Positions 1-55,669 of a stretch of 55,669 bases of DNA are shown in pieces. Position numbers and translations under genes: made by a program. Source of the stretch: Humidesulfovibrio sp. GTDB lineage: Bacteria > Desulfobacterota > Desulfovibrionia > Desulfovibrionales > Desulfovibrionaceae. The notes below the pieces were generated by a model, which saw only the letters and a list, made by a program, of their open reading frames with translations, was not told the origin of the DNA and did not search any database. Every line of letters begins with the position of its first letter. Position 1 is the stretch's first letter. The stretch lies in NCBI RefSeq assembly GCF_030689645.1, contig NZ_JAUYFU010000063.1, positions 1 through 55,669 on the forward strand, in the 5' to 3' direction.

Positions 1-2
1 CC

Positions 3-89
3 CTGGCTGGCGCCCGCCTCGCCCGCGACCGCGCAGGCGAAGCCATCACCGGGGTCATGATCCCCGAAGCGCTGGATTACCCGCTGTAA
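3..89 (+). CDS. 3' end of an unidentified protein (partial)
   Basis: The frame is open from the window edge and ends at TAA (87-89), encoding about 28 residues that finish in EALDYPL. High-GC codon use fits a real gene tail, and the repeat-rich convergent junction behind it supports a true gene end. Too little is present to name a family. Confidence 0.55.
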   Translation: MAGARLARDRAGEAITGVMIPEALDYPL

Positions 90-117
90 GAACAACGAGA
101 AAAATATGCTTCGCAGA

Positions 118-140
118 CCGGGGGGAATGATTCCCCCCGG
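118..140. repeat. Perfect 23-nt palindrome, G/C-run type
   Basis: Two 11-nt arms, CCGGGGGGAAT and its complement, flank a single G at 129. A related sequence (GCTCCGCAGGCCGGGGGG and onwards) follows the stop of the DUF2318 gene near 41134, so this appears to be a small intergenic repeat family lying just after stop codons. Confidence 0.5.
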
Positions 141-151
141 ACCCCCTCAGG

Positions 152-205
152 GCAAGTGAAAGGGCCGGTTCCGAGCAGACGCTCGGAACCGGCCCGTTAA
201 CTTGC
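152..205. repeat. 54-nt palindromic element, copy 1
   Basis: Positions i and 55-i pair over the whole 54 nt, with only two mismatches and the 4-nt loop AGAC. A second 54-nt copy lies at 17731-17784. Flanks also match when copy 2 is inverted: a block like GACCCCCTCAGG before and GGAGGTGT-like after. There is no T-run, so it is not a canonical intrinsic terminator, but its place between convergent genes suits a bidirectional terminator. Confidence 0.7.
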
Positions 206-330
206 GGAGGTGTCGGGGAGGGGGGCGTTTCCCGCAGCATCACCACCGCAATTCGTGAAACGTGGCAAAGAGCCTCTTCTCCCGCCCCTCTCCAACACTC
301 ACAAAACGGGCTTTTCCCCTCAATCAGCCC

Positions 331-369
331 GGCGCGGCTTTGCGGCGCGCAGCGCCGCGAAGCCGCGCC
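331..369. other. Strong GC-rich hairpin
   Basis: 18-nt arms (331-348 and 352-369) are complementary apart from one G-T wobble and are separated by the 3-nt loop GCA. It lies 165 nt past the lutC stop, in the convergent junction. Function unknown; a structural or termination role is possible. Confidence 0.5.
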
Positions 370-469
370 GGAGATTGACGGGGAGTGCGCAAAGCCTCCC
401 ACGCCAGCCCTATCCGCGCCCATCGGCAACGCCCTCGACGGGCGTCCCGCCCGGCGAGCCTGCGGAGTC

Positions 470-514
470 CAGAGGGCGCATGCCCTCTGGCGGGGGTCTA
501 GGGGCAGCGCCCCC
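470..514. repeat. G-rich intergenic repeat, copy A
   Basis: The segment begins CAGAGGG and ends GCGCCCCC. It matches 41283-41328 at roughly four of five positions, including a small internal dyad (GAGGGC/GCCCTC) and the block AGGGGCnGCGCCCCC. It lies just past the lutC stop. This looks like a degenerate REP-like element. Confidence 0.55.
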
Positions 515-533
515 AGCCAAATATCTCCTGCCG

Positions 534-1205
534 CTACACGTCCCAGTCCAGGCCGATGACGTCCAGCGTTCCCGGCCCATGCACGCCGCGCACGAGCACC
601 AGCTCGATATCTGCAGTGCTGCTGGGCCCGGTGATGAGGTTCAGACAGGCGGGCAGCGCGCCAGCGGGCAAGCGGTGCCGGTTCAGGAGCGCTGGCAGGT
701 GCGAGACATCGGGCAAGAGCGCGTTTCTGGGCACCAGCACCACCGAGGCCGGGGGCAGCAGGGACGCGCTGCGATGCTGTCCAGGCGCGGCCACCACGGC
801 CAGGCTCCCGGATTCCAGCAGTGCGGCATGGGCCAGGACGAAGCCCAGGTCCGCACGGGCGAGATTCTGGCAGCAGCCCGGCTCCAGGCGCTCCAGGGAG
901 CTTAAGGCCGCGTCGAATCCGCCGGGCAGGTTCAGGGCGTTAAGGGCGGCATCCCAGCGGGTGTAGGTCGCGGCCTGACGCTCGCGGGCGATGTCGGCCA
1001 CGTGGACTGCGGCTTCGGCAGGGGTGCGAGCCAGACGCAGGCGCACTTCCAGGGGCCCGAGGACCCCAGCCAGAAGCTCCCAGGCGTCGGGGCCGACGGA
1101 GATGGACGCGGGACGCGCGGGCGGTGCATCCGCAAAAAACGGCGCTGCAGCCAAGCCCTTGCGAAGGGTGTCGAGGATGGCGGCGCGGGACTGCGTGGCG
1201 CTCAT
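534..1205 (-). CDS. lutC: LutC-type LUD domain protein
   Basis: Third protein of the LutABC L-lactate oxidation complex, which takes lactate to pyruvate in the cytoplasm using flavin and iron-sulfur subunits. The 223-residue product is one LUD (DUF162) domain. It begins MSATQSRAAILDTLRKGLAAA and has no cysteine cluster, as usual for LutC. Its ATG overlaps the lutB stop (ATGA at 1202-1205), indicating translational coupling, with a GGGAG ribosome site upstream. Family assignment is firm. Lactate as substrate is inferred from family and organism type; no permease or regulator gene is adjacent. Confidence 0.9.
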   Translation of the reverse strand: MSATQSRAAILDTLRKGLAAAPFFADAPPARPASISVGPDAWELLAGVLGPLEVRLRLARTPAEAAVHVADIARERQAATYTRWDAALNALNLPGGFDAALSSLERLEPGCCQNLARADLGFVLAHAALLESGSLAVVAAPGQHRSASLLPPASVVLVPRNALLPDVSHLPALLNRHRLPAGALPACLNLITGPSSTADIELVLVRGVHGPGTLDVIGLDWDV

Positions 1206-2602
1206 TGCTTCTGCTCCCTCTTCGTCTTGCGGCGACGTGCCGCGAAGGGCTTTTTGAGTTCCGGCGGGCGACGCGAATCAACAAACTCCGAGAGACCGGG
1301 CATTCCGGGCAGGCGCGGCAGCAGGTGCAGGTTCGGGTCCAGTGTGCGGGCGACCCCAACGGCCAGACGATATGCCAGAGGGTGCCGGGCAAGCAGGGAG
1401 TGCGCGCTCGACACGGGGTTGGCGCGGCCATTGGCCACGCGCTGGCGCAAGGCCAGCATAAGCTTGGGGTGGTTGATGCCCAGCGGGCAGGTGCGGGCGC
1501 AGGCCCCGCACAGGGTGCAGCCGAAAGGCAGGTCGCGGGTCAGGTCCTGCGGCAAAAGAAGCGACGACAACAGCGTGCCGATGGGGCCGGAGTAGACCGA
1601 GCCGTAGGCGTGGCCGCCGATGGTCTGGTACACCGGGCAGGAGTTGAGGCAGGCCCCGCAACGGAAGCAGGCCAAGGCCTCGCGCAGCACCGGGTCGGCC
1701 AGCACCTCGGAGCGTCCGTTGTCCAGGATCACCAGGTGCATTTCGCGCGCGCCGTCGGTCTCGCCCTCTTTGCGCGGCCCGGTAAGGACCGACACGTAGG
1801 AAGACATCTTCTGGCCTGTGGCGCTTCTGGGCAGCACGCGCAGGATGTCCGCCGCGTCCTGCATGGTGGCGGCCACCTTTTCCAGGCTCATGAGGGCCAC
1901 ATGCACGGGCGGGCAGGTGGTGGACATGCGGATGTTGCCCTCGTTCTCCACCAGGATGACGCTGCCGGTCTCGGCCACAGCCATGTTGGCCCCGGTGATG
2001 CCCATGTCGGCGCAGAGAAATTTCTCGCGCAGGGCCTCGCGGGCCAGGAGCGTCAGCTCCGGGATGCTCTGGCCGTGCAGGTTCAGCTTTTCGGCGAAGA
2101 GCTCGGCCACCTCTGCGCGGGACTTGTGGATTGCGGGCGCGATGATGTGTGAGGGCGGCTCTCCGGCCAGCTGCACGATGAACTCGCCCAGGTCAGTCTC
2201 CCAGACATCGGCCCCGGCGGCCTCCAGGGCGGGATTGAGTTCGATCTCTTCCGTGACCATGCTCTTGCCCTTGACGATGACACGCACGTTTGCGGCCTTG
2301 GCGATGCCTGTGATGATGGCTCGCGCCTCGGCGGCGTCTGCGGCCCAGTGGACCTTGACGCCTGCGGCTGTGGCGTTGCGCTCCAGCTCCTCCAGCAGGT
2401 CCGGCAGACGCGAAAGGGCGTTCAGGCGCGCGCTCCTGGCGCGGGCGAAATGTTCGTCACGGCCCGCAAAGGCCTCCAGGGCCGCGCCGCGCTTGCCCAT
2501 GAAGTAGCGCGTGGCGTGGTCCAGAACGGCGCGCAGGTTGCTGTCGCGGCAGGCGCTGGCGCTCTGCTGGCGAAAGTGGCGCGTGGTCAGTTCCATCATC
2601 AT
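1202..2602 (-). CDS. lutB: LutB-type iron-sulfur LUD protein
   Basis: Central iron-sulfur subunit of lactate oxidation. An N-terminal LUD domain (about residues 60-290) is followed by two ferredoxin-like clusters, CFRCGACLNSCP and CTLCGACARTCP, and a C-terminal Lys/Arg-rich tail, the normal LutB order. About 466 residues. Three consecutive ATG codons mark the start (2602, 2599, 2596): the first overlaps the lutA stop as ATGA, while the third sits at the best distance from GAGAAGGA. The frame is open further upstream inside lutA, but that stretch is antisense-like low-complexity sequence and is not part of the protein. Confidence 0.92.
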   Translation of the reverse strand: MMMELTTRHFRQQSASACRDSNLRAVLDHATRYFMGKRGAALEAFAGRDEHFARARSARLNALSRLPDLLEELERNATAAGVKVHWAADAAEARAIITGIAKAANVRVIVKGKSMVTEEIELNPALEAAGADVWETDLGEFIVQLAGEPPSHIIAPAIHKSRAEVAELFAEKLNLHGQSIPELTLLAREALREKFLCADMGITGANMAVAETGSVILVENEGNIRMSTTCPPVHVALMSLEKVAATMQDAADILRVLPRSATGQKMSSYVSVLTGPRKEGETDGAREMHLVILDNGRSEVLADPVLREALACFRCGACLNSCPVYQTIGGHAYGSVYSGPIGTLLSSLLLPQDLTRDLPFGCTLCGACARTCPLGINHPKLMLALRQRVANGRANPVSSAHSLLARHPLAYRLAVGVARTLDPNLHLLPRLPGMPGLSEFVDSRRPPELKKPFAARRRKTKREQKQ

Positions 2603-3351
2603 TTCCTTCTCCAGGCCGGGGTCTCTTTCTTGAGGCTGGCCGCCAGCACCTGGGCCACGTGCAGGGCCGGAATTCCTTTGCCCAGGCGGGCCAGGTGCCC
2701 GCTGATGTTCATGAGGCAGCTGGGCTCGGCGCTGACCAGGATCTCCGGCTCCAGCACCATGATCTCCCGGCATTTGTCTTCCACCAGGGCCTGGGACACC
2801 GCAGAGAACTGGAGGCTGAAGATGCCGCCAAAACCGCAGCAGCGGTCATCGCGGTCGGCCTCAAGAAGCGTCAGACCGCGCACGGAGGAGAGCAGCCTGC
2901 GCGGGGCGTCGACCCCGCCTGACTGTCCCGGCGGCATCTGGCACGAACCATGGTAGCAGGCCCGCACCTGGAGCTGGGCGTTCAGCGTGTCCGCGCCGGG
3001 AAGCCCAGCCACGAACTCACAGAATTCAAAGGTGCGCGCGGCCAGGTCCACGGCTCTTTGGTGGTCAGGCGTGCCCGGCGCGAAAAGCTCCGGGTAGGTG
3101 CGCACCATTTTCACGCAGGAACCGGACGGGCAGACCACCGGGCCGGGCGCGGCGAAAATTTCAAGATAGCGCAAGGCAAGCAGGCGGGCGTTTTTCGCGT
3201 CGCCGGTTTTGTAGGCGAGCTGTCCGCAGCAGGTCTGGCCCGCAGGATGCCGGGCCTCGACTCCAAGGCTCTCCAGCACCTCCACCACGGCTTCGGCGGC
3301 TTCGGGCTGGCAGTCCTCCACAAGGCAGGGGATGAACAGGTGTGCGTGCAT
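2599..3351 (-). CDS. lutA: LutA-type cysteine-rich (CCG) protein
   Basis: First gene of lutABC. The 250-residue protein has two CCG cysteine-rich domains, typical of LutA/GlpC/HdrB proteins that bind unusual iron-sulfur clusters: CLVEDC with TCCGQ (near residues 10-43), then CYHGSC with CCGFGG (near 132-175). It probably relays electrons from lactate oxidation within the cytoplasmic complex. The gene is divergent from the flippase gene at 3532, so the 180-base gap must hold promoters for both directions. Family confidence is high. Confidence 0.92.
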   Translation of the reverse strand: MHAHLFIPCLVEDCQPEAAEAVVEVLESLGVEARHPAGQTCCGQLAYKTGDAKNARLLALRYLEIFAAPGPVVCPSGSCVKMVRTYPELFAPGTPDHQRAVDLAARTFEFCEFVAGLPGADTLNAQLQVRACYHGSCQMPPGQSGGVDAPRRLLSSVRGLTLLEADRDDRCCGFGGIFSLQFSAVSQALVEDKCREIMVLEPEILVSAEPSCLMNISGHLARLGKGIPALHVAQVLAASLKKETPAWRRK

Positions 3352-3531
3352 CGGCAGGGCTTACTCCCACAGTCCCCGGCTGGCAAGAGCCCGGCTTTCG
3401 GAAGCCAGCAGTGCCCCCTTTCGTTGAACTCTGGCCGGAATTCCCGTACGCATGCCCATGGCCTTCCGGAGACTCACCCCCAATACGCGCGGCGGGCAGA
3501 ACGCCCGGCGCAACCTTGCGGCCAGCGCATC

Positions 3532-4935
3532 ATGAACGGCGAACAGCTTTCCATGCTGATGCGCAAGCTGCGCGAGGAATGCTCCTCCCGCCTGGCCCGC
3601 GACTCCTTCCTGGTGCTGCTGTTCAACGGCCTGGCCCGTGGCATCGGCATGGGCAAGGAGATGCTGATCGCCGCGCTCTTTGGCCTGGGCGGGCAGCTCG
3701 ACGCCTACGTGCTGGCCCTGCTGGCGCCTGCGTTCCTGGCCAACCTGCTTGGCGCAAATTTTTCCTCGGCCCTCATCCCGGCCCTTGGCAGGGTGTCGGC
3801 TAGAAACACCTCCGGCGCGCTTGCCGCATCTAACGCCGCCGGGAGCTTCCTGGTGCGCGCCCTGACGGCCCAGGCTCTGCTGGTCGCCCTGGCCGCCCTG
3901 GCCCTGGCCCTGCTCCCGGCCAGCGCCATGGTCGTGCTATCGCCCGACGCAACGCCGGAACGCTTGGTCCTGACGAAAGCACTGCTGACCGGGCTTTTGC
4001 CTCTGTTTATCCTCAGCAGCCTGAACCACGTGCTGGGCTCCCTGGTGAACTACCGCGGCGACTTCAAGGGCCCGGCCCTGGCCGCGACCACAGGGGCTTT
4101 GACGATCCTCTTGGGCATCTTCCTGCTGCACGGTGGACTGGGCATCCATGCCCTGGTGGCGGGCTTGAACCTGGGAGCAGCCGTTGAATTCGGCCTCCTG
4201 ATCCGGCTCATGGGCCGGGCCTGGGGCGGCGTTTTTGACGGCTGGCTGAACGCGTTGCGCGACTGGCGCAGCAAGCCTTCATCAGAAGAAAACCCCCTGC
4301 CCGCCCTGCTTCGCGGCTGGGGCCTGCTGGCTCTGGGCGCAAGCCTGTTCGGCCTGACGCCTTTCATCAACAACGCCATCGCCTCCACCCTTGGCGAGGG
4401 CTCTGTGGCTGCCCTGAGCTATGCAGCCAAGCTGCCCGCAGGCTTCTCGGCCCTGCTTGGCCTCACACTATCCACGGTGCTTTTGCCGCATTTTACGGAC
4501 ATGGCTCACAACGCCCCGCGCGAGGCGCTGCTGGCGTCCTGCCAGGGCATGGTCAAGCGGCTGGCGCTGGTGTCCGCGCCCTTGGCCTTGGCCGGAATTC
4601 TGGCCTCGCCGCTTCTAGTGGAGCTATTGTTCCAGCGCGGGCGCTTCGACGCCCAGGCAGCCCAGACCGTGAGCGCTGGCCAGGTCTGGTTCTTCGCGCA
4701 GCTCCCGTTCTTTCTGTTGAGCATAGGGGCTGCCCGCATGCTTCAGGCCCTGTCGCAGTTCCGCTTCCTGCTGCTGCTTCAGGCCGTGCTGCTGGCGGCC
4801 AGCGGCCTCATGAGCTTTGGTCTGAGCCGCGTCATGGGCGTGACGGGCATTGCAGCATCATCGGCGCTGATGCACGCGCTCTTTGCCGGCGCGGCGCTTT
4901 GGGCCGTGTGGCGGCATTGCCGGAGGCCCGCATGA
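3532..4935 (+). CDS. MurJ/MVIN-family lipid-linked glycan flippase
   Basis: The 467-residue integral membrane protein starts at MNGEQLSMLMRKL, where the conserved MVIN N-terminus begins (RDSFLVLLFNGLARGIGMGK). It has about a dozen or more hydrophobic segments. MVIN proteins flip lipid-linked oligosaccharides: MurJ itself flips lipid II, relatives flip polysaccharide intermediates. The next genes are a methyltransferase, an amidotransferase and a glycosyltransferase, so a surface-glycan role is as likely as peptidoglycan. The frame is open far upstream, but that region is antisense to lutA. No strong ribosome site is visible, so the exact start is uncertain. Confidence 0.8.
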   Translation: MNGEQLSMLMRKLREECSSRLARDSFLVLLFNGLARGIGMGKEMLIAALFGLGGQLDAYVLALLAPAFLANLLGANFSSALIPALGRVSARNTSGALAASNAAGSFLVRALTAQALLVALAALALALLPASAMVVLSPDATPERLVLTKALLTGLLPLFILSSLNHVLGSLVNYRGDFKGPALAATTGALTILLGIFLLHGGLGIHALVAGLNLGAAVEFGLLIRLMGRAWGGVFDGWLNALRDWRSKPSSEENPLPALLRGWGLLALGASLFGLTPFINNAIASTLGEGSVAALSYAAKLPAGFSALLGLTLSTVLLPHFTDMAHNAPREALLASCQGMVKRLALVSAPLALAGILASPLLVELLFQRGRFDAQAAQTVSAGQVWFFAQLPFFLLSIGAARMLQALSQFRFLLLLQAVLLAASGLMSFGLSRVMGVTGIAASSALMHALFAGAALWAVWRHCRRPA

Positions 4936-5768
4936 CCGGCCCCATGAACCGCAAACCCGGCGACAAGGCTGGGACCGACTACTGGCAGTCCGTGTGGCTG
5001 CGCGAGGCCCCGGACCCGGTGGACCTGGACGATACGCGCCTGATGAATCACATGAACCTGCTGCTGGGCGCGTTTTTCGAACGGCACCTGCCCATGGCCG
5101 GGCCGGAACAGGTGCTGCTTGAAGCGGGCTGCGGCGGCTCGGCCTGGCTGCCAGTCTTTGCCGCGCGCTTCGGCTACCGGGTGCGCGGGCTGGACTACTC
5201 CGAGATGGGCTGCGCCCTTGCCCAGGCCGTGTTGCGCAAGGCCGGCGCGGTGGGAGAGATCATGCAGGCCGACCTGTTCGACCTGCCCAAACCCCTGGAA
5301 GGTGCTGCGGACGTGGTGTTCAGCCAGGGCCTGGCGGAGCATTTCAACCCCACGCGCGGCGTAATTGAGCGGCTGGCCTGGCTGGCCCGGCCCGGCGGGC
5401 TGGTGATCACTCTGGTTCCGAACATGCGCGGCCTCACGGGCCTGGCCCAGCGGCTGCTGGACAGGCGCATTTACGCGCTGCACACGCCCCTTTGGCCCAA
5501 GGATCTGGCCCAGGCGCACCGCGACAGCGGCCTGCTCCCCCAGGCCTGGGGGCATCTGGGCGCATTGAATCTGGGAGTGGTGAACCCCGCGCGCTGGGAG
5601 AGGCGTCCGCTGGCGCGCAAATTCCTGGGCGCGGCACTGGCGATTCCGTCCATGGCCGCGTGGATCCTGGAGCGCCTGCTGGGAGAAGAGCGGCGCGCCC
5701 GGCTGGCCAACGACCTCACCTCCCCCATCGTGTACTGCGTTGCCCGAAAGCCCGGGCGCGGCCAATAA
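4932..5768 (+). CDS. Class I SAM-dependent methyltransferase
   Basis: The 278-residue protein has SAM-binding motif I (LEAGCGGSAWLP, near residue 65), an acidic end of strand 2 (GLDYS), and a motif-IV-like region VVFSQGLAEHF, resembling Methyltransf_11/23 enzymes of glycan or quinone modification. Its ATG overlaps the flippase stop (ATGA at 4932-4935), so the two are translationally coupled. It probably methylates a sugar or lipid-linked intermediate of the same pathway. The substrate cannot be told from sequence. Confidence 0.8.
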   Translation: MTGPMNRKPGDKAGTDYWQSVWLREAPDPVDLDDTRLMNHMNLLLGAFFERHLPMAGPEQVLLEAGCGGSAWLPVFAARFGYRVRGLDYSEMGCALAQAVLRKAGAVGEIMQADLFDLPKPLEGAADVVFSQGLAEHFNPTRGVIERLAWLARPGGLVITLVPNMRGLTGLAQRLLDRRIYALHTPLWPKDLAQAHRDSGLLPQAWGHLGALNLGVVNPARWERRPLARKFLGAALAIPSMAAWILERLLGEERRARLANDLTSPIVYCVARKPGRGQ

Positions 5769-5789
5769 CCATCAGGGGGCAGACCAAAA

Positions 5790-7721
5790 GTGTGCGGCAT
5801 CTGCGGAATTTACACGCCGGGCAATCCGGCGGCCCTTGCGCCCCTTGCGGCCATGAACGCAACCCTGATCCATCGCGGCCCGGATGACGCGGGCCTGTGG
5901 ACCGATGCGGACGCTGGCGTGGGCCTGGGCCACCGCCGCCTGTCCATTCTGGACCTCTCGCCCCTGGGACGTCAGCCCATGTGCTCGGCCTCCGGGCGCT
6001 ATATGCTGTGCTTCAACGGCGAGGTGTACAACTTCGCGCGGCTGCGCGAGGAGCTGGCGCCCCTGGGCCACGGCTTCCGGGGCGGGTCAGACACCGAAGT
6101 CATGCTGGCGGCCATAGAGCAGTGGGGTCTGCCGGATGCGGTGCGGCGCTTCAACGGCATGTTCGCCTTCGCCCTGTGGGATTGCCGGGAGCGCAGCCTC
6201 AGCCTTGTGCGCGACCGCCTGGGCGTAAAGCCCCTGTACTTGGGCCGCATTCCGGGCGGCATCGTGTTCGGTTCGGAGCTGAAGGCCCTGCGCGAGCACC
6301 CAGGCTTTGACGCCTCGCTCCACCGCGACGCCCTGGCGCTGTATTTCCGGCACAACTACATTCCGGCTCCGCACAGCATCTACGCCCAGGCGCAAAAGAT
6401 CCTGCCCGGCGAAATCGTGACCATCGGCCCCGGGGGCGAGGCGCGCACCCGCTACTGGGATGCGGAGCAGATCTGGCGGCAGGGTTTTCTCGACCCCTTC
6501 GCCGGGACCGAGGACGAGGCGGCTGACGAGCTTGAGCGTCTGCTCACCGACGCGGTCTCCCTGCGAATGCTGGCGGACGTGCCCCTGGGCGCATTCCTGT
6601 CCGGCGGCCTCGACTCCAGCCTGGTGACAGCGCTGATGCAGCGGCAGAGCGCACGACCCGTGCGCAGCTTCTCCATCGGGTTCGAGGAGGCGGCCTTCAA
6701 CGAGGCTCCCCATGCCCGCGAAGTGGCCCGGCACCTGGGCTGCGAGCACACGGAGCTCACGGTCACCGCCCGCGACCTCCTGTACCATGTGCCTGAAATC
6801 CCGCGCATTTGGGACGAGCCCTTTGCCGATTCCTCGCAGATTCCCACGGCGCTGCTGTGCCGCCTGACGCGCGGGCATGTCACAGTGGCCCTTTCCGGCG
6901 ACGGCGGCGACGAGCTGTTCTCCGGCTATGAGCGCTATCCCTGGACCCTGCGGGCGCATGGACTGCTGTCCGCCATTCCCGGTCCGCTGCGCCGGGCGGC
7001 TCTTGGCGCGGCGCGGATGCTGCCGTCCGGCTTCTGGAACCTGCTGGGACCGCGCGGCCACAAGTTCCGCTGGCGGCTCGACGCCTTGGGCGTCAGCGGC
7101 TTCGAAGCCCTGTACCGGCATTTCGTCTCGCACCTCAAGGACCCTGCGCAGCTGGTGCTGGGCGCACAGGAGCCGGACTACCCGGGCCGTTCGCCCCTGG
7201 CTCTGGGCGACACCCCGGAGGCACGTCGCGCCTGGATGAGCTTGACGGACCTGCTGGGCTACCTGCCCGATGACATCCTGACCAAGGTTGACCGGGCCAG
7301 CATGGCCGTGGCCCTGGAAGCCCGCACGCCGCTTTTGGACTACCGCGTGGCCGAGCTCGCGGCGCGCCTGCCCATGCGCTTCAAGGCGACGGGCCGCATG
7401 GACCGCGGGCAAGGCAAGCATCTGCTGCGCCGTGTGCTCTACCGGCACGTGCCGCAGACCTTGGTGGACCGCCCCAAGATGGGCTTCGGCGTGCCCCTGG
7501 CCGCCTGGCTGCGCGGGCCGCTGCGGGCCTGGGCCGGAGATCTGCTTTCGCCCGCGCTCCTGCGCCGCCAGGGCTGGCTGGACCCAGTGCTCGCGGAGCG
7601 CATCTGGCGCGAGTTTCTGGCCGGGGAGGACAACCGGAGCCACAGCCTTTGGGACATGCTCATGTTCCAGGCCTGGCTGGCGGCCAACGGCCCAGGCGGC
7701 GGCGGCTCATGCGCATCCTGA
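5790..7721 (+). CDS. Asparagine synthase-like glutamine amidotransferase
   Basis: The 643-residue protein starts at GTG, so the second residue is the catalytic cysteine of a class II glutaminase (MCGICGIY). The glutaminase domain spans about residues 2-190, and the synthetase domain has the ATP pyrophosphatase loop LSGGLDSS near residue 271. Length and order match the AsnB family. In exopolysaccharide loci such proteins often amidate uronic acids or act on glycans rather than make asparagine. The flippase, methyltransferase and glycosyltransferase around it favour that reading, but this is inference. It overlaps the next gene by 13 nt. Confidence 0.88.
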   Translation: MCGICGIYTPGNPAALAPLAAMNATLIHRGPDDAGLWTDADAGVGLGHRRLSILDLSPLGRQPMCSASGRYMLCFNGEVYNFARLREELAPLGHGFRGGSDTEVMLAAIEQWGLPDAVRRFNGMFAFALWDCRERSLSLVRDRLGVKPLYLGRIPGGIVFGSELKALREHPGFDASLHRDALALYFRHNYIPAPHSIYAQAQKILPGEIVTIGPGGEARTRYWDAEQIWRQGFLDPFAGTEDEAADELERLLTDAVSLRMLADVPLGAFLSGGLDSSLVTALMQRQSARPVRSFSIGFEEAAFNEAPHAREVARHLGCEHTELTVTARDLLYHVPEIPRIWDEPFADSSQIPTALLCRLTRGHVTVALSGDGGDELFSGYERYPWTLRAHGLLSAIPGPLRRAALGAARMLPSGFWNLLGPRGHKFRWRLDALGVSGFEALYRHFVSHLKDPAQLVLGAQEPDYPGRSPLALGDTPEARRAWMSLTDLLGYLPDDILTKVDRASMAVALEARTPLLDYRVAELAARLPMRFKATGRMDRGQGKHLLRRVLYRHVPQTLVDRPKMGFGVPLAAWLRGPLRAWAGDLLSPALLRRQGWLDPVLAERIWREFLAGEDNRSHSLWDMLMFQAWLAANGPGGGGSCAS

Positions 7722-8830
7722 TGTCCATCCCCAGCCTGGAGCCTGGCGGGGCCGAACGCCAGTTCGCGGCCCTGGCCTGCGGCCTGGCGCAACGCGGGCA
7801 CGAGGTGCTGGCCGTGGCTCTCGGCCAGGGCGGGCCGCTGGCGGCGGAGCTTGGCCAGGCGCGGCTCATCACCCTGGGCAAGCACTCACGCCTGGACAAC
7901 CTGCGCGTGTTGCTGGCCCTGGCTGGAATACTCCGGCGCGAGGCTCCGCAGGTCCACTACTCCTTCCTGCCCACCTGCTGCGTGCTGGGCTCGCTGCTTC
8001 GGCCTTTTTATCCACAGACGCGCTTGGTCATGGGCATCCGCGCGGCGGACGCCTCGGGCCAGGGACGCGCCGGGCGGCTGCTTCTGGGCCTGGAGGCCAG
8101 GCTTTCACGCCAGGCGGACTTGGTCATCGCCAATTCCGAAGCTGGTCGGCGGCTGTGCCTTGAGCGCGGCTTTCCTGCGGGGCTGCTGCGCGTGGTGGAC
8201 AACGGCACCGACACCGCGCGCTTTCACCCGGACCGAAGCCTTGGAGCGGTCCTGCGCTCGGAATGGGGCGTGGGAAAAGACGAGCAACTCATCGGGCTTG
8301 TCGCCCGGCTGGACCCGCTCAAGGATCACCCAACATTCCTGGCGGCGGCGGCCCTGCTTGCGGCACGAAGCCCTAGCGTCCGTTTCGTCTGCGTCGGCGG
8401 CGGACCGGCGAGCTACGCACAGAGCCTGCGGGAAAGGGCTGCGGCTTTGGGGCTGGGCTCGCGGCTCATCTGGGCCGGGGAGAGGACAGACATGCCGGGC
8501 GTATACAACGCCCTGGATATTCTCTGCCTGTCGTCGTCAAACGAGGGCTTTCCCAACGTGCTTGGGGAGGCCATGAGCTGCGGCGTGCCCTGCGTGGCCA
8601 CCGATGCGGGCGACGCGGGACGCGTGCTGGGCGGCACGGGGCTTGTGGTTGCTCCCGGCCATGCGGCGGCCTTGGCCGCGGGAATGGAGACGCTTCTGGC
8701 GCGGTTGACGCAGGAAGGCGCGCGCCTGGGCGCGTTGTGCCGGGGCCGTGTGGAAGCGGAGTTTTCTCTGCCGCGTCTGATGGCGGCAACAGAGGATATT
8801 CTTGCAGGAGAAATAGTGAAGGGACTGTAG
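7709..8830 (+). CDS. GT4-family glycosyltransferase
   Basis: The 373-residue protein starts at MRILMSIPSLEPGGAERQ, the standard GT-B/GT4 N-terminus with its donor-loop GGAE motif. The C-terminal half has the nucleotide-sugar site (NEGFPNVLGEAMSCG, with the paired glutamates of the EX7E motif). It starts inside the end of the amidotransferase gene (13-nt overlap), so the last three genes of this block are tightly coupled. It probably adds a hexose to a lipid-linked glycan at the inner face of the cytoplasmic membrane. Donor and acceptor are unknown. Confidence 0.87.
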   Translation: MRILMSIPSLEPGGAERQFAALACGLAQRGHEVLAVALGQGGPLAAELGQARLITLGKHSRLDNLRVLLALAGILRREAPQVHYSFLPTCCVLGSLLRPFYPQTRLVMGIRAADASGQGRAGRLLLGLEARLSRQADLVIANSEAGRRLCLERGFPAGLLRVVDNGTDTARFHPDRSLGAVLRSEWGVGKDEQLIGLVARLDPLKDHPTFLAAAALLAARSPSVRFVCVGGGPASYAQSLRERAAALGLGSRLIWAGERTDMPGVYNALDILCLSSSNEGFPNVLGEAMSCGVPCVATDAGDAGRVLGGTGLVVAPGHAAALAAGMETLLARLTQEGARLGALCRGRVEAEFSLPRLMAATEDILAGEIVKGL

Positions 8831-8853
8831 CCCTCTCATCAGGCAAAAAAAGA

Positions 8854-8880
8854 GCCGGGCAGGCCCCCCACCTGCCCGGC
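8854..8880. terminator. 10-bp hairpin after the glycan block
   Basis: GCCGGGCAGG (8854-8863) pairs with CCTGCCCGGC (8871-8880) around a C-rich 7-nt loop. The A-run before it gives a T-run only for minus-strand transcription; plus-strand transcripts have no U-run. A second small hairpin, CGTCGG/CCGACG, follows at 8886-8902. It probably ends the plus-strand operon but could also block antisense reads. Confidence 0.5.
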
Positions 8881-9101
8881 AGACACGTCGGTCCAACCGA
8901 CGCGGCCACCGGGAACGTTGCCGCCCGGCGCACGGCGTCTCTTAAACAATATCCATGCCACACCATTCACTACATTTAATTCCAAACAGTTACCGCAGGT
9001 TATCACATTCCCCCTCGCAAGCTCTGGTAAAAAATACGGCTTCGTAGTATGGGTTTCCCAGAATTGTTCCGCTATTTCCAGAAATCGACAAAGGGGAAGG
9101 C

Positions 9102-10532
9102 ATGGCCAAGATCCTTGTGGTGGATGACGACGAGCTGTTTCGTGAGCTTCTCTGCACCTCTGTGGAGCGGCACGGACATACGGCTCTTGCCGCTGGAACC
9201 CTGGCCCAGGCTCGCCGAACCCTGGCACGCCAGAACGTTGACGTAATCTACCTGGACGTGCGCCTGCCCGACGGCTCGGGAGCCCAAGCCCTTGAGGAAC
9301 TGCGCGCCGTTAAGGATCCGCCCGAGGTGATCATCATCACCGGCCAGGGCGACCCGGACGGCGCGGAGCTGGCCCTGCGCTGCGGGGCCTGGGATTACAT
9401 AGAGAAGCCGACCTCCGTTGACCGCATGACCCTGCCCATGCTGCGCGCCTTATCCTATCGCGCGGAGAAGCGGCGGCAACGCATACCCGCCCTGCCGGAG
9501 TCCTCCGGCATCGTGGGCAAGAGCCCGCGACTCGCCGCCACCCTGGCTCAGGCCGGCATGGCGGCGGCCAGCGGCGTGGACGTGTTCATCACCGGCGAAA
9601 CGGGCACGGGCAAGGAGATCTTCGCCCGGGCCATCCACGCCAGCGGCAGCCGCGCCCAGGGGCCTTTCGTCGTGGTGGACTGCACCACGCTGCCCGGCAC
9701 CCTCGCTGAATCCGTGCTCTTCGGCCACGAGCGCGGCTCCTTTACCGGGGCCGACCGCAAACAGTCCGGACTCATCGAGCAGGCCGACGGAGGCACCCTG
9801 TTTCTGGACGAGGTGGGCGAGCTGCCGCTGCCCATCCAGGCCAAGTTCCTGCGCGTGCTGCAAGAGCGCAGCTACCGCCCCGTGGGCGGAGGGCAGGTCC
9901 GCACCAGCGACTTCCGACTCGTGGCCGCCACCAACCGTGATCTGGGGGCAATGTCCATTCGCGGGGAATTCCGCCAAGACCTGCTGTACCGCCTTGGTGC
10001 CTTTTGCCTGGATCTGCCCCCCCTGCGCGAGCGCGACGGCGACATCCAAACCCTTCTTGAGTGGCGCCTGACGCTGAACGCCACGCAAGCGGGCCGCCCC
10101 GGCCCAACCCCCAGCCCGGAGTATCTGGAACTGCTCTTGTCGCACGACTGGCCCGGAAATGTACGCGAGTTTCTGCAAACCGTGGACATGAGCCTGGTTT
10201 CCGCCCGGGGCGAGGCGATGCTGCTGCCACAGCATCTGCCTCTGGAACTCCGGGTGCGGCTCATGCGCGGCCGGGTGTCCTCTCGCAGTTTTGCGCAGGC
10301 GCATCCCGTCCCTGAGAGTCGACTCGCTGTGCTGGGTCCTTGGCGAGAGCATCGAACGCGCCTGCTGGACAAGGCCGAGTTCGAGTACTTCTCGTCGCTA
10401 TTAGCCAGCACAGGCGGCGATGTGGGCCTTGCCGCAGAGCTGTCTGGACTCAAAACGGCGCGTCTGTATGAGCTGCTTGGCAAGCATGGCCTGATAAAGA
10501 CGCGGCGCCCGATGGCTGGGATTCCGGAATAA
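9102..10532 (+). CDS. NtrC-family sigma-54-dependent response regulator
   Basis: The 476-residue protein has three parts: an N-terminal receiver (VVDDDELF; phospho-acceptor D52 in YLDVRLPDG), an AAA+ domain with Walker A GETGTGKE near residue 165, and a C-terminal Fis-type helix-turn-helix (GDVGLAAELSGLKTARLYEL). The sigma-54 contact loop reads GSFTGA rather than GAFTGA. It activates promoters of -24/-12 type; a good candidate lies at 40477-40492 in this window, though no link is shown. The start is fixed by AGGGGAAGGC before ATG. The partner kinase is probably one of those encoded just downstream. Confidence 0.92.
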   Translation: MAKILVVDDDELFRELLCTSVERHGHTALAAGTLAQARRTLARQNVDVIYLDVRLPDGSGAQALEELRAVKDPPEVIIITGQGDPDGAELALRCGAWDYIEKPTSVDRMTLPMLRALSYRAEKRRQRIPALPESSGIVGKSPRLAATLAQAGMAAASGVDVFITGETGTGKEIFARAIHASGSRAQGPFVVVDCTTLPGTLAESVLFGHERGSFTGADRKQSGLIEQADGGTLFLDEVGELPLPIQAKFLRVLQERSYRPVGGGQVRTSDFRLVAATNRDLGAMSIRGEFRQDLLYRLGAFCLDLPPLRERDGDIQTLLEWRLTLNATQAGRPGPTPSPEYLELLLSHDWPGNVREFLQTVDMSLVSARGEAMLLPQHLPLELRVRLMRGRVSSRSFAQAHPVPESRLAVLGPWREHRTRLLDKAEFEYFSSLLASTGGDVGLAAELSGLKTARLYELLGKHGLIKTRRPMAGIPE

Positions 10533-10652
10533 CTGGAACAGAGGCCTTCAATGCTTGGCACCAGGTGGCGGCCATAGGCCACAGGCGCGGGCCTGGGCGG
10601 CTTGGCAGGAGTTGGAACGGATCTTGATTATCAATACGCGCTGCGTAGCGAT

Positions 10653-10670
10653 AGGCATTTGGCAATGCCT
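10653..10670 (+). promoter_or_regulatory. Perfect 7-bp hairpin in a 5' leader
   Basis: AGGCATT and AATGCCT pair around TGGC, 25 nt before the start of the small receiver gene. A short palindrome, TTGATTATCAA, lies just upstream near 10624. They could be an operator or leader structure; nothing more can be said from sequence. Confidence 0.3.
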
Positions 10671-10694
10671 GTTCGCCAGCGGGAGGGTAAATGC

Positions 10695-11060
10695 ATGGCC
10701 AAGATCCTGATAGCTGAAGACGACCCCATCTCTCAGCGCTTTGTCGCCACCATCGTAGAGCGCATGGGCCACTGCGCCCTGGTAAGCCCCAATGGCCGCC
10801 ACGCCTGGGAAGCCATGTGCGCCGAAAACCGTTTCGACCTCCTCATCACCGACATCATGATGCCTGGGATGGACGGCACAACGCTCATCCGCACCCTGCG
10901 CGCCGATCCCCGCTTTCAAACCCTGCCCATTGTGGTTATGTCCGCGTTCATCGGCGTCAGCGAGATTTCCGGGTTGCTCGGCATCGGGGCCAGCTGGTTC
11001 ATGCCCAAGCCGGTGGAGCGCAGCGTGCTTGAAGATTACGTGAAGCGGGCCCTGGGCTAG
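10695..11060 (+). CDS. Single-domain CheY-like response regulator
   Basis: The 121-residue receiver alone has the acidic pocket (IAEDD), the phospho-acceptor aspartate in LLITDIMMPGMDG, and the conserved lysine in FMPKPVE. It lacks an output domain, so it must act by protein contact or phosphotransfer. GGGAGGG precedes the chosen ATG; another ATG 4 nt upstream is out of frame. It lies between the sigma-54 activator and the large hybrid kinase, with only 23 nt before the kinase start. Confidence 0.87.
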   Translation: MAKILIAEDDPISQRFVATIVERMGHCALVSPNGRHAWEAMCAENRFDLLITDIMMPGMDGTTLIRTLRADPRFQTLPIVVMSAFIGVSEISGLLGIGASWFMPKPVERSVLEDYVKRALG

Positions 11061-11083
11061 CGCAGGCGCGAGTGGAGCGGCGC

Positions 11084-14000
11084 ATGCCACGGCTTTCGAG
11101 CACACCATCGGGCCAGTTCCGCCCCCCGTCGTTATCCCGACTTTTGGCGTGCGGCATTCTCTGCGCGTCTCTGCTGGCTGCGGCTCTGGCGGCCTCTGGC
11201 TCCGCCCTGGCAGGGCAGCCCTTGCCGAACCAGCCGACCAAGGCCGAAGCCAGTCAGCCGGGAGCAGAACTACCGGAACTGCTGGCCGCCGTGCCTACAA
11301 ATCTGCCTCCGCTTTATTTCATCGGCCCGGATGGGGCGGCAACGGGGTTCGCGCCGGAAGCCTTGCGCCAGGTGGCGGCCAAAGCGGGCTACCGCGTGCG
11401 CTTCATCCTCACCGAAACGCTGGACGAAGCCATGACCATGGTGGAGCAGGGAGAGGCCCATCTTTTGCCAGGCCTCAGCATCAGCCCCACTCGCTCCGAT
11501 CGTTTCGCCTTCAGCCGCACCCTTGAAACCCAGCCTGTTCATATTTTTTTCAGGACGAACAGTCCCCGGCGCGAGGATATGGCCTCACTGAGCGGCTTAC
11601 GGGTCGCCGTACTTAGCGAAAGCACCACCTTGGAGCACCTGAGTACGGAGACGAACCTTCTGCCCCAACCCTACCCTTCCCTTCCGCAAGCACTGTTCGG
11701 CCTCATTTCCGGGGATGCCGACGCCTTGGTGTGCCTGACTCCGCTGGTTGAACATGCGGCGCAATCAGCCGGGCTGGAAAACCGCATTGGCCGCAGCAAG
11801 AACCCTGTCTTCGAGGTGCGCCGAGCCCTGGCCGTGAACCTCCAGCAGCCCGACATTCTGGAACGGCTGAACAAGGCCCTGGATGAGTTTCACGGCAGCG
11901 GGGACTACCACACCTTGTATCATAAATGGCGCGCCGAACCAGATCCGCCCCTGCTTCCAGCGCGCGCGCGGTGGATTGTGGCCGGGCTGCTGCTGACCGT
12001 GGGCGGCGGGATGCTCATCTGGCGATACGCCTCGCTTTGGCGCATGAATCAGAAGCTTCTTTCCGCACTCTCCGAACGCGACCAGGCTCTGGCCGCCCTG
12101 CGCCTTACCCAGGACCGCATGGAAACGCTCTTCACCCTGACCCACATGGGCGGCCAGGACACCAGCGGTCTGGTGGCATTCGCCCTGGATGAGGGCGTGC
12201 GCCTGACCGGCAGCGAGATGGGCTTTCTGTTTTTCGTGGAGGGCGAGAACGTGGACCTGGACAAGATCCAGTGGTCCGTGAGCGCCAAGCCAATGCCCGG
12301 GGTCTGGAAGAATCGCGTTTACCCCCTCTCCCAGGCAGGGCTCTGGAGTGAATGCATCCACACCAAGACGCCCACGCTGGTCAACGACTATGAAGGCAGC
12401 CATGCCAGACAAGGCCTGCCAGAGGGCCATGCGCCCATCCGGCGCTTCATGGCCGTGCCACTGGTTGAGGGCGAAGACGTGGTGGCGGTCTTCGGCGTTG
12501 CGAACAAGGCTACGCTCTATGATGAAAACGACACTCTCCAGTTGCAGCTCTTTTTGGTGGGATTGTGGCGAGTGCTCCAGGCCCGCCGCGATGCGGAATC
12601 CATACGCAATGCCCGCGACTATGCCGAGAGCCTCATTGAGGGCGCCAACGCCATGCTTGTCGGGCTCGACACGGCAGGACGCGTTACCCTGTTCAACGCC
12701 GCAGCCGAAGGCATAACCGGCTTCACGCGGGCCGAGGTGCTTGGGCGAGAGTGGAACGCCGTCATGTTGCCGCGCCACCTGGCCGAGGCCAATACCGCCC
12801 AGTACCGGGATTTCATGGCCGGGCGCACCTCCCTGCCGCGCCAGCACAACAGCGTATTGCGCACCAAGGATGGTCGCCTGCGCCACGTTTCCTGGCAAAA
12901 CAGCCTGCTGAAAGCAGGCGACACTGTCACTGGCATCATCGCCTTTGGCATTGACACCACGGACCAGAAAGAAACAGAGGCGGAGCTGCGGCGACTGCAC
13001 CGTGCCATCGAGCAGGCCGCCGAGGGCGTGCTCATCGCAGACGAGTCCGGCACCATCCTCTACGCCAACCCGGCCTTTGAGCGCATGACCGGCCTGGAAT
13101 CGGCTGTTGCGCCCCTCAAAGGCAAAAGCGTTTTCGCCCTCGACGTTTCCGTGCTGGATCATCACAGCTCTGCGCTTCAAAGTACCGGAGGCGAGGGGAC
13201 CTGGCGCGGCACCTGCACCTTTGCCCGGTCCGGCGGAAACGCGGCGGAAGTGGAGTTCGCCGTGTCATCCATCCGCAGCCAGGCTGATCGGCTGGTGAGC
13301 TACGTGGCCGTTTGCCGCGACGTCACCGAGAAACGCCTGCTTGAACACCAGCTATGGCAGGCCCAAAAAATGGAAGCCCTTGGCACCCTTGCCGGCGGCG
13401 TAGCCCATGACTTCAACAACCTGCTGGCGTCCATCATGGGCTTCACGGAGCTTGCCCTGGACGACCTGCCGACGGAATCGCGCTCCCGCGCCTGCCTGGA
13501 CAGGGTTCTGGGAGCCAGCATGCGCGCCCGGGAGCTGGTGCGCCAGATCTTGTCCTTCAGCCGCCGCAGCGAGCACAAGCTGCGCCATTTGCGCGCCGAC
13601 GCCGCTGTGGGCGAGGCCCTGCAACTGCTAGAGGCCTCCCTGTCCAAAAGCATCGAAATCAAGGCGGTGCTCGGCTCGCAGGCCACCATCCTGGCCGATC
13701 CCTCGCAAATTCATCAAATAGTCATGAACCTGTGCACCAATGCAGCCCAGGCCATGCAGGACACAGGCGGAAGGCTCATGGTGACGTCCAGCGCCGGGCC
13801 GTTGCCTGCGGAAGTTGCCGCCAGACGCCGCCTCACTTCGGGCGAGTATCTGACGCTTCAGGTGGAGGACCAGGGGCCAGGCATCGCGCCAGATGTGCTG
13901 GGCCGCATTTTTGATCCGTTCTTCACCACCAAGGGCCCGGGCGAGGGCACGGGCCTTGGGTTGGCGGTGGTCCATGGCATAGTGACCAGCATGGGCGGGG

Positions 14001-14497
14001 CCGTGTGGGCCGAGAGCGAACCAGGCCAGGGAGCACGCTTCCTGGTGGTGCTGCCCACCCAGGCCAGCGGCGAAGAGACACCACGCGAAGCAAGACCCGG
14101 CAACCTGCGCGGCATGGAGCGCATCATGGTGGTGGACGATGAACCCGATCTCTTGGAGTTCTACAGCAAGGCGCTGACCACCCTTGGCTACCAGGTGACC
14201 ACGCAAAGCGACTCTCAGGCCGCCTTGAATGATTTGCTCCGCATTCCCCACGCCTTCGATCTGCTGGTCACCGACCTGAACATGCCCCGAATCACCGGAA
14301 TGCAGCTGGCCGAGGGCCTGCGCCCGGTGCGCCCAGACTTGCCCATTGTACTCATCACAGGCTTCAGCAGATTCGTCCCCCCGGACCGCCTTGAATCCCT
14401 TGGTGCGGTTCGGCTTCTGCCAAAGCCCTTTTCCACTGGCGAACTGGCCCAGGCCGTGCGACAGGCCCTGGCCAATATCGCAGGGGGGGAACAATGA
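11084..14497 (+). CDS. Hybrid sensor histidine kinase with periplasmic solute-binding domain
   Basis: This 1137-residue membrane kinase has a signal/transmembrane segment (about residues 18-40), a periplasmic SBP_bac_3-type domain (about 45-270), a transmembrane helix near 296-317, a coiled coil, a GAF-like domain (about 345-500), two PAS domains (about 505-750), a HisKA domain with the phospho-histidine H775 in GGVAHDFNN, a HATPase domain ([11 protein letters not shown]), and a C-terminal receiver with D1064. The SBP domain suggests it senses an amino-acid-like or other small ligand. ATG 11084 is chosen because GGAG lies 6 nt upstream; a GTG at 11072 is possible. The ATGA overlap with the next receiver suggests a phosphorelay. 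Confidence 0.9.
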
Positions 14498-14895
14498 CCC
14501 AACGCATTCTAGTGGTTGACGACGACGGCGACGTGCGCGAATTGGTATGCCGCATGCTTGAGCAGGACGGCTACGAGGCCGTGCCCGCCGACGGGGGCAG
14601 GCAGGCCTTGGAGCGGCTCAACCTTTTGGCTCCGGATCTGGTCATCACCGACGTGGTGATGCCGGACATGGACGGGTTTGAAGTGCTGCTTAAGCTGCGT
14701 TTGCTTGCGCCGGAAACAGAGGCGCTGGTCATGTCCGGCGGCGGGCGCGTGGCCCCCGAGATATATCTCGAAACCGCGCGTCGCCTGGGCGCACGCGCCG
14801 TTCTGCGCAAGCCGTTCACCAGGGCGGAGATGCTCGAAGCCGTGCATCAGATCCTTGGGCCCCGCGCGATAATCCACCCCCCCATGCAGGAGTAA
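14494..14895 (+). CDS. Single-domain response regulator
   Basis: The 133-residue receiver begins [17 protein letters not shown], with the phospho-acceptor in LVITDVVMPDMDG and the conserved lysine in LRKPFTRAEM. Its start overlaps the hybrid-kinase stop (ATGA), so it is probably the direct phosphotransfer partner of that kinase. There is no DNA-binding domain. Confidence 0.9.
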   Translation: MTQRILVVDDDGDVRELVCRMLEQDGYEAVPADGGRQALERLNLLAPDLVITDVVMPDMDGFEVLLKLRLLAPETEALVMSGGGRVAPEIYLETARRLGARAVLRKPFTRAEMLEAVHQILGPRAIIHPPMQE

Positions 14896-14901
14896 CACAT
14901 C

Positions 14902-15381
14902 ATGCCCCCCGAAACAGAACCGCTGGCCCAGGCCTTCGTGCTCCAGTCGCTGGCCGCCGCAAAGAACCGCGTGCGCGCGCAAAAAGCCGCGCTGGACAAC
15001 ACCCCAGGGCAGTCCTTGTTCCTGGCCCTGGCCCAGGCCCAGGAGGTGCAGGCCAAAAAGGCTCTGCTGCTTCTGCGCGGGCGCATAGGAACCACGGCAG
15101 AAAATCTGGCCGAAGCCTTACAGGAAACGCGTGAGATAGCAGTGGAAACCCTGCAGTGGACAGTGCAGGCCCAGGCCGAGGGCGACCGCGCTGCCGGAGC
15201 CCTGCTGGTACAGATGGCCCGGGCCCTGAACAGCCACCTTTCCCTGCGCGAGACCAATGACGCGGGCGAAGGAGCGTACCAAGTCTGCACCATTTGCGGC
15301 TACATCCATACAGACGAGACCGCCGGCCGCTGTCCCGTGTGCCAGGCCTTGCCGGAAAAGTTCACCAAAGTGCGGGCCTAG
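14902..15381 (+). CDS. Rubrerythrin-like protein with C-terminal rubredoxin domain
   Basis: The 159-residue protein has a helical N-terminal part (about 1-120) and a rubredoxin-type iron site, CTICGYIHTDETAGRCPVC, near residues 131-149. Overall form resembles rubrerythrin, a peroxide-scavenging enzyme of anaerobes, but the ExxH diiron ligands expected in the helical part are not evident, so the ferritin-like centre may be lost. It follows the receiver by 6 nt within a signalling operon, which suggests a redox-sensing or electron-carrier role. Peroxidase activity is doubtful. Confidence 0.7.
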   Translation: MPPETEPLAQAFVLQSLAAAKNRVRAQKAALDNTPGQSLFLALAQAQEVQAKKALLLLRGRIGTTAENLAEALQETREIAVETLQWTVQAQAEGDRAAGALLVQMARALNSHLSLRETNDAGEGAYQVCTICGYIHTDETAGRCPVCQALPEKFTKVRA

Positions 15382-15414
15382 CCCGGAAACAGCAGCGGAA
15401 AAGGCGAAGACCGG

Positions 15415-16230
15415 ATGCTGGCAGAAGCCCTGCTCTACGCGCGAGCCCGCATTGGCGGGCAACAGAATCCCCACGGGCACCTCACGGAACTCGTGGGAAT
15501 CTGGGCGCGGCACCGGCGTCAGCGCCGCGCCTGGGCCGAGCACCTGACACGCGCGCGGGTGCTCTGCCTCAAAGCCGCAGAGGCCTGCAACTCCCGGCGC
15601 ACCGCCCTGGTGCTGGGCGCTGGCCTGTTGCTCGATGTGCCCCTGGAGCAGCTTTCGGCCCTGTTCCGGCAAGTGGTTCTGGCGGACCTGGCCTTTCTTC
15701 CCGCCACGGTGCGTTTGGCACGGGCATTGGGCAACGTTGAGCTGGTTCACACAGACCTCTCCGGCTGCCTGGACGCCCTGCCGAACGCCGATGCCCTTGC
15801 CGCCGCTCAGGCCCCCGGGCCAGACCTCACCCTGGGTCTGCCCGCGCTGGATTACGTTTACTCAGCCAACCTGCTTTCGCAGTTGCCGCTATATGTCCTG
15901 ACCGCCCTGCGCAATGTCATCCCAGATCAACAGAATGGCAACACGCACAAGGCTTTTGCAGCGTCGCTGGTGCGCGCACATCTGGCTTCGCTGGCGGCGC
16001 TGCCCTGCCCGGCTTGCCTGGTGGCCGACACGCTAGAGCGCGGCTACCGGGCCGGCCAGCTTGAGTACGAGGCCGACCTGCTCTACGGCGTGCGCCTGGA
16101 TTTGCCTGCGGAGACCTGGGCCTGGCGTCTGGCGCCTCGGGGCGAGATCCACCCCGACATGGATGTGGAACGGCTGGTGATTGGTGCGCCAGATGTCCGC
16201 GCAATGCTTAGTCCGCTCCCCGGAGGCTGA
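15415..16230 (+). CDS. Possible SAM-fold protein, function unknown
   Basis: The 271-residue protein has a Rossmann-like glycine loop (ALVLGAGLLLDVPLE, about residues 64-78) and an acidic second strand (VVLADLAFLP), which resemble motifs I and II of class I methyltransferases. A later YVYSANLLSQLP fits a motif IV region. I cannot assign a substrate. It ends 1 nt before the kinase gene at 16232 and is co-transcribed with the signalling genes. The start at 15415 gives the longest frame and is not backed by a clear ribosome site. Confidence 0.6.
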   Translation: MLAEALLYARARIGGQQNPHGHLTELVGIWARHRRQRRAWAEHLTRARVLCLKAAEACNSRRTALVLGAGLLLDVPLEQLSALFRQVVLADLAFLPATVRLARALGNVELVHTDLSGCLDALPNADALAAAQAPGPDLTLGLPALDYVYSANLLSQLPLYVLTALRNVIPDQQNGNTHKAFAASLVRAHLASLAALPCPACLVADTLERGYRAGQLEYEADLLYGVRLDLPAETWAWRLAPRGEIHPDMDVERLVIGAPDVRAMLSPLPGG

Positions 16231-16231
16231 A

Positions 16232-17665
16232 ATGTCTGACGAATCGCAGAATCAGCAGACTGTGCCGACAGAACGTGTCGCCCACAAACCCTCCGCTTCA
16301 GAGGTTTCCCGCGCGCCCTTGCCGCCAGACCCGTCCCTATGCCTGGAAAGCGATTCTTTGCGGCGCAGGGCCTTGGAAAGCCGCGTGCTGCACAAGATCG
16401 AGGAGGCTGAGGGCTACGGCTTCAATCTGGACGAGCAGCGCATGCTCACCACCTTCTTCGACATGGCCCAGGAATACGACTCCCGCCGCGACCTGCTGAC
16501 CATCTGCGTTCTCTTGCCCATGATGTTCTTTGAGCAGGACGTGCGCGTATACCTGCGAGTATCGGCGAACAGCTGGCGGCTGGCCAGGTGCCTGCACATC
16601 CCCGCGCAACTTCCGGCGTCTGAGCCTCCGTCCAAGCCCACCATGGTCGGCTCAAGCTTTTTCGTCCCCATCAAGGGCCGCAAGGACACCAGCGAACTCT
16701 TGGGCTTTCCCTTGGAGCACGGCGTTCTGGGCTGGATTGAGGTGGTCGGGGGGGCGGAGCTCTCTGGGACTCGCCGATTATTCTTTGAGAAGTACGCTGG
16801 ACGCATCGGCTACCAGATGCACAACCGTCTGGCTCGGGCCAAAAACCGCGAGCATCTGACCTTCATCCAGAACCTCGTGGCCGACATCGGGCACAACGTC
16901 ATCGTGCCAAATATGACTTTCAAGCTGTTCTTCAACCGCTTGCGCGGGTCCATCACCGAGCTTGAGCGGCTGCTTCTGGCGGCCCCGATGGATACGCCGC
17001 GCGAGTTTCTGGGCGAACTTGATGTGGTGCAAACCCGGCTGCGCGCACAGTACGAAGAGATCAACAGGCATTACGAGCAGACCAGCATGTTTCTGGAGAC
17101 CCTGCTGCGGCGCAGGCACTTCGAAGAAGGCCGGTATGTGCTTGAAAAACGCATGGTGAACCTGCTTAAACAGGTGGTGGAGCCTCAGGTGGAGCGCTTC
17201 CGCTCCCGCCTGTCCGACCGGGGCATCGCCATCGACCTGTCCATGGGCGGCATTCCTGATAAGCCCGTGCTGCTGATGGCCGACCTTGGCCTCATCGCGC
17301 AGGTTTACGCCAACCTGTTCTCAAACGCCGTGAAGTACACCCGCGCCGTGTCCACGCCGGAAGGCCTGTCCAGAAAGTTCATGGCCTATGGCTGGGGCAT
17401 CCTCTCTGATGCCTTCGGGCCGGGCAAACCAGGCGTTAAGCTCAATGTTTTCACCACCGGACCAACGGTGCCGGAGGCGGAGCGCTCCGGCCTGTTCCAG
17501 CCCGGTTTTCGCGCCAGCACCACAGGAAACGAACACGGCACCGGCCACGGGCTGGCCTTCGTGCGACAGGTGGTCGATCTGCACGGCGGACTGACAGGCT
17601 ACGAAGCCGCGCCGCTGGGCAACAACTTCTTCATCGTGTTGCCGGTGGAGCCTGCCTGCGAGTAG
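16232..17665 (+). CDS. Soluble sensor histidine kinase, atypical
   Basis: The 477-residue protein has no transmembrane segment. A sensor-like region (about residues 60-205) precedes an H-box-like stretch, VADIGHNVIVPNM (near 225), then a coiled coil and an HATPase domain with an N-box (NLFSNAVKYTRA) and a G2-like GTGHGLAF. The usual DxGxG G1 box reads TTGPTVP, a marked departure. CGGAGG lies 6 nt before the ATG, inside the end of the upstream gene. It may be a kinase with altered nucleotide binding or a phosphatase-biased partner of the neighbouring receivers. Confidence 0.75.
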   Translation: MSDESQNQQTVPTERVAHKPSASEVSRAPLPPDPSLCLESDSLRRRALESRVLHKIEEAEGYGFNLDEQRMLTTFFDMAQEYDSRRDLLTICVLLPMMFFEQDVRVYLRVSANSWRLARCLHIPAQLPASEPPSKPTMVGSSFFVPIKGRKDTSELLGFPLEHGVLGWIEVVGGAELSGTRRLFFEKYAGRIGYQMHNRLARAKNREHLTFIQNLVADIGHNVIVPNMTFKLFFNRLRGSITELERLLLAAPMDTPREFLGELDVVQTRLRAQYEEINRHYEQTSMFLETLLRRRHFEEGRYVLEKRMVNLLKQVVEPQVERFRSRLSDRGIAIDLSMGGIPDKPVLLMADLGLIAQVYANLFSNAVKYTRAVSTPEGLSRKFMAYGWGILSDAFGPGKPGVKLNVFTTGPTVPEAERSGLFQPGFRASTTGNEHGTGHGLAFVRQVVDLHGGLTGYEAAPLGNNFFIVLPVEPACE

Positions 17666-17730
17666 CTGCAAGCGGCAGCAACCCTGCTAAGCCTTGGCAA
17701 CGACGCAGGATACGCCCCACCCACACTCCC

Positions 17731-17784
17731 GCAAGCGAAAGAGCCTGGTCCGAGTAATCTCTCGGTCCAAGCTCTTTCGCTTGC
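17731..17784. repeat. 54-nt palindromic element, copy 2
   Basis: The outer 14 nt (GCAAGCGAAAGAGC) are perfectly complementary to the last 14 nt, and the inner part pairs with three mismatches. It is the same length as copy 1 (152-205) and related to it in reverse orientation, with matching flanks. It lies between convergent genes (plus-strand stop 17665, minus-strand stop 17847). There is no U-run. Differences between the copies fall as paired substitutions. Confidence 0.7.
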
Positions 17785-17846
17785 CCTGAAGGGGTCAGGG
17801 GAATCGCTCCACCGAGAATACTCTCTGCCGCTCCCCATGCTCCACG

Positions 17847-18371
17847 CTAACCGTCGGTCCGCACGACGCGCCGCGCGCCGATGTAGCGCTCGCGCCAATA
17901 GGGCAAGTCCATGGGATCTTCGCGCACTTTACCGCCTTCGCGCGGGCTGTGAATGAACGTGCCGCGTTCGGTGGCGATGCCCACGTGCATGTTCTTGGGA
18001 TTGCCGGGCAGGCGGAAAAACACCAAATCGCCGGGACGGATGTCTCGCCGTCCCACGGCTTGGCCGACCTCGTACTGCTCGTACGACACGCGGGGGAGCT
18101 GCACGCCAAGCTGGCGATAGGTCCACCAGGTAAGGCCTGAACAGTCGAAGCCCGTCTGCGGCGACTCGCCGCCCCACTTGTAGCGCACTCCGGTGAGGGA
18201 ACGCGCGGCGGCCACGGCGGAGTTTTTGCCAGCGGAAGGCAGGGCTGGCGCCGGGTCGAGCGGTATATGTGCAGGCGCGCAGCCGCCCAGCCCCCAGGAA
18301 AATATTCCCAGAAGGAGCAGCAGGGCCGCCCGTGCGGCGTGTCGTGGCGCGATGCTCCTGATGGCGTTCAT
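17847..18371 (-). CDS. NlpC/P60-family lipoprotein, cell-wall peptidase
   Basis: The 174-residue protein has an N-terminal signal with lipobox LGGC (cysteine near residue 30) and one NlpC/P60 papain-like domain: catalytic cysteine in FDCSGLTWW, histidine in MHVGIA, and a third polar site in FIHSPREGG. Such enzymes cut D-glutamyl-diaminopimelate or related peptide bonds of peptidoglycan in the periplasm. The BON lipoprotein gene lies 5 nt upstream on the same strand, so both envelope lipoproteins are probably co-transcribed. Confidence 0.88.
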   Translation of the reverse strand: MNAIRSIAPRHAARAALLLLLGIFSWGLGGCAPAHIPLDPAPALPSAGKNSAVAAARSLTGVRYKWGGESPQTGFDCSGLTWWTYRQLGVQLPRVSYEQYEVGQAVGRRDIRPGDLVFFRLPGNPKNMHVGIATERGTFIHSPREGGKVREDPMDLPYWRERYIGARRVVRTDG

Positions 18372-18376
18372 GGCGG

Positions 18377-18928
18377 TTATTTGACGATGCGCACGTAGTT
18401 CTGCACGGTCCGCACGCCGTCAACCCTGTTGATGTGGCGGATGATGGCGTCGGCGTCGCGCTGGCTGGCCACAAGGCCAAGCACAACGGCGTTGCACTGC
18501 ACGGTCTTCACGTCCACCTGGGTGGACCAGATGTCGCCGTCCTCCACCAGCCGGGACTTGATCTTGGCGTAGAGCGCCAGATCATCCGTGGCTCCGCAGG
18601 CGGGATCCTCGCGCTTCTGGAAGGGCACGATGGTGACCTTGCGCACGCCTTCCACCTGCCGCGCCAGCTTCACGGCGCGCATCTTCTGCCGGTCGGACTC
18701 GAACTCGCCCACCACGTAGACCGTGCCCAGGTAGGAGTTCACAGAGATGTCGCGCAGCTTCACCACGTCATCATTGACATACGAGGCGCGCACCGAGGAT
18801 TCGATGCGCCCGTCGTCCACAAAGGTGCCCACGTCGCGCTGGTCGACGGCGGCTTTATAGGCGGTTGCGCAGCCCGTAAGCACGGGCAGCAGGCAAAGGC
18901 AGGCAATGGTCAGAAGAATACGGCGCAT
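18377..18928 (-). CDS. BON-domain lipoprotein
   Basis: The 183-residue protein has a lipoprotein signal (LLPVLTGCATAY, lipobox cysteine near residue 20) followed by two BON domains (about 40-110 and 115-183), as in the OsmY/DolP family of periplasmic phospholipid-binding envelope-maintenance proteins. GAAGGAG lies 8 nt before the chosen ATG; the longer upstream frame overlaps rluC and is rejected. It is followed by the NlpC/P60 lipoprotein gene on the same strand. Confidence 0.85.
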   Translation of the reverse strand: MRRILLTIACLCLLPVLTGCATAYKAAVDQRDVGTFVDDGRIESSVRASYVNDDVVKLRDISVNSYLGTVYVVGEFESDRQKMRAVKLARQVEGVRKVTIVPFQKREDPACGATDDLALYAKIKSRLVEDGDIWSTQVDVKTVQCNAVVLGLVASQRDADAIIRHINRVDGVRTVQNYVRIVK

Positions 18929-19011
18929 GGTCGAGACTCCTTCACGCGTGGCTGGGGTTGCCGGAAATTGGGAGAACACGCAAAGGCACAAGCAAAATCG
19001 GGGCCAAAGAA

Positions 19012-20109
19012 TCACGCCGTGGGCGGCGTCTGCTCCAGCGCGGCCTCGGCCAGGCTGGCGCGCAGCTTGTCCACCAGGGCCTGGGGCAGACCAAAGGGGC
19101 CGGTCCAGGGCGGCGGCGCGAAGAGAGCGCGCTCCGGCAGGCGCAAACACAGGGCATGCAGCAGCATGGGCACCCCGCGCACCTTGCGGCCATAAACCGA
19201 GTCGCTGATGACCGGATGGCCGCGCAAGGAAAGCTGCACACGGATCTGGTGGGTGCGGCCGGTGAAGAGGCGCACCAGCAGCAGCGTAGCCTGGCGCTTG
19301 CGCACCAGCGGGCGCACCTCGGCCCGGGCGCTCTTGCCCTCGCCCTCCTGGGCCTCAAGCACCTTCTTGCGGCCCAGCACCTGGCCTTCGGCCAGCTCCA
19401 GGCGGTCCAGGCGGTCCTCCATAAGCTCCGGCCCCTTGCCAGGCCAAGCTCCATCCACCCAGGCCAGATAGGTCTTGGCCACCCCACCGGTGGCGAAAAG
19501 GTCGTTGAGGCGGCGCAGTTCTGTGTAGCTCTTTGCCGCCAGCAGAATGCCAGAAGTGTCCTTGTCCAGCCGGTGGGTGAGCACGGGCACAAAGGGCGCG
19601 CCAGCGTACAGGACCTTCAGCCGGTCGGCCACAGAGTCCTTGTGCCGGGTGCCCGCATGGGCGCACAGCCCCGCAGGCTTGCGCACGGCCACATAGCCTT
19701 GTTCCTCGTGCAGGATGTCCAAGGTGAGGGGCGATGACATGCCTACGGATTCAGCAGGGACGGCGGGCGTCGGTTTTCCGTCGCCTTTTACGCCGGTCAG
19801 GGGCGGCACCCGCACCTCCTGCCCAATGGCCAAGCGGAAGAAGGGCTTCTTGCGGCCCCCATCCACCCGCACCTCACCCGTGCGGATGATGCGCAGGATG
19901 GCCGAGCCGGGCACCTCGCGCCCCAAGCGGCGCTGCAGGAACTGCAGGAGCTTCTGGCCCGCCTCCTCCGGCGTCACCACCAGGGGCGCACGGGCAGGAG
20001 CGGCGCTCTGGCCGGGCGCCTCGGCAACGGCTTCGGCGTGGCTCTCCTCGGCATGGGCCGACAAACCGCGCACGTTGCTTACCTTGGGATCGATGCTGGA
20101 AGGGGTCAT
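19012..20109 (-). CDS. RluC-type 23S rRNA pseudouridine synthase
   Basis: The 365-residue protein has an N-terminal S4 RNA-binding domain (about 45-110) and a RluA-family catalytic domain with HRLDKDTSG, which carries the catalytic aspartate, plus the conserved RTHQIRVQL. Length and the S4 domain favour RluC (23S U955/2504/2580) over RluA. An extra Ala/Pro/Glu-rich N-terminal stretch of about 40 residues precedes S4; the true start could be later. It faces no operon partner closely. The family is certain; the exact target site is inferred. Confidence 0.87.
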   Translation of the reverse strand: MTPSSIDPKVSNVRGLSAHAEESHAEAVAEAPGQSAAPARAPLVVTPEEAGQKLLQFLQRRLGREVPGSAILRIIRTGEVRVDGGRKKPFFRLAIGQEVRVPPLTGVKGDGKPTPAVPAESVGMSSPLTLDILHEEQGYVAVRKPAGLCAHAGTRHKDSVADRLKVLYAGAPFVPVLTHRLDKDTSGILLAAKSYTELRRLNDLFATGGVAKTYLAWVDGAWPGKGPELMEDRLDRLELAEGQVLGRKKVLEAQEGEGKSARAEVRPLVRKRQATLLLVRLFTGRTHQIRVQLSLRGHPVISDSVYGRKVRGVPMLLHALCLRLPERALFAPPPWTGPFGLPQALVDKLRASLAEAALEQTPPTA

Positions 20110-20137
20110 GGGGCCGCCTTGGGGGCGAAGGAGGTGA

Positions 20138-20172
20138 GCGCCGGGCCGGAAGACGCGCTTCCGGCCCGGCGC
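20138..20172 (-). terminator. 15-bp GC hairpin after the exported repeat protein gene
   Basis: GCGCCGGGCCGGAAG (20138-20152) pairs perfectly with 20158-20172 around a 5-nt loop. It begins 10 nt past the stop of the gene at 20182 on the minus strand and before rluC. No U-run follows, so it may be a processing or partial termination signal. Confidence 0.5.
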
Positions 20173-20181
20173 GAGAGAGGC

Positions 20182-21864
20182 TTACTGGTCGGTATTCAGG
20201 TCGTAGGTCACGATGACGGTCTTTTCGCTGCTTGCGCCGATGGCGCCGGTGTAGCTGTTGATGCAGACCACGAGCTGCTTCTTGCCCTCGTTCTTCAGGT
20301 CTTCCAGGGCCAGATCGACAACGGTGCCCTTGATGCGCCGCGTCTTCCAGGCCAGGCTCATGCCCACGCCGTCCCAGAACAGGGAGTGCACCTCGCCCAG
20401 GGAGAAGCGACGGAACTTCTTGAAGATCTGCGAGGCCACGGAAATGTCCTTATTGGCCAGCAGTTCATACTTCCCGCGCGAGTCGAAGGACACCGGGATC
20501 ATGCGGATGGGCACGTAGTAGAAGTCTTCCACGCCGGTGTCGCGGGTGCCCATGTCCATGCCGGGCAGGCGCTCGTCCACGATGACGTAATTGTTGGAGC
20601 TGTTGTAGCCGTCCTCCTGGGAGTACTGCGACTCAAGGTCCGCCGTGAAAACCTTCATATAGTTGTATTCGTTCAACACGACGATCTTGAACGTGTTGCC
20701 CTCTGGCACGTAGGAGAAGTTGTACAGGTTGGCGATGCTGGGCAGGTTCAGCTTGCGCACAGGCTGCAGGCTGCCGTCCTGGTAGAGCATCTCGCTCACG
20801 CCGGTCTCGTCAAAGGGGCCGTGGGAGCCCTTGGCCTGGCCCAGCAAGGTGGGCTGATTGGTGGGCGGGGTGCGCACGACGGAAAGGTGCATCTTCTGCG
20901 GGGGCATGAAGTTGTCGAACTTGCCGCTGTTGAAGCTCAGGATAAAGGAACGCGGCGTGGCGTTTCCGTCCGGGTCGTCCAGGCCGGAGGCGATGATCTC
21001 GGCTTTGCCATCGCGGTTAAGGTCCAGCAGGCTCACACGCAGGAGTTTGATGCGCATGCCGAGCTTATACTCGCCCAGGGGCTTCAGCGTGTTCTGGAAG
21101 AACTCATAGGCATAGATAACGTTGGTACCAGCGATTATGACGCGGTTTTTCTTGTCGCCCACGTAGTCGCCCACCACCATGTTCACGGAGGCGAAGCGCA
21201 GGCTCTGGCTCTGCCAGCGGCCCGGGGTCTCGGCGCCGCCCTCGTAACGGAACTGCGGGTTCATCACCGGCCCGCCGGTATTGCCCACAGGAGCCTCGCC
21301 GGTGTCTCCGGCCACGAAGTCGGCGTTTCTCGGCACGGGCACCCTGGACTGCACGGCCTGGCGCACTTCCTTGCGCTCGGCGGCTTTGGCGTCCTCGCCG
21401 GGGCGCTTGAAGACTTCGCTGCGCACGTCGTTGCTCAGGCGCTCCAGCGCGGGCAGCAGGCCCTCCAGCGGGACCTTGGAGCTTTTGCTCCAGCTCTGCC
21501 CCTTGCGGTCATAAACGTTGAGCGTGATGTTGATCTGCTTGTCGTTGTCCTGAAAGTCCAGGTTGCCAGCCACCAGATAGTCCGAGCCGATGGCTCCCAT
21601 GAGGGACTGCGCTTCCGTCACGTTGGCCGGAAAGCGGCTGCCGGCGCGGGCAACCTTGTCGGCGTCCACGGGCTCAAAGTACCCCATCCAGGTGAGGCGG
21701 TTGGACACCGGGGACTGCGCCCCCTTGCCAAGGTACTGGAATTTTTCGCTATTGACCTTGAAGGGCAGCACGGCATAGGTGCGCGCGCCCTGGGCCAGCG
21801 CCAACGCGGGGACGGCCAGCGCAAGGCAAAGCAGGATCAGGGCGGAAAGTCGCTTCAAAGACAT
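20182..21864 (-). CDS. Exported FG-GAP/VCBS-like repeat protein
   Basis: The 560-residue protein has a signal peptide (LILLCLALAVPALALAQ) and an N-terminal region resembling TolB-like or CsgG-like domains (YAVLPFKVNS; VAGNLDFQDNDKQINI). FG-GAP/VCBS-type repeats follow, with Asp/Gly calcium-binding-like loops such as LDLNRDGKAEIIASG, probably forming a beta-propeller. It is likely periplasmic or surface-exposed. The start at MSLKRL is chosen because GAGGAG lies at proper spacing. No enzyme motif is recognised; such proteins are found widely in Desulfovibrio relatives without known function. Confidence 0.75.
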   Translation of the reverse strand: MSLKRLSALILLCLALAVPALALAQGARTYAVLPFKVNSEKFQYLGKGAQSPVSNRLTWMGYFEPVDADKVARAGSRFPANVTEAQSLMGAIGSDYLVAGNLDFQDNDKQINITLNVYDRKGQSWSKSSKVPLEGLLPALERLSNDVRSEVFKRPGEDAKAAERKEVRQAVQSRVPVPRNADFVAGDTGEAPVGNTGGPVMNPQFRYEGGAETPGRWQSQSLRFASVNMVVGDYVGDKKNRVIIAGTNVIYAYEFFQNTLKPLGEYKLGMRIKLLRVSLLDLNRDGKAEIIASGLDDPDGNATPRSFILSFNSGKFDNFMPPQKMHLSVVRTPPTNQPTLLGQAKGSHGPFDETGVSEMLYQDGSLQPVRKLNLPSIANLYNFSYVPEGNTFKIVVLNEYNYMKVFTADLESQYSQEDGYNSSNNYVIVDERLPGMDMGTRDTGVEDFYYVPIRMIPVSFDSRGKYELLANKDISVASQIFKKFRRFSLGEVHSLFWDGVGMSLAWKTRRIKGTVVDLALEDLKNEGKKQLVVCINSYTGAIGASSEKTVIVTYDLNTDQ

Positions 21865-22066
21865 ACGGGCACTCCTCCTCAAAGGGGGGCGATGGGTTGG
21901 CTCTTCTGCTGCAAGTCAAGCGACAGGGTTTCCTGCCGCCTGCTGGGCAAATAACACCAACGGATGCGGCATGCAAAAGAAACCTTGGAGCCCCTCCCCC
22001 CCCACCACCATGAAAAGCTGCATGCTGTGCGTTGCCAAGCCAGCCCGGGCGCGGTATTCCCCACTT

Positions 22067-23431
22067 ATGCAGACTCGCACCTTCCGCATCACCACGTCCC
22101 CGCAGGAGCGCCCCCAGGTGGAGGCCCTGCTTGAAGCCCAAGGCTTCGCCTTCACCCCGGAGCCTTATTACCCGGCTGCGCGCAGGCTTGAATGCGAGCC
22201 GTTTCCCCTAGGCTCGTCCCTGGCCGCAGGCTTCGGCCTTATTTATATTCAGGACCGCTCGTCCATGCTGCCCCCGGCCCTGCTTGGCGCGGCGGAAGGC
22301 GACGTGTGCCTGGACATGTGCGCCAGCCCCGGCGGCAAGACAGGCATCCTGGCGGGAGAGGTGGGCCGGACAGGTTTTGTGCTGGCGGCTGAGGCCTCCC
22401 GCGACCGTCTGGCCACCCTGCGCCAGAACCTTCGGCGCGTGGGCGCGCTCACCGCCGCCACCATCGGTGTAGAGAGCCAGCACCTGGACCTCGCGCCCGG
22501 GTGCTTCGACGCCATCCTCCTCGACCCGCCCTGCAGCGGCTGGGGCACGGTGGACAAGAATCCCAAGGTGCTGGATCTCTGGACCCCGGAAAAGGCCGAA
22601 ATCCTCGTGCGGCTGCAGCAGGAGCTTTTCGCGCGCGCCGCGGAACTCCTAAGGCCCGGCGGTCGGCTCATGTTCTCCACCTGCACCACCAATGTGCGCG
22701 AAAACGAAGAACAGGCCGCCTGGGCTCTGGCTACTCTCCCCCTGGAACTAGACCCCCTGCCGGACCCCAAGGGCTTTGCCCGCGTGCCCCTGGCCCTGCC
22801 GGGCCTTGACGGCGTGCTGCGTGTGGGTGGCCAGGACAAGGGCGACGATACAGCCGATGCTGGCGGCCAGGGTTTCTTCCTGGCCCGGTTCCGCAAACGG
22901 GTGGACAGCAATACGACAACTGCGCCCACGGGCGAAACCTACCCTCCCCTGGGCGGGCGTGAACTTGGCGCCAAGGACTTCGCTCAGGCCCGCGATGCTG
23001 GAGTAGACTTCAGTCGCCTGCCCCCGGGCGAGGTGCGCGAATTCGGCGGCAAGGCGTACTTCCTGCACCAGGCGGCCCTCGACCTCTGCGCCAGATCCGG
23101 CCTGGGGTCCGGCGGTCAGCGCTGGCAAGGCTTCCTGCTTGGGCAGGTTCAGGGGGGGCGCTTCGTGCCCGCCGCGCGCACCCGGGCGCTCATGCCTCCG
23201 GTGCAAGACTTGCCCGCTTCATGCAAACTTGATGTGGACGAGCCTGCGATTATTTTAGACCTCTTGGCCGGACGCAGCCTTGAAGCCCCTGGCGGCCCCA
23301 TCGCCAAGGCCGCTGGCGGCAAAGGCCGGGCCGCACAGGACACTGTCGGCATGGTTGGCCTGTATTTCCGGGGTCTTGCCCTTGGCTGGCTCACCAGGAA
23401 AGGCCGTCGCCTGCTCTGGTCGGACAGATAA
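22067..23431 (+). CDS. RsmF/RsmB-like rRNA m5C methyltransferase
   Basis: The 454-residue protein carries the RNA (cytosine-5) methyltransferase fold: SAM loop CASPGGKTG, the motif IV cysteine in DPPCSGWGT, and the motif VI cysteine in FSTCTTNVREN. A C-terminal extension (about 300-454) resembles the PUA-like tail of RsmF/YebU. The start MQTRTFRIT is chosen at the conserved domain boundary; no strong ribosome site is visible, and the longer upstream frame overlaps the divergent gene. Likely target is 16S rRNA, with the exact cytidine unknown. Confidence 0.85.
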   Translation: MQTRTFRITTSPQERPQVEALLEAQGFAFTPEPYYPAARRLECEPFPLGSSLAAGFGLIYIQDRSSMLPPALLGAAEGDVCLDMCASPGGKTGILAGEVGRTGFVLAAEASRDRLATLRQNLRRVGALTAATIGVESQHLDLAPGCFDAILLDPPCSGWGTVDKNPKVLDLWTPEKAEILVRLQQELFARAAELLRPGGRLMFSTCTTNVRENEEQAAWALATLPLELDPLPDPKGFARVPLALPGLDGVLRVGGQDKGDDTADAGGQGFFLARFRKRVDSNTTTAPTGETYPPLGGRELGAKDFAQARDAGVDFSRLPPGEVREFGGKAYFLHQAALDLCARSGLGSGGQRWQGFLLGQVQGGRFVPAARTRALMPPVQDLPASCKLDVDEPAIILDLLAGRSLEAPGGPIAKAAGGKGRAAQDTVGMVGLYFRGLALGWLTRKGRRLLWSDR

Positions 23432-23478
23432 AAAAATGAAGTCGAGGTCACAAAAATCAGGTTTTTTGCAAAAAACCT

Positions 23479-23506
23479 TTGACAGGCCAGGCTGAAGATG
23501 ACAAAC
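23479..23506 (+). promoter_or_regulatory. Possible tRNA promoter
   Basis: TTGACA at 23479-23484 is a perfect -35 hexamer, and the -10 zone about 17 nt later (ACAAAC) is weak. It lies 106 nt before tRNA-Val. A 20-nt palindrome, AGGTTTTTTGCAAAAAACCT (23459-23478), directly precedes it and may be the rsmF gene's termination structure or an operator. Confidence 0.3.
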
Positions 23507-23589
23507 GGTTTCTCCGTGGCGGGCAGCCAAAAAGAAGCAGGGCGGTGACAGCCCACAAAATGCTTCTGAACAGAGCGCTCGATGACTCT

Positions 23590-23665
23590 GGGCGGATAGC
23601 TCAGCTGGAAGAGCATCGGCCTTACAAGCCGAGGGTCGCAGGTTCGAGCCCTGTTCCGCCTACCA
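23590..23665 (+). tRNA. tRNA-Val (anticodon TAC)
   Basis: The 76-nt cloverleaf includes the encoded CCA. The acceptor stem is GGGCGGA with TCCGCCT (one G-U pair), the anticodon loop is CTTACAA between TCGGC and GCCGA, and the T-loop is GTTCGAGCC. It is followed 14 nt later by tRNA-Asp, so the two are probably one transcript. Confidence 0.96.
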
Positions 23666-23679
23666 CGATCATTCAGTGC

Positions 23680-23756
23680 GGAGCGGTAGTTAAGTTGGTT
23701 ATAACGCCGGCCTGTCACGTCGGAGGGCGCGAGTTCAAGTCTCGTCCGCTCCGCCA
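23680..23756 (+). tRNA. tRNA-Asp (anticodon GTC)
   Basis: The 77-nt cloverleaf includes CCA. The acceptor stem GGAGCGG pairs with CCGCTCC, the anticodon loop is CTGTCAC between CCGGC and GTCGG, and the discriminator base is G, as expected for tRNA-Asp. Its 3' end lies 8 nt before the first of two terminators. Confidence 0.96.
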
Positions 23757-23764
23757 GCACTGCC

Positions 23765-23797
23765 AAGGGCTGAACTCGAAAGGGTTCAGCCCTTTTT
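23765..23797 (+). terminator. Intrinsic terminator 1 of the tRNA unit
   Basis: The 11-bp stem AAGGGCTGAAC/GTTCAGCCCTT closes the loop TCGAAAGG and is followed by five T residues in all. It is a classical Rho-independent terminator. Confidence 0.88.
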
Positions 23798-23810
23798 GAT
23801 TTACAATGTC

Positions 23811-23847
23811 AGAGGCCGAACTCGAAAGGGTTCGGCCTCTTTTTTTA
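23811..23847 (+). terminator. Intrinsic terminator 2 of the tRNA unit
   Basis: The 11-bp stem AGAGGCCGAAC/GTTCGGCCTCT is followed by an eight-T run that begins with the last stem base. It has the same 8-nt loop as terminator 1, TCGAAAGG, suggesting duplication with drift of the stem. Confidence 0.88.
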
Positions 23848-23891
23848 ATCTTCTAAACGCTTCGTAACGCCAGCAGAACGGCCCCGTTGCG

Positions 23892-25628
23892 CTATGGCCT
23901 CCCGCCCCCCTCCGCTTTCCGGCGCAGAGCCATCCAGAGCAGCACACAGGCGTAGCCGAGCCCCAGAGTCAGCAAGTGGTGCAAGGCCAGCCAGCTGTTG
24001 CGCGCCAGGCAGATGAACACCCCGTAGATGGCGAAAGGCAGCAGCACCGAACGCCACTGCCGCAAAAGCGCAGCCAGGGCCCCGGCCATGGCGAAAACCG
24101 CGTTGCTGGAGCCGTAGTCCACCTCGCCCAGGGTGGCGGCCCAAGCCCCAGGCGACAGCTTCGCGAGCAGCGCCCAGCATACTGCCTGCGTCAGGGGATT
24201 CGACAGCCAAAGCCCGCCCGCCAGAAGCAACAGGTATGGTCCGCGTCCAAGCAGCACCTCGATGACTGCGCCAAAAAGCAAAAATGAAAGCTGGTCCCCC
24301 AGAAGATGGAACCAGTGATTGTGAAACAGCGGGCCAAGGAACAGCCCCTGCCAGGTGACGTCTCCCGGCACGTACCCGGAGCGCCTGAATAGTTCGTCGA
24401 GGGCTGGCCAGTACAGACGCCCCAGGTGCAGGCCCACAAAGAGCAGCACGAGGGAACAGGTGACCCAGGTGCGGCGCAACAGTTCACCCAGGGTGGGCGG
24501 GGCCAGCTCGCCCAACGGCGCGGCCAGCACGGGCGCGGCCTCAGGCCGCAGATCAAGCCCGCCGCTGGCGGCGACAAGATGGAGCAAAGGCCGCAGCAGG
24601 CCGTCAGGGAAATGCGCGCGCAGGGCGTCGGCCAAGGCAGTGGACAGGCGTGGGCAGGTGGAGGCCAGGTAAAGCGGCTCCCAGGCCGTGGGCGCAAACT
24701 TGTCCTTGAACTCCGCCAGGGAGCGGAAGTTGTACCCCCAGCGCCAACGCCGGAAGAGCAGTCCAAGCACCCCGGCGCCCGCACCTTCGGGCTCGATATG
24801 CGCAAGAGGAGCCATGCCCAGGCGGGCCTCGGCCACTCCCTCGGCGTGGAGCAGGCGCATGGCCTCCAGAATCAGCAGTTCGCTCACTCCGGCCCGAGCC
24901 CCAGGCAGGCGCGGCATGTCCTGGAAATAGTAGCCCAGAACGCGGCCCTGGCTGCAAAAGGGCGCAGCGGCGAGGAAAGCCTGCAACTGCCCACGCACGC
25001 GCAGGGTGAAATAGCGCTTGGACGCTTCCTGGGCAAAGGGCTCCACCTGGGCCAGAAAGCCCAGGGGCAGGCAGTCCTTATCCTCCAGCCAACGATCGGC
25101 CACCTCGCGCATTTCCACGCGCAGGGCGTCGGCCTCGTGCCCAGACATCGCGGCAAAGTCTTCAGCGCGCACCTCGGCCCCCCGGCGCGTCAAAGCGCGC
25201 GCCACTGGATGGCGGCCCAGCGGGTCCTGACCATGGGAAAAATACTCGGCAAGGCGGAACACCGGCTCTGAGCCGATCTGCCACGCGAAGAAGCCGCGCT
25301 GCTGGAGTTCGGCGGCCAATGCCCGGCTTACGGGCATGGCCAGACAACGCCTGGCATCCGGCTGTTTCTGGGCCTCTTCCGCCAGGGCAGCCAGGGCGTC
25401 GGCGCGCAGTATCGACGGAGCCAAAGGCTCACTGGCAGCGATACGCGCGCGGGGAGTCTCCAGCACGCGCAAGGCGACGGAACCAGCGGACACGTCGCCA
25501 GGCATAGCAGCCGGAAAACAGGTGACGAACTGCCCGCCCAGAGTGGCAAGGGAGCTGGTGCGATCCCCGTGCAGGCGGAAGAGGTCCTGAAGCTGCTCGT
25601 TCTCGGTGTGGGCGGGGCTTTGGCGCAT
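23892..25628 (-). CDS. DUF2156 (MprF C-terminal-like) and rhomboid fusion membrane protein
   Basis: The 578-residue protein joins two families. Residues about 20-310 match DUF2156, the aminoacyl-phosphatidylglycerol synthase catalytic fold, including the characteristic ARLGMAPLAHI. Residues about 370-578 are hydrophobic and rhomboid-like: HNHWFHLLGDQLSFLLFG, an FGAVIE turn, GSSN with candidate nucleophile S508, and HH at 550-551 in the last helices. The usual GxSG reads GSSN. It may modify lipid headgroups, cleave membrane proteins, or use the rhomboid part only as an anchor. The ATG at 25628 is preferred over an upstream TTG. Confidence 0.78.
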   Translation of the reverse strand: MRQSPAHTENEQLQDLFRLHGDRTSSLATLGGQFVTCFPAAMPGDVSAGSVALRVLETPRARIAASEPLAPSILRADALAALAEEAQKQPDARRCLAMPVSRALAAELQQRGFFAWQIGSEPVFRLAEYFSHGQDPLGRHPVARALTRRGAEVRAEDFAAMSGHEADALRVEMREVADRWLEDKDCLPLGFLAQVEPFAQEASKRYFTLRVRGQLQAFLAAAPFCSQGRVLGYYFQDMPRLPGARAGVSELLILEAMRLLHAEGVAEARLGMAPLAHIEPEGAGAGVLGLLFRRWRWGYNFRSLAEFKDKFAPTAWEPLYLASTCPRLSTALADALRAHFPDGLLRPLLHLVAASGGLDLRPEAAPVLAAPLGELAPPTLGELLRRTWVTCSLVLLFVGLHLGRLYWPALDELFRRSGYVPGDVTWQGLFLGPLFHNHWFHLLGDQLSFLLFGAVIEVLLGRGPYLLLLAGGLWLSNPLTQAVCWALLAKLSPGAWAATLGEVDYGSSNAVFAMAGALAALLRQWRSVLLPFAIYGVFICLARNSWLALHHLLTLGLGYACVLLWMALRRKAEGGGRP

Positions 25629-25690
25629 GGCGCACAACTACCCGCAATGAGGAGTGAGCGCAACGGGGAGAGTGAGGAGAGAGAAGGAGT

Positions 25691-26455
25691 CTACGGCTGC
25701 AGAAAACGCCTCAGGGCGGCCTCAAGGCTGTCCACGGGCACTGTGGTGTCCAGGCAGGGGCCGTTAGGACGCTCGTTCAGCACGCCGAACACCGGCAGCG
25801 GGTAGGTGTCCTGAATGCCGGAGGACAGGTCGCGGTAGCAGGCCACGGCGATGATGATGGCGGGCCGCTTCTGCACCACGATGCGCCGGGCTATGGTGCC
25901 GCCAGTGGCGATGGCCAGATGCACGCCGTAGCGGTCGCGCAGCTCCAGAAGGCCCGCTATGGGGCATAGGCCGCAGCGGCGGCAGTTGTCGATGTCGTAG
26001 GTCAACCGCATGTCGCAACGGCTGTTCTGCAGGCAGTGGGGCATCAGCAGGAGTATCTTGGACGGCGGGAAGCGGCCCAGCTCACGCAGCACTAGCTCGT
26101 TGTTGACCTTGATGAAGGAGGTGTGGATGTCCTCCTTCGAGAAGCCCAACGCCCGGCCAAGCAGGCTCATGAGGGGCAGAAGCAGCTTCACCGTAACCCC
26201 GCGCACGCGCCCGGCCAGCGGCAGCGGCCTGTGGATGACGATGCTCAAAAGCAGGCCCAGGCAGGCCCAGAGCACCAGCAGGAGCAGCACGCCAAGAACC
26301 GCGCCCAAAATCCAAGGGGCGTAGGGGTGCAGGTTCCTGAGGCCCACGTACGGCACCACCCAGAGCAGCACCAAAACCGAGCACATCAGCGCACAGGTGC
26401 CACCGATGAGCCCGATGAACAGCCGCTTGCGCGAAGTGCTGCCCGTGCCGTCCAT
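25691..26455 (-). CDS. DUF116 membrane protein
   Basis: The 254-residue protein has two transmembrane helices (about residues 14-40 and 55-75), then a DUF116 domain with cysteines CLQNSRCDM and CRRCGLCPIAG, the latter like an iron-sulfur or metal site, and later VACYRDLSSG. DUF116 proteins often sit next to fmt, as here, but their function is not established. The start MDGTGST follows GGGGAA at good spacing. It lies 32 nt downstream of fmt in the same minus-strand operon. Confidence 0.82.
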   Translation of the reverse strand: MDGTGSTSRKRLFIGLIGGTCALMCSVLVLLWVVPYVGLRNLHPYAPWILGAVLGVLLLLVLWACLGLLLSIVIHRPLPLAGRVRGVTVKLLLPLMSLLGRALGFSKEDIHTSFIKVNNELVLRELGRFPPSKILLLMPHCLQNSRCDMRLTYDIDNCRRCGLCPIAGLLELRDRYGVHLAIATGGTIARRIVVQKRPAIIIAVACYRDLSSGIQDTYPLPVFGVLNERPNGPCLDTTVPVDSLEAALRRFLQP

Positions 26456-26487
26456 CTGTTCCCCTTTGGTCAGCCCGCGCACAGGGC

Positions 26488-27513
26488 TCAGCCCTGGCAG
26501 GCCTTGAGATAGCCGCAGGCGAAGGCCGCGGCGTCCTGGGGCTTCTTGCCCCGCGGGGTGAGGCGCTGCACCAGGTACAGCCTGTCCGCCGTGGCGATGG
26601 CCAGGCGCGGACCATGCTCCGTGGGCAGCTGCCCGAGGATGGTTCCCGGCGCCACGCCCGCAGGCGCATCGCCTCCAATGGCCCCCGGCTCAATGGTGAG
26701 CCGCAGAACCTTGCCCGGAGCCTGCTCCCAGTCGAAATACGCGCCCGGCCAGGGGTGCATGGCCCGGATGTGGTTGTGCAGAGCCTCGGCCTCGCGGTTC
26801 CAGTCTATGAGCCCCTCTTCCTTGCTCAGCTTGGCGGCGTGGGTCACCCGGGCCTCGTCCTGAGCCAAACTCATCAGACGCCCCTGGGGCAGACGGGTGA
26901 GGGCGTCCAGCAGGGCGTCGGCGCCCATTTCAGCCAGTTCGTCGTGCAGGGTGCCCGCGTGGTCGTTCTCGGCGATTCGCAAGGCGCGCTGCAGAAGGAT
27001 CGGCCCGGAATCCAGGCCCAGCTCCATCTTCATGATGGTGATGCCCGTCACCAGGTCGCCCGCCTGGATGCAGCGCTGGATGGGCGCGGCCCCTCGCCAG
27101 CGCGGCAAGAGCGAGGCATGGACGTTCACCGGCATGCGTTTGGGCGCGTCGAGGACGCTCTGGGGCAGAATGAGCCCGTAGGCCGCAACCACAAGCACGT
27201 CGAAGTCCAGCGCGCGCAGGGCGGCGACGTCGGCATCGTCCTTGAAGTTCAGCGGCTGGCGGACCTCAAGGCCATGCTCCAGGGCCAGGCGCTTCACCGG
27301 CGAAGGCGTGCACTCCTGCCCGCGCCCGCAGGGGCGGTCGGGCTGGGTGTAGACGCAAAGGACCTCTGCCCCGGGCCACTCTATAAGCGCCTTGAGGCTC
27401 TTGGCCGCAAAATCCGGGGTGCCCATGAACACCACGCGCAAGGCAGGACTTGGCGGAGCGTTCAGGCGCAGGTCCTTGATGCTTAAACCTTCGATATCTA
27501 GTCCTTCCGCCAT
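26488..27513 (-). CDS. fmt: Methionyl-tRNA formyltransferase
   Basis: This 341-residue enzyme formylates initiator Met-tRNA using 10-formyl-tetrahydrofolate. Conserved sites are VVFMGTPDFAA, the active-site region VNVHASLLPRWRGAAPI (Asn and His), and QAGDLVTGITIMKM. The N-terminus carries about 25 extra residues before VVFMGT. Its start overlaps the end of def by 16 nt, the usual def-fmt pairing that adds and removes the formyl group. Confidence 0.95.
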   Translation of the reverse strand: MAEGLDIEGLSIKDLRLNAPPSPALRVVFMGTPDFAAKSLKALIEWPGAEVLCVYTQPDRPCGRGQECTPSPVKRLALEHGLEVRQPLNFKDDADVAALRALDFDVLVVAAYGLILPQSVLDAPKRMPVNVHASLLPRWRGAAPIQRCIQAGDLVTGITIMKMELGLDSGPILLQRALRIAENDHAGTLHDELAEMGADALLDALTRLPQGRLMSLAQDEARVTHAAKLSKEEGLIDWNREAEALHNHIRAMHPWPGAYFDWEQAPGKVLRLTIEPGAIGGDAPAGVAPGTILGQLPTEHGPRLAIATADRLYLVQRLTPRGKKPQDAAAFACGYLKACQG

Positions 27514-28001
27514 TTTTTGACCTTGCTGTCATACATGGTGCGCTTGAGGCGGCTGGCGTGGTCCACCAGGGTCTTGCCCTCAAGGTGGTCGATCTCGTGC
27601 TGAAGGATGATGGCCAGCAGCCCTTCGGCCTGGATCTCCACGGCCTCGCCCTTCTCGTTCATGCCCCGCACGGTCACGGTCTCGTACCGCTTCACCTTGC
27701 AGAAAAAGGTGGGCAGGGACAGGCAGGATTCCTCGGACTCCTTCACGCCGGTCTGCTCCACGAACTCCGGGTTCAGCAGCACCATGGGGCTCTTACGCTC
27801 CTTGGGGCCGGTCTCGTCGAGCGTGATGAGCCGGATGCTGTGGCCCACCTGAGGCGCGGCCAAGCCGACTCCGTCACTCTCGTACATGGTCTGTATCATG
27901 TCCTCAATAAGCTTGGCGATCTCTGGGGTGATCTCGGCCACGGGCTGGGCCTTCTGCGCCAGCACCGGCTCCGGGTAGGTGAAGATGGGAAGCTTGGTCA
28001 T
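27498..28001 (-). CDS. def: Peptide deformylase
   Basis: This 167-residue metalloenzyme removes formyl from nascent N-termini. All three motifs are present: GVGLAAPQVG, ESCLSLP (metal cysteine), and QHEIDHLEG (metal histidines and catalytic glutamate). In the second motif ES replaces the common EG. It begins immediately after the aspS stop (TAAATG, no gap) and overlaps fmt, so translation of the three is linked. Confidence 0.96.
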   Translation of the reverse strand: MTKLPIFTYPEPVLAQKAQPVAEITPEIAKLIEDMIQTMYESDGVGLAAPQVGHSIRLITLDETGPKERKSPMVLLNPEFVEQTGVKESEESCLSLPTFFCKVKRYETVTVRGMNEKGEAVEIQAEGLLAIILQHEIDHLEGKTLVDHASRLKRTMYDSKVKKWRKD

Positions 28002-29876
<1,875 letters not shown>

Positions 29877-29952
29877 TGCTGTTCCTTTTGGAGAAAATGT
29901 AGCCGCCAGAAGTGGCGACGGAGTGTCCTTTCTGCATCGTCCGCTGCGGATT

Positions 29953-31182
29953 CTAATCGAAGGCGGCCAGGTCGAACCGGGTCTGCTCGCCGTCGTCCAT
30001 GTCCTTCACGGTCACCTGTCCAGCGTCGAACTCCTCGGCCCCGATGATGTAGCATTTCTTGGCCTTGATGCGCCCGGCGTGGCGCAGGCGGCTCTTCATG
30101 CTGCCGCTCGTGTAGTCGCACTCGCCTGTCAGGCCGCGCTTGCGCAGCTTGTGGGCCAGCAGGATGGCGGAATCAACGGCCCGTGGGTCGGTGACGGCCA
30201 GGAAGAAGTCCGGCTGCGGGGCTTCCGGCTTCTCCATGAGCATGGCCAGGCGCTCCATGCCGCAGGCAAAGCCCACGCCTGGGGCGTCCGGCCCGCCGAG
30301 CAACTGCACCAGGCCGTCGTAGCGGCCTCCGCCAGCCACGGCGGTCTGGGAGCCGATGGCCCCGGAGGTCACCTCAAAGGTGGTGCGCTGATAATAATCC
30401 AGCCCGCGCACCAGGCGAGGGTTGAGGGCGTATTTCAGCCCGGCCTTGTCCACCAGGGCCAGCACCGCGCTGAAGTGATCACGGCAGCCGGTGCACAGGT
30501 GGTCGCCGATGGCCGGGGCGTCGGCCACCAGCGCCTTGCACGCGGGCACCTTGCAGTCCAGCACGCGCAGGGGATTGGTGTGCATGCGACGGCGGCAGTC
30601 CTCGCAGAGCTTCTCGTGGTCCAGGGCCTCAAAATAAGCGGTGAGGGCGGCGCGATAGTCCGGGCGGCACTCGCGGCAGCCCAGCGAGTTCAGCTCAAAG
30701 GCCAGGTCCGCGATGCCAAGGGACGACAGGAAGTCCTCCAGCATGAGGATCACTTCCACGTCGGCCTGGGGCTCCGGGCTGCCCAGCAGTTCGGCGTTGA
30801 TCTGGTGGAACTGGCGCATGCGGCCCTTCTGCGGCCGTTCGTAGCGGAACATGGGGCCGAAGGTGTACAGGCGCGTGGCGCGGCCTGCCTCGATGACTCC
30901 GGCCTCTATGGCGGCGCGAAGCACCCCGGCGGTGGCCTCCGGGCGCAGGGTCAGGGAGCGGTCGCCGCGGTCGGTGAAGGTGTACATTTCCTTCCCCACC
31001 ACGTCCGTCTCCTCGCCGATGCCCTTGGCGAAAAGCTCCGTGCGCTCAAGCACCGGGGTGCGCAGCTCGCCAAAGCCGAAGCGGCTGAAGACGTCTCGGG
31101 CCTGGGCTTCCATGTGGGTGAAGCTGCGGGCGTCTTCGGGAAAGAGATCGGCGAAGCCTTTGATTTTTTGGATGGCGCTCAT
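29953..31182 (-). CDS. hisS: Histidyl-tRNA synthetase
   Basis: The 409-residue class II synthetase has motif 1 near [13 protein letters not shown], motif 2 [20 protein letters not shown], the HisRS signatures [11 protein letters not shown] and [14 protein letters not shown], and a C-terminal anticodon domain. The start at [10 protein letters not shown] matches the family N-terminus; a frame extending to 31248 is less likely. It is the first gene of the hisS-aspS-def-fmt-DUF116 run and divergent from the tautomerase gene. Confidence 0.95.
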
Positions 31183-31282
31183 GGATTCCGTTTTGGTGTT
31201 GAGGTTCGGAAAGGCGGGGAATATACCTTCCTGCAAGAGCCTTGTCAAAACAGCAACACACCCGAAATTCCAGGAGGATGCC

Positions 31283-31486
31283 GTGCCCTATGTGAATATC
31301 AAGATCACCCGCGAAGGCGCCACCGCCGAACAAAAGGCAAAACTCATCCAGGGCGTGACCGAACTCTTGCGCGATACCCTGGGCAAGAATCCGGCAACCA
31401 CCGTGGTGGTCATCGACGAGGTGGATACGGACAACTGGGGCATCGGCGGGGAGAGTGTGACGGTGCGCAGGAAGGCGGGGAAGTAG
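31283..31486 (+). CDS. 4-oxalocrotonate tautomerase-family protein
   Basis: The 67-residue protein starts at GTG, so that after Met removal the N-terminal residue is the catalytic Pro (MPYVNIKITREG). CAGGAGG precedes the start. The small tautomerase family works as hexamers on enol/keto substrates; in anaerobes the native substrate is generally unknown. It stands alone, divergent from hisS and convergent with the selenium-linked cluster. Confidence 0.9.
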   Translation: MPYVNIKITREGATAEQKAKLIQGVTELLRDTLGKNPATTVVVIDEVDTDNWGIGGESVTVRRKAGK

Positions 31487-31504
31487 ACTCCCTCCCCCGC
31501 TGGG

Positions 31505-32386
31505 CTAGCTGCGTTGTGCCAGCCGCAGAGCCTCGGCGATGTGGGGGATGAGTCCGGCCACAGGCGTGGCGGGCGTGGGCTGGGCCAGCTGTCCGAGCAG
31601 CCGGTTGGCCATGGCTGCTATCCGGCAGGCCTCCGGCACCTCGCGCCCGCTCATGAGCAGCGCCGTGGCCATGCCGGTGAGGGTGTCGCCGGTGCCGCCG
31701 ATGGCCTCCATGGCCGGTGTCCGGGGGCCATGGATCTCGGCAAGGATTTCGCCCTTGCGCACCACATAGTCTGAACTCCCTTTCACCAGCAGGTGCTTGG
31801 CCGCATCGCCTGCCTCCCAGGCCCGGCGGATGAGCTTCCGGGTGTCCGCCTGCGGACCCAGCAGAAAGCCGCGCGTGTAGAAGGGGTGCGGGGCCAGTTC
31901 GTCGGCCAGGAAGGCCAGCTCGCCCGCGTCCGGCGTGAACAGGTCATACTCCCGCGCCTGTCCGCTCATTTTGGCCGCGTACATGAAGCCCGCGTCTGCC
32001 ACCAACACCGGCCGTTCGGCCAGTTCCAGCGCCGTCAACAGCACCATGTCGTGCCCGGCCATGTCCGGAAATAGATAGTGGAAGGTGAGACCGCGCGGGC
32101 GCAGGTCCGGCAGGTTTTCCTTCAGCCGAAGGTAGGCCGCGGCGCTGCCGTGGCCGCGCCCGGCATCGCCTGCCAGCAGGGTCAGGGGCGCTGGGATGTC
32201 CATTGCCGCGCAAGCTGCGCAGGCTGCTGCTATGAGCGCCGGGGTGCCGCGCCGCACAGGCACCGCGATGCCATCCACCACCAGCCGGTCTTCCAGCGGC
32301 TTGCCCGCGTCCCAAACGCACGCGCCCTGCACCAAGCCAAAGCCATCATCCGGCACTGTGCCGACAATGAGCCAGGGCGCGCTCAT
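31505..32386 (-). CDS. NAD(P)HX dehydratase/YjeF C-terminal-like kinase fold protein
   Basis: The 293-residue protein resembles the ribokinase-fold NAD(P)HX dehydratase family: the ATP/ADP site AIGGTGDTLTGMA is near residues 230-242, and an earlier region has TLLAGDAGRGHGSAAAY. No epimerase domain is attached. Its ATG overlaps the DUF3343 stop (ATGA), so it is translationally coupled to selenium/sulfur-trafficking genes. It may be a housekeeping repair enzyme or a small-molecule kinase adapted to this pathway; the coupling favours the second, but this is inference. Confidence 0.72.
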   Translation of the reverse strand: MSAPWLIVGTVPDDGFGLVQGACVWDAGKPLEDRLVVDGIAVPVRRGTPALIAAACAACAAMDIPAPLTLLAGDAGRGHGSAAAYLRLKENLPDLRPRGLTFHYLFPDMAGHDMVLLTALELAERPVLVADAGFMYAAKMSGQAREYDLFTPDAGELAFLADELAPHPFYTRGFLLGPQADTRKLIRRAWEAGDAAKHLLVKGSSDYVVRKGEILAEIHGPRTPAMEAIGGTGDTLTGMATALLMSGREVPEACRIAAMANRLLGQLAQPTPATPVAGLIPHIAEALRLAQRS

Positions 32387-32961
32387 GAAGGGCTCCCTTC
32401 ATGCGGCAACTGGCGCTGAGCCTCGCGGAAGGCCAGTTCCAAGGCGTAGGAGCAAAGGGTCTGGCCTCGATCGAGCGGGGCCGGAGCTTCATCCAGAGTG
32501 CAACCCACCATGAGTTCCGCCAGGGCAGGCACATCCGGGCAGCCCCCGCCGGAGATGTTCACAATGACCCGCGTTTTTTTGTCCACAGTGACCTTCATAT
32601 TGGCCGCGCGCACCATGAGCCACTGGCCGAAGTCCACGCTCTGGAACAGGGACACCGGTTCGAGCATGCCTGCGCGTACAGGCGCCACGGCCAACGGCGC
32701 AAGGCTCACAGCCGACAAGGCGCGTCGTGCGGCTGGTTCGCGCATGAGCTCGAACTCCACCACCATGTCGCAGCCGGTGCGCATATCCGGCGGGGGGCCC
32801 ATGACGCGCACCATGAAGCCAGCCGCCTTGAGGACCGACTCGGCGCGGATGACCTCGGACGTATGGGAAAAGGCCATGACGCCACGGCATTCTGCCGCGT
32901 CATGGCCCTTGTGTTTCGCCGGGCCCGGCTTCTTTTCGCCCAAACCGAAAGGAAGCTTCAC
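32383..32961 (-). CDS. DUF3343 protein with C-terminal extension
   Basis: The 192-residue protein has an N-terminal segment (about 20-105) that resembles DUF3343, a small putative sulfur/selenium carrier family (FSHTSEVIRAESVLKAAG and a GCDMVVEFE strand). The C-terminal half (about 110-192) is extra and has ISGGGCPDVPALAELMVG, with cysteines that may be functional. It starts at GTG in a TAGTG overlap with tusA and ends in an ATGA overlap with the kinase-like gene. The function of the second domain is unknown. Confidence 0.72.
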   Translation of the reverse strand: MKLPFGLGEKKPGPAKHKGHDAAECRGVMAFSHTSEVIRAESVLKAAGFMVRVMGPPPDMRTGCDMVVEFELMREPAARRALSAVSLAPLAVAPVRAGMLEPVSLFQSVDFGQWLMVRAANMKVTVDKKTRVIVNISGGGCPDVPALAELMVGCTLDEAPAPLDRGQTLCSYALELAFREAQRQLPHEGSPS

Positions 32962-33182
32962 TATTTCTCCAGCACCAGGCGCACGATTCCGTTCTCCTCA
33001 TTGCTGGACACAAGCCGCCAGCCTTTGGCCTTGGCCGCACGACCCACGTTTTCCGGGCTTGCGCCACAGTCGGTAAGCACCTCGATGCGGCCTGAGCCCA
33101 GGGCGTCCATCTCGTCGGAAGCGACGAGCACAGGTTGCGGGCAGGAAAGCCCGCGCGCGTCAACGATTTTTGTATCAGCCAT
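32961..33182 (-). CDS. TusA/SirA-family sulfur carrier
   Basis: The 73-residue protein has the TusA signature DARGLSCPQPVL; the cysteine of CPxP accepts sulfur (or selenium) as persulfide. Members pass activated chalcogen between proteins. Here it sits between yedE and DUF3343 in one minus-strand operon, 11 nt after the yedE stop. The family is certain; a selenium role is inferred from context. Confidence 0.9.
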   Translation of the reverse strand: MADTKIVDARGLSCPQPVLVASDEMDALGSGRIEVLTDCGASPENVGRAAKAKGWRLVSSNEENGIVRLVLEK

Positions 33183-33193
33183 GCTGCGCCTCC

Positions 33194-34276
33194 CTAGGCC
33201 TTTTTGAGGTTCATGACGCCGACCAGCAGGCAGAAGCCCAGAGCGACGAAGGTAGCGGCCATGCCGTTGGGGCCAAGGCCTGCTGGCGAACTGGCCCAGC
33301 CGAAGTTGTGGGCAAGGCCAGCGGCAACCAGCATGCCCATTACGAACACGGCTGAATCACCGTCCCCTTCGCCAGCCAGGATGAGCTGCCGGCCCGGGCA
33401 ACCACCAGCCAGGGCGAAAGCCAAACCCGCAACGGCCATGCCCATGAAGTTCCACAGCCCATCTGTGTGCGCGATGGGTTGTCCTTCAAAGCCAAGCTTG
33501 AACTGTCCCAGCGCCAGGTTGGCAACAAAGGCCACCAGCACAAAAGCCAGGACGCCAGAGAATAGGTGCATCTGGCGAAACAAGAACAGATCCCGCAGGG
33601 CGCCCATGGTGCAAAAGCGGCTGCGCTGAGCCAGCACACCGATGATGAGCCCACCGGCGATGGAGATGAACAATGATGCGCGGGCGGCGCCCGGCCCTTT
33701 CACCGAGGCCCAGAGCCAATTCAAGGTGCCGGCAACGGGATCAGGCTGGAGGAAGAAGCGGACAACCAGAAGCCCCACAGCCACAAGGGCGATCATGGCC
33801 CCTGCGGACCAGGGCTGTGCCTGGGAGCGGCTCAAGGTAAACCCGGCCTTGAAGAATCGCGTGCCCACGAAGACTCCAGCGGCCAGACCCAGTATTCCCA
33901 GGATGGCGTTGCCGTCGCCTCCGGCCAGGCGCAGCAGAGCCCGCCAAGGGCAGCCCAGGAACACCAGGGCTCCAGCCATGGCACACATGCCCAGAAAAAA
34001 GCGCGTTGCGGGAGCCGAACCCGCCCGGGCCCGAAACTCGCCCGTCATGAGGGCGGCCGCGAAGGAGCCCAACACAAAGGCCGGAATTTCCGGCCGCAGG
34101 TACTGCACCACAACAGCCTGGTGCAAGCCCAGGCTGCCAGCGATGTCTCGCACGAAACAGGCCACGCAGATCCCCATGTTTGCGGGATTCCCTGCGAACT
34201 GCAACAACGCCGCAGCAAGACCGATGGCCCCGCCTGCTGCCAGGATGCCGGTACGCCCGGCGAAAACATTGGCCAT
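33194..34276 (-). CDS. yedE: YedE-type selenium/sulfur transport membrane protein
   Basis: The 360-residue membrane protein has two sulf_transp (YeeE/YedE) repeats and roughly ten hydrophobic segments. Characteristic cysteine/glycine loops include GICVACFVRDIAGSLGLH, FLGCPWRALLRLAGGDGNA and GGCPGRQLILAGEGD. The seleno-YedE (FdhT) subgroup co-occurs with selenium use. GGGGGGTGGGG precedes the start. It leads the cluster yedE-tusA-DUF3343-kinase, consistent with import or handling of a selenium compound. Confidence 0.88.
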   Translation of the reverse strand: MANVFAGRTGILAAGGAIGLAAALLQFAGNPANMGICVACFVRDIAGSLGLHQAVVVQYLRPEIPAFVLGSFAAALMTGEFRARAGSAPATRFFLGMCAMAGALVFLGCPWRALLRLAGGDGNAILGILGLAAGVFVGTRFFKAGFTLSRSQAQPWSAGAMIALVAVGLLVVRFFLQPDPVAGTLNWLWASVKGPGAARASLFISIAGGLIIGVLAQRSRFCTMGALRDLFLFRQMHLFSGVLAFVLVAFVANLALGQFKLGFEGQPIAHTDGLWNFMGMAVAGLAFALAGGCPGRQLILAGEGDGDSAVFVMGMLVAAGLAHNFGWASSPAGLGPNGMAATFVALGFCLLVGVMNLKKA

Positions 34277-34439
34277 TCCCCACCCCCCTATGGTTTGTCA
34301 TAGCAGACTAAATGCAACAAGAAACTGCTGAACTTCAGACTGCTACACAAGTTATTGCAGAGGCGCAACCTATTTGAGAAATCACAAGCGTTGATACATC
34401 GCGCCTCACCGCTGCTTTTTTGAGGCCCGCTCGGGAAAC

Positions 34440-34469
34440 AAAAAAAGCGCCCCCTTGCGGAGGCGCTTT
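34440..34469 (-). terminator. Terminator of the dsrMKJOP operon
   Basis: On the minus strand an 8-bp stem, AAAGCGCC/GGCGCTTT, is followed by a run of T, giving a classical Rho-independent terminator just 27 nt after the dsrP stop. Confidence 0.88.
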
Positions 34470-34495
34470 CGTTTGCGATGCGATGAGGCGGAGGC

Positions 34496-35680
34496 TTATT
34501 CGGCCACAGGAGCGGGCTTCTGGGAAGCGCCGGTCTCCTGCTTCACCTCGGTGGCGATCTTGAACAGGATGGTCACCACCAGGGCGCCGGTTCCGTAGAT
34601 CATGAGCGAGATGAGCAGTTCCTTGCCGGTGGGCCAGTAAGGAGCGATGGTCTCGAACGGCGTGGGATTGAAGCCTCCGATCAAGAGGCCAAGGCCCTTG
34701 TCGATCCAGGTGGCGATGACCAGGATGGCCAGCGACCAAGGCAGCAGCTTCACGTTGTTGCGCAGCTTGGGCGGGATGAGCAGCGCCAAGCTGATGATGG
34801 CGAAGGCCGCAGCAGTCCACATGAAGGGCACCAGCTCACTGTGACCGTCGTACCCCGCAAACAGGTAAACGATGGAGTGGGTGTGGCCCGGGATGGAGGA
34901 GTAGAAAGCCGTGAACACTTCCAGAAGGAAGAAGAACACGTTGATGCACATGGCGTAAGTGATGATCTTGGCCAGGGTGGCGATGCCCTCGGCTTCGGCC
35001 TTGAAGGTGGTCACCTTCTCGGTGAGCATGATCACCAAAAGCAGGATGGCCGGGCCGGAGCAGAACGCGCTCGCCAGGAAGCGGGCGGCCAGGATGGCGG
35101 TAAGCCAGTAGTGGCGGCCGGGAAGGCCCTGGTACAGGAACGCCGTGACGGTGTGGATGGAGAAGGCCCAGATGATGGACACATAGGCCAGGATCTTGCT
35201 CCACTTGGGGTGGGGCAGGTTCTGGCGGTCGCATTCAAGGCATGTCCAGCCCACCAGCAGGTTCAGCATGAGGTAGCCGTTCAGCACCAGCATGTCCCAG
35301 AACAGAATGGAGTTGGGCGTGGGGAACAGCACCACGTTCAGCATGCGCTGGGGCTGGCCGATGTCGACCACGATGAAGCCAAGGCACATGACGACAGCGG
35401 CGATGGCCATGAACTCGCCGAAAATGACGAGATCCTTGAATTTTTTATAGTTGTGAAAGTAGTACGGCAACACGATCATGACGCCGGAGGCGGCCAGACC
35501 GACCAGGTACGTGAACTGGGCGATGTAGAAGCCCCAGGAGACGTCGCGGCTCATGCCAGTGATGGTCAGACCTTCCATGAGCTGCATTACATAAGCGCCG
35601 GAGGTGCCTGCAATGACCAGGAGCAGGAACCCGACCCACAGGTAGTACTTGGGACTTCCTTTAAGTGCTTTTTCGAGCAT
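34496..35680 (-). CDS. dsrP: DsrP, NrfD-type membrane subunit
   Basis: The 394-residue NrfD/PsrC-family protein has about ten transmembrane helices (for example WGFYIAQFTYLVGLAASGVMI). It is the quinone-interacting membrane subunit of the DsrMKJOP complex, which links menaquinone to the DsrC-trisulfide branch of sulfite reduction. It is last in the operon, followed by a terminator. Order (M-K-J-O-P) and length fit the family. Confidence 0.95.
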   Translation of the reverse strand: MLEKALKGSPKYYLWVGFLLLVIAGTSGAYVMQLMEGLTITGMSRDVSWGFYIAQFTYLVGLAASGVMIVLPYYFHNYKKFKDLVIFGEFMAIAAVVMCLGFIVVDIGQPQRMLNVVLFPTPNSILFWDMLVLNGYLMLNLLVGWTCLECDRQNLPHPKWSKILAYVSIIWAFSIHTVTAFLYQGLPGRHYWLTAILAARFLASAFCSGPAILLLVIMLTEKVTTFKAEAEGIATLAKIITYAMCINVFFFLLEVFTAFYSSIPGHTHSIVYLFAGYDGHSELVPFMWTAAAFAIISLALLIPPKLRNNVKLLPWSLAILVIATWIDKGLGLLIGGFNPTPFETIAPYWPTGKELLISLMIYGTGALVVTILFKIATEVKQETGASQKPAPVAE

Positions 35681-35689
35681 GACCGCCCC

Positions 35690-36463
35690 CTAGATGATGT
35701 AGTAGACGCCCGGTTCGGTGCCGAGCGCCGGCTTGCGCCGGATGGTGTAGTGCTCGCGCAACAGCTTGCGCACCTCGGAGTTGGCGTCGGTGAGGTCCCC
35801 GAAGACCACGGCGCCGTTGGAGGCCTCTGCACAGGCGGGCTGCTTGCCATAAGCCAGCCGCTCCACGCAGAAGTTGCACTTCTCAACCACGCCGCGCATG
35901 CGGGTGGGGAATTCCTTGTTCAGCGTGGTCAAATCCAGGTGCTTGCGCGGCTCCATGAAGTTGAAGCTGCGAGCGCCGAAGGGACAGCCGGCCATGCAGT
36001 AGCGGCAGCCGATGCAACGGTGATAGTCCATGGCCACAATGCCGTCCGGGCGCTTGTATGTGGCCTGGGTGGGACACACACGCACGCAGGGGGCGTTGGT
36101 GCAATGGTTGCACAAAAGCGCGAACTGACGCTTCTCAACGCTCTCGTCCATGTAGTTGTTGGGCTGATCAAAGGCCTGCTCGTAGCCTGCGGCCCAGATC
36201 CACATCACGTTCTGATTGCCCGGGATGTTCGGCACGTTGTGCACCGAGTGGCAGGCTTTGGCCAGCACGTCGATGGCTTCCTTGGTGCCGCACTTCTTGG
36301 TGTCGATGACCATGCCCCAGCGCTTGGCGTTCACAGCGGTTGCGCTGTCCTTGATGCTGGAGCCAGCGCCGGAAACGGCCAGCGCGCTGCCTGCGGAGGC
36401 CGCGCAAAGCCCTGCGGCGGCGACCCCCATAAACTTCAGGAAGTTTCTTCTGGTGTGGTTCAT
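35690..36463 (-). CDS. dsrO: DsrO, periplasmic iron-sulfur subunit
   Basis: The 257-residue protein has a twin-arginine signal (RRNFLKFMGVAAAG) and several ferredoxin-type clusters, including CNHCTNAPCVRVCP and CIGCRYCMAGCP, as expected of the periplasmic DsrO subunit that connects DsrJ and DsrP. Its start overlaps the dsrJ stop (ATGA at 36460-36463). CGGAGGGG lies upstream within dsrJ. Confidence 0.95.
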   Translation of the reverse strand: MNHTRRNFLKFMGVAAAGLCAASAGSALAVSGAGSSIKDSATAVNAKRWGMVIDTKKCGTKEAIDVLAKACHSVHNVPNIPGNQNVMWIWAAGYEQAFDQPNNYMDESVEKRQFALLCNHCTNAPCVRVCPTQATYKRPDGIVAMDYHRCIGCRYCMAGCPFGARSFNFMEPRKHLDLTTLNKEFPTRMRGVVEKCNFCVERLAYGKQPACAEASNGAVVFGDLTDANSEVRKLLREHYTIRRKPALGTEPGVYYII

Positions 36464-36849
36464 TTCTTCAACCCCTCCGGCTGGATGTGGCAATCCCAAC
36501 AGTAGGGGGTCACAGCTGCGTCATTGTGGCACTTGTCGCAGAACTCCGCCTTGTTGGTATGGCACTTCATGCAGGTCTTCTGCAGGCTCATCTCGAACTC
36601 TTTGCCCTTGCTGTTGACATAGACCCACTTTCCGTCGCGCAGGGACCAGTCGCGCCAGTCGTTCAGGAGCTGCATGTGCTTGGTGCGCATGAACTCCTTG
36701 CTCTCGATGCACTCTTTCTCGTTTTCCGGCATCTTGAGCTTGGGCTGCGAGTAAGCCGCCTTGCCCATGTTGTAGGCGAAGGGGGCCAGGAAGACGCCCA
36801 GGAAGATCACCAGTCCGGTGATGATTTTGCCGCCATTATACAGTTTCAT
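36460..36849 (-). CDS. dsrJ: DsrJ, triheme cytochrome c
   Basis: The 129-residue protein has one N-terminal membrane anchor (IITGLVIFLGVFLAPFAY) and three heme-binding motifs, CMKCH, CDKCH and CWDCH. A cysteine outside these motifs (C47, in KECIES) matches in position the cysteine proposed as an unusual axial heme ligand in studied DsrJ proteins. It sits in the periplasmic part of DsrMKJOP and starts just after dsrK. Confidence 0.95.
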   Translation of the reverse strand: MKLYNGGKIITGLVIFLGVFLAPFAYNMGKAAYSQPKLKMPENEKECIESKEFMRTKHMQLLNDWRDWSLRDGKWVYVNSKGKEFEMSLQKTCMKCHTNKAEFCDKCHNDAAVTPYCWDCHIQPEGLKK

Positions 36850-36850
36850 C

Positions 36851-38485
36851 TTACTCCTCCTCCATGCCGGGCAGGGGCTCCTGGCGAAGGTTCATGGTGC
36901 GCTCTTCCTCACCGTCCAGGATGATGGCGTTGCCCACCAGCTCGTGCAGACCGGTGATTTTGACGCCCGGGGCCCAGTAGTCGGCCAGGGGAATCAAGGT
37001 GGCGCGGTCGATGGCGCACACGCAGGCCATGGTGTTCACGCCGTGCTTGTCGACGACGTGCTTCAGGGCGTTGCCGCGTGGCAGGCCGCCGCGCATGCGG
37101 ATCTCCATGATCTCGTCGGTGTTGAGGCCGGAGCCGCCAGCGCAGCAGAAGGTCTGCTCGCGGATGGTGCTTTCGGGCATTTCATGGAAGTTGTCCACGA
37201 CGCTGTTCAACACGTAGCGGGGCTCGTCGAACATGCCCATGGCGCGCGCGGTGTTACAGGAGTCGTGCCAGGTGGCGATGATGTCGGAGTTGCGGCTCTT
37301 GTCGAGGTTCAGCTTGCCGTGCTTGATGAGGTCGGCGGTGAACTCGGCGATGTGGACCATCTTGGTCTGCGCGGCGTTCTTGAACACCGTGCCGGTGATG
37401 GGGTTCACCGGGGTCTGCATCTGCGGTCCCTGAAGGTTGCCGTTCATGGTGTCCATGTACTGGTTCACCACGCGCCACATGTGGCCGCACTCGCCGCCAA
37501 GGATCCACTTGGCGCCCAGGCGGTTGGCCTCGGAGTACATTTTGCCGTTGATGGCCTTCATCATGTCCGAGTGGGTGAACAGGCCGAAGTTGCCGCCCTC
37601 GGAAGCGTATGTGCTGAGCGTGTAGTCGAGGCCGATGGCGTCGAACATGATCAGGTAGCCCATGAAGGTGTAGATGCCCGGATCGGCGAACACGTCGCCG
37701 GACGGGGTGATGAACAGCACTTCGTGGCCCTTCTCGTTCAGGGGAACGTTCAGGCGTTTGCCGGTGATGGTCTCGATGTCGTCGACCATGAACTCGACGA
37801 TGTCCTTGAAGGCGTGCGGCTGGATGCCCAAGTGGTTGCCGGTGCGGGTGCAGTTGGCCACCGGCTCCAGGATCCAGTTGATGTTGACGCCCACAAGGTG
37901 CAGCAGTTCGCGCGCCATCATCGTCACTTCAGCGGTGTCGATGCCGTAGGGGCAGAAGAGCGAGCAGCGGCGGCACTCGGTGCACTGGTAGAAGTAGAGG
38001 AACCATTCCTTGAGGACGTCCTCTTCCATGACGCGGGCGCCGGTGAGCTTGCCCAGGATCTTGCCGGCCAGGGTGAACTCGCCGCGGTAGATGGAGCGCA
38101 TGAGCTCCGCGCGGAGCACCGGCATGTTCTTGGGATCGCCGGAGCCGATGAAGTAGTGACACTTGTCGGCGCAGGCGCCGCAGCGCACGCAGATGTCCAT
38201 GAACAGCTTGAGCGAACGGTATTTGTCCAGACGTTCGCGGAAGCCGTTGACGACGATTTCCTTCCAGTTGGAAGGCAACTGCCAGTCGGGGTCGGCCGGG
38301 TTCCAGGTGCGCGGGTTGCCGAACACGCCGGGAACCTCGTGCATCAGGTACTCGACCTTCTCCAGCTTGGCCGGGTAGGCCCAGCGGCCCGGAGAAAGGT
38401 CGTTGGGAAGGTCCATCCAGTCGGTGGCTGGCGGCGCATAGTTGATGCTCTTGAGCATCTCATCTGGTTTGATGATTTTTGCCAT
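36851..38485 (-). CDS. dsrK: DsrK, HdrD-like catalytic subunit
   Basis: The 544-residue cytoplasmic iron-sulfur protein has two ferredoxin clusters, CVRCGACADKCHYF and CTECRRCSLFCPYG, and C-terminal CCG-type sites including CCAGGSGL with WHDSCNTA, like heterodisulfide reductase HdrD. It is thought to reduce the DsrC trisulfide. GAGGAG lies 5 nt before the start. It is second in the operon after dsrM. Confidence 0.95.
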   Translation of the reverse strand: MAKIIKPDEMLKSINYAPPATDWMDLPNDLSPGRWAYPAKLEKVEYLMHEVPGVFGNPRTWNPADPDWQLPSNWKEIVVNGFRERLDKYRSLKLFMDICVRCGACADKCHYFIGSGDPKNMPVLRAELMRSIYRGEFTLAGKILGKLTGARVMEEDVLKEWFLYFYQCTECRRCSLFCPYGIDTAEVTMMARELLHLVGVNINWILEPVANCTRTGNHLGIQPHAFKDIVEFMVDDIETITGKRLNVPLNEKGHEVLFITPSGDVFADPGIYTFMGYLIMFDAIGLDYTLSTYASEGGNFGLFTHSDMMKAINGKMYSEANRLGAKWILGGECGHMWRVVNQYMDTMNGNLQGPQMQTPVNPITGTVFKNAAQTKMVHIAEFTADLIKHGKLNLDKSRNSDIIATWHDSCNTARAMGMFDEPRYVLNSVVDNFHEMPESTIREQTFCCAGGSGLNTDEIMEIRMRGGLPRGNALKHVVDKHGVNTMACVCAIDRATLIPLADYWAPGVKITGLHELVGNAIILDGEEERTMNLRQEPLPGMEEE

Positions 38486-38545
38486 GTCTTCTCCTCGCGG
38501 AAAAAGTTTAGTGCTCGCAGGTCCGGGGGGCTTTATGAGCCGCGG

Positions 38546-39568
38546 TTAGGCGGCGTCCTCCGGGCTCTTATCCAGGGGCAGGCCAGCCTCAAACATGGGC
38601 TCGCGGAAGTCGTCCTCGTAAGCCTCGTAGCTGTGGGGCTTGATGGCCGGATTGTTCCAGACGTTCTCGTAATGCACCATGCGGGTGTCGTTGGGCATGT
38701 TGCGCGTGGGCGAAAGGAACACGCCGCCCATGTGCATGAGCTTGGAGAAGGGGAAATACACCAGAAGCGTGCTTACCAGGAAGATGTGAACAAAGAAGCT
38801 CACATCGACGCCGGCGGGAACCTTGAAGTTGAAGGTCGCCAGACCCATGGCCACGTCCTTGATGGACATGACGTCAACCTTGACGATGTAGCGCATGTAC
38901 ACGCCGGAAAGGGCGATGGCGAGAATGAGGAACAGCGGGAAGTAGTCGTTCACCAGGGAGATGTAGCGCACCTTGGCGTCGATGAACCTGCGCGCCAGCA
39001 GCATGGTCAGGCCGGTCAGGAGCAGCAGGTCGGAAATATAGATGGCAGGCGTCAGGATCTGCAGGACGCTGTCGCTCCAATCAAGAAAGGCCAAAGGCGC
39101 AGGCACCGGCTGCAGGAACAGGCGCAGGTGGCGGACGGCGACGATGAGGAAGCCATAATGGAACAGGATGGCGAAAAGCCACAGCCACTTGGCGGAAACA
39201 TACGCCACAATCGGATTTTTGCCGTCGTCGTGCTTGAGCACGACCTTGGTGTTGCGGAACAGGGAGCGGAAGGTCAAGACCTCAAGCACCATGCGCATAA
39301 AGGTCTGCGGGCCGGTGGAGGGGTTGTCCCACTTGTTCTGGGGGATCCAGTCGAGCGACTGCTGCTGGCCGCCAGTGGTGGGAATGCGGAAGGGCACCGG
39401 GCTTTTGGCCCAGGAGATGATCTTGCACACGAACCCGACCAGAAAAATAACAAATGCCGTGCCTGGGATGCAGTACGCGAAGATGGTTTGCATCTTTGCC
39501 GCGCCCGCCCCGACTGTGGCGATCACCACCAGGGCCAGGACCATAAGGAGTGAAAAGATCGCTTTCAT
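38546..39568 (-). CDS. dsrM: DsrM, NarI-like cytochrome b
   Basis: The 340-residue membrane protein has histidine-bearing helices typical of NarI/HdrE diheme cytochrome b subunits (for example LFAILFHYGFLIVAVRHLRL). It passes electrons between menaquinone and DsrK. The start at 39568 follows GAGGTGA at the right distance. It is the first complex subunit of dsrMKJOP. Confidence 0.94.
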   Translation of the reverse strand: MKAIFSLLMVLALVVIATVGAGAAKMQTIFAYCIPGTAFVIFLVGFVCKIISWAKSPVPFRIPTTGGQQQSLDWIPQNKWDNPSTGPQTFMRMVLEVLTFRSLFRNTKVVLKHDDGKNPIVAYVSAKWLWLFAILFHYGFLIVAVRHLRLFLQPVPAPLAFLDWSDSVLQILTPAIYISDLLLLTGLTMLLARRFIDAKVRYISLVNDYFPLFLILAIALSGVYMRYIVKVDVMSIKDVAMGLATFNFKVPAGVDVSFFVHIFLVSTLLVYFPFSKLMHMGGVFLSPTRNMPNDTRMVHYENVWNNPAIKPHSYEAYEDDFREPMFEAGLPLDKSPEDAA

Positions 39569-39637
39569 CTGCCGTCACCTCGCTTGTAGTTTGGCCGCCC
39601 CGCCACACGCGCCGGGAACGCCCTGCCGTCAAGAAAC

Positions 39638-40165
39638 TCAATCGGCCTTGTGGGCCGCAACGTCCGCTTTCATGAGGTTGGCCCGGCGCACGATGTTCGT
39701 GTGCGCCCGCTTGACCTCTTCCACACGCATCCGCGCAATCTGATCGCGCGAAGCCACGTAGAGGTCAAAAGCGATAACGGCCAGATTGTCCACCCGGGTC
39801 TCAAAGCGCATCAACTCCTCCAGCTCGCCTTTGGACGAAAGCTGCGCCACGAATTCCTGGCGCAGCAACTTCTTGAGCACAAAGACGAACGAGAGCGCCT
39901 GGCTGGGCGAAAAGTCCTGCACCGCGCGGATTTTCACCAGCTTGTCCAGCGCCTTGGCCACGGCCTCGGCGTCGTTCCAGGACAGAAGAAGGGGGATGAG
40001 CTCGGAGGTGGCCGTCAGGATGCTGTGGCCCACGGGGTTGCTGAATTGGTCGCGGTTGTTCCGCCAGACCGCCTGGGTCTCGACAGGATACGTGCCCAGA
40101 ATGAGGTCAGCCCATTTCTGGGCCAGCTCTTCCGAGCGCGCCGCCATCTCCTCAATCAACCCCAT
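39638..40165 (-). CDS. RsbRD_N-domain protein preceding dsrMKJOP
   Basis: The 175-residue, mostly helical protein resembles the N-terminal domain of RsbRD regulators and has no STAS domain. Genes of this kind are commonly found directly upstream of dsrMKJOP in Desulfovibrio relatives. It may be a regulator or assembly helper of the complex; no enzyme motif is seen. GGGAGGGG lies 5 nt before the ATG. It probably leads the dsr transcript. Confidence 0.75.
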   Translation of the reverse strand: MGLIEEMAARSEELAQKWADLILGTYPVETQAVWRNNRDQFSNPVGHSILTATSELIPLLLSWNDAEAVAKALDKLVKIRAVQDFSPSQALSFVFVLKKLLRQEFVAQLSSKGELEELMRFETRVDNLAVIAFDLYVASRDQIARMRVEEVKRAHTNIVRRANLMKADVAAHKAD

Positions 40166-40250
40166 CTACCCCTCCCGAACAAACCGTAACAGAAGACGAC
40201 CGCCCGGCTCCCCCTACCTGCGGAAAGCTGGCCTGACGCCGAAAAAACCA

Positions 40251-40268
40251 TTGTGAATTAGGGAACAA
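40251..40268. promoter_or_regulatory. Rex-like operator upstream of the dsr operon
   Basis: TTGTGAATTAGGGAACAA matches the Rex consensus TTGTGA-N6-TCACAA with two mismatches in the right half. Rex senses NADH/NAD+ and is known to control sulfate-reduction genes in Desulfovibrio species. The site is 86 nt upstream of the RsbRD_N start codon, a suitable distance for repression. Confidence 0.5.
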
Positions 40269-40373
40269 TACCTCCCGCTGTCTATTCCAGACTCCCCCCG
40301 AAACGTCAAGCCGTTTTGGCCAGAAAACCAGGGCCTCTTCACAGTTCCCAGACATTCATAAGCGCACGAGGCA

Positions 40374-40414
40374 TGTGCAACAAGCCTTGCGCATATGTGC
40401 ATACACTTGCGCAA
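40374..40414 (+). promoter_or_regulatory. Tandem dyads, possible activator binding sites
   Basis: TGTGCAA (40374) with TTGCGCA (40387), and TGTGCA (40396) with TTGCGCA (40407), form two head-to-tail imperfect dyads; the last also reads as the palindrome TTGCGCAA. They lie about 65-105 bp upstream of the sigma-54 promoter, as enhancer sites should. Confidence 0.5.
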
Positions 40415-40476
40415 AACAGAAGCAACGCCCAGCCCCGTCACACGTGCAACACACCAAAATTTAACACTTAACAGCT

Positions 40477-40492
40477 TTGGCACAAAGATTGC
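40477..40492 (+). promoter_or_regulatory. Sigma-54 (-24/-12) promoter
   Basis: TTGGCACAAAGATTGC fits the sigma-54 consensus TGGCAC-N5-TTGC, with the invariant GG and GC exactly 10 nt apart. A start site near 40504 would leave a leader of about 100 nt before the DUF2318 start at 40606. Confidence 0.75.
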
Positions 40493-40605
40493 CTTTCTTC
40501 GGCTCGTGTGCAGAGAGGGTTTGCACAGTCGGGGACGGGGGTTCCGCTCTTCCACCTCCGTCCCCGCTTCATAACCCCCGGCAGCAAGCAAGGAGGCATC
40601 AAACC

Positions 40606-41124
40606 ATGGCCCACCGACCAAATCGACAGCGAGCAATCGCCATCGCCGCCCCCGTCCCCTATGCGGGACCCGGACACCTCGTCATCATCGCTGCCCTTGT
40701 CGTCCTTGCGCTGCTGATCTTTGGCAACTTCACCATGGCCAACGCGGGTCTCTTCGGCGGCCCCGCCGAGGTCAAGGCCCGGGCCGGAACAGTCAAGATC
40801 CCTGTGGCCGACGTCTCTGACGGCAAGGCCCACTTCTATCGCTTCAAAACAGGCGGCAAGGAAGTCAAGTTCTTTGTGCTCAAGAGCAAGGACGGCGTCA
40901 TCCGCACCGCCCTCGACGCCTGCGACGTGTGCTACCGCGCCAAAAAAGGCTACACTCAGGAGGGCGACGTCATGAACTGCAACAACTGCGGCATGAAGTT
41001 CCACTCCGCCCGGATCATGGAGGTCAAGGGCGGCTGCAATCCTTCACCGCTGGCCCGCACCCTCGATGCCAAGACCATCACCATACGCGAGGCAGACCTC
41101 GCGGCTGGCGCAAAGTACTTTTAA
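40606..41124 (+). CDS. DUF2318 membrane-anchored protein
   Basis: The 172-residue protein has one N-terminal transmembrane helix (about residues 23-46) and a DUF2318 domain. The domain has two cysteine pairs, DACDVCYRAKKGY and MNCNNCGMKF, followed by GGCNPSP, which could bind iron-sulfur or metal. DUF2318 proteins occur in iron-uptake loci of the P19/FetMP type together with FtsX-like ABC genes, as here. AAGGAGG precedes the start. It is the first gene of the sigma-54 operon. Confidence 0.85.
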   Translation: MAHRPNRQRAIAIAAPVPYAGPGHLVIIAALVVLALLIFGNFTMANAGLFGGPAEVKARAGTVKIPVADVSDGKAHFYRFKTGGKEVKFFVLKSKDGVIRTALDACDVCYRAKKGYTQEGDVMNCNNCGMKFHSARIMEVKGGCNPSPLARTLDAKTITIREADLAAGAKYF

Positions 41125-41282
41125 GAGATAACGCTCCGCAGGCCGGGGGGCTGCCCCCTCCGGCCCACCTCCTTTTCTAGCCAAGGCCCGCGGCGCATGT
41201 CGCGGCAGACCCCTTGGCCAAAATGGAGCCGTACGATTCGCCCCCAAGTACGCCCGCCGAGCTTCCCGGAGCATAGGAAGTG

Positions 41283-41328
41283 CAGAGGGTGAAAGCCCTT
41301 TGGCGGGGTGCAGGGGCTGCGCCCCCTA
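41283..41328. repeat. G-rich intergenic repeat, copy B
   Basis: This is the counterpart of 470-514, beginning CAGAGGG and ending GCGCCCCC. It lies in the 239-base gap between the DUF2318 gene and the permease gene. The same gap begins, near 41134, with a G-run/C-run dyad like that at 118-140. Confidence 0.55.
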
Positions 41329-41363
41329 ACAGCCTTCTCTTCGCAACAAAAGGATCCCCCCGC

Positions 41364-42662
41364 ATGAACATCCTGACCATCGCCCTGCGCAACGCCCGCA
41401 AAAAATGGGTGCGCACGCTTTTGCTGTTGCTCGTGTTCAGCCTGGGCGTGGTCTCCATTGTGGCGCTCAGCTTCGTTTCACGCGTGGTGGGCGATGGGCT
41501 TGAGAAGAAACTCGTCAGCTATGGCGCGAACATCCTCGTCTCGCCCAAGAGCGAGAAGCTTACCGTGAGTTACGGCGGCTTCGCCCTGGGCGACATGCTC
41601 TTTGACGTGTCCTACCTGGACGAGGCGGACACTGTGAAGCGCATCGAGGGCATCGAGCTGCGCAAGAACGTCAGCGTCATCGCGCCCAAGCTGGTTGTCA
41701 TGGACCACGTGCAGGGCGCAGCGGTGGCCATCGTGGGAGTGCGCTTCGAACAGGAGAAGCTGCTCAAGGGCTTCTGGATGGTCGAACAAGGCACATTCCC
41801 CGGCGAGACGCCGGAACAGGCCGCTGCGCGACAAGCCATGGCCGCACCCATGCACGACGCTCCCGCCCATGCCCCGGCTCCGAAAGACGCCGATCCCAAA
41901 GACGCCAAGCCCACTGCGGCAGTGCATGTTCCTGCCGGGGCTGACGCCCTGCTGGCCGGCAGCGCCGCAGCGGAGAAGCTAGGGCTCAAGCTGGGCTCTG
42001 TGGTGCCGCTGGACCGCCACAAGTTCGTGGTGACAGGCATCCTGGCCCCCACCGGCAGCGAGGACGACAACGTGCTTCTGGCCGACATGGACGCCTTGCA
42101 GCGCGCCTCCGGCCATCCGGGCAAGGTGAATTTCGTGGAGGTTGCGGCCCTGTGCTCCGGCTGCCCCATCGACGACATCGTGAACCAGATTTCAGCAGCG
42201 CTTCCGGGCGTAGAAATCAAGACCCTGCGCGGCATCGTGGAACAGCGCATGGTCAGCGTTCATTTCGTGAAAAAGCTCATCCTGTCCGTCAGCCTGGTGA
42301 TCCTGCTCACAGGCTGCTCCATGGTCGGCATCTCCATGCTCTCCGCCGTGAACGAGCGAAAGAAGGAAATCGGCATCCTGCGGTCCCTCGGCTTCTCGCG
42401 CCGGGCCGTGTTCTCCATCTTCTGCGCCGAGGCCGCTGCGGTGGGCCTGCTGGCCGGATTCGTCGGCTATCTGGCCGGTTACTTCGTGAGCTTCCGCATC
42501 CTGGCTGTGCTGGAAATCGAAGGTGCGGGCTCCCTGCCCTTCGAGCCTCTGCACCTCGCCGCCACGGCGCTGGTGCTGGCGATTCTAACCTCCCTGGCTT
42601 CGCTGTTCCCGGCCTGGAAGGCCGCAGGCATCGAGCCCAGCGAAGCCCTTGTCACCCTGTAG
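41364..42662 (+). CDS. FtsX/MacB-type ABC transporter permease
   Basis: The 432-residue protein has an N-terminal helix (TLLLLLVFSLGVVSIVALSF), a large periplasmic domain, and three C-terminal helices with the FtsX signature NERKKEIGILRSLGFSRR. A stretch rich in Ala, Pro, His and Lys (about 158-190, e.g. MHDAPAHAPAPKDADPKD) interrupts the periplasmic domain. MacB-type transporters do mechanotransmission, not classical channel transport. The start MNILTIALRN follows AAGGA. The ATPase gene lies 9 nt downstream. Confidence 0.88.
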   Translation: MNILTIALRNARKKWVRTLLLLLVFSLGVVSIVALSFVSRVVGDGLEKKLVSYGANILVSPKSEKLTVSYGGFALGDMLFDVSYLDEADTVKRIEGIELRKNVSVIAPKLVVMDHVQGAAVAIVGVRFEQEKLLKGFWMVEQGTFPGETPEQAAARQAMAAPMHDAPAHAPAPKDADPKDAKPTAAVHVPAGADALLAGSAAAEKLGLKLGSVVPLDRHKFVVTGILAPTGSEDDNVLLADMDALQRASGHPGKVNFVEVAALCSGCPIDDIVNQISAALPGVEIKTLRGIVEQRMVSVHFVKKLILSVSLVILLTGCSMVGISMLSAVNERKKEIGILRSLGFSRRAVFSIFCAEAAAVGLLAGFVGYLAGYFVSFRILAVLEIEGAGSLPFEPLHLAATALVLAILTSLASLFPAWKAAGIEPSEALVTL

Positions 42663-42671
42663 GAGGCCGCC

Positions 42672-43364
42672 ATGCATGAACCCCAGATTATCGACGCCCC
42701 CCTGCTTGAGGCCATTGGCATCACCAAGTCCTTCACCCAGGATGGCATGGCCTCGCAAGCCCTGAAGGGCGTCTCCCTGAGCGTGGCCCAGGGCGAATTC
42801 GTGTCCATCGTGGGGCGTTCCGGCTCCGGCAAGAGCACCTTTGTCAGCGTGCTGTCCACCTTGCTCATGCCCGATGCGGGCCAAGTGAACTACAACGGCA
42901 AGGACCTCGTCCGGGCCACAGAGGCCGAGATCAACGCCATTCGCCACGGCGACTTCGCCGTGATCTTCCAGTTCCACTATCTGCTGCCCTACCTGACAGC
43001 GCTGGAAAACACGCTCCTGCCCTTCATGCGGAGCCTCAAGCCCGTCACCCGCGCCCAGAAGACCCGCGCCATGGAGTGCCTGGCCCGCGTGGGTCTGGCG
43101 GACAAGGCGCACCGGCTGCCCGGCCAGCTCTCCGGCGGCGAGCAGCAGCGCGTAGCCATCGCCCGCGCCCTGGTGAAGGAGGCGCGCGTGCTCTTTGCCG
43201 ACGAGCCGACAGGCAGTCTTGATTCCGCCACCGGCGCCACGGTCATGGAGCTGCTAGGGCAGATCAACACCGAGGGCCTGGCCGTTGTCATGGTGACCCA
43301 CAACGAGGAATACGCCCGCCTGGCCCACCGTCTGGTCAGGATGGAAGACGGACTGGTGGTGTAG
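42672..43364 (+). CDS. LolD/MacB-type ABC transporter ATPase
   Basis: The 230-residue ATPase has Walker A GRSGSGKST, signature LSGGEQQRVAIARAL, Walker B VLFADEPTGSLD and a switch histidine in VMVTHNEEYA. It pairs with the permease encoded just upstream (9-nt gap, with AGGAGG before the start). It lies in the cytoplasm. Substrate unknown; operon context with DUF2318 suggests iron or redox-linked envelope work. Confidence 0.92.
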   Translation: MHEPQIIDAPLLEAIGITKSFTQDGMASQALKGVSLSVAQGEFVSIVGRSGSGKSTFVSVLSTLLMPDAGQVNYNGKDLVRATEAEINAIRHGDFAVIFQFHYLLPYLTALENTLLPFMRSLKPVTRAQKTRAMECLARVGLADKAHRLPGQLSGGEQQRVAIARALVKEARVLFADEPTGSLDSATGATVMELLGQINTEGLAVVMVTHNEEYARLAHRLVRMEDGLVV

Positions 43365-43443
43365 GTTGAAACTATTTGCTAGGGTGGACTTCAGGGAAGC
43401 CCGCGCCATGGCTTTCTGATCCCCCCAACCCGAAGGAGCAGCC

Positions 43444-44016
43444 ATGAAAAAGTCGCTCGGCCCAAACACGCTGGGCCAGCCCACGCCCGTCTGGGTGGTG
43501 GGCAGCTATGACGCCAACGGCAAGGCCAACATGATGACCATAGCCTGGGGCGGCATCTGCTGCTCCCGGCCCCCCTGCGTCACCATCTCCCTGCGCAAAG
43601 AGCGCCACACTTACGCTTCCATCATGGAGCGCAAGGCCTTCACTGTGAACATTCCCTCGCAACTGCACGTCCAAGAGGCGGACTACGTGGGCATGGTCTC
43701 CGGCGCACAGGCCGACAAGTTCGCAACCACCGGCTTCACGGCCATCAAAAGCGACCTGGTCGACGCGCCCTACGTGCAGGAGTTTCCTGTCGTGCTGGAA
43801 TGCCGCCTGCTGCAGACAATCGACCTGGGCGCGCACACCCAGTTCATCGGCGAAATTCTGGACGTGAAGGCCGAAGATTCCGTCCTCGGCCCGGACGGGC
43901 ACATCGACACCGCCAAGCTGAAACCCATGGTCTACGCCCCTGGCTCCGGCCAATACTACGCCGTGGGCGAGCTCCTGGGCAAGGCATACAGCCTGGGCAA
44001 AGCCATCACGGGTTAG
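43444..44016 (+). CDS. Flavoredoxin-like flavin reductase-domain protein
   Basis: The 190-residue FMN-binding split-barrel protein begins KKSLGPNTLGQPTPVWVVGS and has the family pattern ANMMTIAWGG...PPCVTISLR. Flavoredoxins of Desulfovibrio are single-electron carriers implicated in thiosulfate reduction. Here the gene follows the ABC ATPase by 79 nt with GAAGGAGC at the start, so it probably shares the sigma-54 transcript. An alternative is a flavin reductase partner for iron reduction. Confidence 0.85.
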   Translation: MKKSLGPNTLGQPTPVWVVGSYDANGKANMMTIAWGGICCSRPPCVTISLRKERHTYASIMERKAFTVNIPSQLHVQEADYVGMVSGAQADKFATTGFTAIKSDLVDAPYVQEFPVVLECRLLQTIDLGAHTQFIGEILDVKAEDSVLGPDGHIDTAKLKPMVYAPGSGQYYAVGELLGKAYSLGKAITG

Positions 44017-44116
44017 GCAGCCTGAAGCAGGGAGAGCCCACCTGTTCCCAGCGCGGCCCGGCCAGACTGGCTGATGCCTCAGCTGATCCCAGAAACAACA
44101 CGACTCGCCTGAATGA

Positions 44117-44154
44117 AAAACGCCGATGCAGGGAATTCCTTGCACCGGCGTTTT
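44117..44154. terminator. Bidirectional terminator
   Basis: AAAACGCCG (44117-44125) pairs with CGGCGTTTT (44146-44154), with further inner pairing of ATGCA. A-run and T-run flanks serve both strands. It lies between the convergent flavoredoxin and yedF genes. Confidence 0.85.
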
Positions 44155-44183
44155 CGTTTCGCTCAGAATAACAGCTTGGCGGG

Positions 44184-44780
44184 CTAAATTTGGATGACCT
44201 TGCCTGCCGCGCTCAGGCTGGTGACCACATCGAGCATATTGGTGGTGTCGCCCACCCTCCTCTTTTCCGTGAGGCCGAAGAATCCCAGACAGGTGCCGCA
44301 AACCAGGATGTCCACGCTCGAGGCGGCCAGGGCTTCCAGCTTCTCCAGGCAGGGGTGCCCCTCTGTGGACAGCTTGACCCCGCCGTTGACCAGCACCACG
44401 CGCCACAGGCTTTGCCCCAGCTCCGGCAGCGTCGCCAGAAAGTTCAGCATAAGCTTGCCGCCCAGTTCCTCGCTGCCTGCGCCGATGGACTCTGCGGTGA
44501 TGAACACCACGGTCTTGCCCTGAGGCGCTTGCGTCGGGGTAGGCGCTGCTGCTGGCATGGCCGCATCACGGCTGGCGCAGATGGTCCATTCGCCCATGTT
44601 CTGGGTCCTTGAGACCGCAAAACCTTTGCCAGCAAGCAGACGCGCCACGTTCTCCAGCGCGCCAGGGTCATCCACAATGACCTTCACGGCCAGAGGCGCT
44701 TCCTTCTCAATGCACTCCAGGCAACGCAGCACTGGGCCAGGGCAGGCCAGCCCGCGACAGTCCAGGGTGGTGGTGCTCAT
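44184..44780 (-). CDS. yedF: YedF selenium-metabolism protein
   Basis: The 198-residue protein joins an N-terminal TusA domain (LDCRGLACPGPV) to a C-terminal DsrE-like domain with LVCGTCLGFFGL, the arrangement of selenium-metabolism YedF, usually found near selD or yedE in selenium-using bacteria. The CxxC of its DsrE part aligns with UGKC in the DsrE-like gene at 46852-47172. Single gene, divided from the flavoredoxin gene by a terminator. Confidence 0.92.
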   Translation of the reverse strand: MSTTTLDCRGLACPGPVLRCLECIEKEAPLAVKVIVDDPGALENVARLLAGKGFAVSRTQNMGEWTICASRDAAMPAAAPTPTQAPQGKTVVFITAESIGAGSEELGGKLMLNFLATLPELGQSLWRVVLVNGGVKLSTEGHPCLEKLEALAASSVDILVCGTCLGFFGLTEKRRVGDTTNMLDVVTSLSAAGKVIQI

Positions 44781-44907
44781 ATATTCGACTCCAGCATTTC
44801 TGCAATCAGGTTGTTGGATACAATTCCCCTCGCGCTGCGAGGCGTTTCAAGGACTAGCGGGCACAGGCCTGGCTGTCAACGCCGGAGCCCTGCATGGCGC
44901 AGGACGC

Positions 44908-44941
44908 AAAAAAGCCGGGATGGAGCAAACCCCATCCCGGC
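44908..44941 (-). terminator. Terminator of the Etf operon
   Basis: On the minus strand GCCGGGATGG pairs with CCATCCCGGC (10 bp) around an 8-nt loop, followed by TTTTTT. It begins 28 nt after the etfA stop. Confidence 0.9.
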
Positions 44942-44968
44942 GGATGAACGGAATCTCTGGCGTCGGCG

Positions 44969-45964
44969 CTACTTCAAAAGCTCGGCCAGCTTCTTGGCCA
45001 CGGCAAAGGCGTCGGCCACGTAGAGCACATCGGCCTTGCCCTGGGCCCAGCCGCAGCCCGCGTCCAGGTTGATGGCGCGGCGTTCGCCGATGAAGCGCCA
45101 GCCCACAACGTGGGGCTCCTCGCCGTGGCAGCAGGTGGCCAGTCCCTTCTGGTGGCGCGGGGTGGAGCCGGTCTGCCCCACCTGATGCATGTGGGTGAGG
45201 AACGGCAGGGCCGCGCCCTCGCCGCTCTGGTCCACCAGGGACTTGGAGCTGCCCAGGGAACACTGGGTGGCGGCAAGCAGGCTCAGGATGAGCGAGCTGG
45301 CGTCGTCCAGGTGCTTCTGTCCGTCGGGCTGGGTCTTGCCCCAGCCTGCGCCCGCCACTAGCAGCAGCTTGGCGTCCGGACGGATGGTCTGGGCGTCGGC
45401 AGCCGGAGCGATGACGCCAGTGACTGTGGTGCGGGTGGCCGGGGCCACGTTGAGCATCTCCACAGCGGCGGAGCCGGCAGCCTCGCAGGCCGCGAAGCAG
45501 CCGGAATCAACAGTCACCAGCCAGGGCCGGGCGTCGCGCTCGATTTTGCCAAGCATGCGCTGGCGGTAGAACCAGCGGGTGGCGACGATCTTACCGTCAG
45601 CAGCCTCAAGGCCGGTGAGGCGGGTATCGACCGCCGCGCCCAAGCGCTGGGCCACGCCTGCGGCCACGCGGCTGGCGCGGGAAGTCGAAGGCATGACGAT
45701 CATATCGGCGCCAGCGGCTTTGGCCATGGCCTCGCAGGCCGAGGCGTCGGAGCCGTAGCGGGCGGTGGCGAACTCGCCCCCGGCCACGCCGTAGAATTTC
45801 GCAGCGCCGCAACCGGCGATCTGGTCAGCGGCCTTCTGGACCTCGGCCCCGTAGAGGCCGACCATAAGCTCGCCGCCAAGGCCCTTGGCTGCGGTCAGGG
45901 CCTCGCAGGCGGCCTTGCCCAGGCTGCCGTCGGCTTCACTATGCGCAAGGAAAAGCACTTTCAT
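44969..45964 (-). CDS. etfA: Electron transfer flavoprotein alpha subunit, divergent
   Basis: The 331-residue protein starts at MKVLFLAHSEADG after GAAGGAG. It has the ETF alpha N-terminal fold (MVGLYGAEVQKAADQIAG) and the FAD-binding C-terminal domain. In that domain the usual GISGAIQH region is replaced by ATCCHGEEPHV, while QVGQTGST and the C-terminal AINLDAGCGWAQGKADVLYVAD are recognisable. It probably binds FAD and forms a heterodimer with EtfB. It is last in the operon; the changed FAD loop, with paired cysteines, is unusual. Confidence 0.82.
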   Translation of the reverse strand: MKVLFLAHSEADGSLGKAACEALTAAKGLGGELMVGLYGAEVQKAADQIAGCGAAKFYGVAGGEFATARYGSDASACEAMAKAAGADMIVMPSTSRASRVAAGVAQRLGAAVDTRLTGLEAADGKIVATRWFYRQRMLGKIERDARPWLVTVDSGCFAACEAAGSAAVEMLNVAPATRTTVTGVIAPAADAQTIRPDAKLLLVAGAGWGKTQPDGQKHLDDASSLILSLLAATQCSLGSSKSLVDQSGEGAALPFLTHMHQVGQTGSTPRHQKGLATCCHGEEPHVVGWRFIGERRAINLDAGCGWAQGKADVLYVADAFAVAKKLAELLK

Positions 45965-45989
45965 AGCTGTCGCTCCTTCTCGCCCGGGC

Positions 45990-46793
45990 CTAAGCCCGGA
46001 TCCAGTCCGCGAGCTCGCGGGCGATGTCGTCCACCGGGGCGTCCTTGACGATGCGCGTGTCGCGGCGCTGGCTGGGCACCTCGACGCTGGCGTACCGCAG
46101 GCCCTCGCCCTTGAGCGGCGAAGGCGTGGCCTTGGCCAGGGCGGGCATGATGAGCCGCATGTTCTGCATGCCCACCTGGGGATTGTTCGGCGGCTCGGGC
46201 AGGTTGCCAGTGGCCCAGCCCAGCAGCGCCGGTGCGCCCTGGCAGGCGGACTTCTGGTAGCAGCCGCCCTCGATGCGCTCAAGCACGGTAAAGCTGCCGT
46301 CCTCGGCCAGGACGAGCTCGTCCACGCCCTGGAACTGGTCGGTGATTCCAAGCATCTCGCCCACCATCTGGAGCACTGCGCCCGTGCCGCGCGAGGCCGA
46401 CTGCCAGCCGCCGAACACGAGGAGCTTGGACTTGTCCAGACCGGGGATCTTCTCCACCGCGCCCGCAAGGGCCTTGGCCGTCTCGGTCGCGTCGGCGAAT
46501 CCGCCCGCGGGGCCGTCCAGCACCACTATCTCAAAGGGCACCTTCTGGGCCACGTTCATCATCACCTGCTGCAGCTTGGCCTTGGGCCCAAGGGCCACGA
46601 GGTACACCTTGCCCTCGACCTTCTTGGCCAGGCTGGCGGCCTCGTAAAGGGCGTGGCCCGCCCAGGGGTCAAGCACCGCTGGCAGCATAAGCTCGTTCTT
46701 GAGCGCCGGACCGGTGGGCCCGGCGATGGGCTCCAGAGTCTGCAACGGGTCGGGCACGATGGACCCGAGCACCACGATCTGCAATCCTTTCAT
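45990..46793 (-). CDS. etfB: Electron transfer flavoprotein beta subunit
   Basis: The 267-residue protein begins KGLQIVVLGSIVPDP and carries the ETF beta nucleotide-binding fold, with LGPKAKLQQVMMNVAQK and DATETAKALAGAVEKI resembling the family AMP-site region. AAGGAG lies 6 nt before the start. It is followed by etfA and preceded (58 nt) by the DsrE-like gene. Confidence 0.87.
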   Translation of the reverse strand: MKGLQIVVLGSIVPDPLQTLEPIAGPTGPALKNELMLPAVLDPWAGHALYEAASLAKKVEGKVYLVALGPKAKLQQVMMNVAQKVPFEIVVLDGPAGGFADATETAKALAGAVEKIPGLDKSKLLVFGGWQSASRGTGAVLQMVGEMLGITDQFQGVDELVLAEDGSFTVLERIEGGCYQKSACQGAPALLGWATGNLPEPPNNPQVGMQNMRLIMPALAKATPSPLKGEGLRYASVEVPSQRRDTRIVKDAPVDDIARELADWIRA

Positions 46794-46851
46794 GCGATCT
46801 CCTTGCGGAAAGTGTTGGTTCGCGGAAAGAGCCGGGACCCGCCCGGCTCCG

Positions 46852-47172
46852 TCAGTAGTTCAGGATCCTGTCCGCCGCCTTGACCAGGGCGGAAAGGGTC
46901 TTCATGTTCGCGCGGCTGATGTGCTCGTCCGCCTCCACGCCGTGGAGGTCCATGCACTTGCCTCAAGCCGCAAGAACCCCCTCGCTCAGGGCGAACAGCT
47001 TGGCCTGCTGGCGAATGGGGAACACTTCGCTGTCCCCGCCATACAGGGCCACTGCCGGTCCGTTCAAAAAAACAGTGACCTCTTCGCCCTCCTCAAGCAG
47101 AACATTGCCGAAACGTACAGCGTTCCACTTGATTTCAGGGCTGTCGGTCGAAACGACGAGAAGTATCTGCAT
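46852..47172 (-). CDS. DsrE-like protein, probable selenoprotein (in-frame TGA)
   Basis: Reading through the TGA at 46963-46965 gives a 106-residue protein of standard DsrE length: MQILLVVSTDSPEIKW, then LAA-U-G-K-C-MDLHGVEADEH, ending AADRILNY with stop TGA at 46852-46854. U sits at the first cysteine of the family CxxC, as in CGTC of YedF at 44184. A hairpin follows the TGA (46932-46948). The start is 4 nt after the Etf-QO stop. A gene call ending at the TGA would give only 69 residues without the active site. DsrE proteins carry or transfer sulfur; a selenol would give a strong redox centre. Confidence 0.9.
46932..46948 (-). promoter_or_regulatory. Candidate bacterial SECIS hairpin
   Basis: In the minus-strand RNA CCTCCAC pairs with GTGGAGG (7 bp) around the loop GGC. 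The stem begins 14 nt after the TGA and the loop lies 21 nt after it, within the 16-37 nt window expected for bacterial SECIS elements. G occupies the first loop positions, as required for SelB binding. Confidence 0.75.
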
Positions 47173-47176
47173 GCGG

Positions 47177-49063
47177 CTAGTTCTCTGCCGAGTGCAGGCC
47201 GCCAGCGCCTGCCTGAAAGTCCACGTTGGCGGACTCGCCGCCGTTTGGCGCAGGCTTGCTGCAGTTCCAGATGCAGGCGCCGCAGTGCACGCACTTTTCG
47301 CGGTCGAACAGCGGTGCGCCGCCCTCCGGGTTGGTGGCGATGGCCTGGCCGGAGCAGGCCTCGATGCAGACCTTCTCGTCGCAGGTGCGGCACACATTCT
47401 GGTTCTTGAAGGTCACGTGGTCGCGGTAGCCCGGAGGGGCCTGCACCTTGCCGCCCATGAGCAGCGCGTCCTGGTGCGACACGAGGAGCTGGCCGTCGAA
47501 GTTGATGGCTGGCCAGCCCGCGCGGTCCATGAGCGCCCCGTGCAGAGGCAAGCCCTTGGCCGTGCATTCGCGGCGGATGGCGGCGATTTCGTCCGCAGTG
47601 ATGCGGCCCTGGAAAAAGGATTCGATGCTGGGGATGCGCTCGTGCGGTTTCTTCGACGCGCCGGGCCAGAACAGCTTGCCTTCGGACAGGCCGGTGAGAG
47701 CCATGCCGATGAGGCCCGGCACCACGCCCACCTGGAAGCCGTCGCGGGCTTTCTCAGCGGCCTTGGCCTCGCGCTCCAGCCAGGAGTCGCGGCGGCGGCG
47801 AACGTAGCTCTGCTCCAGGTTCTCGCGGGTGAAGGGCTTGTCGGCCTTCATGAGTTCAAGGACGCTAACGCCCAGGAGCACGCCCGAGGTCCAAGCCTCG
47901 TCGAAGCCCGATCCGGTGAGCACGTTGGTTGTGCCGGAGCCTTCGCCGATGCGCGCAAAGCCGTCGCCCACCAGGTGCGGCTCGCCCTTGCGGCCAGATT
48001 CCTGGAGGCTCTTGGCGCCCCAGGAGCGCATGCGCCCGCCCTTGATGTGCTTCCAGATGGCCGGATGCTGCATCCAGTGCTGCAAATAGCGGTACCCGGT
48101 GCGCACGGGGCTGTCGTACCAGCTGGGCACAAAAATACCGAGAGACGCCACATTGCCGGGATAGACGTAGAGAAAGCCGAAAATCTCGGGTTCGGGGAAG
48201 CCCAGGGTGTGCAGCACCGTGCCTTCCTTGAGCTGGCAGCCCTCGGGCAGGTCCACCACCATCTTCATGCCCACGGCCCACTCGCGCGCGTGGTTGCCCA
48301 GCGGCAGGCCCAGCTTCTCGTCCAGCTTGCGGCCCACGTTGCCCACCGGGCCATCGCCCACCACGGTGAGCTGGCAGCGGATGTCCATGCCGGGCATGAA
48401 TCCGGCCTCTGGGTTTCCGCGCTTGTCCACGCCCTGGTCCTGCAGGCGCACGCCCGCCACCACCTGGTCGAACATGATGGGCTCGGCAACGGGAGTGCCC
48501 GGCCAAATCTGCGCCACTCCCTGCCCCATGATCTGCCCGCCGGCCCACTGGTTGAACTGGCCCATGGAGAGCAGGATGCCGGGCTCTTTACGCAGGAAAT
48601 TCGGCGTGTAAGGCAGCGCGTACGCGTGGTCCTTGGTCAGCCCCAGGGCCTTGAGGGCTTTGTCGGCCAGGCGCAGGGCAAGGGGCTTGCGGCTCGCGCC
48701 GATGGGGTCAAGAAGGTAAAGCACCTCTTCATGGGCCACTTCGGTGGCCAGGGGAATCTGCATGAGGTCCAGGTCCGGAAAGCTGGCGCGGATGCCGCGG
48801 CCCTTGGTGACCACGCCGGACACGCCAAAACCTATGTCGTCGGCGCGCTCGTAGCAGATGACCTGGGGCGGCATGCCGGGCATGGCCTTGCTTTCGACGA
48901 CCGGTGTGCCGTCTTCGTTCATGAGCCCCTTGGACAGGGTGTGCAGAAAGCCGCCCATGGCCGGGCCGAAGCCCACGCAGGCGATATCCACGTCCATGCG
49001 CTGGCGTTCGAATCCTTCAGGCAGGGCGCCTTCAGGCTGGGGGCTGGTGTTTTCGTCGGTCAT
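47177..49063 (-). CDS. Etf:quinone oxidoreductase-like flavoprotein with ferredoxin tail
   Basis: The 628-residue protein has an N-terminal FAD domain (VDIACVGFGPAMGGF), a central catalytic region of the FixC/ETF-QO family (for example LTVVGDGPVGNVGRKLDEKL), and a C-terminal two-cluster ferredoxin (CRTCDEKVCIEAC; CVHCGACIWNC). It would move electrons between EtfAB and menaquinone or a ferredoxin. The start at MTDENTS follows CGAGGAA; the frame is open further upstream. It leads the operon Etf-QO, DsrE(Sec), etfB, etfA. Confidence 0.83.
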   Translation of the reverse strand: MTDENTSPQPEGALPEGFERQRMDVDIACVGFGPAMGGFLHTLSKGLMNEDGTPVVESKAMPGMPPQVICYERADDIGFGVSGVVTKGRGIRASFPDLDLMQIPLATEVAHEEVLYLLDPIGASRKPLALRLADKALKALGLTKDHAYALPYTPNFLRKEPGILLSMGQFNQWAGGQIMGQGVAQIWPGTPVAEPIMFDQVVAGVRLQDQGVDKRGNPEAGFMPGMDIRCQLTVVGDGPVGNVGRKLDEKLGLPLGNHAREWAVGMKMVVDLPEGCQLKEGTVLHTLGFPEPEIFGFLYVYPGNVASLGIFVPSWYDSPVRTGYRYLQHWMQHPAIWKHIKGGRMRSWGAKSLQESGRKGEPHLVGDGFARIGEGSGTTNVLTGSGFDEAWTSGVLLGVSVLELMKADKPFTRENLEQSYVRRRRDSWLEREAKAAEKARDGFQVGVVPGLIGMALTGLSEGKLFWPGASKKPHERIPSIESFFQGRITADEIAAIRRECTAKGLPLHGALMDRAGWPAINFDGQLLVSHQDALLMGGKVQAPPGYRDHVTFKNQNVCRTCDEKVCIEACSGQAIATNPEGGAPLFDREKCVHCGACIWNCSKPAPNGGESANVDFQAGAGGLHSAEN

Positions 49064-49568
49064 GCTGGTTCCTCGCGCAAGGGCAGATGGGCCGCCGGAA
49101 CAAAAGAGCAACGCAGCGGGCGCTTGCCCGCGACGCTGGCACGACGGCTTGCACCTCTTTACTCGCGGGGGGGAGGCGCGTCAACCAGGACAGGATTGGT
49201 GGGAATTGGCCCTGGCGCACGGCGCAAGAGTCTCTTCTTCCCGAAGCCCTGTTCGCAGCGCAGGAGATGAAGGAGAGCTGCTGACGCGCATGCGCCTGGG
49301 GGATCATGTCTTCACCAGGCGAACGAGGCCCAGTGCATGGAGTGGGACCGCCGCCCAGGCAAGCCTCCCGGTGTGGAATCGACCTCCACCGCACTACGCA
49401 CCAAAGAATACCCGTAGTCTCAAGTCATTGACCCCCTCGGCGGGGGGAGGGATACACCCACCCACGATGTGGTCAACCCTGTAAATTTGCGCAGGCATGA
49501 ACTCGGCTTTCTCTATATTCTTCAAGCTCTGCCGATAAATACAAGCAACAATAGTCCTCGGAGGAGAG
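49064..49568. other. Gene-free divergent region
   Basis: This 505-base gap holds no credible gene. It should carry the promoters of the Etf operon (minus) and the outer-membrane protein gene (plus). A small C-run/G-run dyad lies near 49432-49447. Base composition falls in GC from about 49400 towards the next gene. No strong operator could be picked out. Confidence 0.5.
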
Positions 49569-50273
49569 ATGAGATTTCGTTCCGCAACGATTGCGCTACT
49601 CACTTTTTGTTTTGTCGCCATGCTTGCACCGAGTATTACTTATGCAGAGGAAGGCAAAATTAAGATTGGCGTTTTATATGACTACGAAGACTTCCGGAAT
49701 AACGATGTTGGTTTATCTTTTTTCAGCAGCTATGGCGGCTTGGTGCTTGGGTATGAAAAAGCACAAGACGATTTCTGGTGGGCGGTAAATGGTAAATATA
49801 AATATGGCCGACTTGCCAGTGAAAAGGTCAAGGTTGACATTGCGACCGCAGAAGGCCAAGGCGTTATAGGCAAATCGTTTGACATAAGCGGAGTGCTGGT
49901 CAAGCCTTTTGTCGGACTGGGCCTCAGCTGGGAAGCGCAGGACGGGGTCGGATCCAACGACTTTTACGCTACGGAATACCTGCTGCCAGTGGGTGTGCGC
50001 GTTGAGCGGAACACGGGCATTGGCCTGCTTGGCTTGGACTTGCAGTTTACCTACGTGCTTGGCCGTGAAATATACGGAACGGACGAGGGCCATTACTGGG
50101 GAAGAAGGTTTTTCGATGGCTCGTACAATGTAGAAGCGGGCGTCTATTACGAGGCCCCAGGTGTCCCTGTCGGCTTCAGGCCATACTTCAAATATGAGAA
50201 GTGGCAGCCGACGAAGTATTGGTCTCAGGTTGAACGCAAGCACATTGGCTTCGAGGCATATTTAAAATTCTAA
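49569..50273 (+). CDS. Predicted outer-membrane beta-barrel protein, AT-richer
   Basis: The 234-residue protein has a signal peptide (ALLTFCFVAMLAPSITYAEE) and alternating hydrophobic/aromatic beta strands (for example FSSYGGLVLGYEKAQ, FVGLGLSW, FRPYFKYEKW), ending in YLKF, typical of a C-terminal beta signal. Codon use is clearly AT-richer than the flanking genes, suggesting transfer or relaxed selection. TCGGAGGAGAG precedes the start. Family unknown; possibly a small porin-like or adhesin-type barrel. Confidence 0.7.
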   Translation: MRFRSATIALLTFCFVAMLAPSITYAEEGKIKIGVLYDYEDFRNNDVGLSFFSSYGGLVLGYEKAQDDFWWAVNGKYKYGRLASEKVKVDIATAEGQGVIGKSFDISGVLVKPFVGLGLSWEAQDGVGSNDFYATEYLLPVGVRVERNTGIGLLGLDLQFTYVLGREIYGTDEGHYWGRRFFDGSYNVEAGVYYEAPGVPVGFRPYFKYEKWQPTKYWSQVERKHIGFEAYLKF

Positions 50274-50296
50274 TGCTTGTTTCATCTTGAAATTGA

Positions 50297-50330
50297 AACG
50301 GGGGGCGGCTGACCGCCTTCCGTTTTTTTT
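50297..50330 (+). terminator. Intrinsic terminator after the barrel gene
   Basis: A stem built on GGCGG/CCGCC, extended by CGG/CCG, closes CTGA and is followed by TTTTTTTT. It lies 24 nt after the stop. Confidence 0.88.
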
Positions 50331-50491
50331 GGCCTCTGGAATTCTTCATGCTGCTCCCAACCCCGCCACCCACCGACCCCAGCCGACCGCCCGCCGATGG
50401 CTTTGGGGCGCACCTCTTTACGCTGCCGCGTTTCCGGTGCTATGCGCTGGAAAGAATTGCCGAAGCTTTCAACAGCCAAGGGGGCCTGCCC

Positions 50492-52204
50492 ATGTATCTC
50501 GGCATTGACGTAGGCGGCACGCACACGGACGCCGTGGCGCTCGACGAAGCGGGCATCGCCGCCCAGGTGAAGGTCAAGACGAACCACCACGACTTGCTGG
50601 CCTCGGTGAACGCCGCGCTTGCGGGCATCCTGGCTACAGTTGATCCCCGTGACGTGCGCCAGCTGAACCTGTCCACCACGCTCTCCACCAACGCCATCGT
50701 GCAGGGCACCACCGAGGACGTGGGCATGCTGGTGGTCTCGGGCACGGGCATCCACGCGGGCGACTTCATGCTCTGCCGCGACTATCACGCCCTTTCGGGC
50801 TCCATCGACCACCGAGGCAGCGAGATCGAGCGCCTGGACGAGGCCGAGGTCAAGGCGGCCATCGCCTCCTGCCGCAAGGCCGGGGTGCGGGTGTTCGGCT
50901 GCGTGGGCAAATTCAGCACGCGCAACCCCCTGCACGAAAACACCATCCGCCAGATGATCGGGCCAGCCGAGGGAGAAGGCGCAGACGCCGTCACCCTGGG
51001 CCACGAGCTGGGCGGAAGGCTCAATTTCCCGCGCCGACTGGCCACAGCCTACTTCAACTGCGCCGTGTGGCGCGTGTTCAACACCTTTGCCGACGCGGTG
51101 GAGAAAAGCCTGGAGCGCTTGGGCCTTGGCCACGTGCGCGTGAACACCCTCAAGGCCGACGGCGGCACCTTTCCCCTCTCCCAGGCGCGCAAGATGCCGG
51201 TGCAGAGCATCTTCTCCGGCCCGGCGGCCAGCGTCATGGGCATCATCGCCCTGTGCGACATCACCCACGACTCGGTGATCCTGGACATTGGCGGCACCAC
51301 CACGGACATCGCGGTGTTCGTGGATGGCCAGCCCCTGGTGGAGCACGACGGCATCCACATCGGCAGCCACCCGACCCTGGTGCGCGCCCTCAAGGTCCAC
51401 TCCATCGGCATCGGCGGCGACTCGGCCATCAGCGTGCTGGGCGAGGCCGTGCGCGTGGGGCCCAACCGCCTTGGCCCGTCCCAGGCGGACTGCGTGGCCG
51501 AAGGCTGCGCCTGCGCGGAAAACGCCCGACCCACGCTCATCGACGCCCTGAACTGCACCGGAGCCTGCGCTCACGGCAACGTGGCGGCCTCGCGTCAGGC
51601 CATGGAGGCCTTTGCCCGCTGCCACTCCATCTCGCCGGACGTTCTGGCCCGGCAAGCAGTGGAGGCAGCTGCCGAAGCCATCTACAAATCCGCGCGCGAG
51701 CTCATCGGCGAGATCAACGACAAGCCTGTGTACACCATCCATGAACTGCTGGAGGGCCGCCGCGTGGCGCCCCGGCGCGTGTACATCATGGGAGGCCCGG
51801 CGGAGGCCATGAAGGAAGCCGTGCGCCAGCGCTTCGAGCTGTTCACCGTGGTGCCGAAGCACTCCGGGGTGGCCAACGCCATCGGCGCGGCGCTGACGCG
51901 CAACACCGCCAGCCTGGAGCTTTTCGCGGACACGGAAAAGGGCGTGATGTTCATCCCGGCCCTGCGCCACAGGGAGAACGTGCCCCGCAGCTACAACCTG
52001 CGCGACGCCGAGCGCGACGCCCTCAACCACATGCTTGCGCACCTTTCGGAAATGGGCGTGTTCGCCGACCGGGACAACGCCCAGGTGAACCACGCCACAA
52101 GCTTCAACATGGTTTCCGACGGCGCCACAACGGGCCGCAACATCCGCGTGAAATGCCAGATCAAGCCCGGCGTGGCCTTCCCCCTTGCCGGAACCGGGAG
52201 GTAG
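50492..52204 (+). CDS. Hydantoinase/oxoprolinase-family protein
   Basis: The 570-residue protein begins MYLGIDVGGTHTDAV, the actin-like phosphate site of the HyuA/5-oxoprolinase fold, and has a second nucleotide site VILDIGGTTTDIAV near residue 267. It is shorter than typical HyuA subunits (near 690). No HyuB partner gene is present, so ATP-dependent opening of a hydantoin-like ring by the classical pair is doubtful. AAGGGGG lies before the ATG. The HDAC-like gene starts 3 nt after the stop. Confidence 0.83.
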   Translation: MYLGIDVGGTHTDAVALDEAGIAAQVKVKTNHHDLLASVNAALAGILATVDPRDVRQLNLSTTLSTNAIVQGTTEDVGMLVVSGTGIHAGDFMLCRDYHALSGSIDHRGSEIERLDEAEVKAAIASCRKAGVRVFGCVGKFSTRNPLHENTIRQMIGPAEGEGADAVTLGHELGGRLNFPRRLATAYFNCAVWRVFNTFADAVEKSLERLGLGHVRVNTLKADGGTFPLSQARKMPVQSIFSGPAASVMGIIALCDITHDSVILDIGGTTTDIAVFVDGQPLVEHDGIHIGSHPTLVRALKVHSIGIGGDSAISVLGEAVRVGPNRLGPSQADCVAEGCACAENARPTLIDALNCTGACAHGNVAASRQAMEAFARCHSISPDVLARQAVEAAAEAIYKSARELIGEINDKPVYTIHELLEGRRVAPRRVYIMGGPAEAMKEAVRQRFELFTVVPKHSGVANAIGAALTRNTASLELFADTEKGVMFIPALRHRENVPRSYNLRDAERDALNHMLAHLSEMGVFADRDNAQVNHATSFNMVSDGATTGRNIRVKCQIKPGVAFPLAGTGR

Positions 52205-52207
52205 ACC

Positions 52208-53536
52208 ATGCACGAGGCCAAGCACAGCCTGGGGGTCATCCTCTTCCCGGCCTTCGACTGGAGCATTTCGCCCACCCACCCGGAGCGCGAGGAGCGCCTG
52301 CTGTACACCCAGGACCAGCTGAAGGAGGAGGGGCTCTTCGACATCGAAGGCGTTGACGAATACAAGCCCGGCGTTGCCAGCCGCGAGGACGTGGAGCGCA
52401 CGCACTTCTGCTTCCCGGAGCTGGAGGCAGTGGCCACCCGCTCGCACATGGTGGCGGCCGGCGGGTGCATCACTGCGGCGGATCTGGTGATGCAGGGCCG
52501 CGCCAAAAAAGCTTTCGCCCTTGTGCGGCCGCCGGGGCACCACGCCATGAAGGTGGTGCAGGGCTCGCGCGGGTTCTGCAACATCAACATCGAAGCCGTG
52601 ATGATCGAGCACCTGCGCGAAAACCACGGCAAGCGCCGCATCGCGGTGGTCGACACCGACTGCCACCACGGCGACGGCACCCAGGACATTTACTGGCACG
52701 ACCCGGACGTGCTGTTCATATCCCTGCACCAGGATGGCCGGACACTGTACCCTGGCACCGGCTTTCCCACGGACTGCGGCGGGCCGAAGGCCCTGGGCCG
52801 CACCATCAACATCCCCCTGCCTCCGGGCACCTCGGACGAGGGCTACATGATGGCCATGGAGCGCGTGGTCATGCCCATTCTCAAGGATTTCCAGCCCGAG
52901 GTGGTCATCAACTCCGCGGGCCAAGACAATCACTTCACCGACCCCATCACCAACATGAACCTCACGGCACAGGGCTATGCCAAGCTGACGGAGCTCCTGC
53001 AGGCCGACCTGGCCGTGCTTGAGGGCGGCTATTCCATCCAGGGCGCGCTGCCCTACGTGAACCTGGGCATCTGCCTGTCCATGGCGGGCCTCGACTACTC
53101 CGGCGTGCGCGAGCCGGGCTTCGACGCCGTGCGCCACAGCCAGCGTCCGCAGATCGCGGAGTATCTGGCCAAAATGTGCGACACCCTGCCCGAATTGTAC
53201 TTCAACCCGCCAGCCTTGAGCGAGGCCATGCAGGGCGGCGTCATCGAGGACGGCTGGTTCGTGCGCCACAAGGACATCTATTACGACACCGACGGCATTT
53301 CCGAGGCCCAGACCGAGTCGCTCCTCATGTGCGATTCCTGCCGGGGACTTCTGAAGGTCGTCAGCCGGTCCACCAAAAACCCGGACTGCCTCGGCGTGGA
53401 GATCCCCGTGGACGCCTGCCCGCGCTGCCGCGAAATGGGCCTGGCGCACTACGACGAGGCCCAGGCCAAGGACGGCTACCGTTACACCCAGCTCATCAAC
53501 CGGGTGGACCGCCAGTATCTGCGACACGGGTTCTGA
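52208..53536 (+). CDS. Histone-deacetylase-family amidohydrolase with zinc-ribbon tail
   Basis: The 442-residue protein carries the arginase/deacetylase fold: RPPGHHAMK, DTDCHHGDGTQD with metal and charge-relay residues, SAGQDNH, and the GGYS tyrosine. Bacterial members act on acetylated polyamines or other small amides. A C-terminal CxxC pair set, MCDSC and ACPRC (about residues 374-410), looks like a zinc ribbon and is extra. It is coupled to the hydantoinase gene, so both may act on one amide or lactam substrate. Substrate unknown. Confidence 0.87.
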   Translation: MHEAKHSLGVILFPAFDWSISPTHPEREERLLYTQDQLKEEGLFDIEGVDEYKPGVASREDVERTHFCFPELEAVATRSHMVAAGGCITAADLVMQGRAKKAFALVRPPGHHAMKVVQGSRGFCNINIEAVMIEHLRENHGKRRIAVVDTDCHHGDGTQDIYWHDPDVLFISLHQDGRTLYPGTGFPTDCGGPKALGRTINIPLPPGTSDEGYMMAMERVVMPILKDFQPEVVINSAGQDNHFTDPITNMNLTAQGYAKLTELLQADLAVLEGGYSIQGALPYVNLGICLSMAGLDYSGVREPGFDAVRHSQRPQIAEYLAKMCDTLPELYFNPPALSEAMQGGVIEDGWFVRHKDIYYDTDGISEAQTESLLMCDSCRGLLKVVSRSTKNPDCLGVEIPVDACPRCREMGLAHYDEAQAKDGYRYTQLINRVDRQYLRHGF

Positions 53537-53547
53537 CTGAAGAAGCG

Positions 53548-53569
53548 GCCCGACCGAGAGCGATCGGGC
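53548..53569 (+). terminator. Weak hairpin after the HDAC-like gene
   Basis: GCCCGA (53548-53553) pairs with TCGGGC (53564-53569), 12 nt after the stop. There is no T-run, so the next gene may be partly co-transcribed. Confidence 0.35.
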
Positions 53570-53622
53570 TAAGGAGTCGCCGGGAACGACCAAACCAAAC
53601 GGCAAACCGCAGGAGGACTCAC

Positions 53623-54111
53623 ATGAATCACATGAAGCGCATGGCCCAGGTCGCAGCCAGCACGGGTCTCTTGCTGCTGCTTGCTGCAGGTGCAGCCCAG
53701 GCTGGCAGCCCCCCCAGCATCGACGACCACCTGAGCCGCATCGAACGCATTCTTGATGATGTGGACAGGACCAAGGAAATCCTCACCGGCAAGCCGGGCT
53801 CCTCGGACGTGGCGAAAGCTCAGGAGCGCCTGCACGCCCGCGAGAAGGACCTGGAACACGCCCGCGTGGACGCCATGGCCTCGGCTGCGGGCGTCTCCCG
53901 CGACAAAGTCATCTCCCTGCGCGCCCAGGGCCAAAGTTGGGGAGCCATCGCCAACAAGCTGGGCGTGAATCCGCGCGTGGTGGGCGTGGACGGCGGACGT
54001 CACCACGACGATGACCAGGGCGGCAAGTATTGGGACAACAAGGGGAAGCACAAGGGCTGGAAGAACGGCATGCCGCCGGGCCAGGCCAAGAAGCGGGGCT
54101 ACGACGACTAG
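53623..54111 (+). CDS. Small exported protein of unknown function
   Basis: The 162-residue protein has a signal peptide (LLLLLAAGAAQA), a helical charged middle region, a segment GQSWGAIANKLGVNP that resembles a helix-turn-helix-like repeat seen in other exported proteins of this group, and a His/Asp/Lys/Gly-rich tail (HHDDDQGGKYW). The tail could bind metal. GCAGGAGGA precedes the start. No family function known. Confidence 0.7.
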   Translation: MNHMKRMAQVAASTGLLLLLAAGAAQAGSPPSIDDHLSRIERILDDVDRTKEILTGKPGSSDVAKAQERLHAREKDLEHARVDAMASAAGVSRDKVISLRAQGQSWGAIANKLGVNPRVVGVDGGRHHDDDQGGKYWDNKGKHKGWKNGMPPGQAKKRGYDD

Positions 54112-54138
54112 CCGCTGGCAATATTGTCTTGATTTCTG

Positions 54139-54170
54139 GCCGGAGCTCCACAGGGGGTTCCGGCTTTTTT
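54139..54170 (+). terminator. Intrinsic terminator
   Basis: GCCGGA pairs with TTCCGGC around a GC-rich loop and is followed by TTTTTT, 28 nt after the stop of the exported protein gene and next to the convergent GNAT gene. Confidence 0.82.
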
Positions 54171-54177
54171 GCGGCTT

Positions 54178-55029
54178 CTAGCCCAGCTCAAAGCTGGTGA
54201 CGCCGAACTCGCGCCCCAAATCATACTCTGGAGCCGACCCGCGGTACATGCGGCCGGTCTCGAACATCACGCGCATCGAGTGCGACTCCGCCAAGCGCAC
54301 GGCCCCGGGGTTGGTCAAGGGCACATCAAGGAACACCGGCCCCTGTGGGGCAGCCGCGCAAAGGCCATGAAACAGGCTATGGGCCGCAGCGTCGTCATCA
54401 GCGAAAAGCGGACCGATTTTTGAGCCCACGCCGCAAGGCCGCACCACGCCAAATCCGGCCAAACTCCCGCCGCGCATGAACCCCAGAGGCACATGACCGG
54501 GCGTCGTCAACCAAACGCGCAGAAACGTCTCGCGCCAAGCCGGAAAGCAGCGCCGGTCGTAGGCCAGCACTTCCTCGAAAGGCGCCTCGGAGAGTGGGGT
54601 CAAGCCCTGGGGCATCTCGCCCCCGGCCTGACCTTCATAACGGCAGCTGCGCCGGGCCAGCACGAAGCCTTCCTTTTCGTAGGCCGTCACCTGGGCCAAC
54701 ACGGCGTCCAAACCCAGGGCGGGGGCGTCCATACTCGCGAGGGCTTCGCTCCACAGGCGCAAGCCATACCCGCGACCTCGGAACTCCCGCGCCACGATGT
54801 ACAGGCCGATGAAGCCGAGGTCCGGCCCCTGCTCATCAGCCCGATAGCGCACGGCGGAAATGGAGGCCACAGTCTGCCCTTCCAACTGGCCCAGAAAATG
54901 TCCGGCCGGGTCCGCCGCCCAAAAGGCCTCGGCATCGCGCAACCCAGGGTTCCAGCCCTCGGCTGCGGCCTGCTTCAGGGCGAAGTCCAGCTCGGTCCGC
55001 TCCATGCGGCGAATGACGTATCCCTCCAT
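54178..55029 (-). CDS. GNAT-family N-acetyltransferase (YitH-like)
   Basis: The 283-residue protein has an N-terminal GNAT domain with the acetyl-CoA loop EFRGRGYGLRLW (about residue 85) and a C-terminal second domain (about 145-283) of the Acetyltransf_18/YitH type. The start MEGYVIRRMERT follows GGGAGG. Acceptor unknown. It lies 20 nt downstream of thiE on the same strand, possibly co-transcribed. Confidence 0.83.
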   Translation of the reverse strand: MEGYVIRRMERTELDFALKQAAAEGWNPGLRDAEAFWAADPAGHFLGQLEGQTVASISAVRYRADEQGPDLGFIGLYIVAREFRGRGYGLRLWSEALASMDAPALGLDAVLAQVTAYEKEGFVLARRSCRYEGQAGGEMPQGLTPLSEAPFEEVLAYDRRCFPAWRETFLRVWLTTPGHVPLGFMRGGSLAGFGVVRPCGVGSKIGPLFADDDAAAHSLFHGLCAAAPQGPVFLDVPLTNPGAVRLAESHSMRVMFETGRMYRGSAPEYDLGREFGVTSFELG

Positions 55030-55049
55030 GCCTTGCCTCCCATGCTTGG

Positions 55050-55669
55050 TTAGACGGAGCCGCGCCCTCTCTCGCGCCGCAGCGTCTCCGCCAGCTCGCG
55101 GCTGGCGGTTTCCGGGTCCGGGGCGGAGCAGATGGCCGAGACCACAGCCAGGCCCTGGGCTCCGCAACGCAGCACGCTTGCGGCATTGCCCGGCCCGATG
55201 CCGCCAATGGCCACCAGCGGGCGTTGCGTGCCCGCGTCCACCTCTGCCCGCGCCTGGGCCAGGCCGACCAAGCCCCAGCCCGGCCCGGCATCGGTCTTGG
55301 TGGAGGTCAGGAAGATGGGGGAAAGGCCGTAGTAGTCCACCATTCCCGGCGGCAGGGCTTCTCCCTCACGCAGTTGGTCCAGGGTCTCCACCGAAAGCCC
55401 GAGAAGCGCGTCCGGCCCCAGCAGGCGGCGCGCCTCGGCCACGGGCATGTCGCCCTGGCCCAGGTGCGCGCCCTGTGCGCCGATGGCCAGGGCCACATCG
55501 ATCCGGTCGTTTATGATGAGCGGCACGCCGGACGGGGCCAGCAGAGCAAGAAGCGCCCGGCCCAGTTCGACGAACTCGCGGGTGCCCGCGTGTTTCTCGC
55601 GCAGCTGCACCACGCTCACGCCACCGGCAACGGCCCGGGCCACCACTTCGGCCAAGGGTCTGCCCAGAC
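55050..55669 (-). CDS. thiE: Thiamine phosphate synthase, 5' end beyond window
   Basis: This TIM-barrel enzyme joins HMP pyrophosphate and thiazole phosphate. Visible motifs are VSVVQLREK, PLIINDRIDVALAIGAQGAHLGQGD (pyrophosphate and metal site), GLSPIFLTSTKTD and VAIGGIGPGN. The frame is open to the window edge, with LGRPLAEVVARAV there matching the family before the first strand's end, so the first 15-20 residues are missing. A TTG at 55655 is not a likely true start. Confidence 0.92.
   Translation of the reverse strand, partial: LGRPLAEVVARAVAGGVSVVQLREKHAGTREFVELGRALLALLAPSGVPLIINDRIDVALAIGAQGAHLGQGDMPVAEARRLLGPDALLGLSVETLDQLREGEALPPGMVDYYGLSPIFLTSTKTDAGPGWGLVGLAQARAEVDAGTQRPLVAIGGIGPGNAASVLRCGAQGLAVVSAICSAPDPETASRELAETLRRERGRGSV

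Follow-up and report, generated by a model that had tools for sequence, protein, structure and literature searches.

Does a TGA triplet inside a small dsrE-like gene end the protein, or is it read as selenocysteine? The question is raised by a stretch of 55,669 nucleotides of Humidesulfovibrio sp. DNA (the window), in which a minus-strand gene of 106 codons and a stop, at 46852..47172, begins with ATG at 47170-47172, runs for 69 codons, meets TGA at 46963-46965 and continues for 36 sense codons to the next in-frame stop at 46852-46854. When the frame was re-read it agreed with an earlier note on this DNA, and the two pieces of family sequence which that note placed downstream of the TGA, GKCMDLHGV and AADRIL, are both present. 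Our answer is that the gene codes for a 106-residue DsrE-like selenoprotein, in which the UGA is decoded with the help of SelB and a hairpin and the selenol of residue 70 (Sec70, in the motif UGKC) is predicted to do sulfur chemistry; we give this reading a probability of almost nine in ten.

Relatives and the codon at position 70

The 106-residue product, with the TGA read as Sec, matches the Pfam family DsrE (PF02635) over residues 1-105 with 32.1 bits, the cut-off being 22.7 bits, and 46 of 52 aligned family members match the same model at E 1e-3. The window's selenoprotein matches nothing in NCBIfam, and at E 1e-3 at most 4 of the 52 aligned members match any of the NCBIfam models. An Rfam scan of 46000-48000 gave nothing relevant, a phmmer search of the single protein against PDB gave no match, and the AlphaFold model made from the single sequence is poor (pLDDT 48.8). 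A scan of genome contigs for relatives found one only, a CGKC form.

Relatives were collected from 119 genomes of the same family, the own genome included, and from 395 genomes of the phylum, some of which are shared with the family sample. In the family 38 genomes match: 32, again with the own genome included, hold a close type in which TGA occupies the same codon, two a distant TGA type and two a Cys form, and two matches are weak. The close-type relatives are 51-72% identical to the window protein (the window itself apart), and a single TGA is found at each of 33 places, genome G015 holding two of them. In the phylum sample 80 of the 395 genomes match; the DsrE-like selenoprotein is common there.

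Translation of the loci gave 116 distinct aligned stretches, 96 with the TGA and 20 without. The TGA motifs are UGKC (42 stretches), UGVC (34), UGKL (9), UGKS, UGSC, UGTC and UKKA (2 each) and UGRC, UGAC and ULTC (1 each). The earlier note had proposed to look for homologues with Cys at the UGA position, and 15 of the 20 TGA-free stretches are of this kind; the other five are three weak CPMC relatives, one partial copy and one half of a frameshifted copy. The protein alignment A3 comprises 52 of 102 usable rows, and in all 52 column 70 is Sec or Cys; E13, R20 and G65 are the other invariant columns. Cys73 stands below 90% and belongs neither to the invariant columns nor to the nearly invariant ones.

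Two observations on more distant members may be added. The UGVC stretches (34 distinct ones) form a second, distant subfamily spread across many families of the phylum (L154, L157-L167 and L108-L130, e.g. L163:6001-6306). At L155:6001-6747 and L116:6001-6724 there are tandem pairs with a CGTC form beside a TGA form; the TGA form is UKKA and has no Cys in the aligned stretch.

The TGA could be a true stop, which it is in table 11; the gene would then be broken, or its product 69 residues long, and what follows the TGA would be a relic. Some copies in the collection do look broken: L091 and L094 carry an extra TAG, L153 is frameshifted and L124 is partial. On the other hand the same-codon TGA is followed by conserved protein in the 32 genomes of the close type and in further relatives. 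Homologues with a conserved stop at this position had been named beforehand as a finding that would speak against selenocysteine; the TGA is indeed kept, but the conserved protein runs on past it. In the 36 relatives that align without gaps, pairwise differences at the three codon positions are 0.35/0.33/0.55 in codons 83-106, past the TGA, and 0.27/0.17/0.51 in codons 1-69, so that the DNA beyond the TGA varies in the way expected of coding sequence. Together with the constraint on the hairpin described below, this makes a true stop very improbable, even when the two observations in its favor from the Sec genes (see below) are counted.

The hairpin and the selenocysteine genes

A SECIS-like hairpin of seven pairs with the loop GGC is found at 46932..46948 on the minus strand, 14 nt after the TGA, and the apical loop opens with a G 21 nt past the TGA, as the earlier note had it. 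Seen in the window alone this hairpin is at chance level: it folds with an unremarkable energy (z -1.62; 16 of 200 shuffles do as well), and when the window was scanned loosely for TGAs flanked by open frame and accompanied by a hairpin of at least six pairs with a G-first loop, 20 places came up, this one included.

The relatives give a different picture. The hairpin set consists of the 51 TGA stretches with at least 80 bits that remain when L091 (extra TAG), L106 (divergent, with a stem of its own) and L094 (late start and extra TAG) are left out; the folding step covered 53 sequences, with L091 and L106 included. In the 51 sequences a seven-pair stem with a GGN loop is found in the same place, all seven pairs being formed in 46 of them and six in the other five. 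Synonymous shuffles which keep the protein, and which ignore the relatedness of the sequences, left all seven pairs in a mean of 3.9 of the 51, with a maximum of 10 in 1000 trials. Paired cells amount to 98.5%, against 31-55% when the partners are slid. Pairs 2, 3, 4 and 6 vary on both sides in some sequences, whereas the count of further pair types is not above that of shuffles (77 of 500 were as high). Third-position change is 0.28 within the hairpin stretch and 0.51-0.55 elsewhere. None of the 15 Cys forms makes all seven pairs; two to six of the seven positions pair in them, with six in L105 and five in L048, L052 and L117. An intactness far beyond what the protein needs, together with the covariation, indicates that the hairpin is constrained at the RNA level, and the SECIS element expected of a DsrE-like selenoprotein is thus present on these comparative data. 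For the 34 UGVC sequences RNAalifold gave a very weak consensus (-0.47), and we therefore claim no hairpin for that subfamily; GGUCU-like loops recur, by eye, after its TGA.

It is because the relatives keep the TGA, the frame and the hairpin that the selenocysteine reading is strongly supported, where the window by itself would be at the level of chance. From these comparisons the UGA at residue 70 is very likely decoded as selenocysteine: SelB with Sec-tRNA would read it at codon 70 owing to the downstream hairpin, in the manner of bacterial Sec insertion.

The earlier note had asked whether the genome holds the Sec genes. Three of them are present, tRNA-Sec with 84.3 bits, selB with 374 bits and selD with 318 bits and one TGA of its own; selA is found with 596 bits in a frame which matches well except for one in-frame TAG (L017:2089-2091, contig C60). 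Among the selA matches listed, only this copy has a stop inside, those of the relatives being open. The TAG may stem from faulty sequence or from a gene that broke recently; if genuine, it may leave the strain unable to make Sec. A reading of it as pyrrolysine was dropped, the best PylS match in the genome having 24.5 bits against a cut-off of 178.

A suppressed stop or a variant code could in principle put some other amino acid at position 70, and an open frame in a single genome would look the same. We found no support for this, and hold it to be even more improbable than a true stop: the genome has the Sec genes, TGA serves as terminator in 19 of the 36 gapless relatives of the dsrE-like gene itself, and the site holds Cys in 15 of the 20 homologues that lack the TGA.

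In the family sample selA is above the cut-off in about 99-100 of the 119 genomes. It is found in 31 of the 32 close-type genomes, the exception being G008, and since selA is so common anyway this co-occurrence gives modest support only. Of 73 genomes asked for selB, chosen mostly for a dsrE match, 67 are above the cut-off. The six below it are G008, its congener G049, which has no dsrE match, G398, which has the Cys form, and G014, G127 and G151, in which tRNA-Sec scores 73-85 bits. G391 and G169, both from a different family, have the dsrE-like gene less than 1 kb from selB.

G008 and the TAG in selA are the two observations just referred to which favor a true stop, G008 retaining a TGA gene without detected Sec machinery. 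In its searched genome (three contigs, 95% complete) neither selA nor selB is above the cut-off, and selD has no TGA. Its best tRNA-Sec match has 47.9 bits, the gathering score being 47, and non-Sec matches in the window's own genome also reach 47-48 bits. The TGA copy of G008 (L019 / L057) has an intact hairpin and is some 1.8 kb away from the end of a contig. In a tree of 54 rows and few columns the Cys form L048, from Desulfovibrio sp. OttesenSCG-928-A18, has the gene of G008 as its neighbor (97/77, not starred), and both belong, like the window's gene, to a starred group of five rows. One small clade thus pairs a Cys form with a TGA copy from a genome without detected Sec genes, a placement which would fit, weakly, a loss of Sec followed by replacement with Cys.

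The operon of the genus

The earlier note had linked the gene to yedE, yedF, tusA and DUF3343 nearby. These turned out to be neighborhood only, as the gene sits between an ETF-QO-like and an ETF-beta-like gene. Upstream on the same minus strand, at 47177..49063 (start set by eye), is a FixC/ETF-QO-like flavoprotein with a ferredoxin-like end (ETFQO_UQ-bd 40.3 bits, Fer4 below cut-offs), which we take to be a FixCX protein; its stop lies 4 nt ahead of the dsrE-like ATG. The ETF-beta-like gene (EtfB) follows 58 nt downstream at 45990..46793 (PF01012, 44 bits), and the ETF-alpha-like gene (EtfA) at 44969..45964 (PF01012, 85.9 bits, start by eye), both on the minus strand. Between the selenoprotein gene and ETF-beta, at 46794-46851 on the minus strand, there is a GC-rich 8-bp inverted repeat with a short T run; the terminator scan made no call on it. 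Within the genus, long GC-rich inverted repeats with A/T-rich centers were noted by eye between FixCX and EtfB or between dsrE and EtfB, at L069:7791-7997, L173:1272-1500 and L178:2302-2559.

This arrangement prompted the idea that the protein works in the operon's ETF (FixABCX-like) complex, as a subunit or as a partner. In three genomes of the genus the gene does lie 4 nt after FixCX and ahead of EtfB. EtfB is found in 12 of the 15 genomes of the genus, and the FixCX-EtfB junction is readable in seven; the gene is there in three (the window, G083 and G029) and missing from four, and for this reason the idea was dropped. Outside the genus the ETF position is not kept in the loci examined: among 121 loci inspected, 24 of which (L084-L107) are only 1.8-3.3 kb long, ETF genes are nearby only in the genus loci L018, L058 and L069. 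We consider a role as ETF partner unlikely; the dsrE-like gene is a helper present in some genomes of the genus and absent from others, and does not belong to the ETF complex as a constant component. Between G083 or G029 and the window FixCX is 87-88% identical, EtfB 88-89% and the selenoprotein 64-72%.

Clustering of the neighbors (1066 frames, 96 loci) gave largest groups covering 11 and 10 of the 85 loci that make up the two main subfamilies, by eye a group of signaling proteins and one of ArsR-like regulators; it should be noted that the frame picking is crude in GC-rich DNA and that some groups are antisense frames. Elsewhere in the window, at 34496-39568 on the minus strand, are genes with NrfD, Fe-S and nitrate-reductase-gamma-like domains, presumably a dsrMKJOP cluster, from which the host is read as a probable sulfate reducer. 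A Sulf_transp (YedE-like) gene at 33194-34276 comes after the NrfD/Fe-S genes.

Known relatives and the active site

DsrE-like selenoproteins of the UxxC kind are already known and have been in print since 2005-2006. They were reported from the Sargasso Sea (PMC1088965) and from Desulfovibrio vulgaris (PMC1794560), the latter bearing out the earlier note's remark that deltaproteobacteria have them, and ocean samples yielded the selenoproteins DsrE 1 and DsrE 2 (PMC2398784). A 2022 review lists the DsrE-like family as UxxC (PMC9312934), and a 2026 review has the UxxC DsrE-like family predicted with high confidence and most such functions uncharacterized (PMC13188914). For Desulfococcus multivorans one paper names an abundant DsrE, outside the five Sec genes that it lists (PMC5109826). 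A literature search mostly outside subscription journals found, in the portions of text it covered, neither a functional test of DsrE-like selenoproteins nor an ETF setting nor a form lacking the Cys at +3. What is added here is how widely the protein occurs in the phylum sample, the existence of forms that lack a Cys at +3, the FixCX-EtfB-EtfA operon setting in three of the seven readable genomes of the genus, and the small clade around G008 and L048.

The window protein has what the published DsrE-like selenoproteins (PF02635) are described as having, a DsrE domain with an in-frame UGA where homologues have Cys, Sec first in the UxxC (here UGKC), and a hairpin after the UGA; no difference emerged in a comparison which, for the D. 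vulgaris protein and WP_014524487.1, was of descriptions and not of sequences. YedF, encoded in the same window at 44184..44780 on the minus strand (TIGR03527, 191.9 bits), shares the DsrE-fold domain. The claim that the TGA falls on the first Cys of its CGTC motif failed at the level of pairwise BLASTP, in which the dsrE-like product and the window's YedF do not match, and was borne out by profile comparison with hhalign (probability 87.5), where CGTC aligns with UGKC. Unlike the selenoprotein, which is DsrE only in Pfam and has no NCBIfam match that would make it a YedF, YedF has a TusA domain as well and no TGA. Among solved structures, a clear profile match was obtained with E. coli YchN alone (PDB 1jx7, E 1e-6), in which a Cys of CKTC aligns with Sec70; unlike the selenoprotein, YchN is a cysteine protein, of undescribed function. 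To DsrE of DsrEFH and TusD of TusBCD the likeness is one of proposed sulfur chemistry. In DsrEFH the sulfur attaches to one Cys of DsrE, Cys78, from which DsrC receives it (PMC3397948); Sec70 is likened to this Cys by chemistry and not by alignment. In contrast to those systems the flanking genes at the locus are FixCX-like and EtfB-like, and the partner subunits dsrF and dsrH are not alongside.

What would the selenol do? One possibility is thiol-disulfide exchange by the UxxC pair, with the +3 Cys essential. It agrees with the reviews, which list the family as UxxC and expect redox functions (PMC9312934, PMC13188914), with the +3 Cys in 83 of the 96 TGA-bearing stretches and with Cys73 in 34 of the 36 gapless close relatives. 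Against it are the 13 stretches of the 96 without a +3 Cys (9 UGKL, 2 UGKS and 2 UKKA): one is a fragment, and five of the other 12 (L097, L102, L104, L155 and L116) lack Cys altogether in the part aligned. These 13 make a sulfur carrier with a single selenol more likely than a mandatory UxxC pair, and we incline, by a modest preference, to selenol-centered sulfur carriage or reduction; an essential pair is a serious contender at somewhat less than even odds.

We infer, then, a function as sulfur carrier, in which the Sec70 selenol would occupy the position of the active cysteine in the DsrE fold and carry or reduce sulfane sulfur. In the UGKC forms Cys73 could resolve Sec70, while the UGKL, UGKS and UKKA relatives would manage without. 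A more specific and rather speculative proposal is that the lone selenol takes up sulfane sulfur and passes it on, e.g. to DsrC or TusA, in place of the DsrEFH relay which sulfate reducers reportedly lack, the Cys of UxxC being an optional device for release.

Gene callers without a selenoprotein model stop such genes at the UGA, and with so few NCBIfam matches it is easy to overlook the protein. The role of selenium in a DsrE-fold protein can be approached by comparing the UGKC, UGKL and CGKC forms that occur naturally. If the sulfur-carrier proposal is true, a selenium-based module for sulfur trafficking would be common in the phylum.
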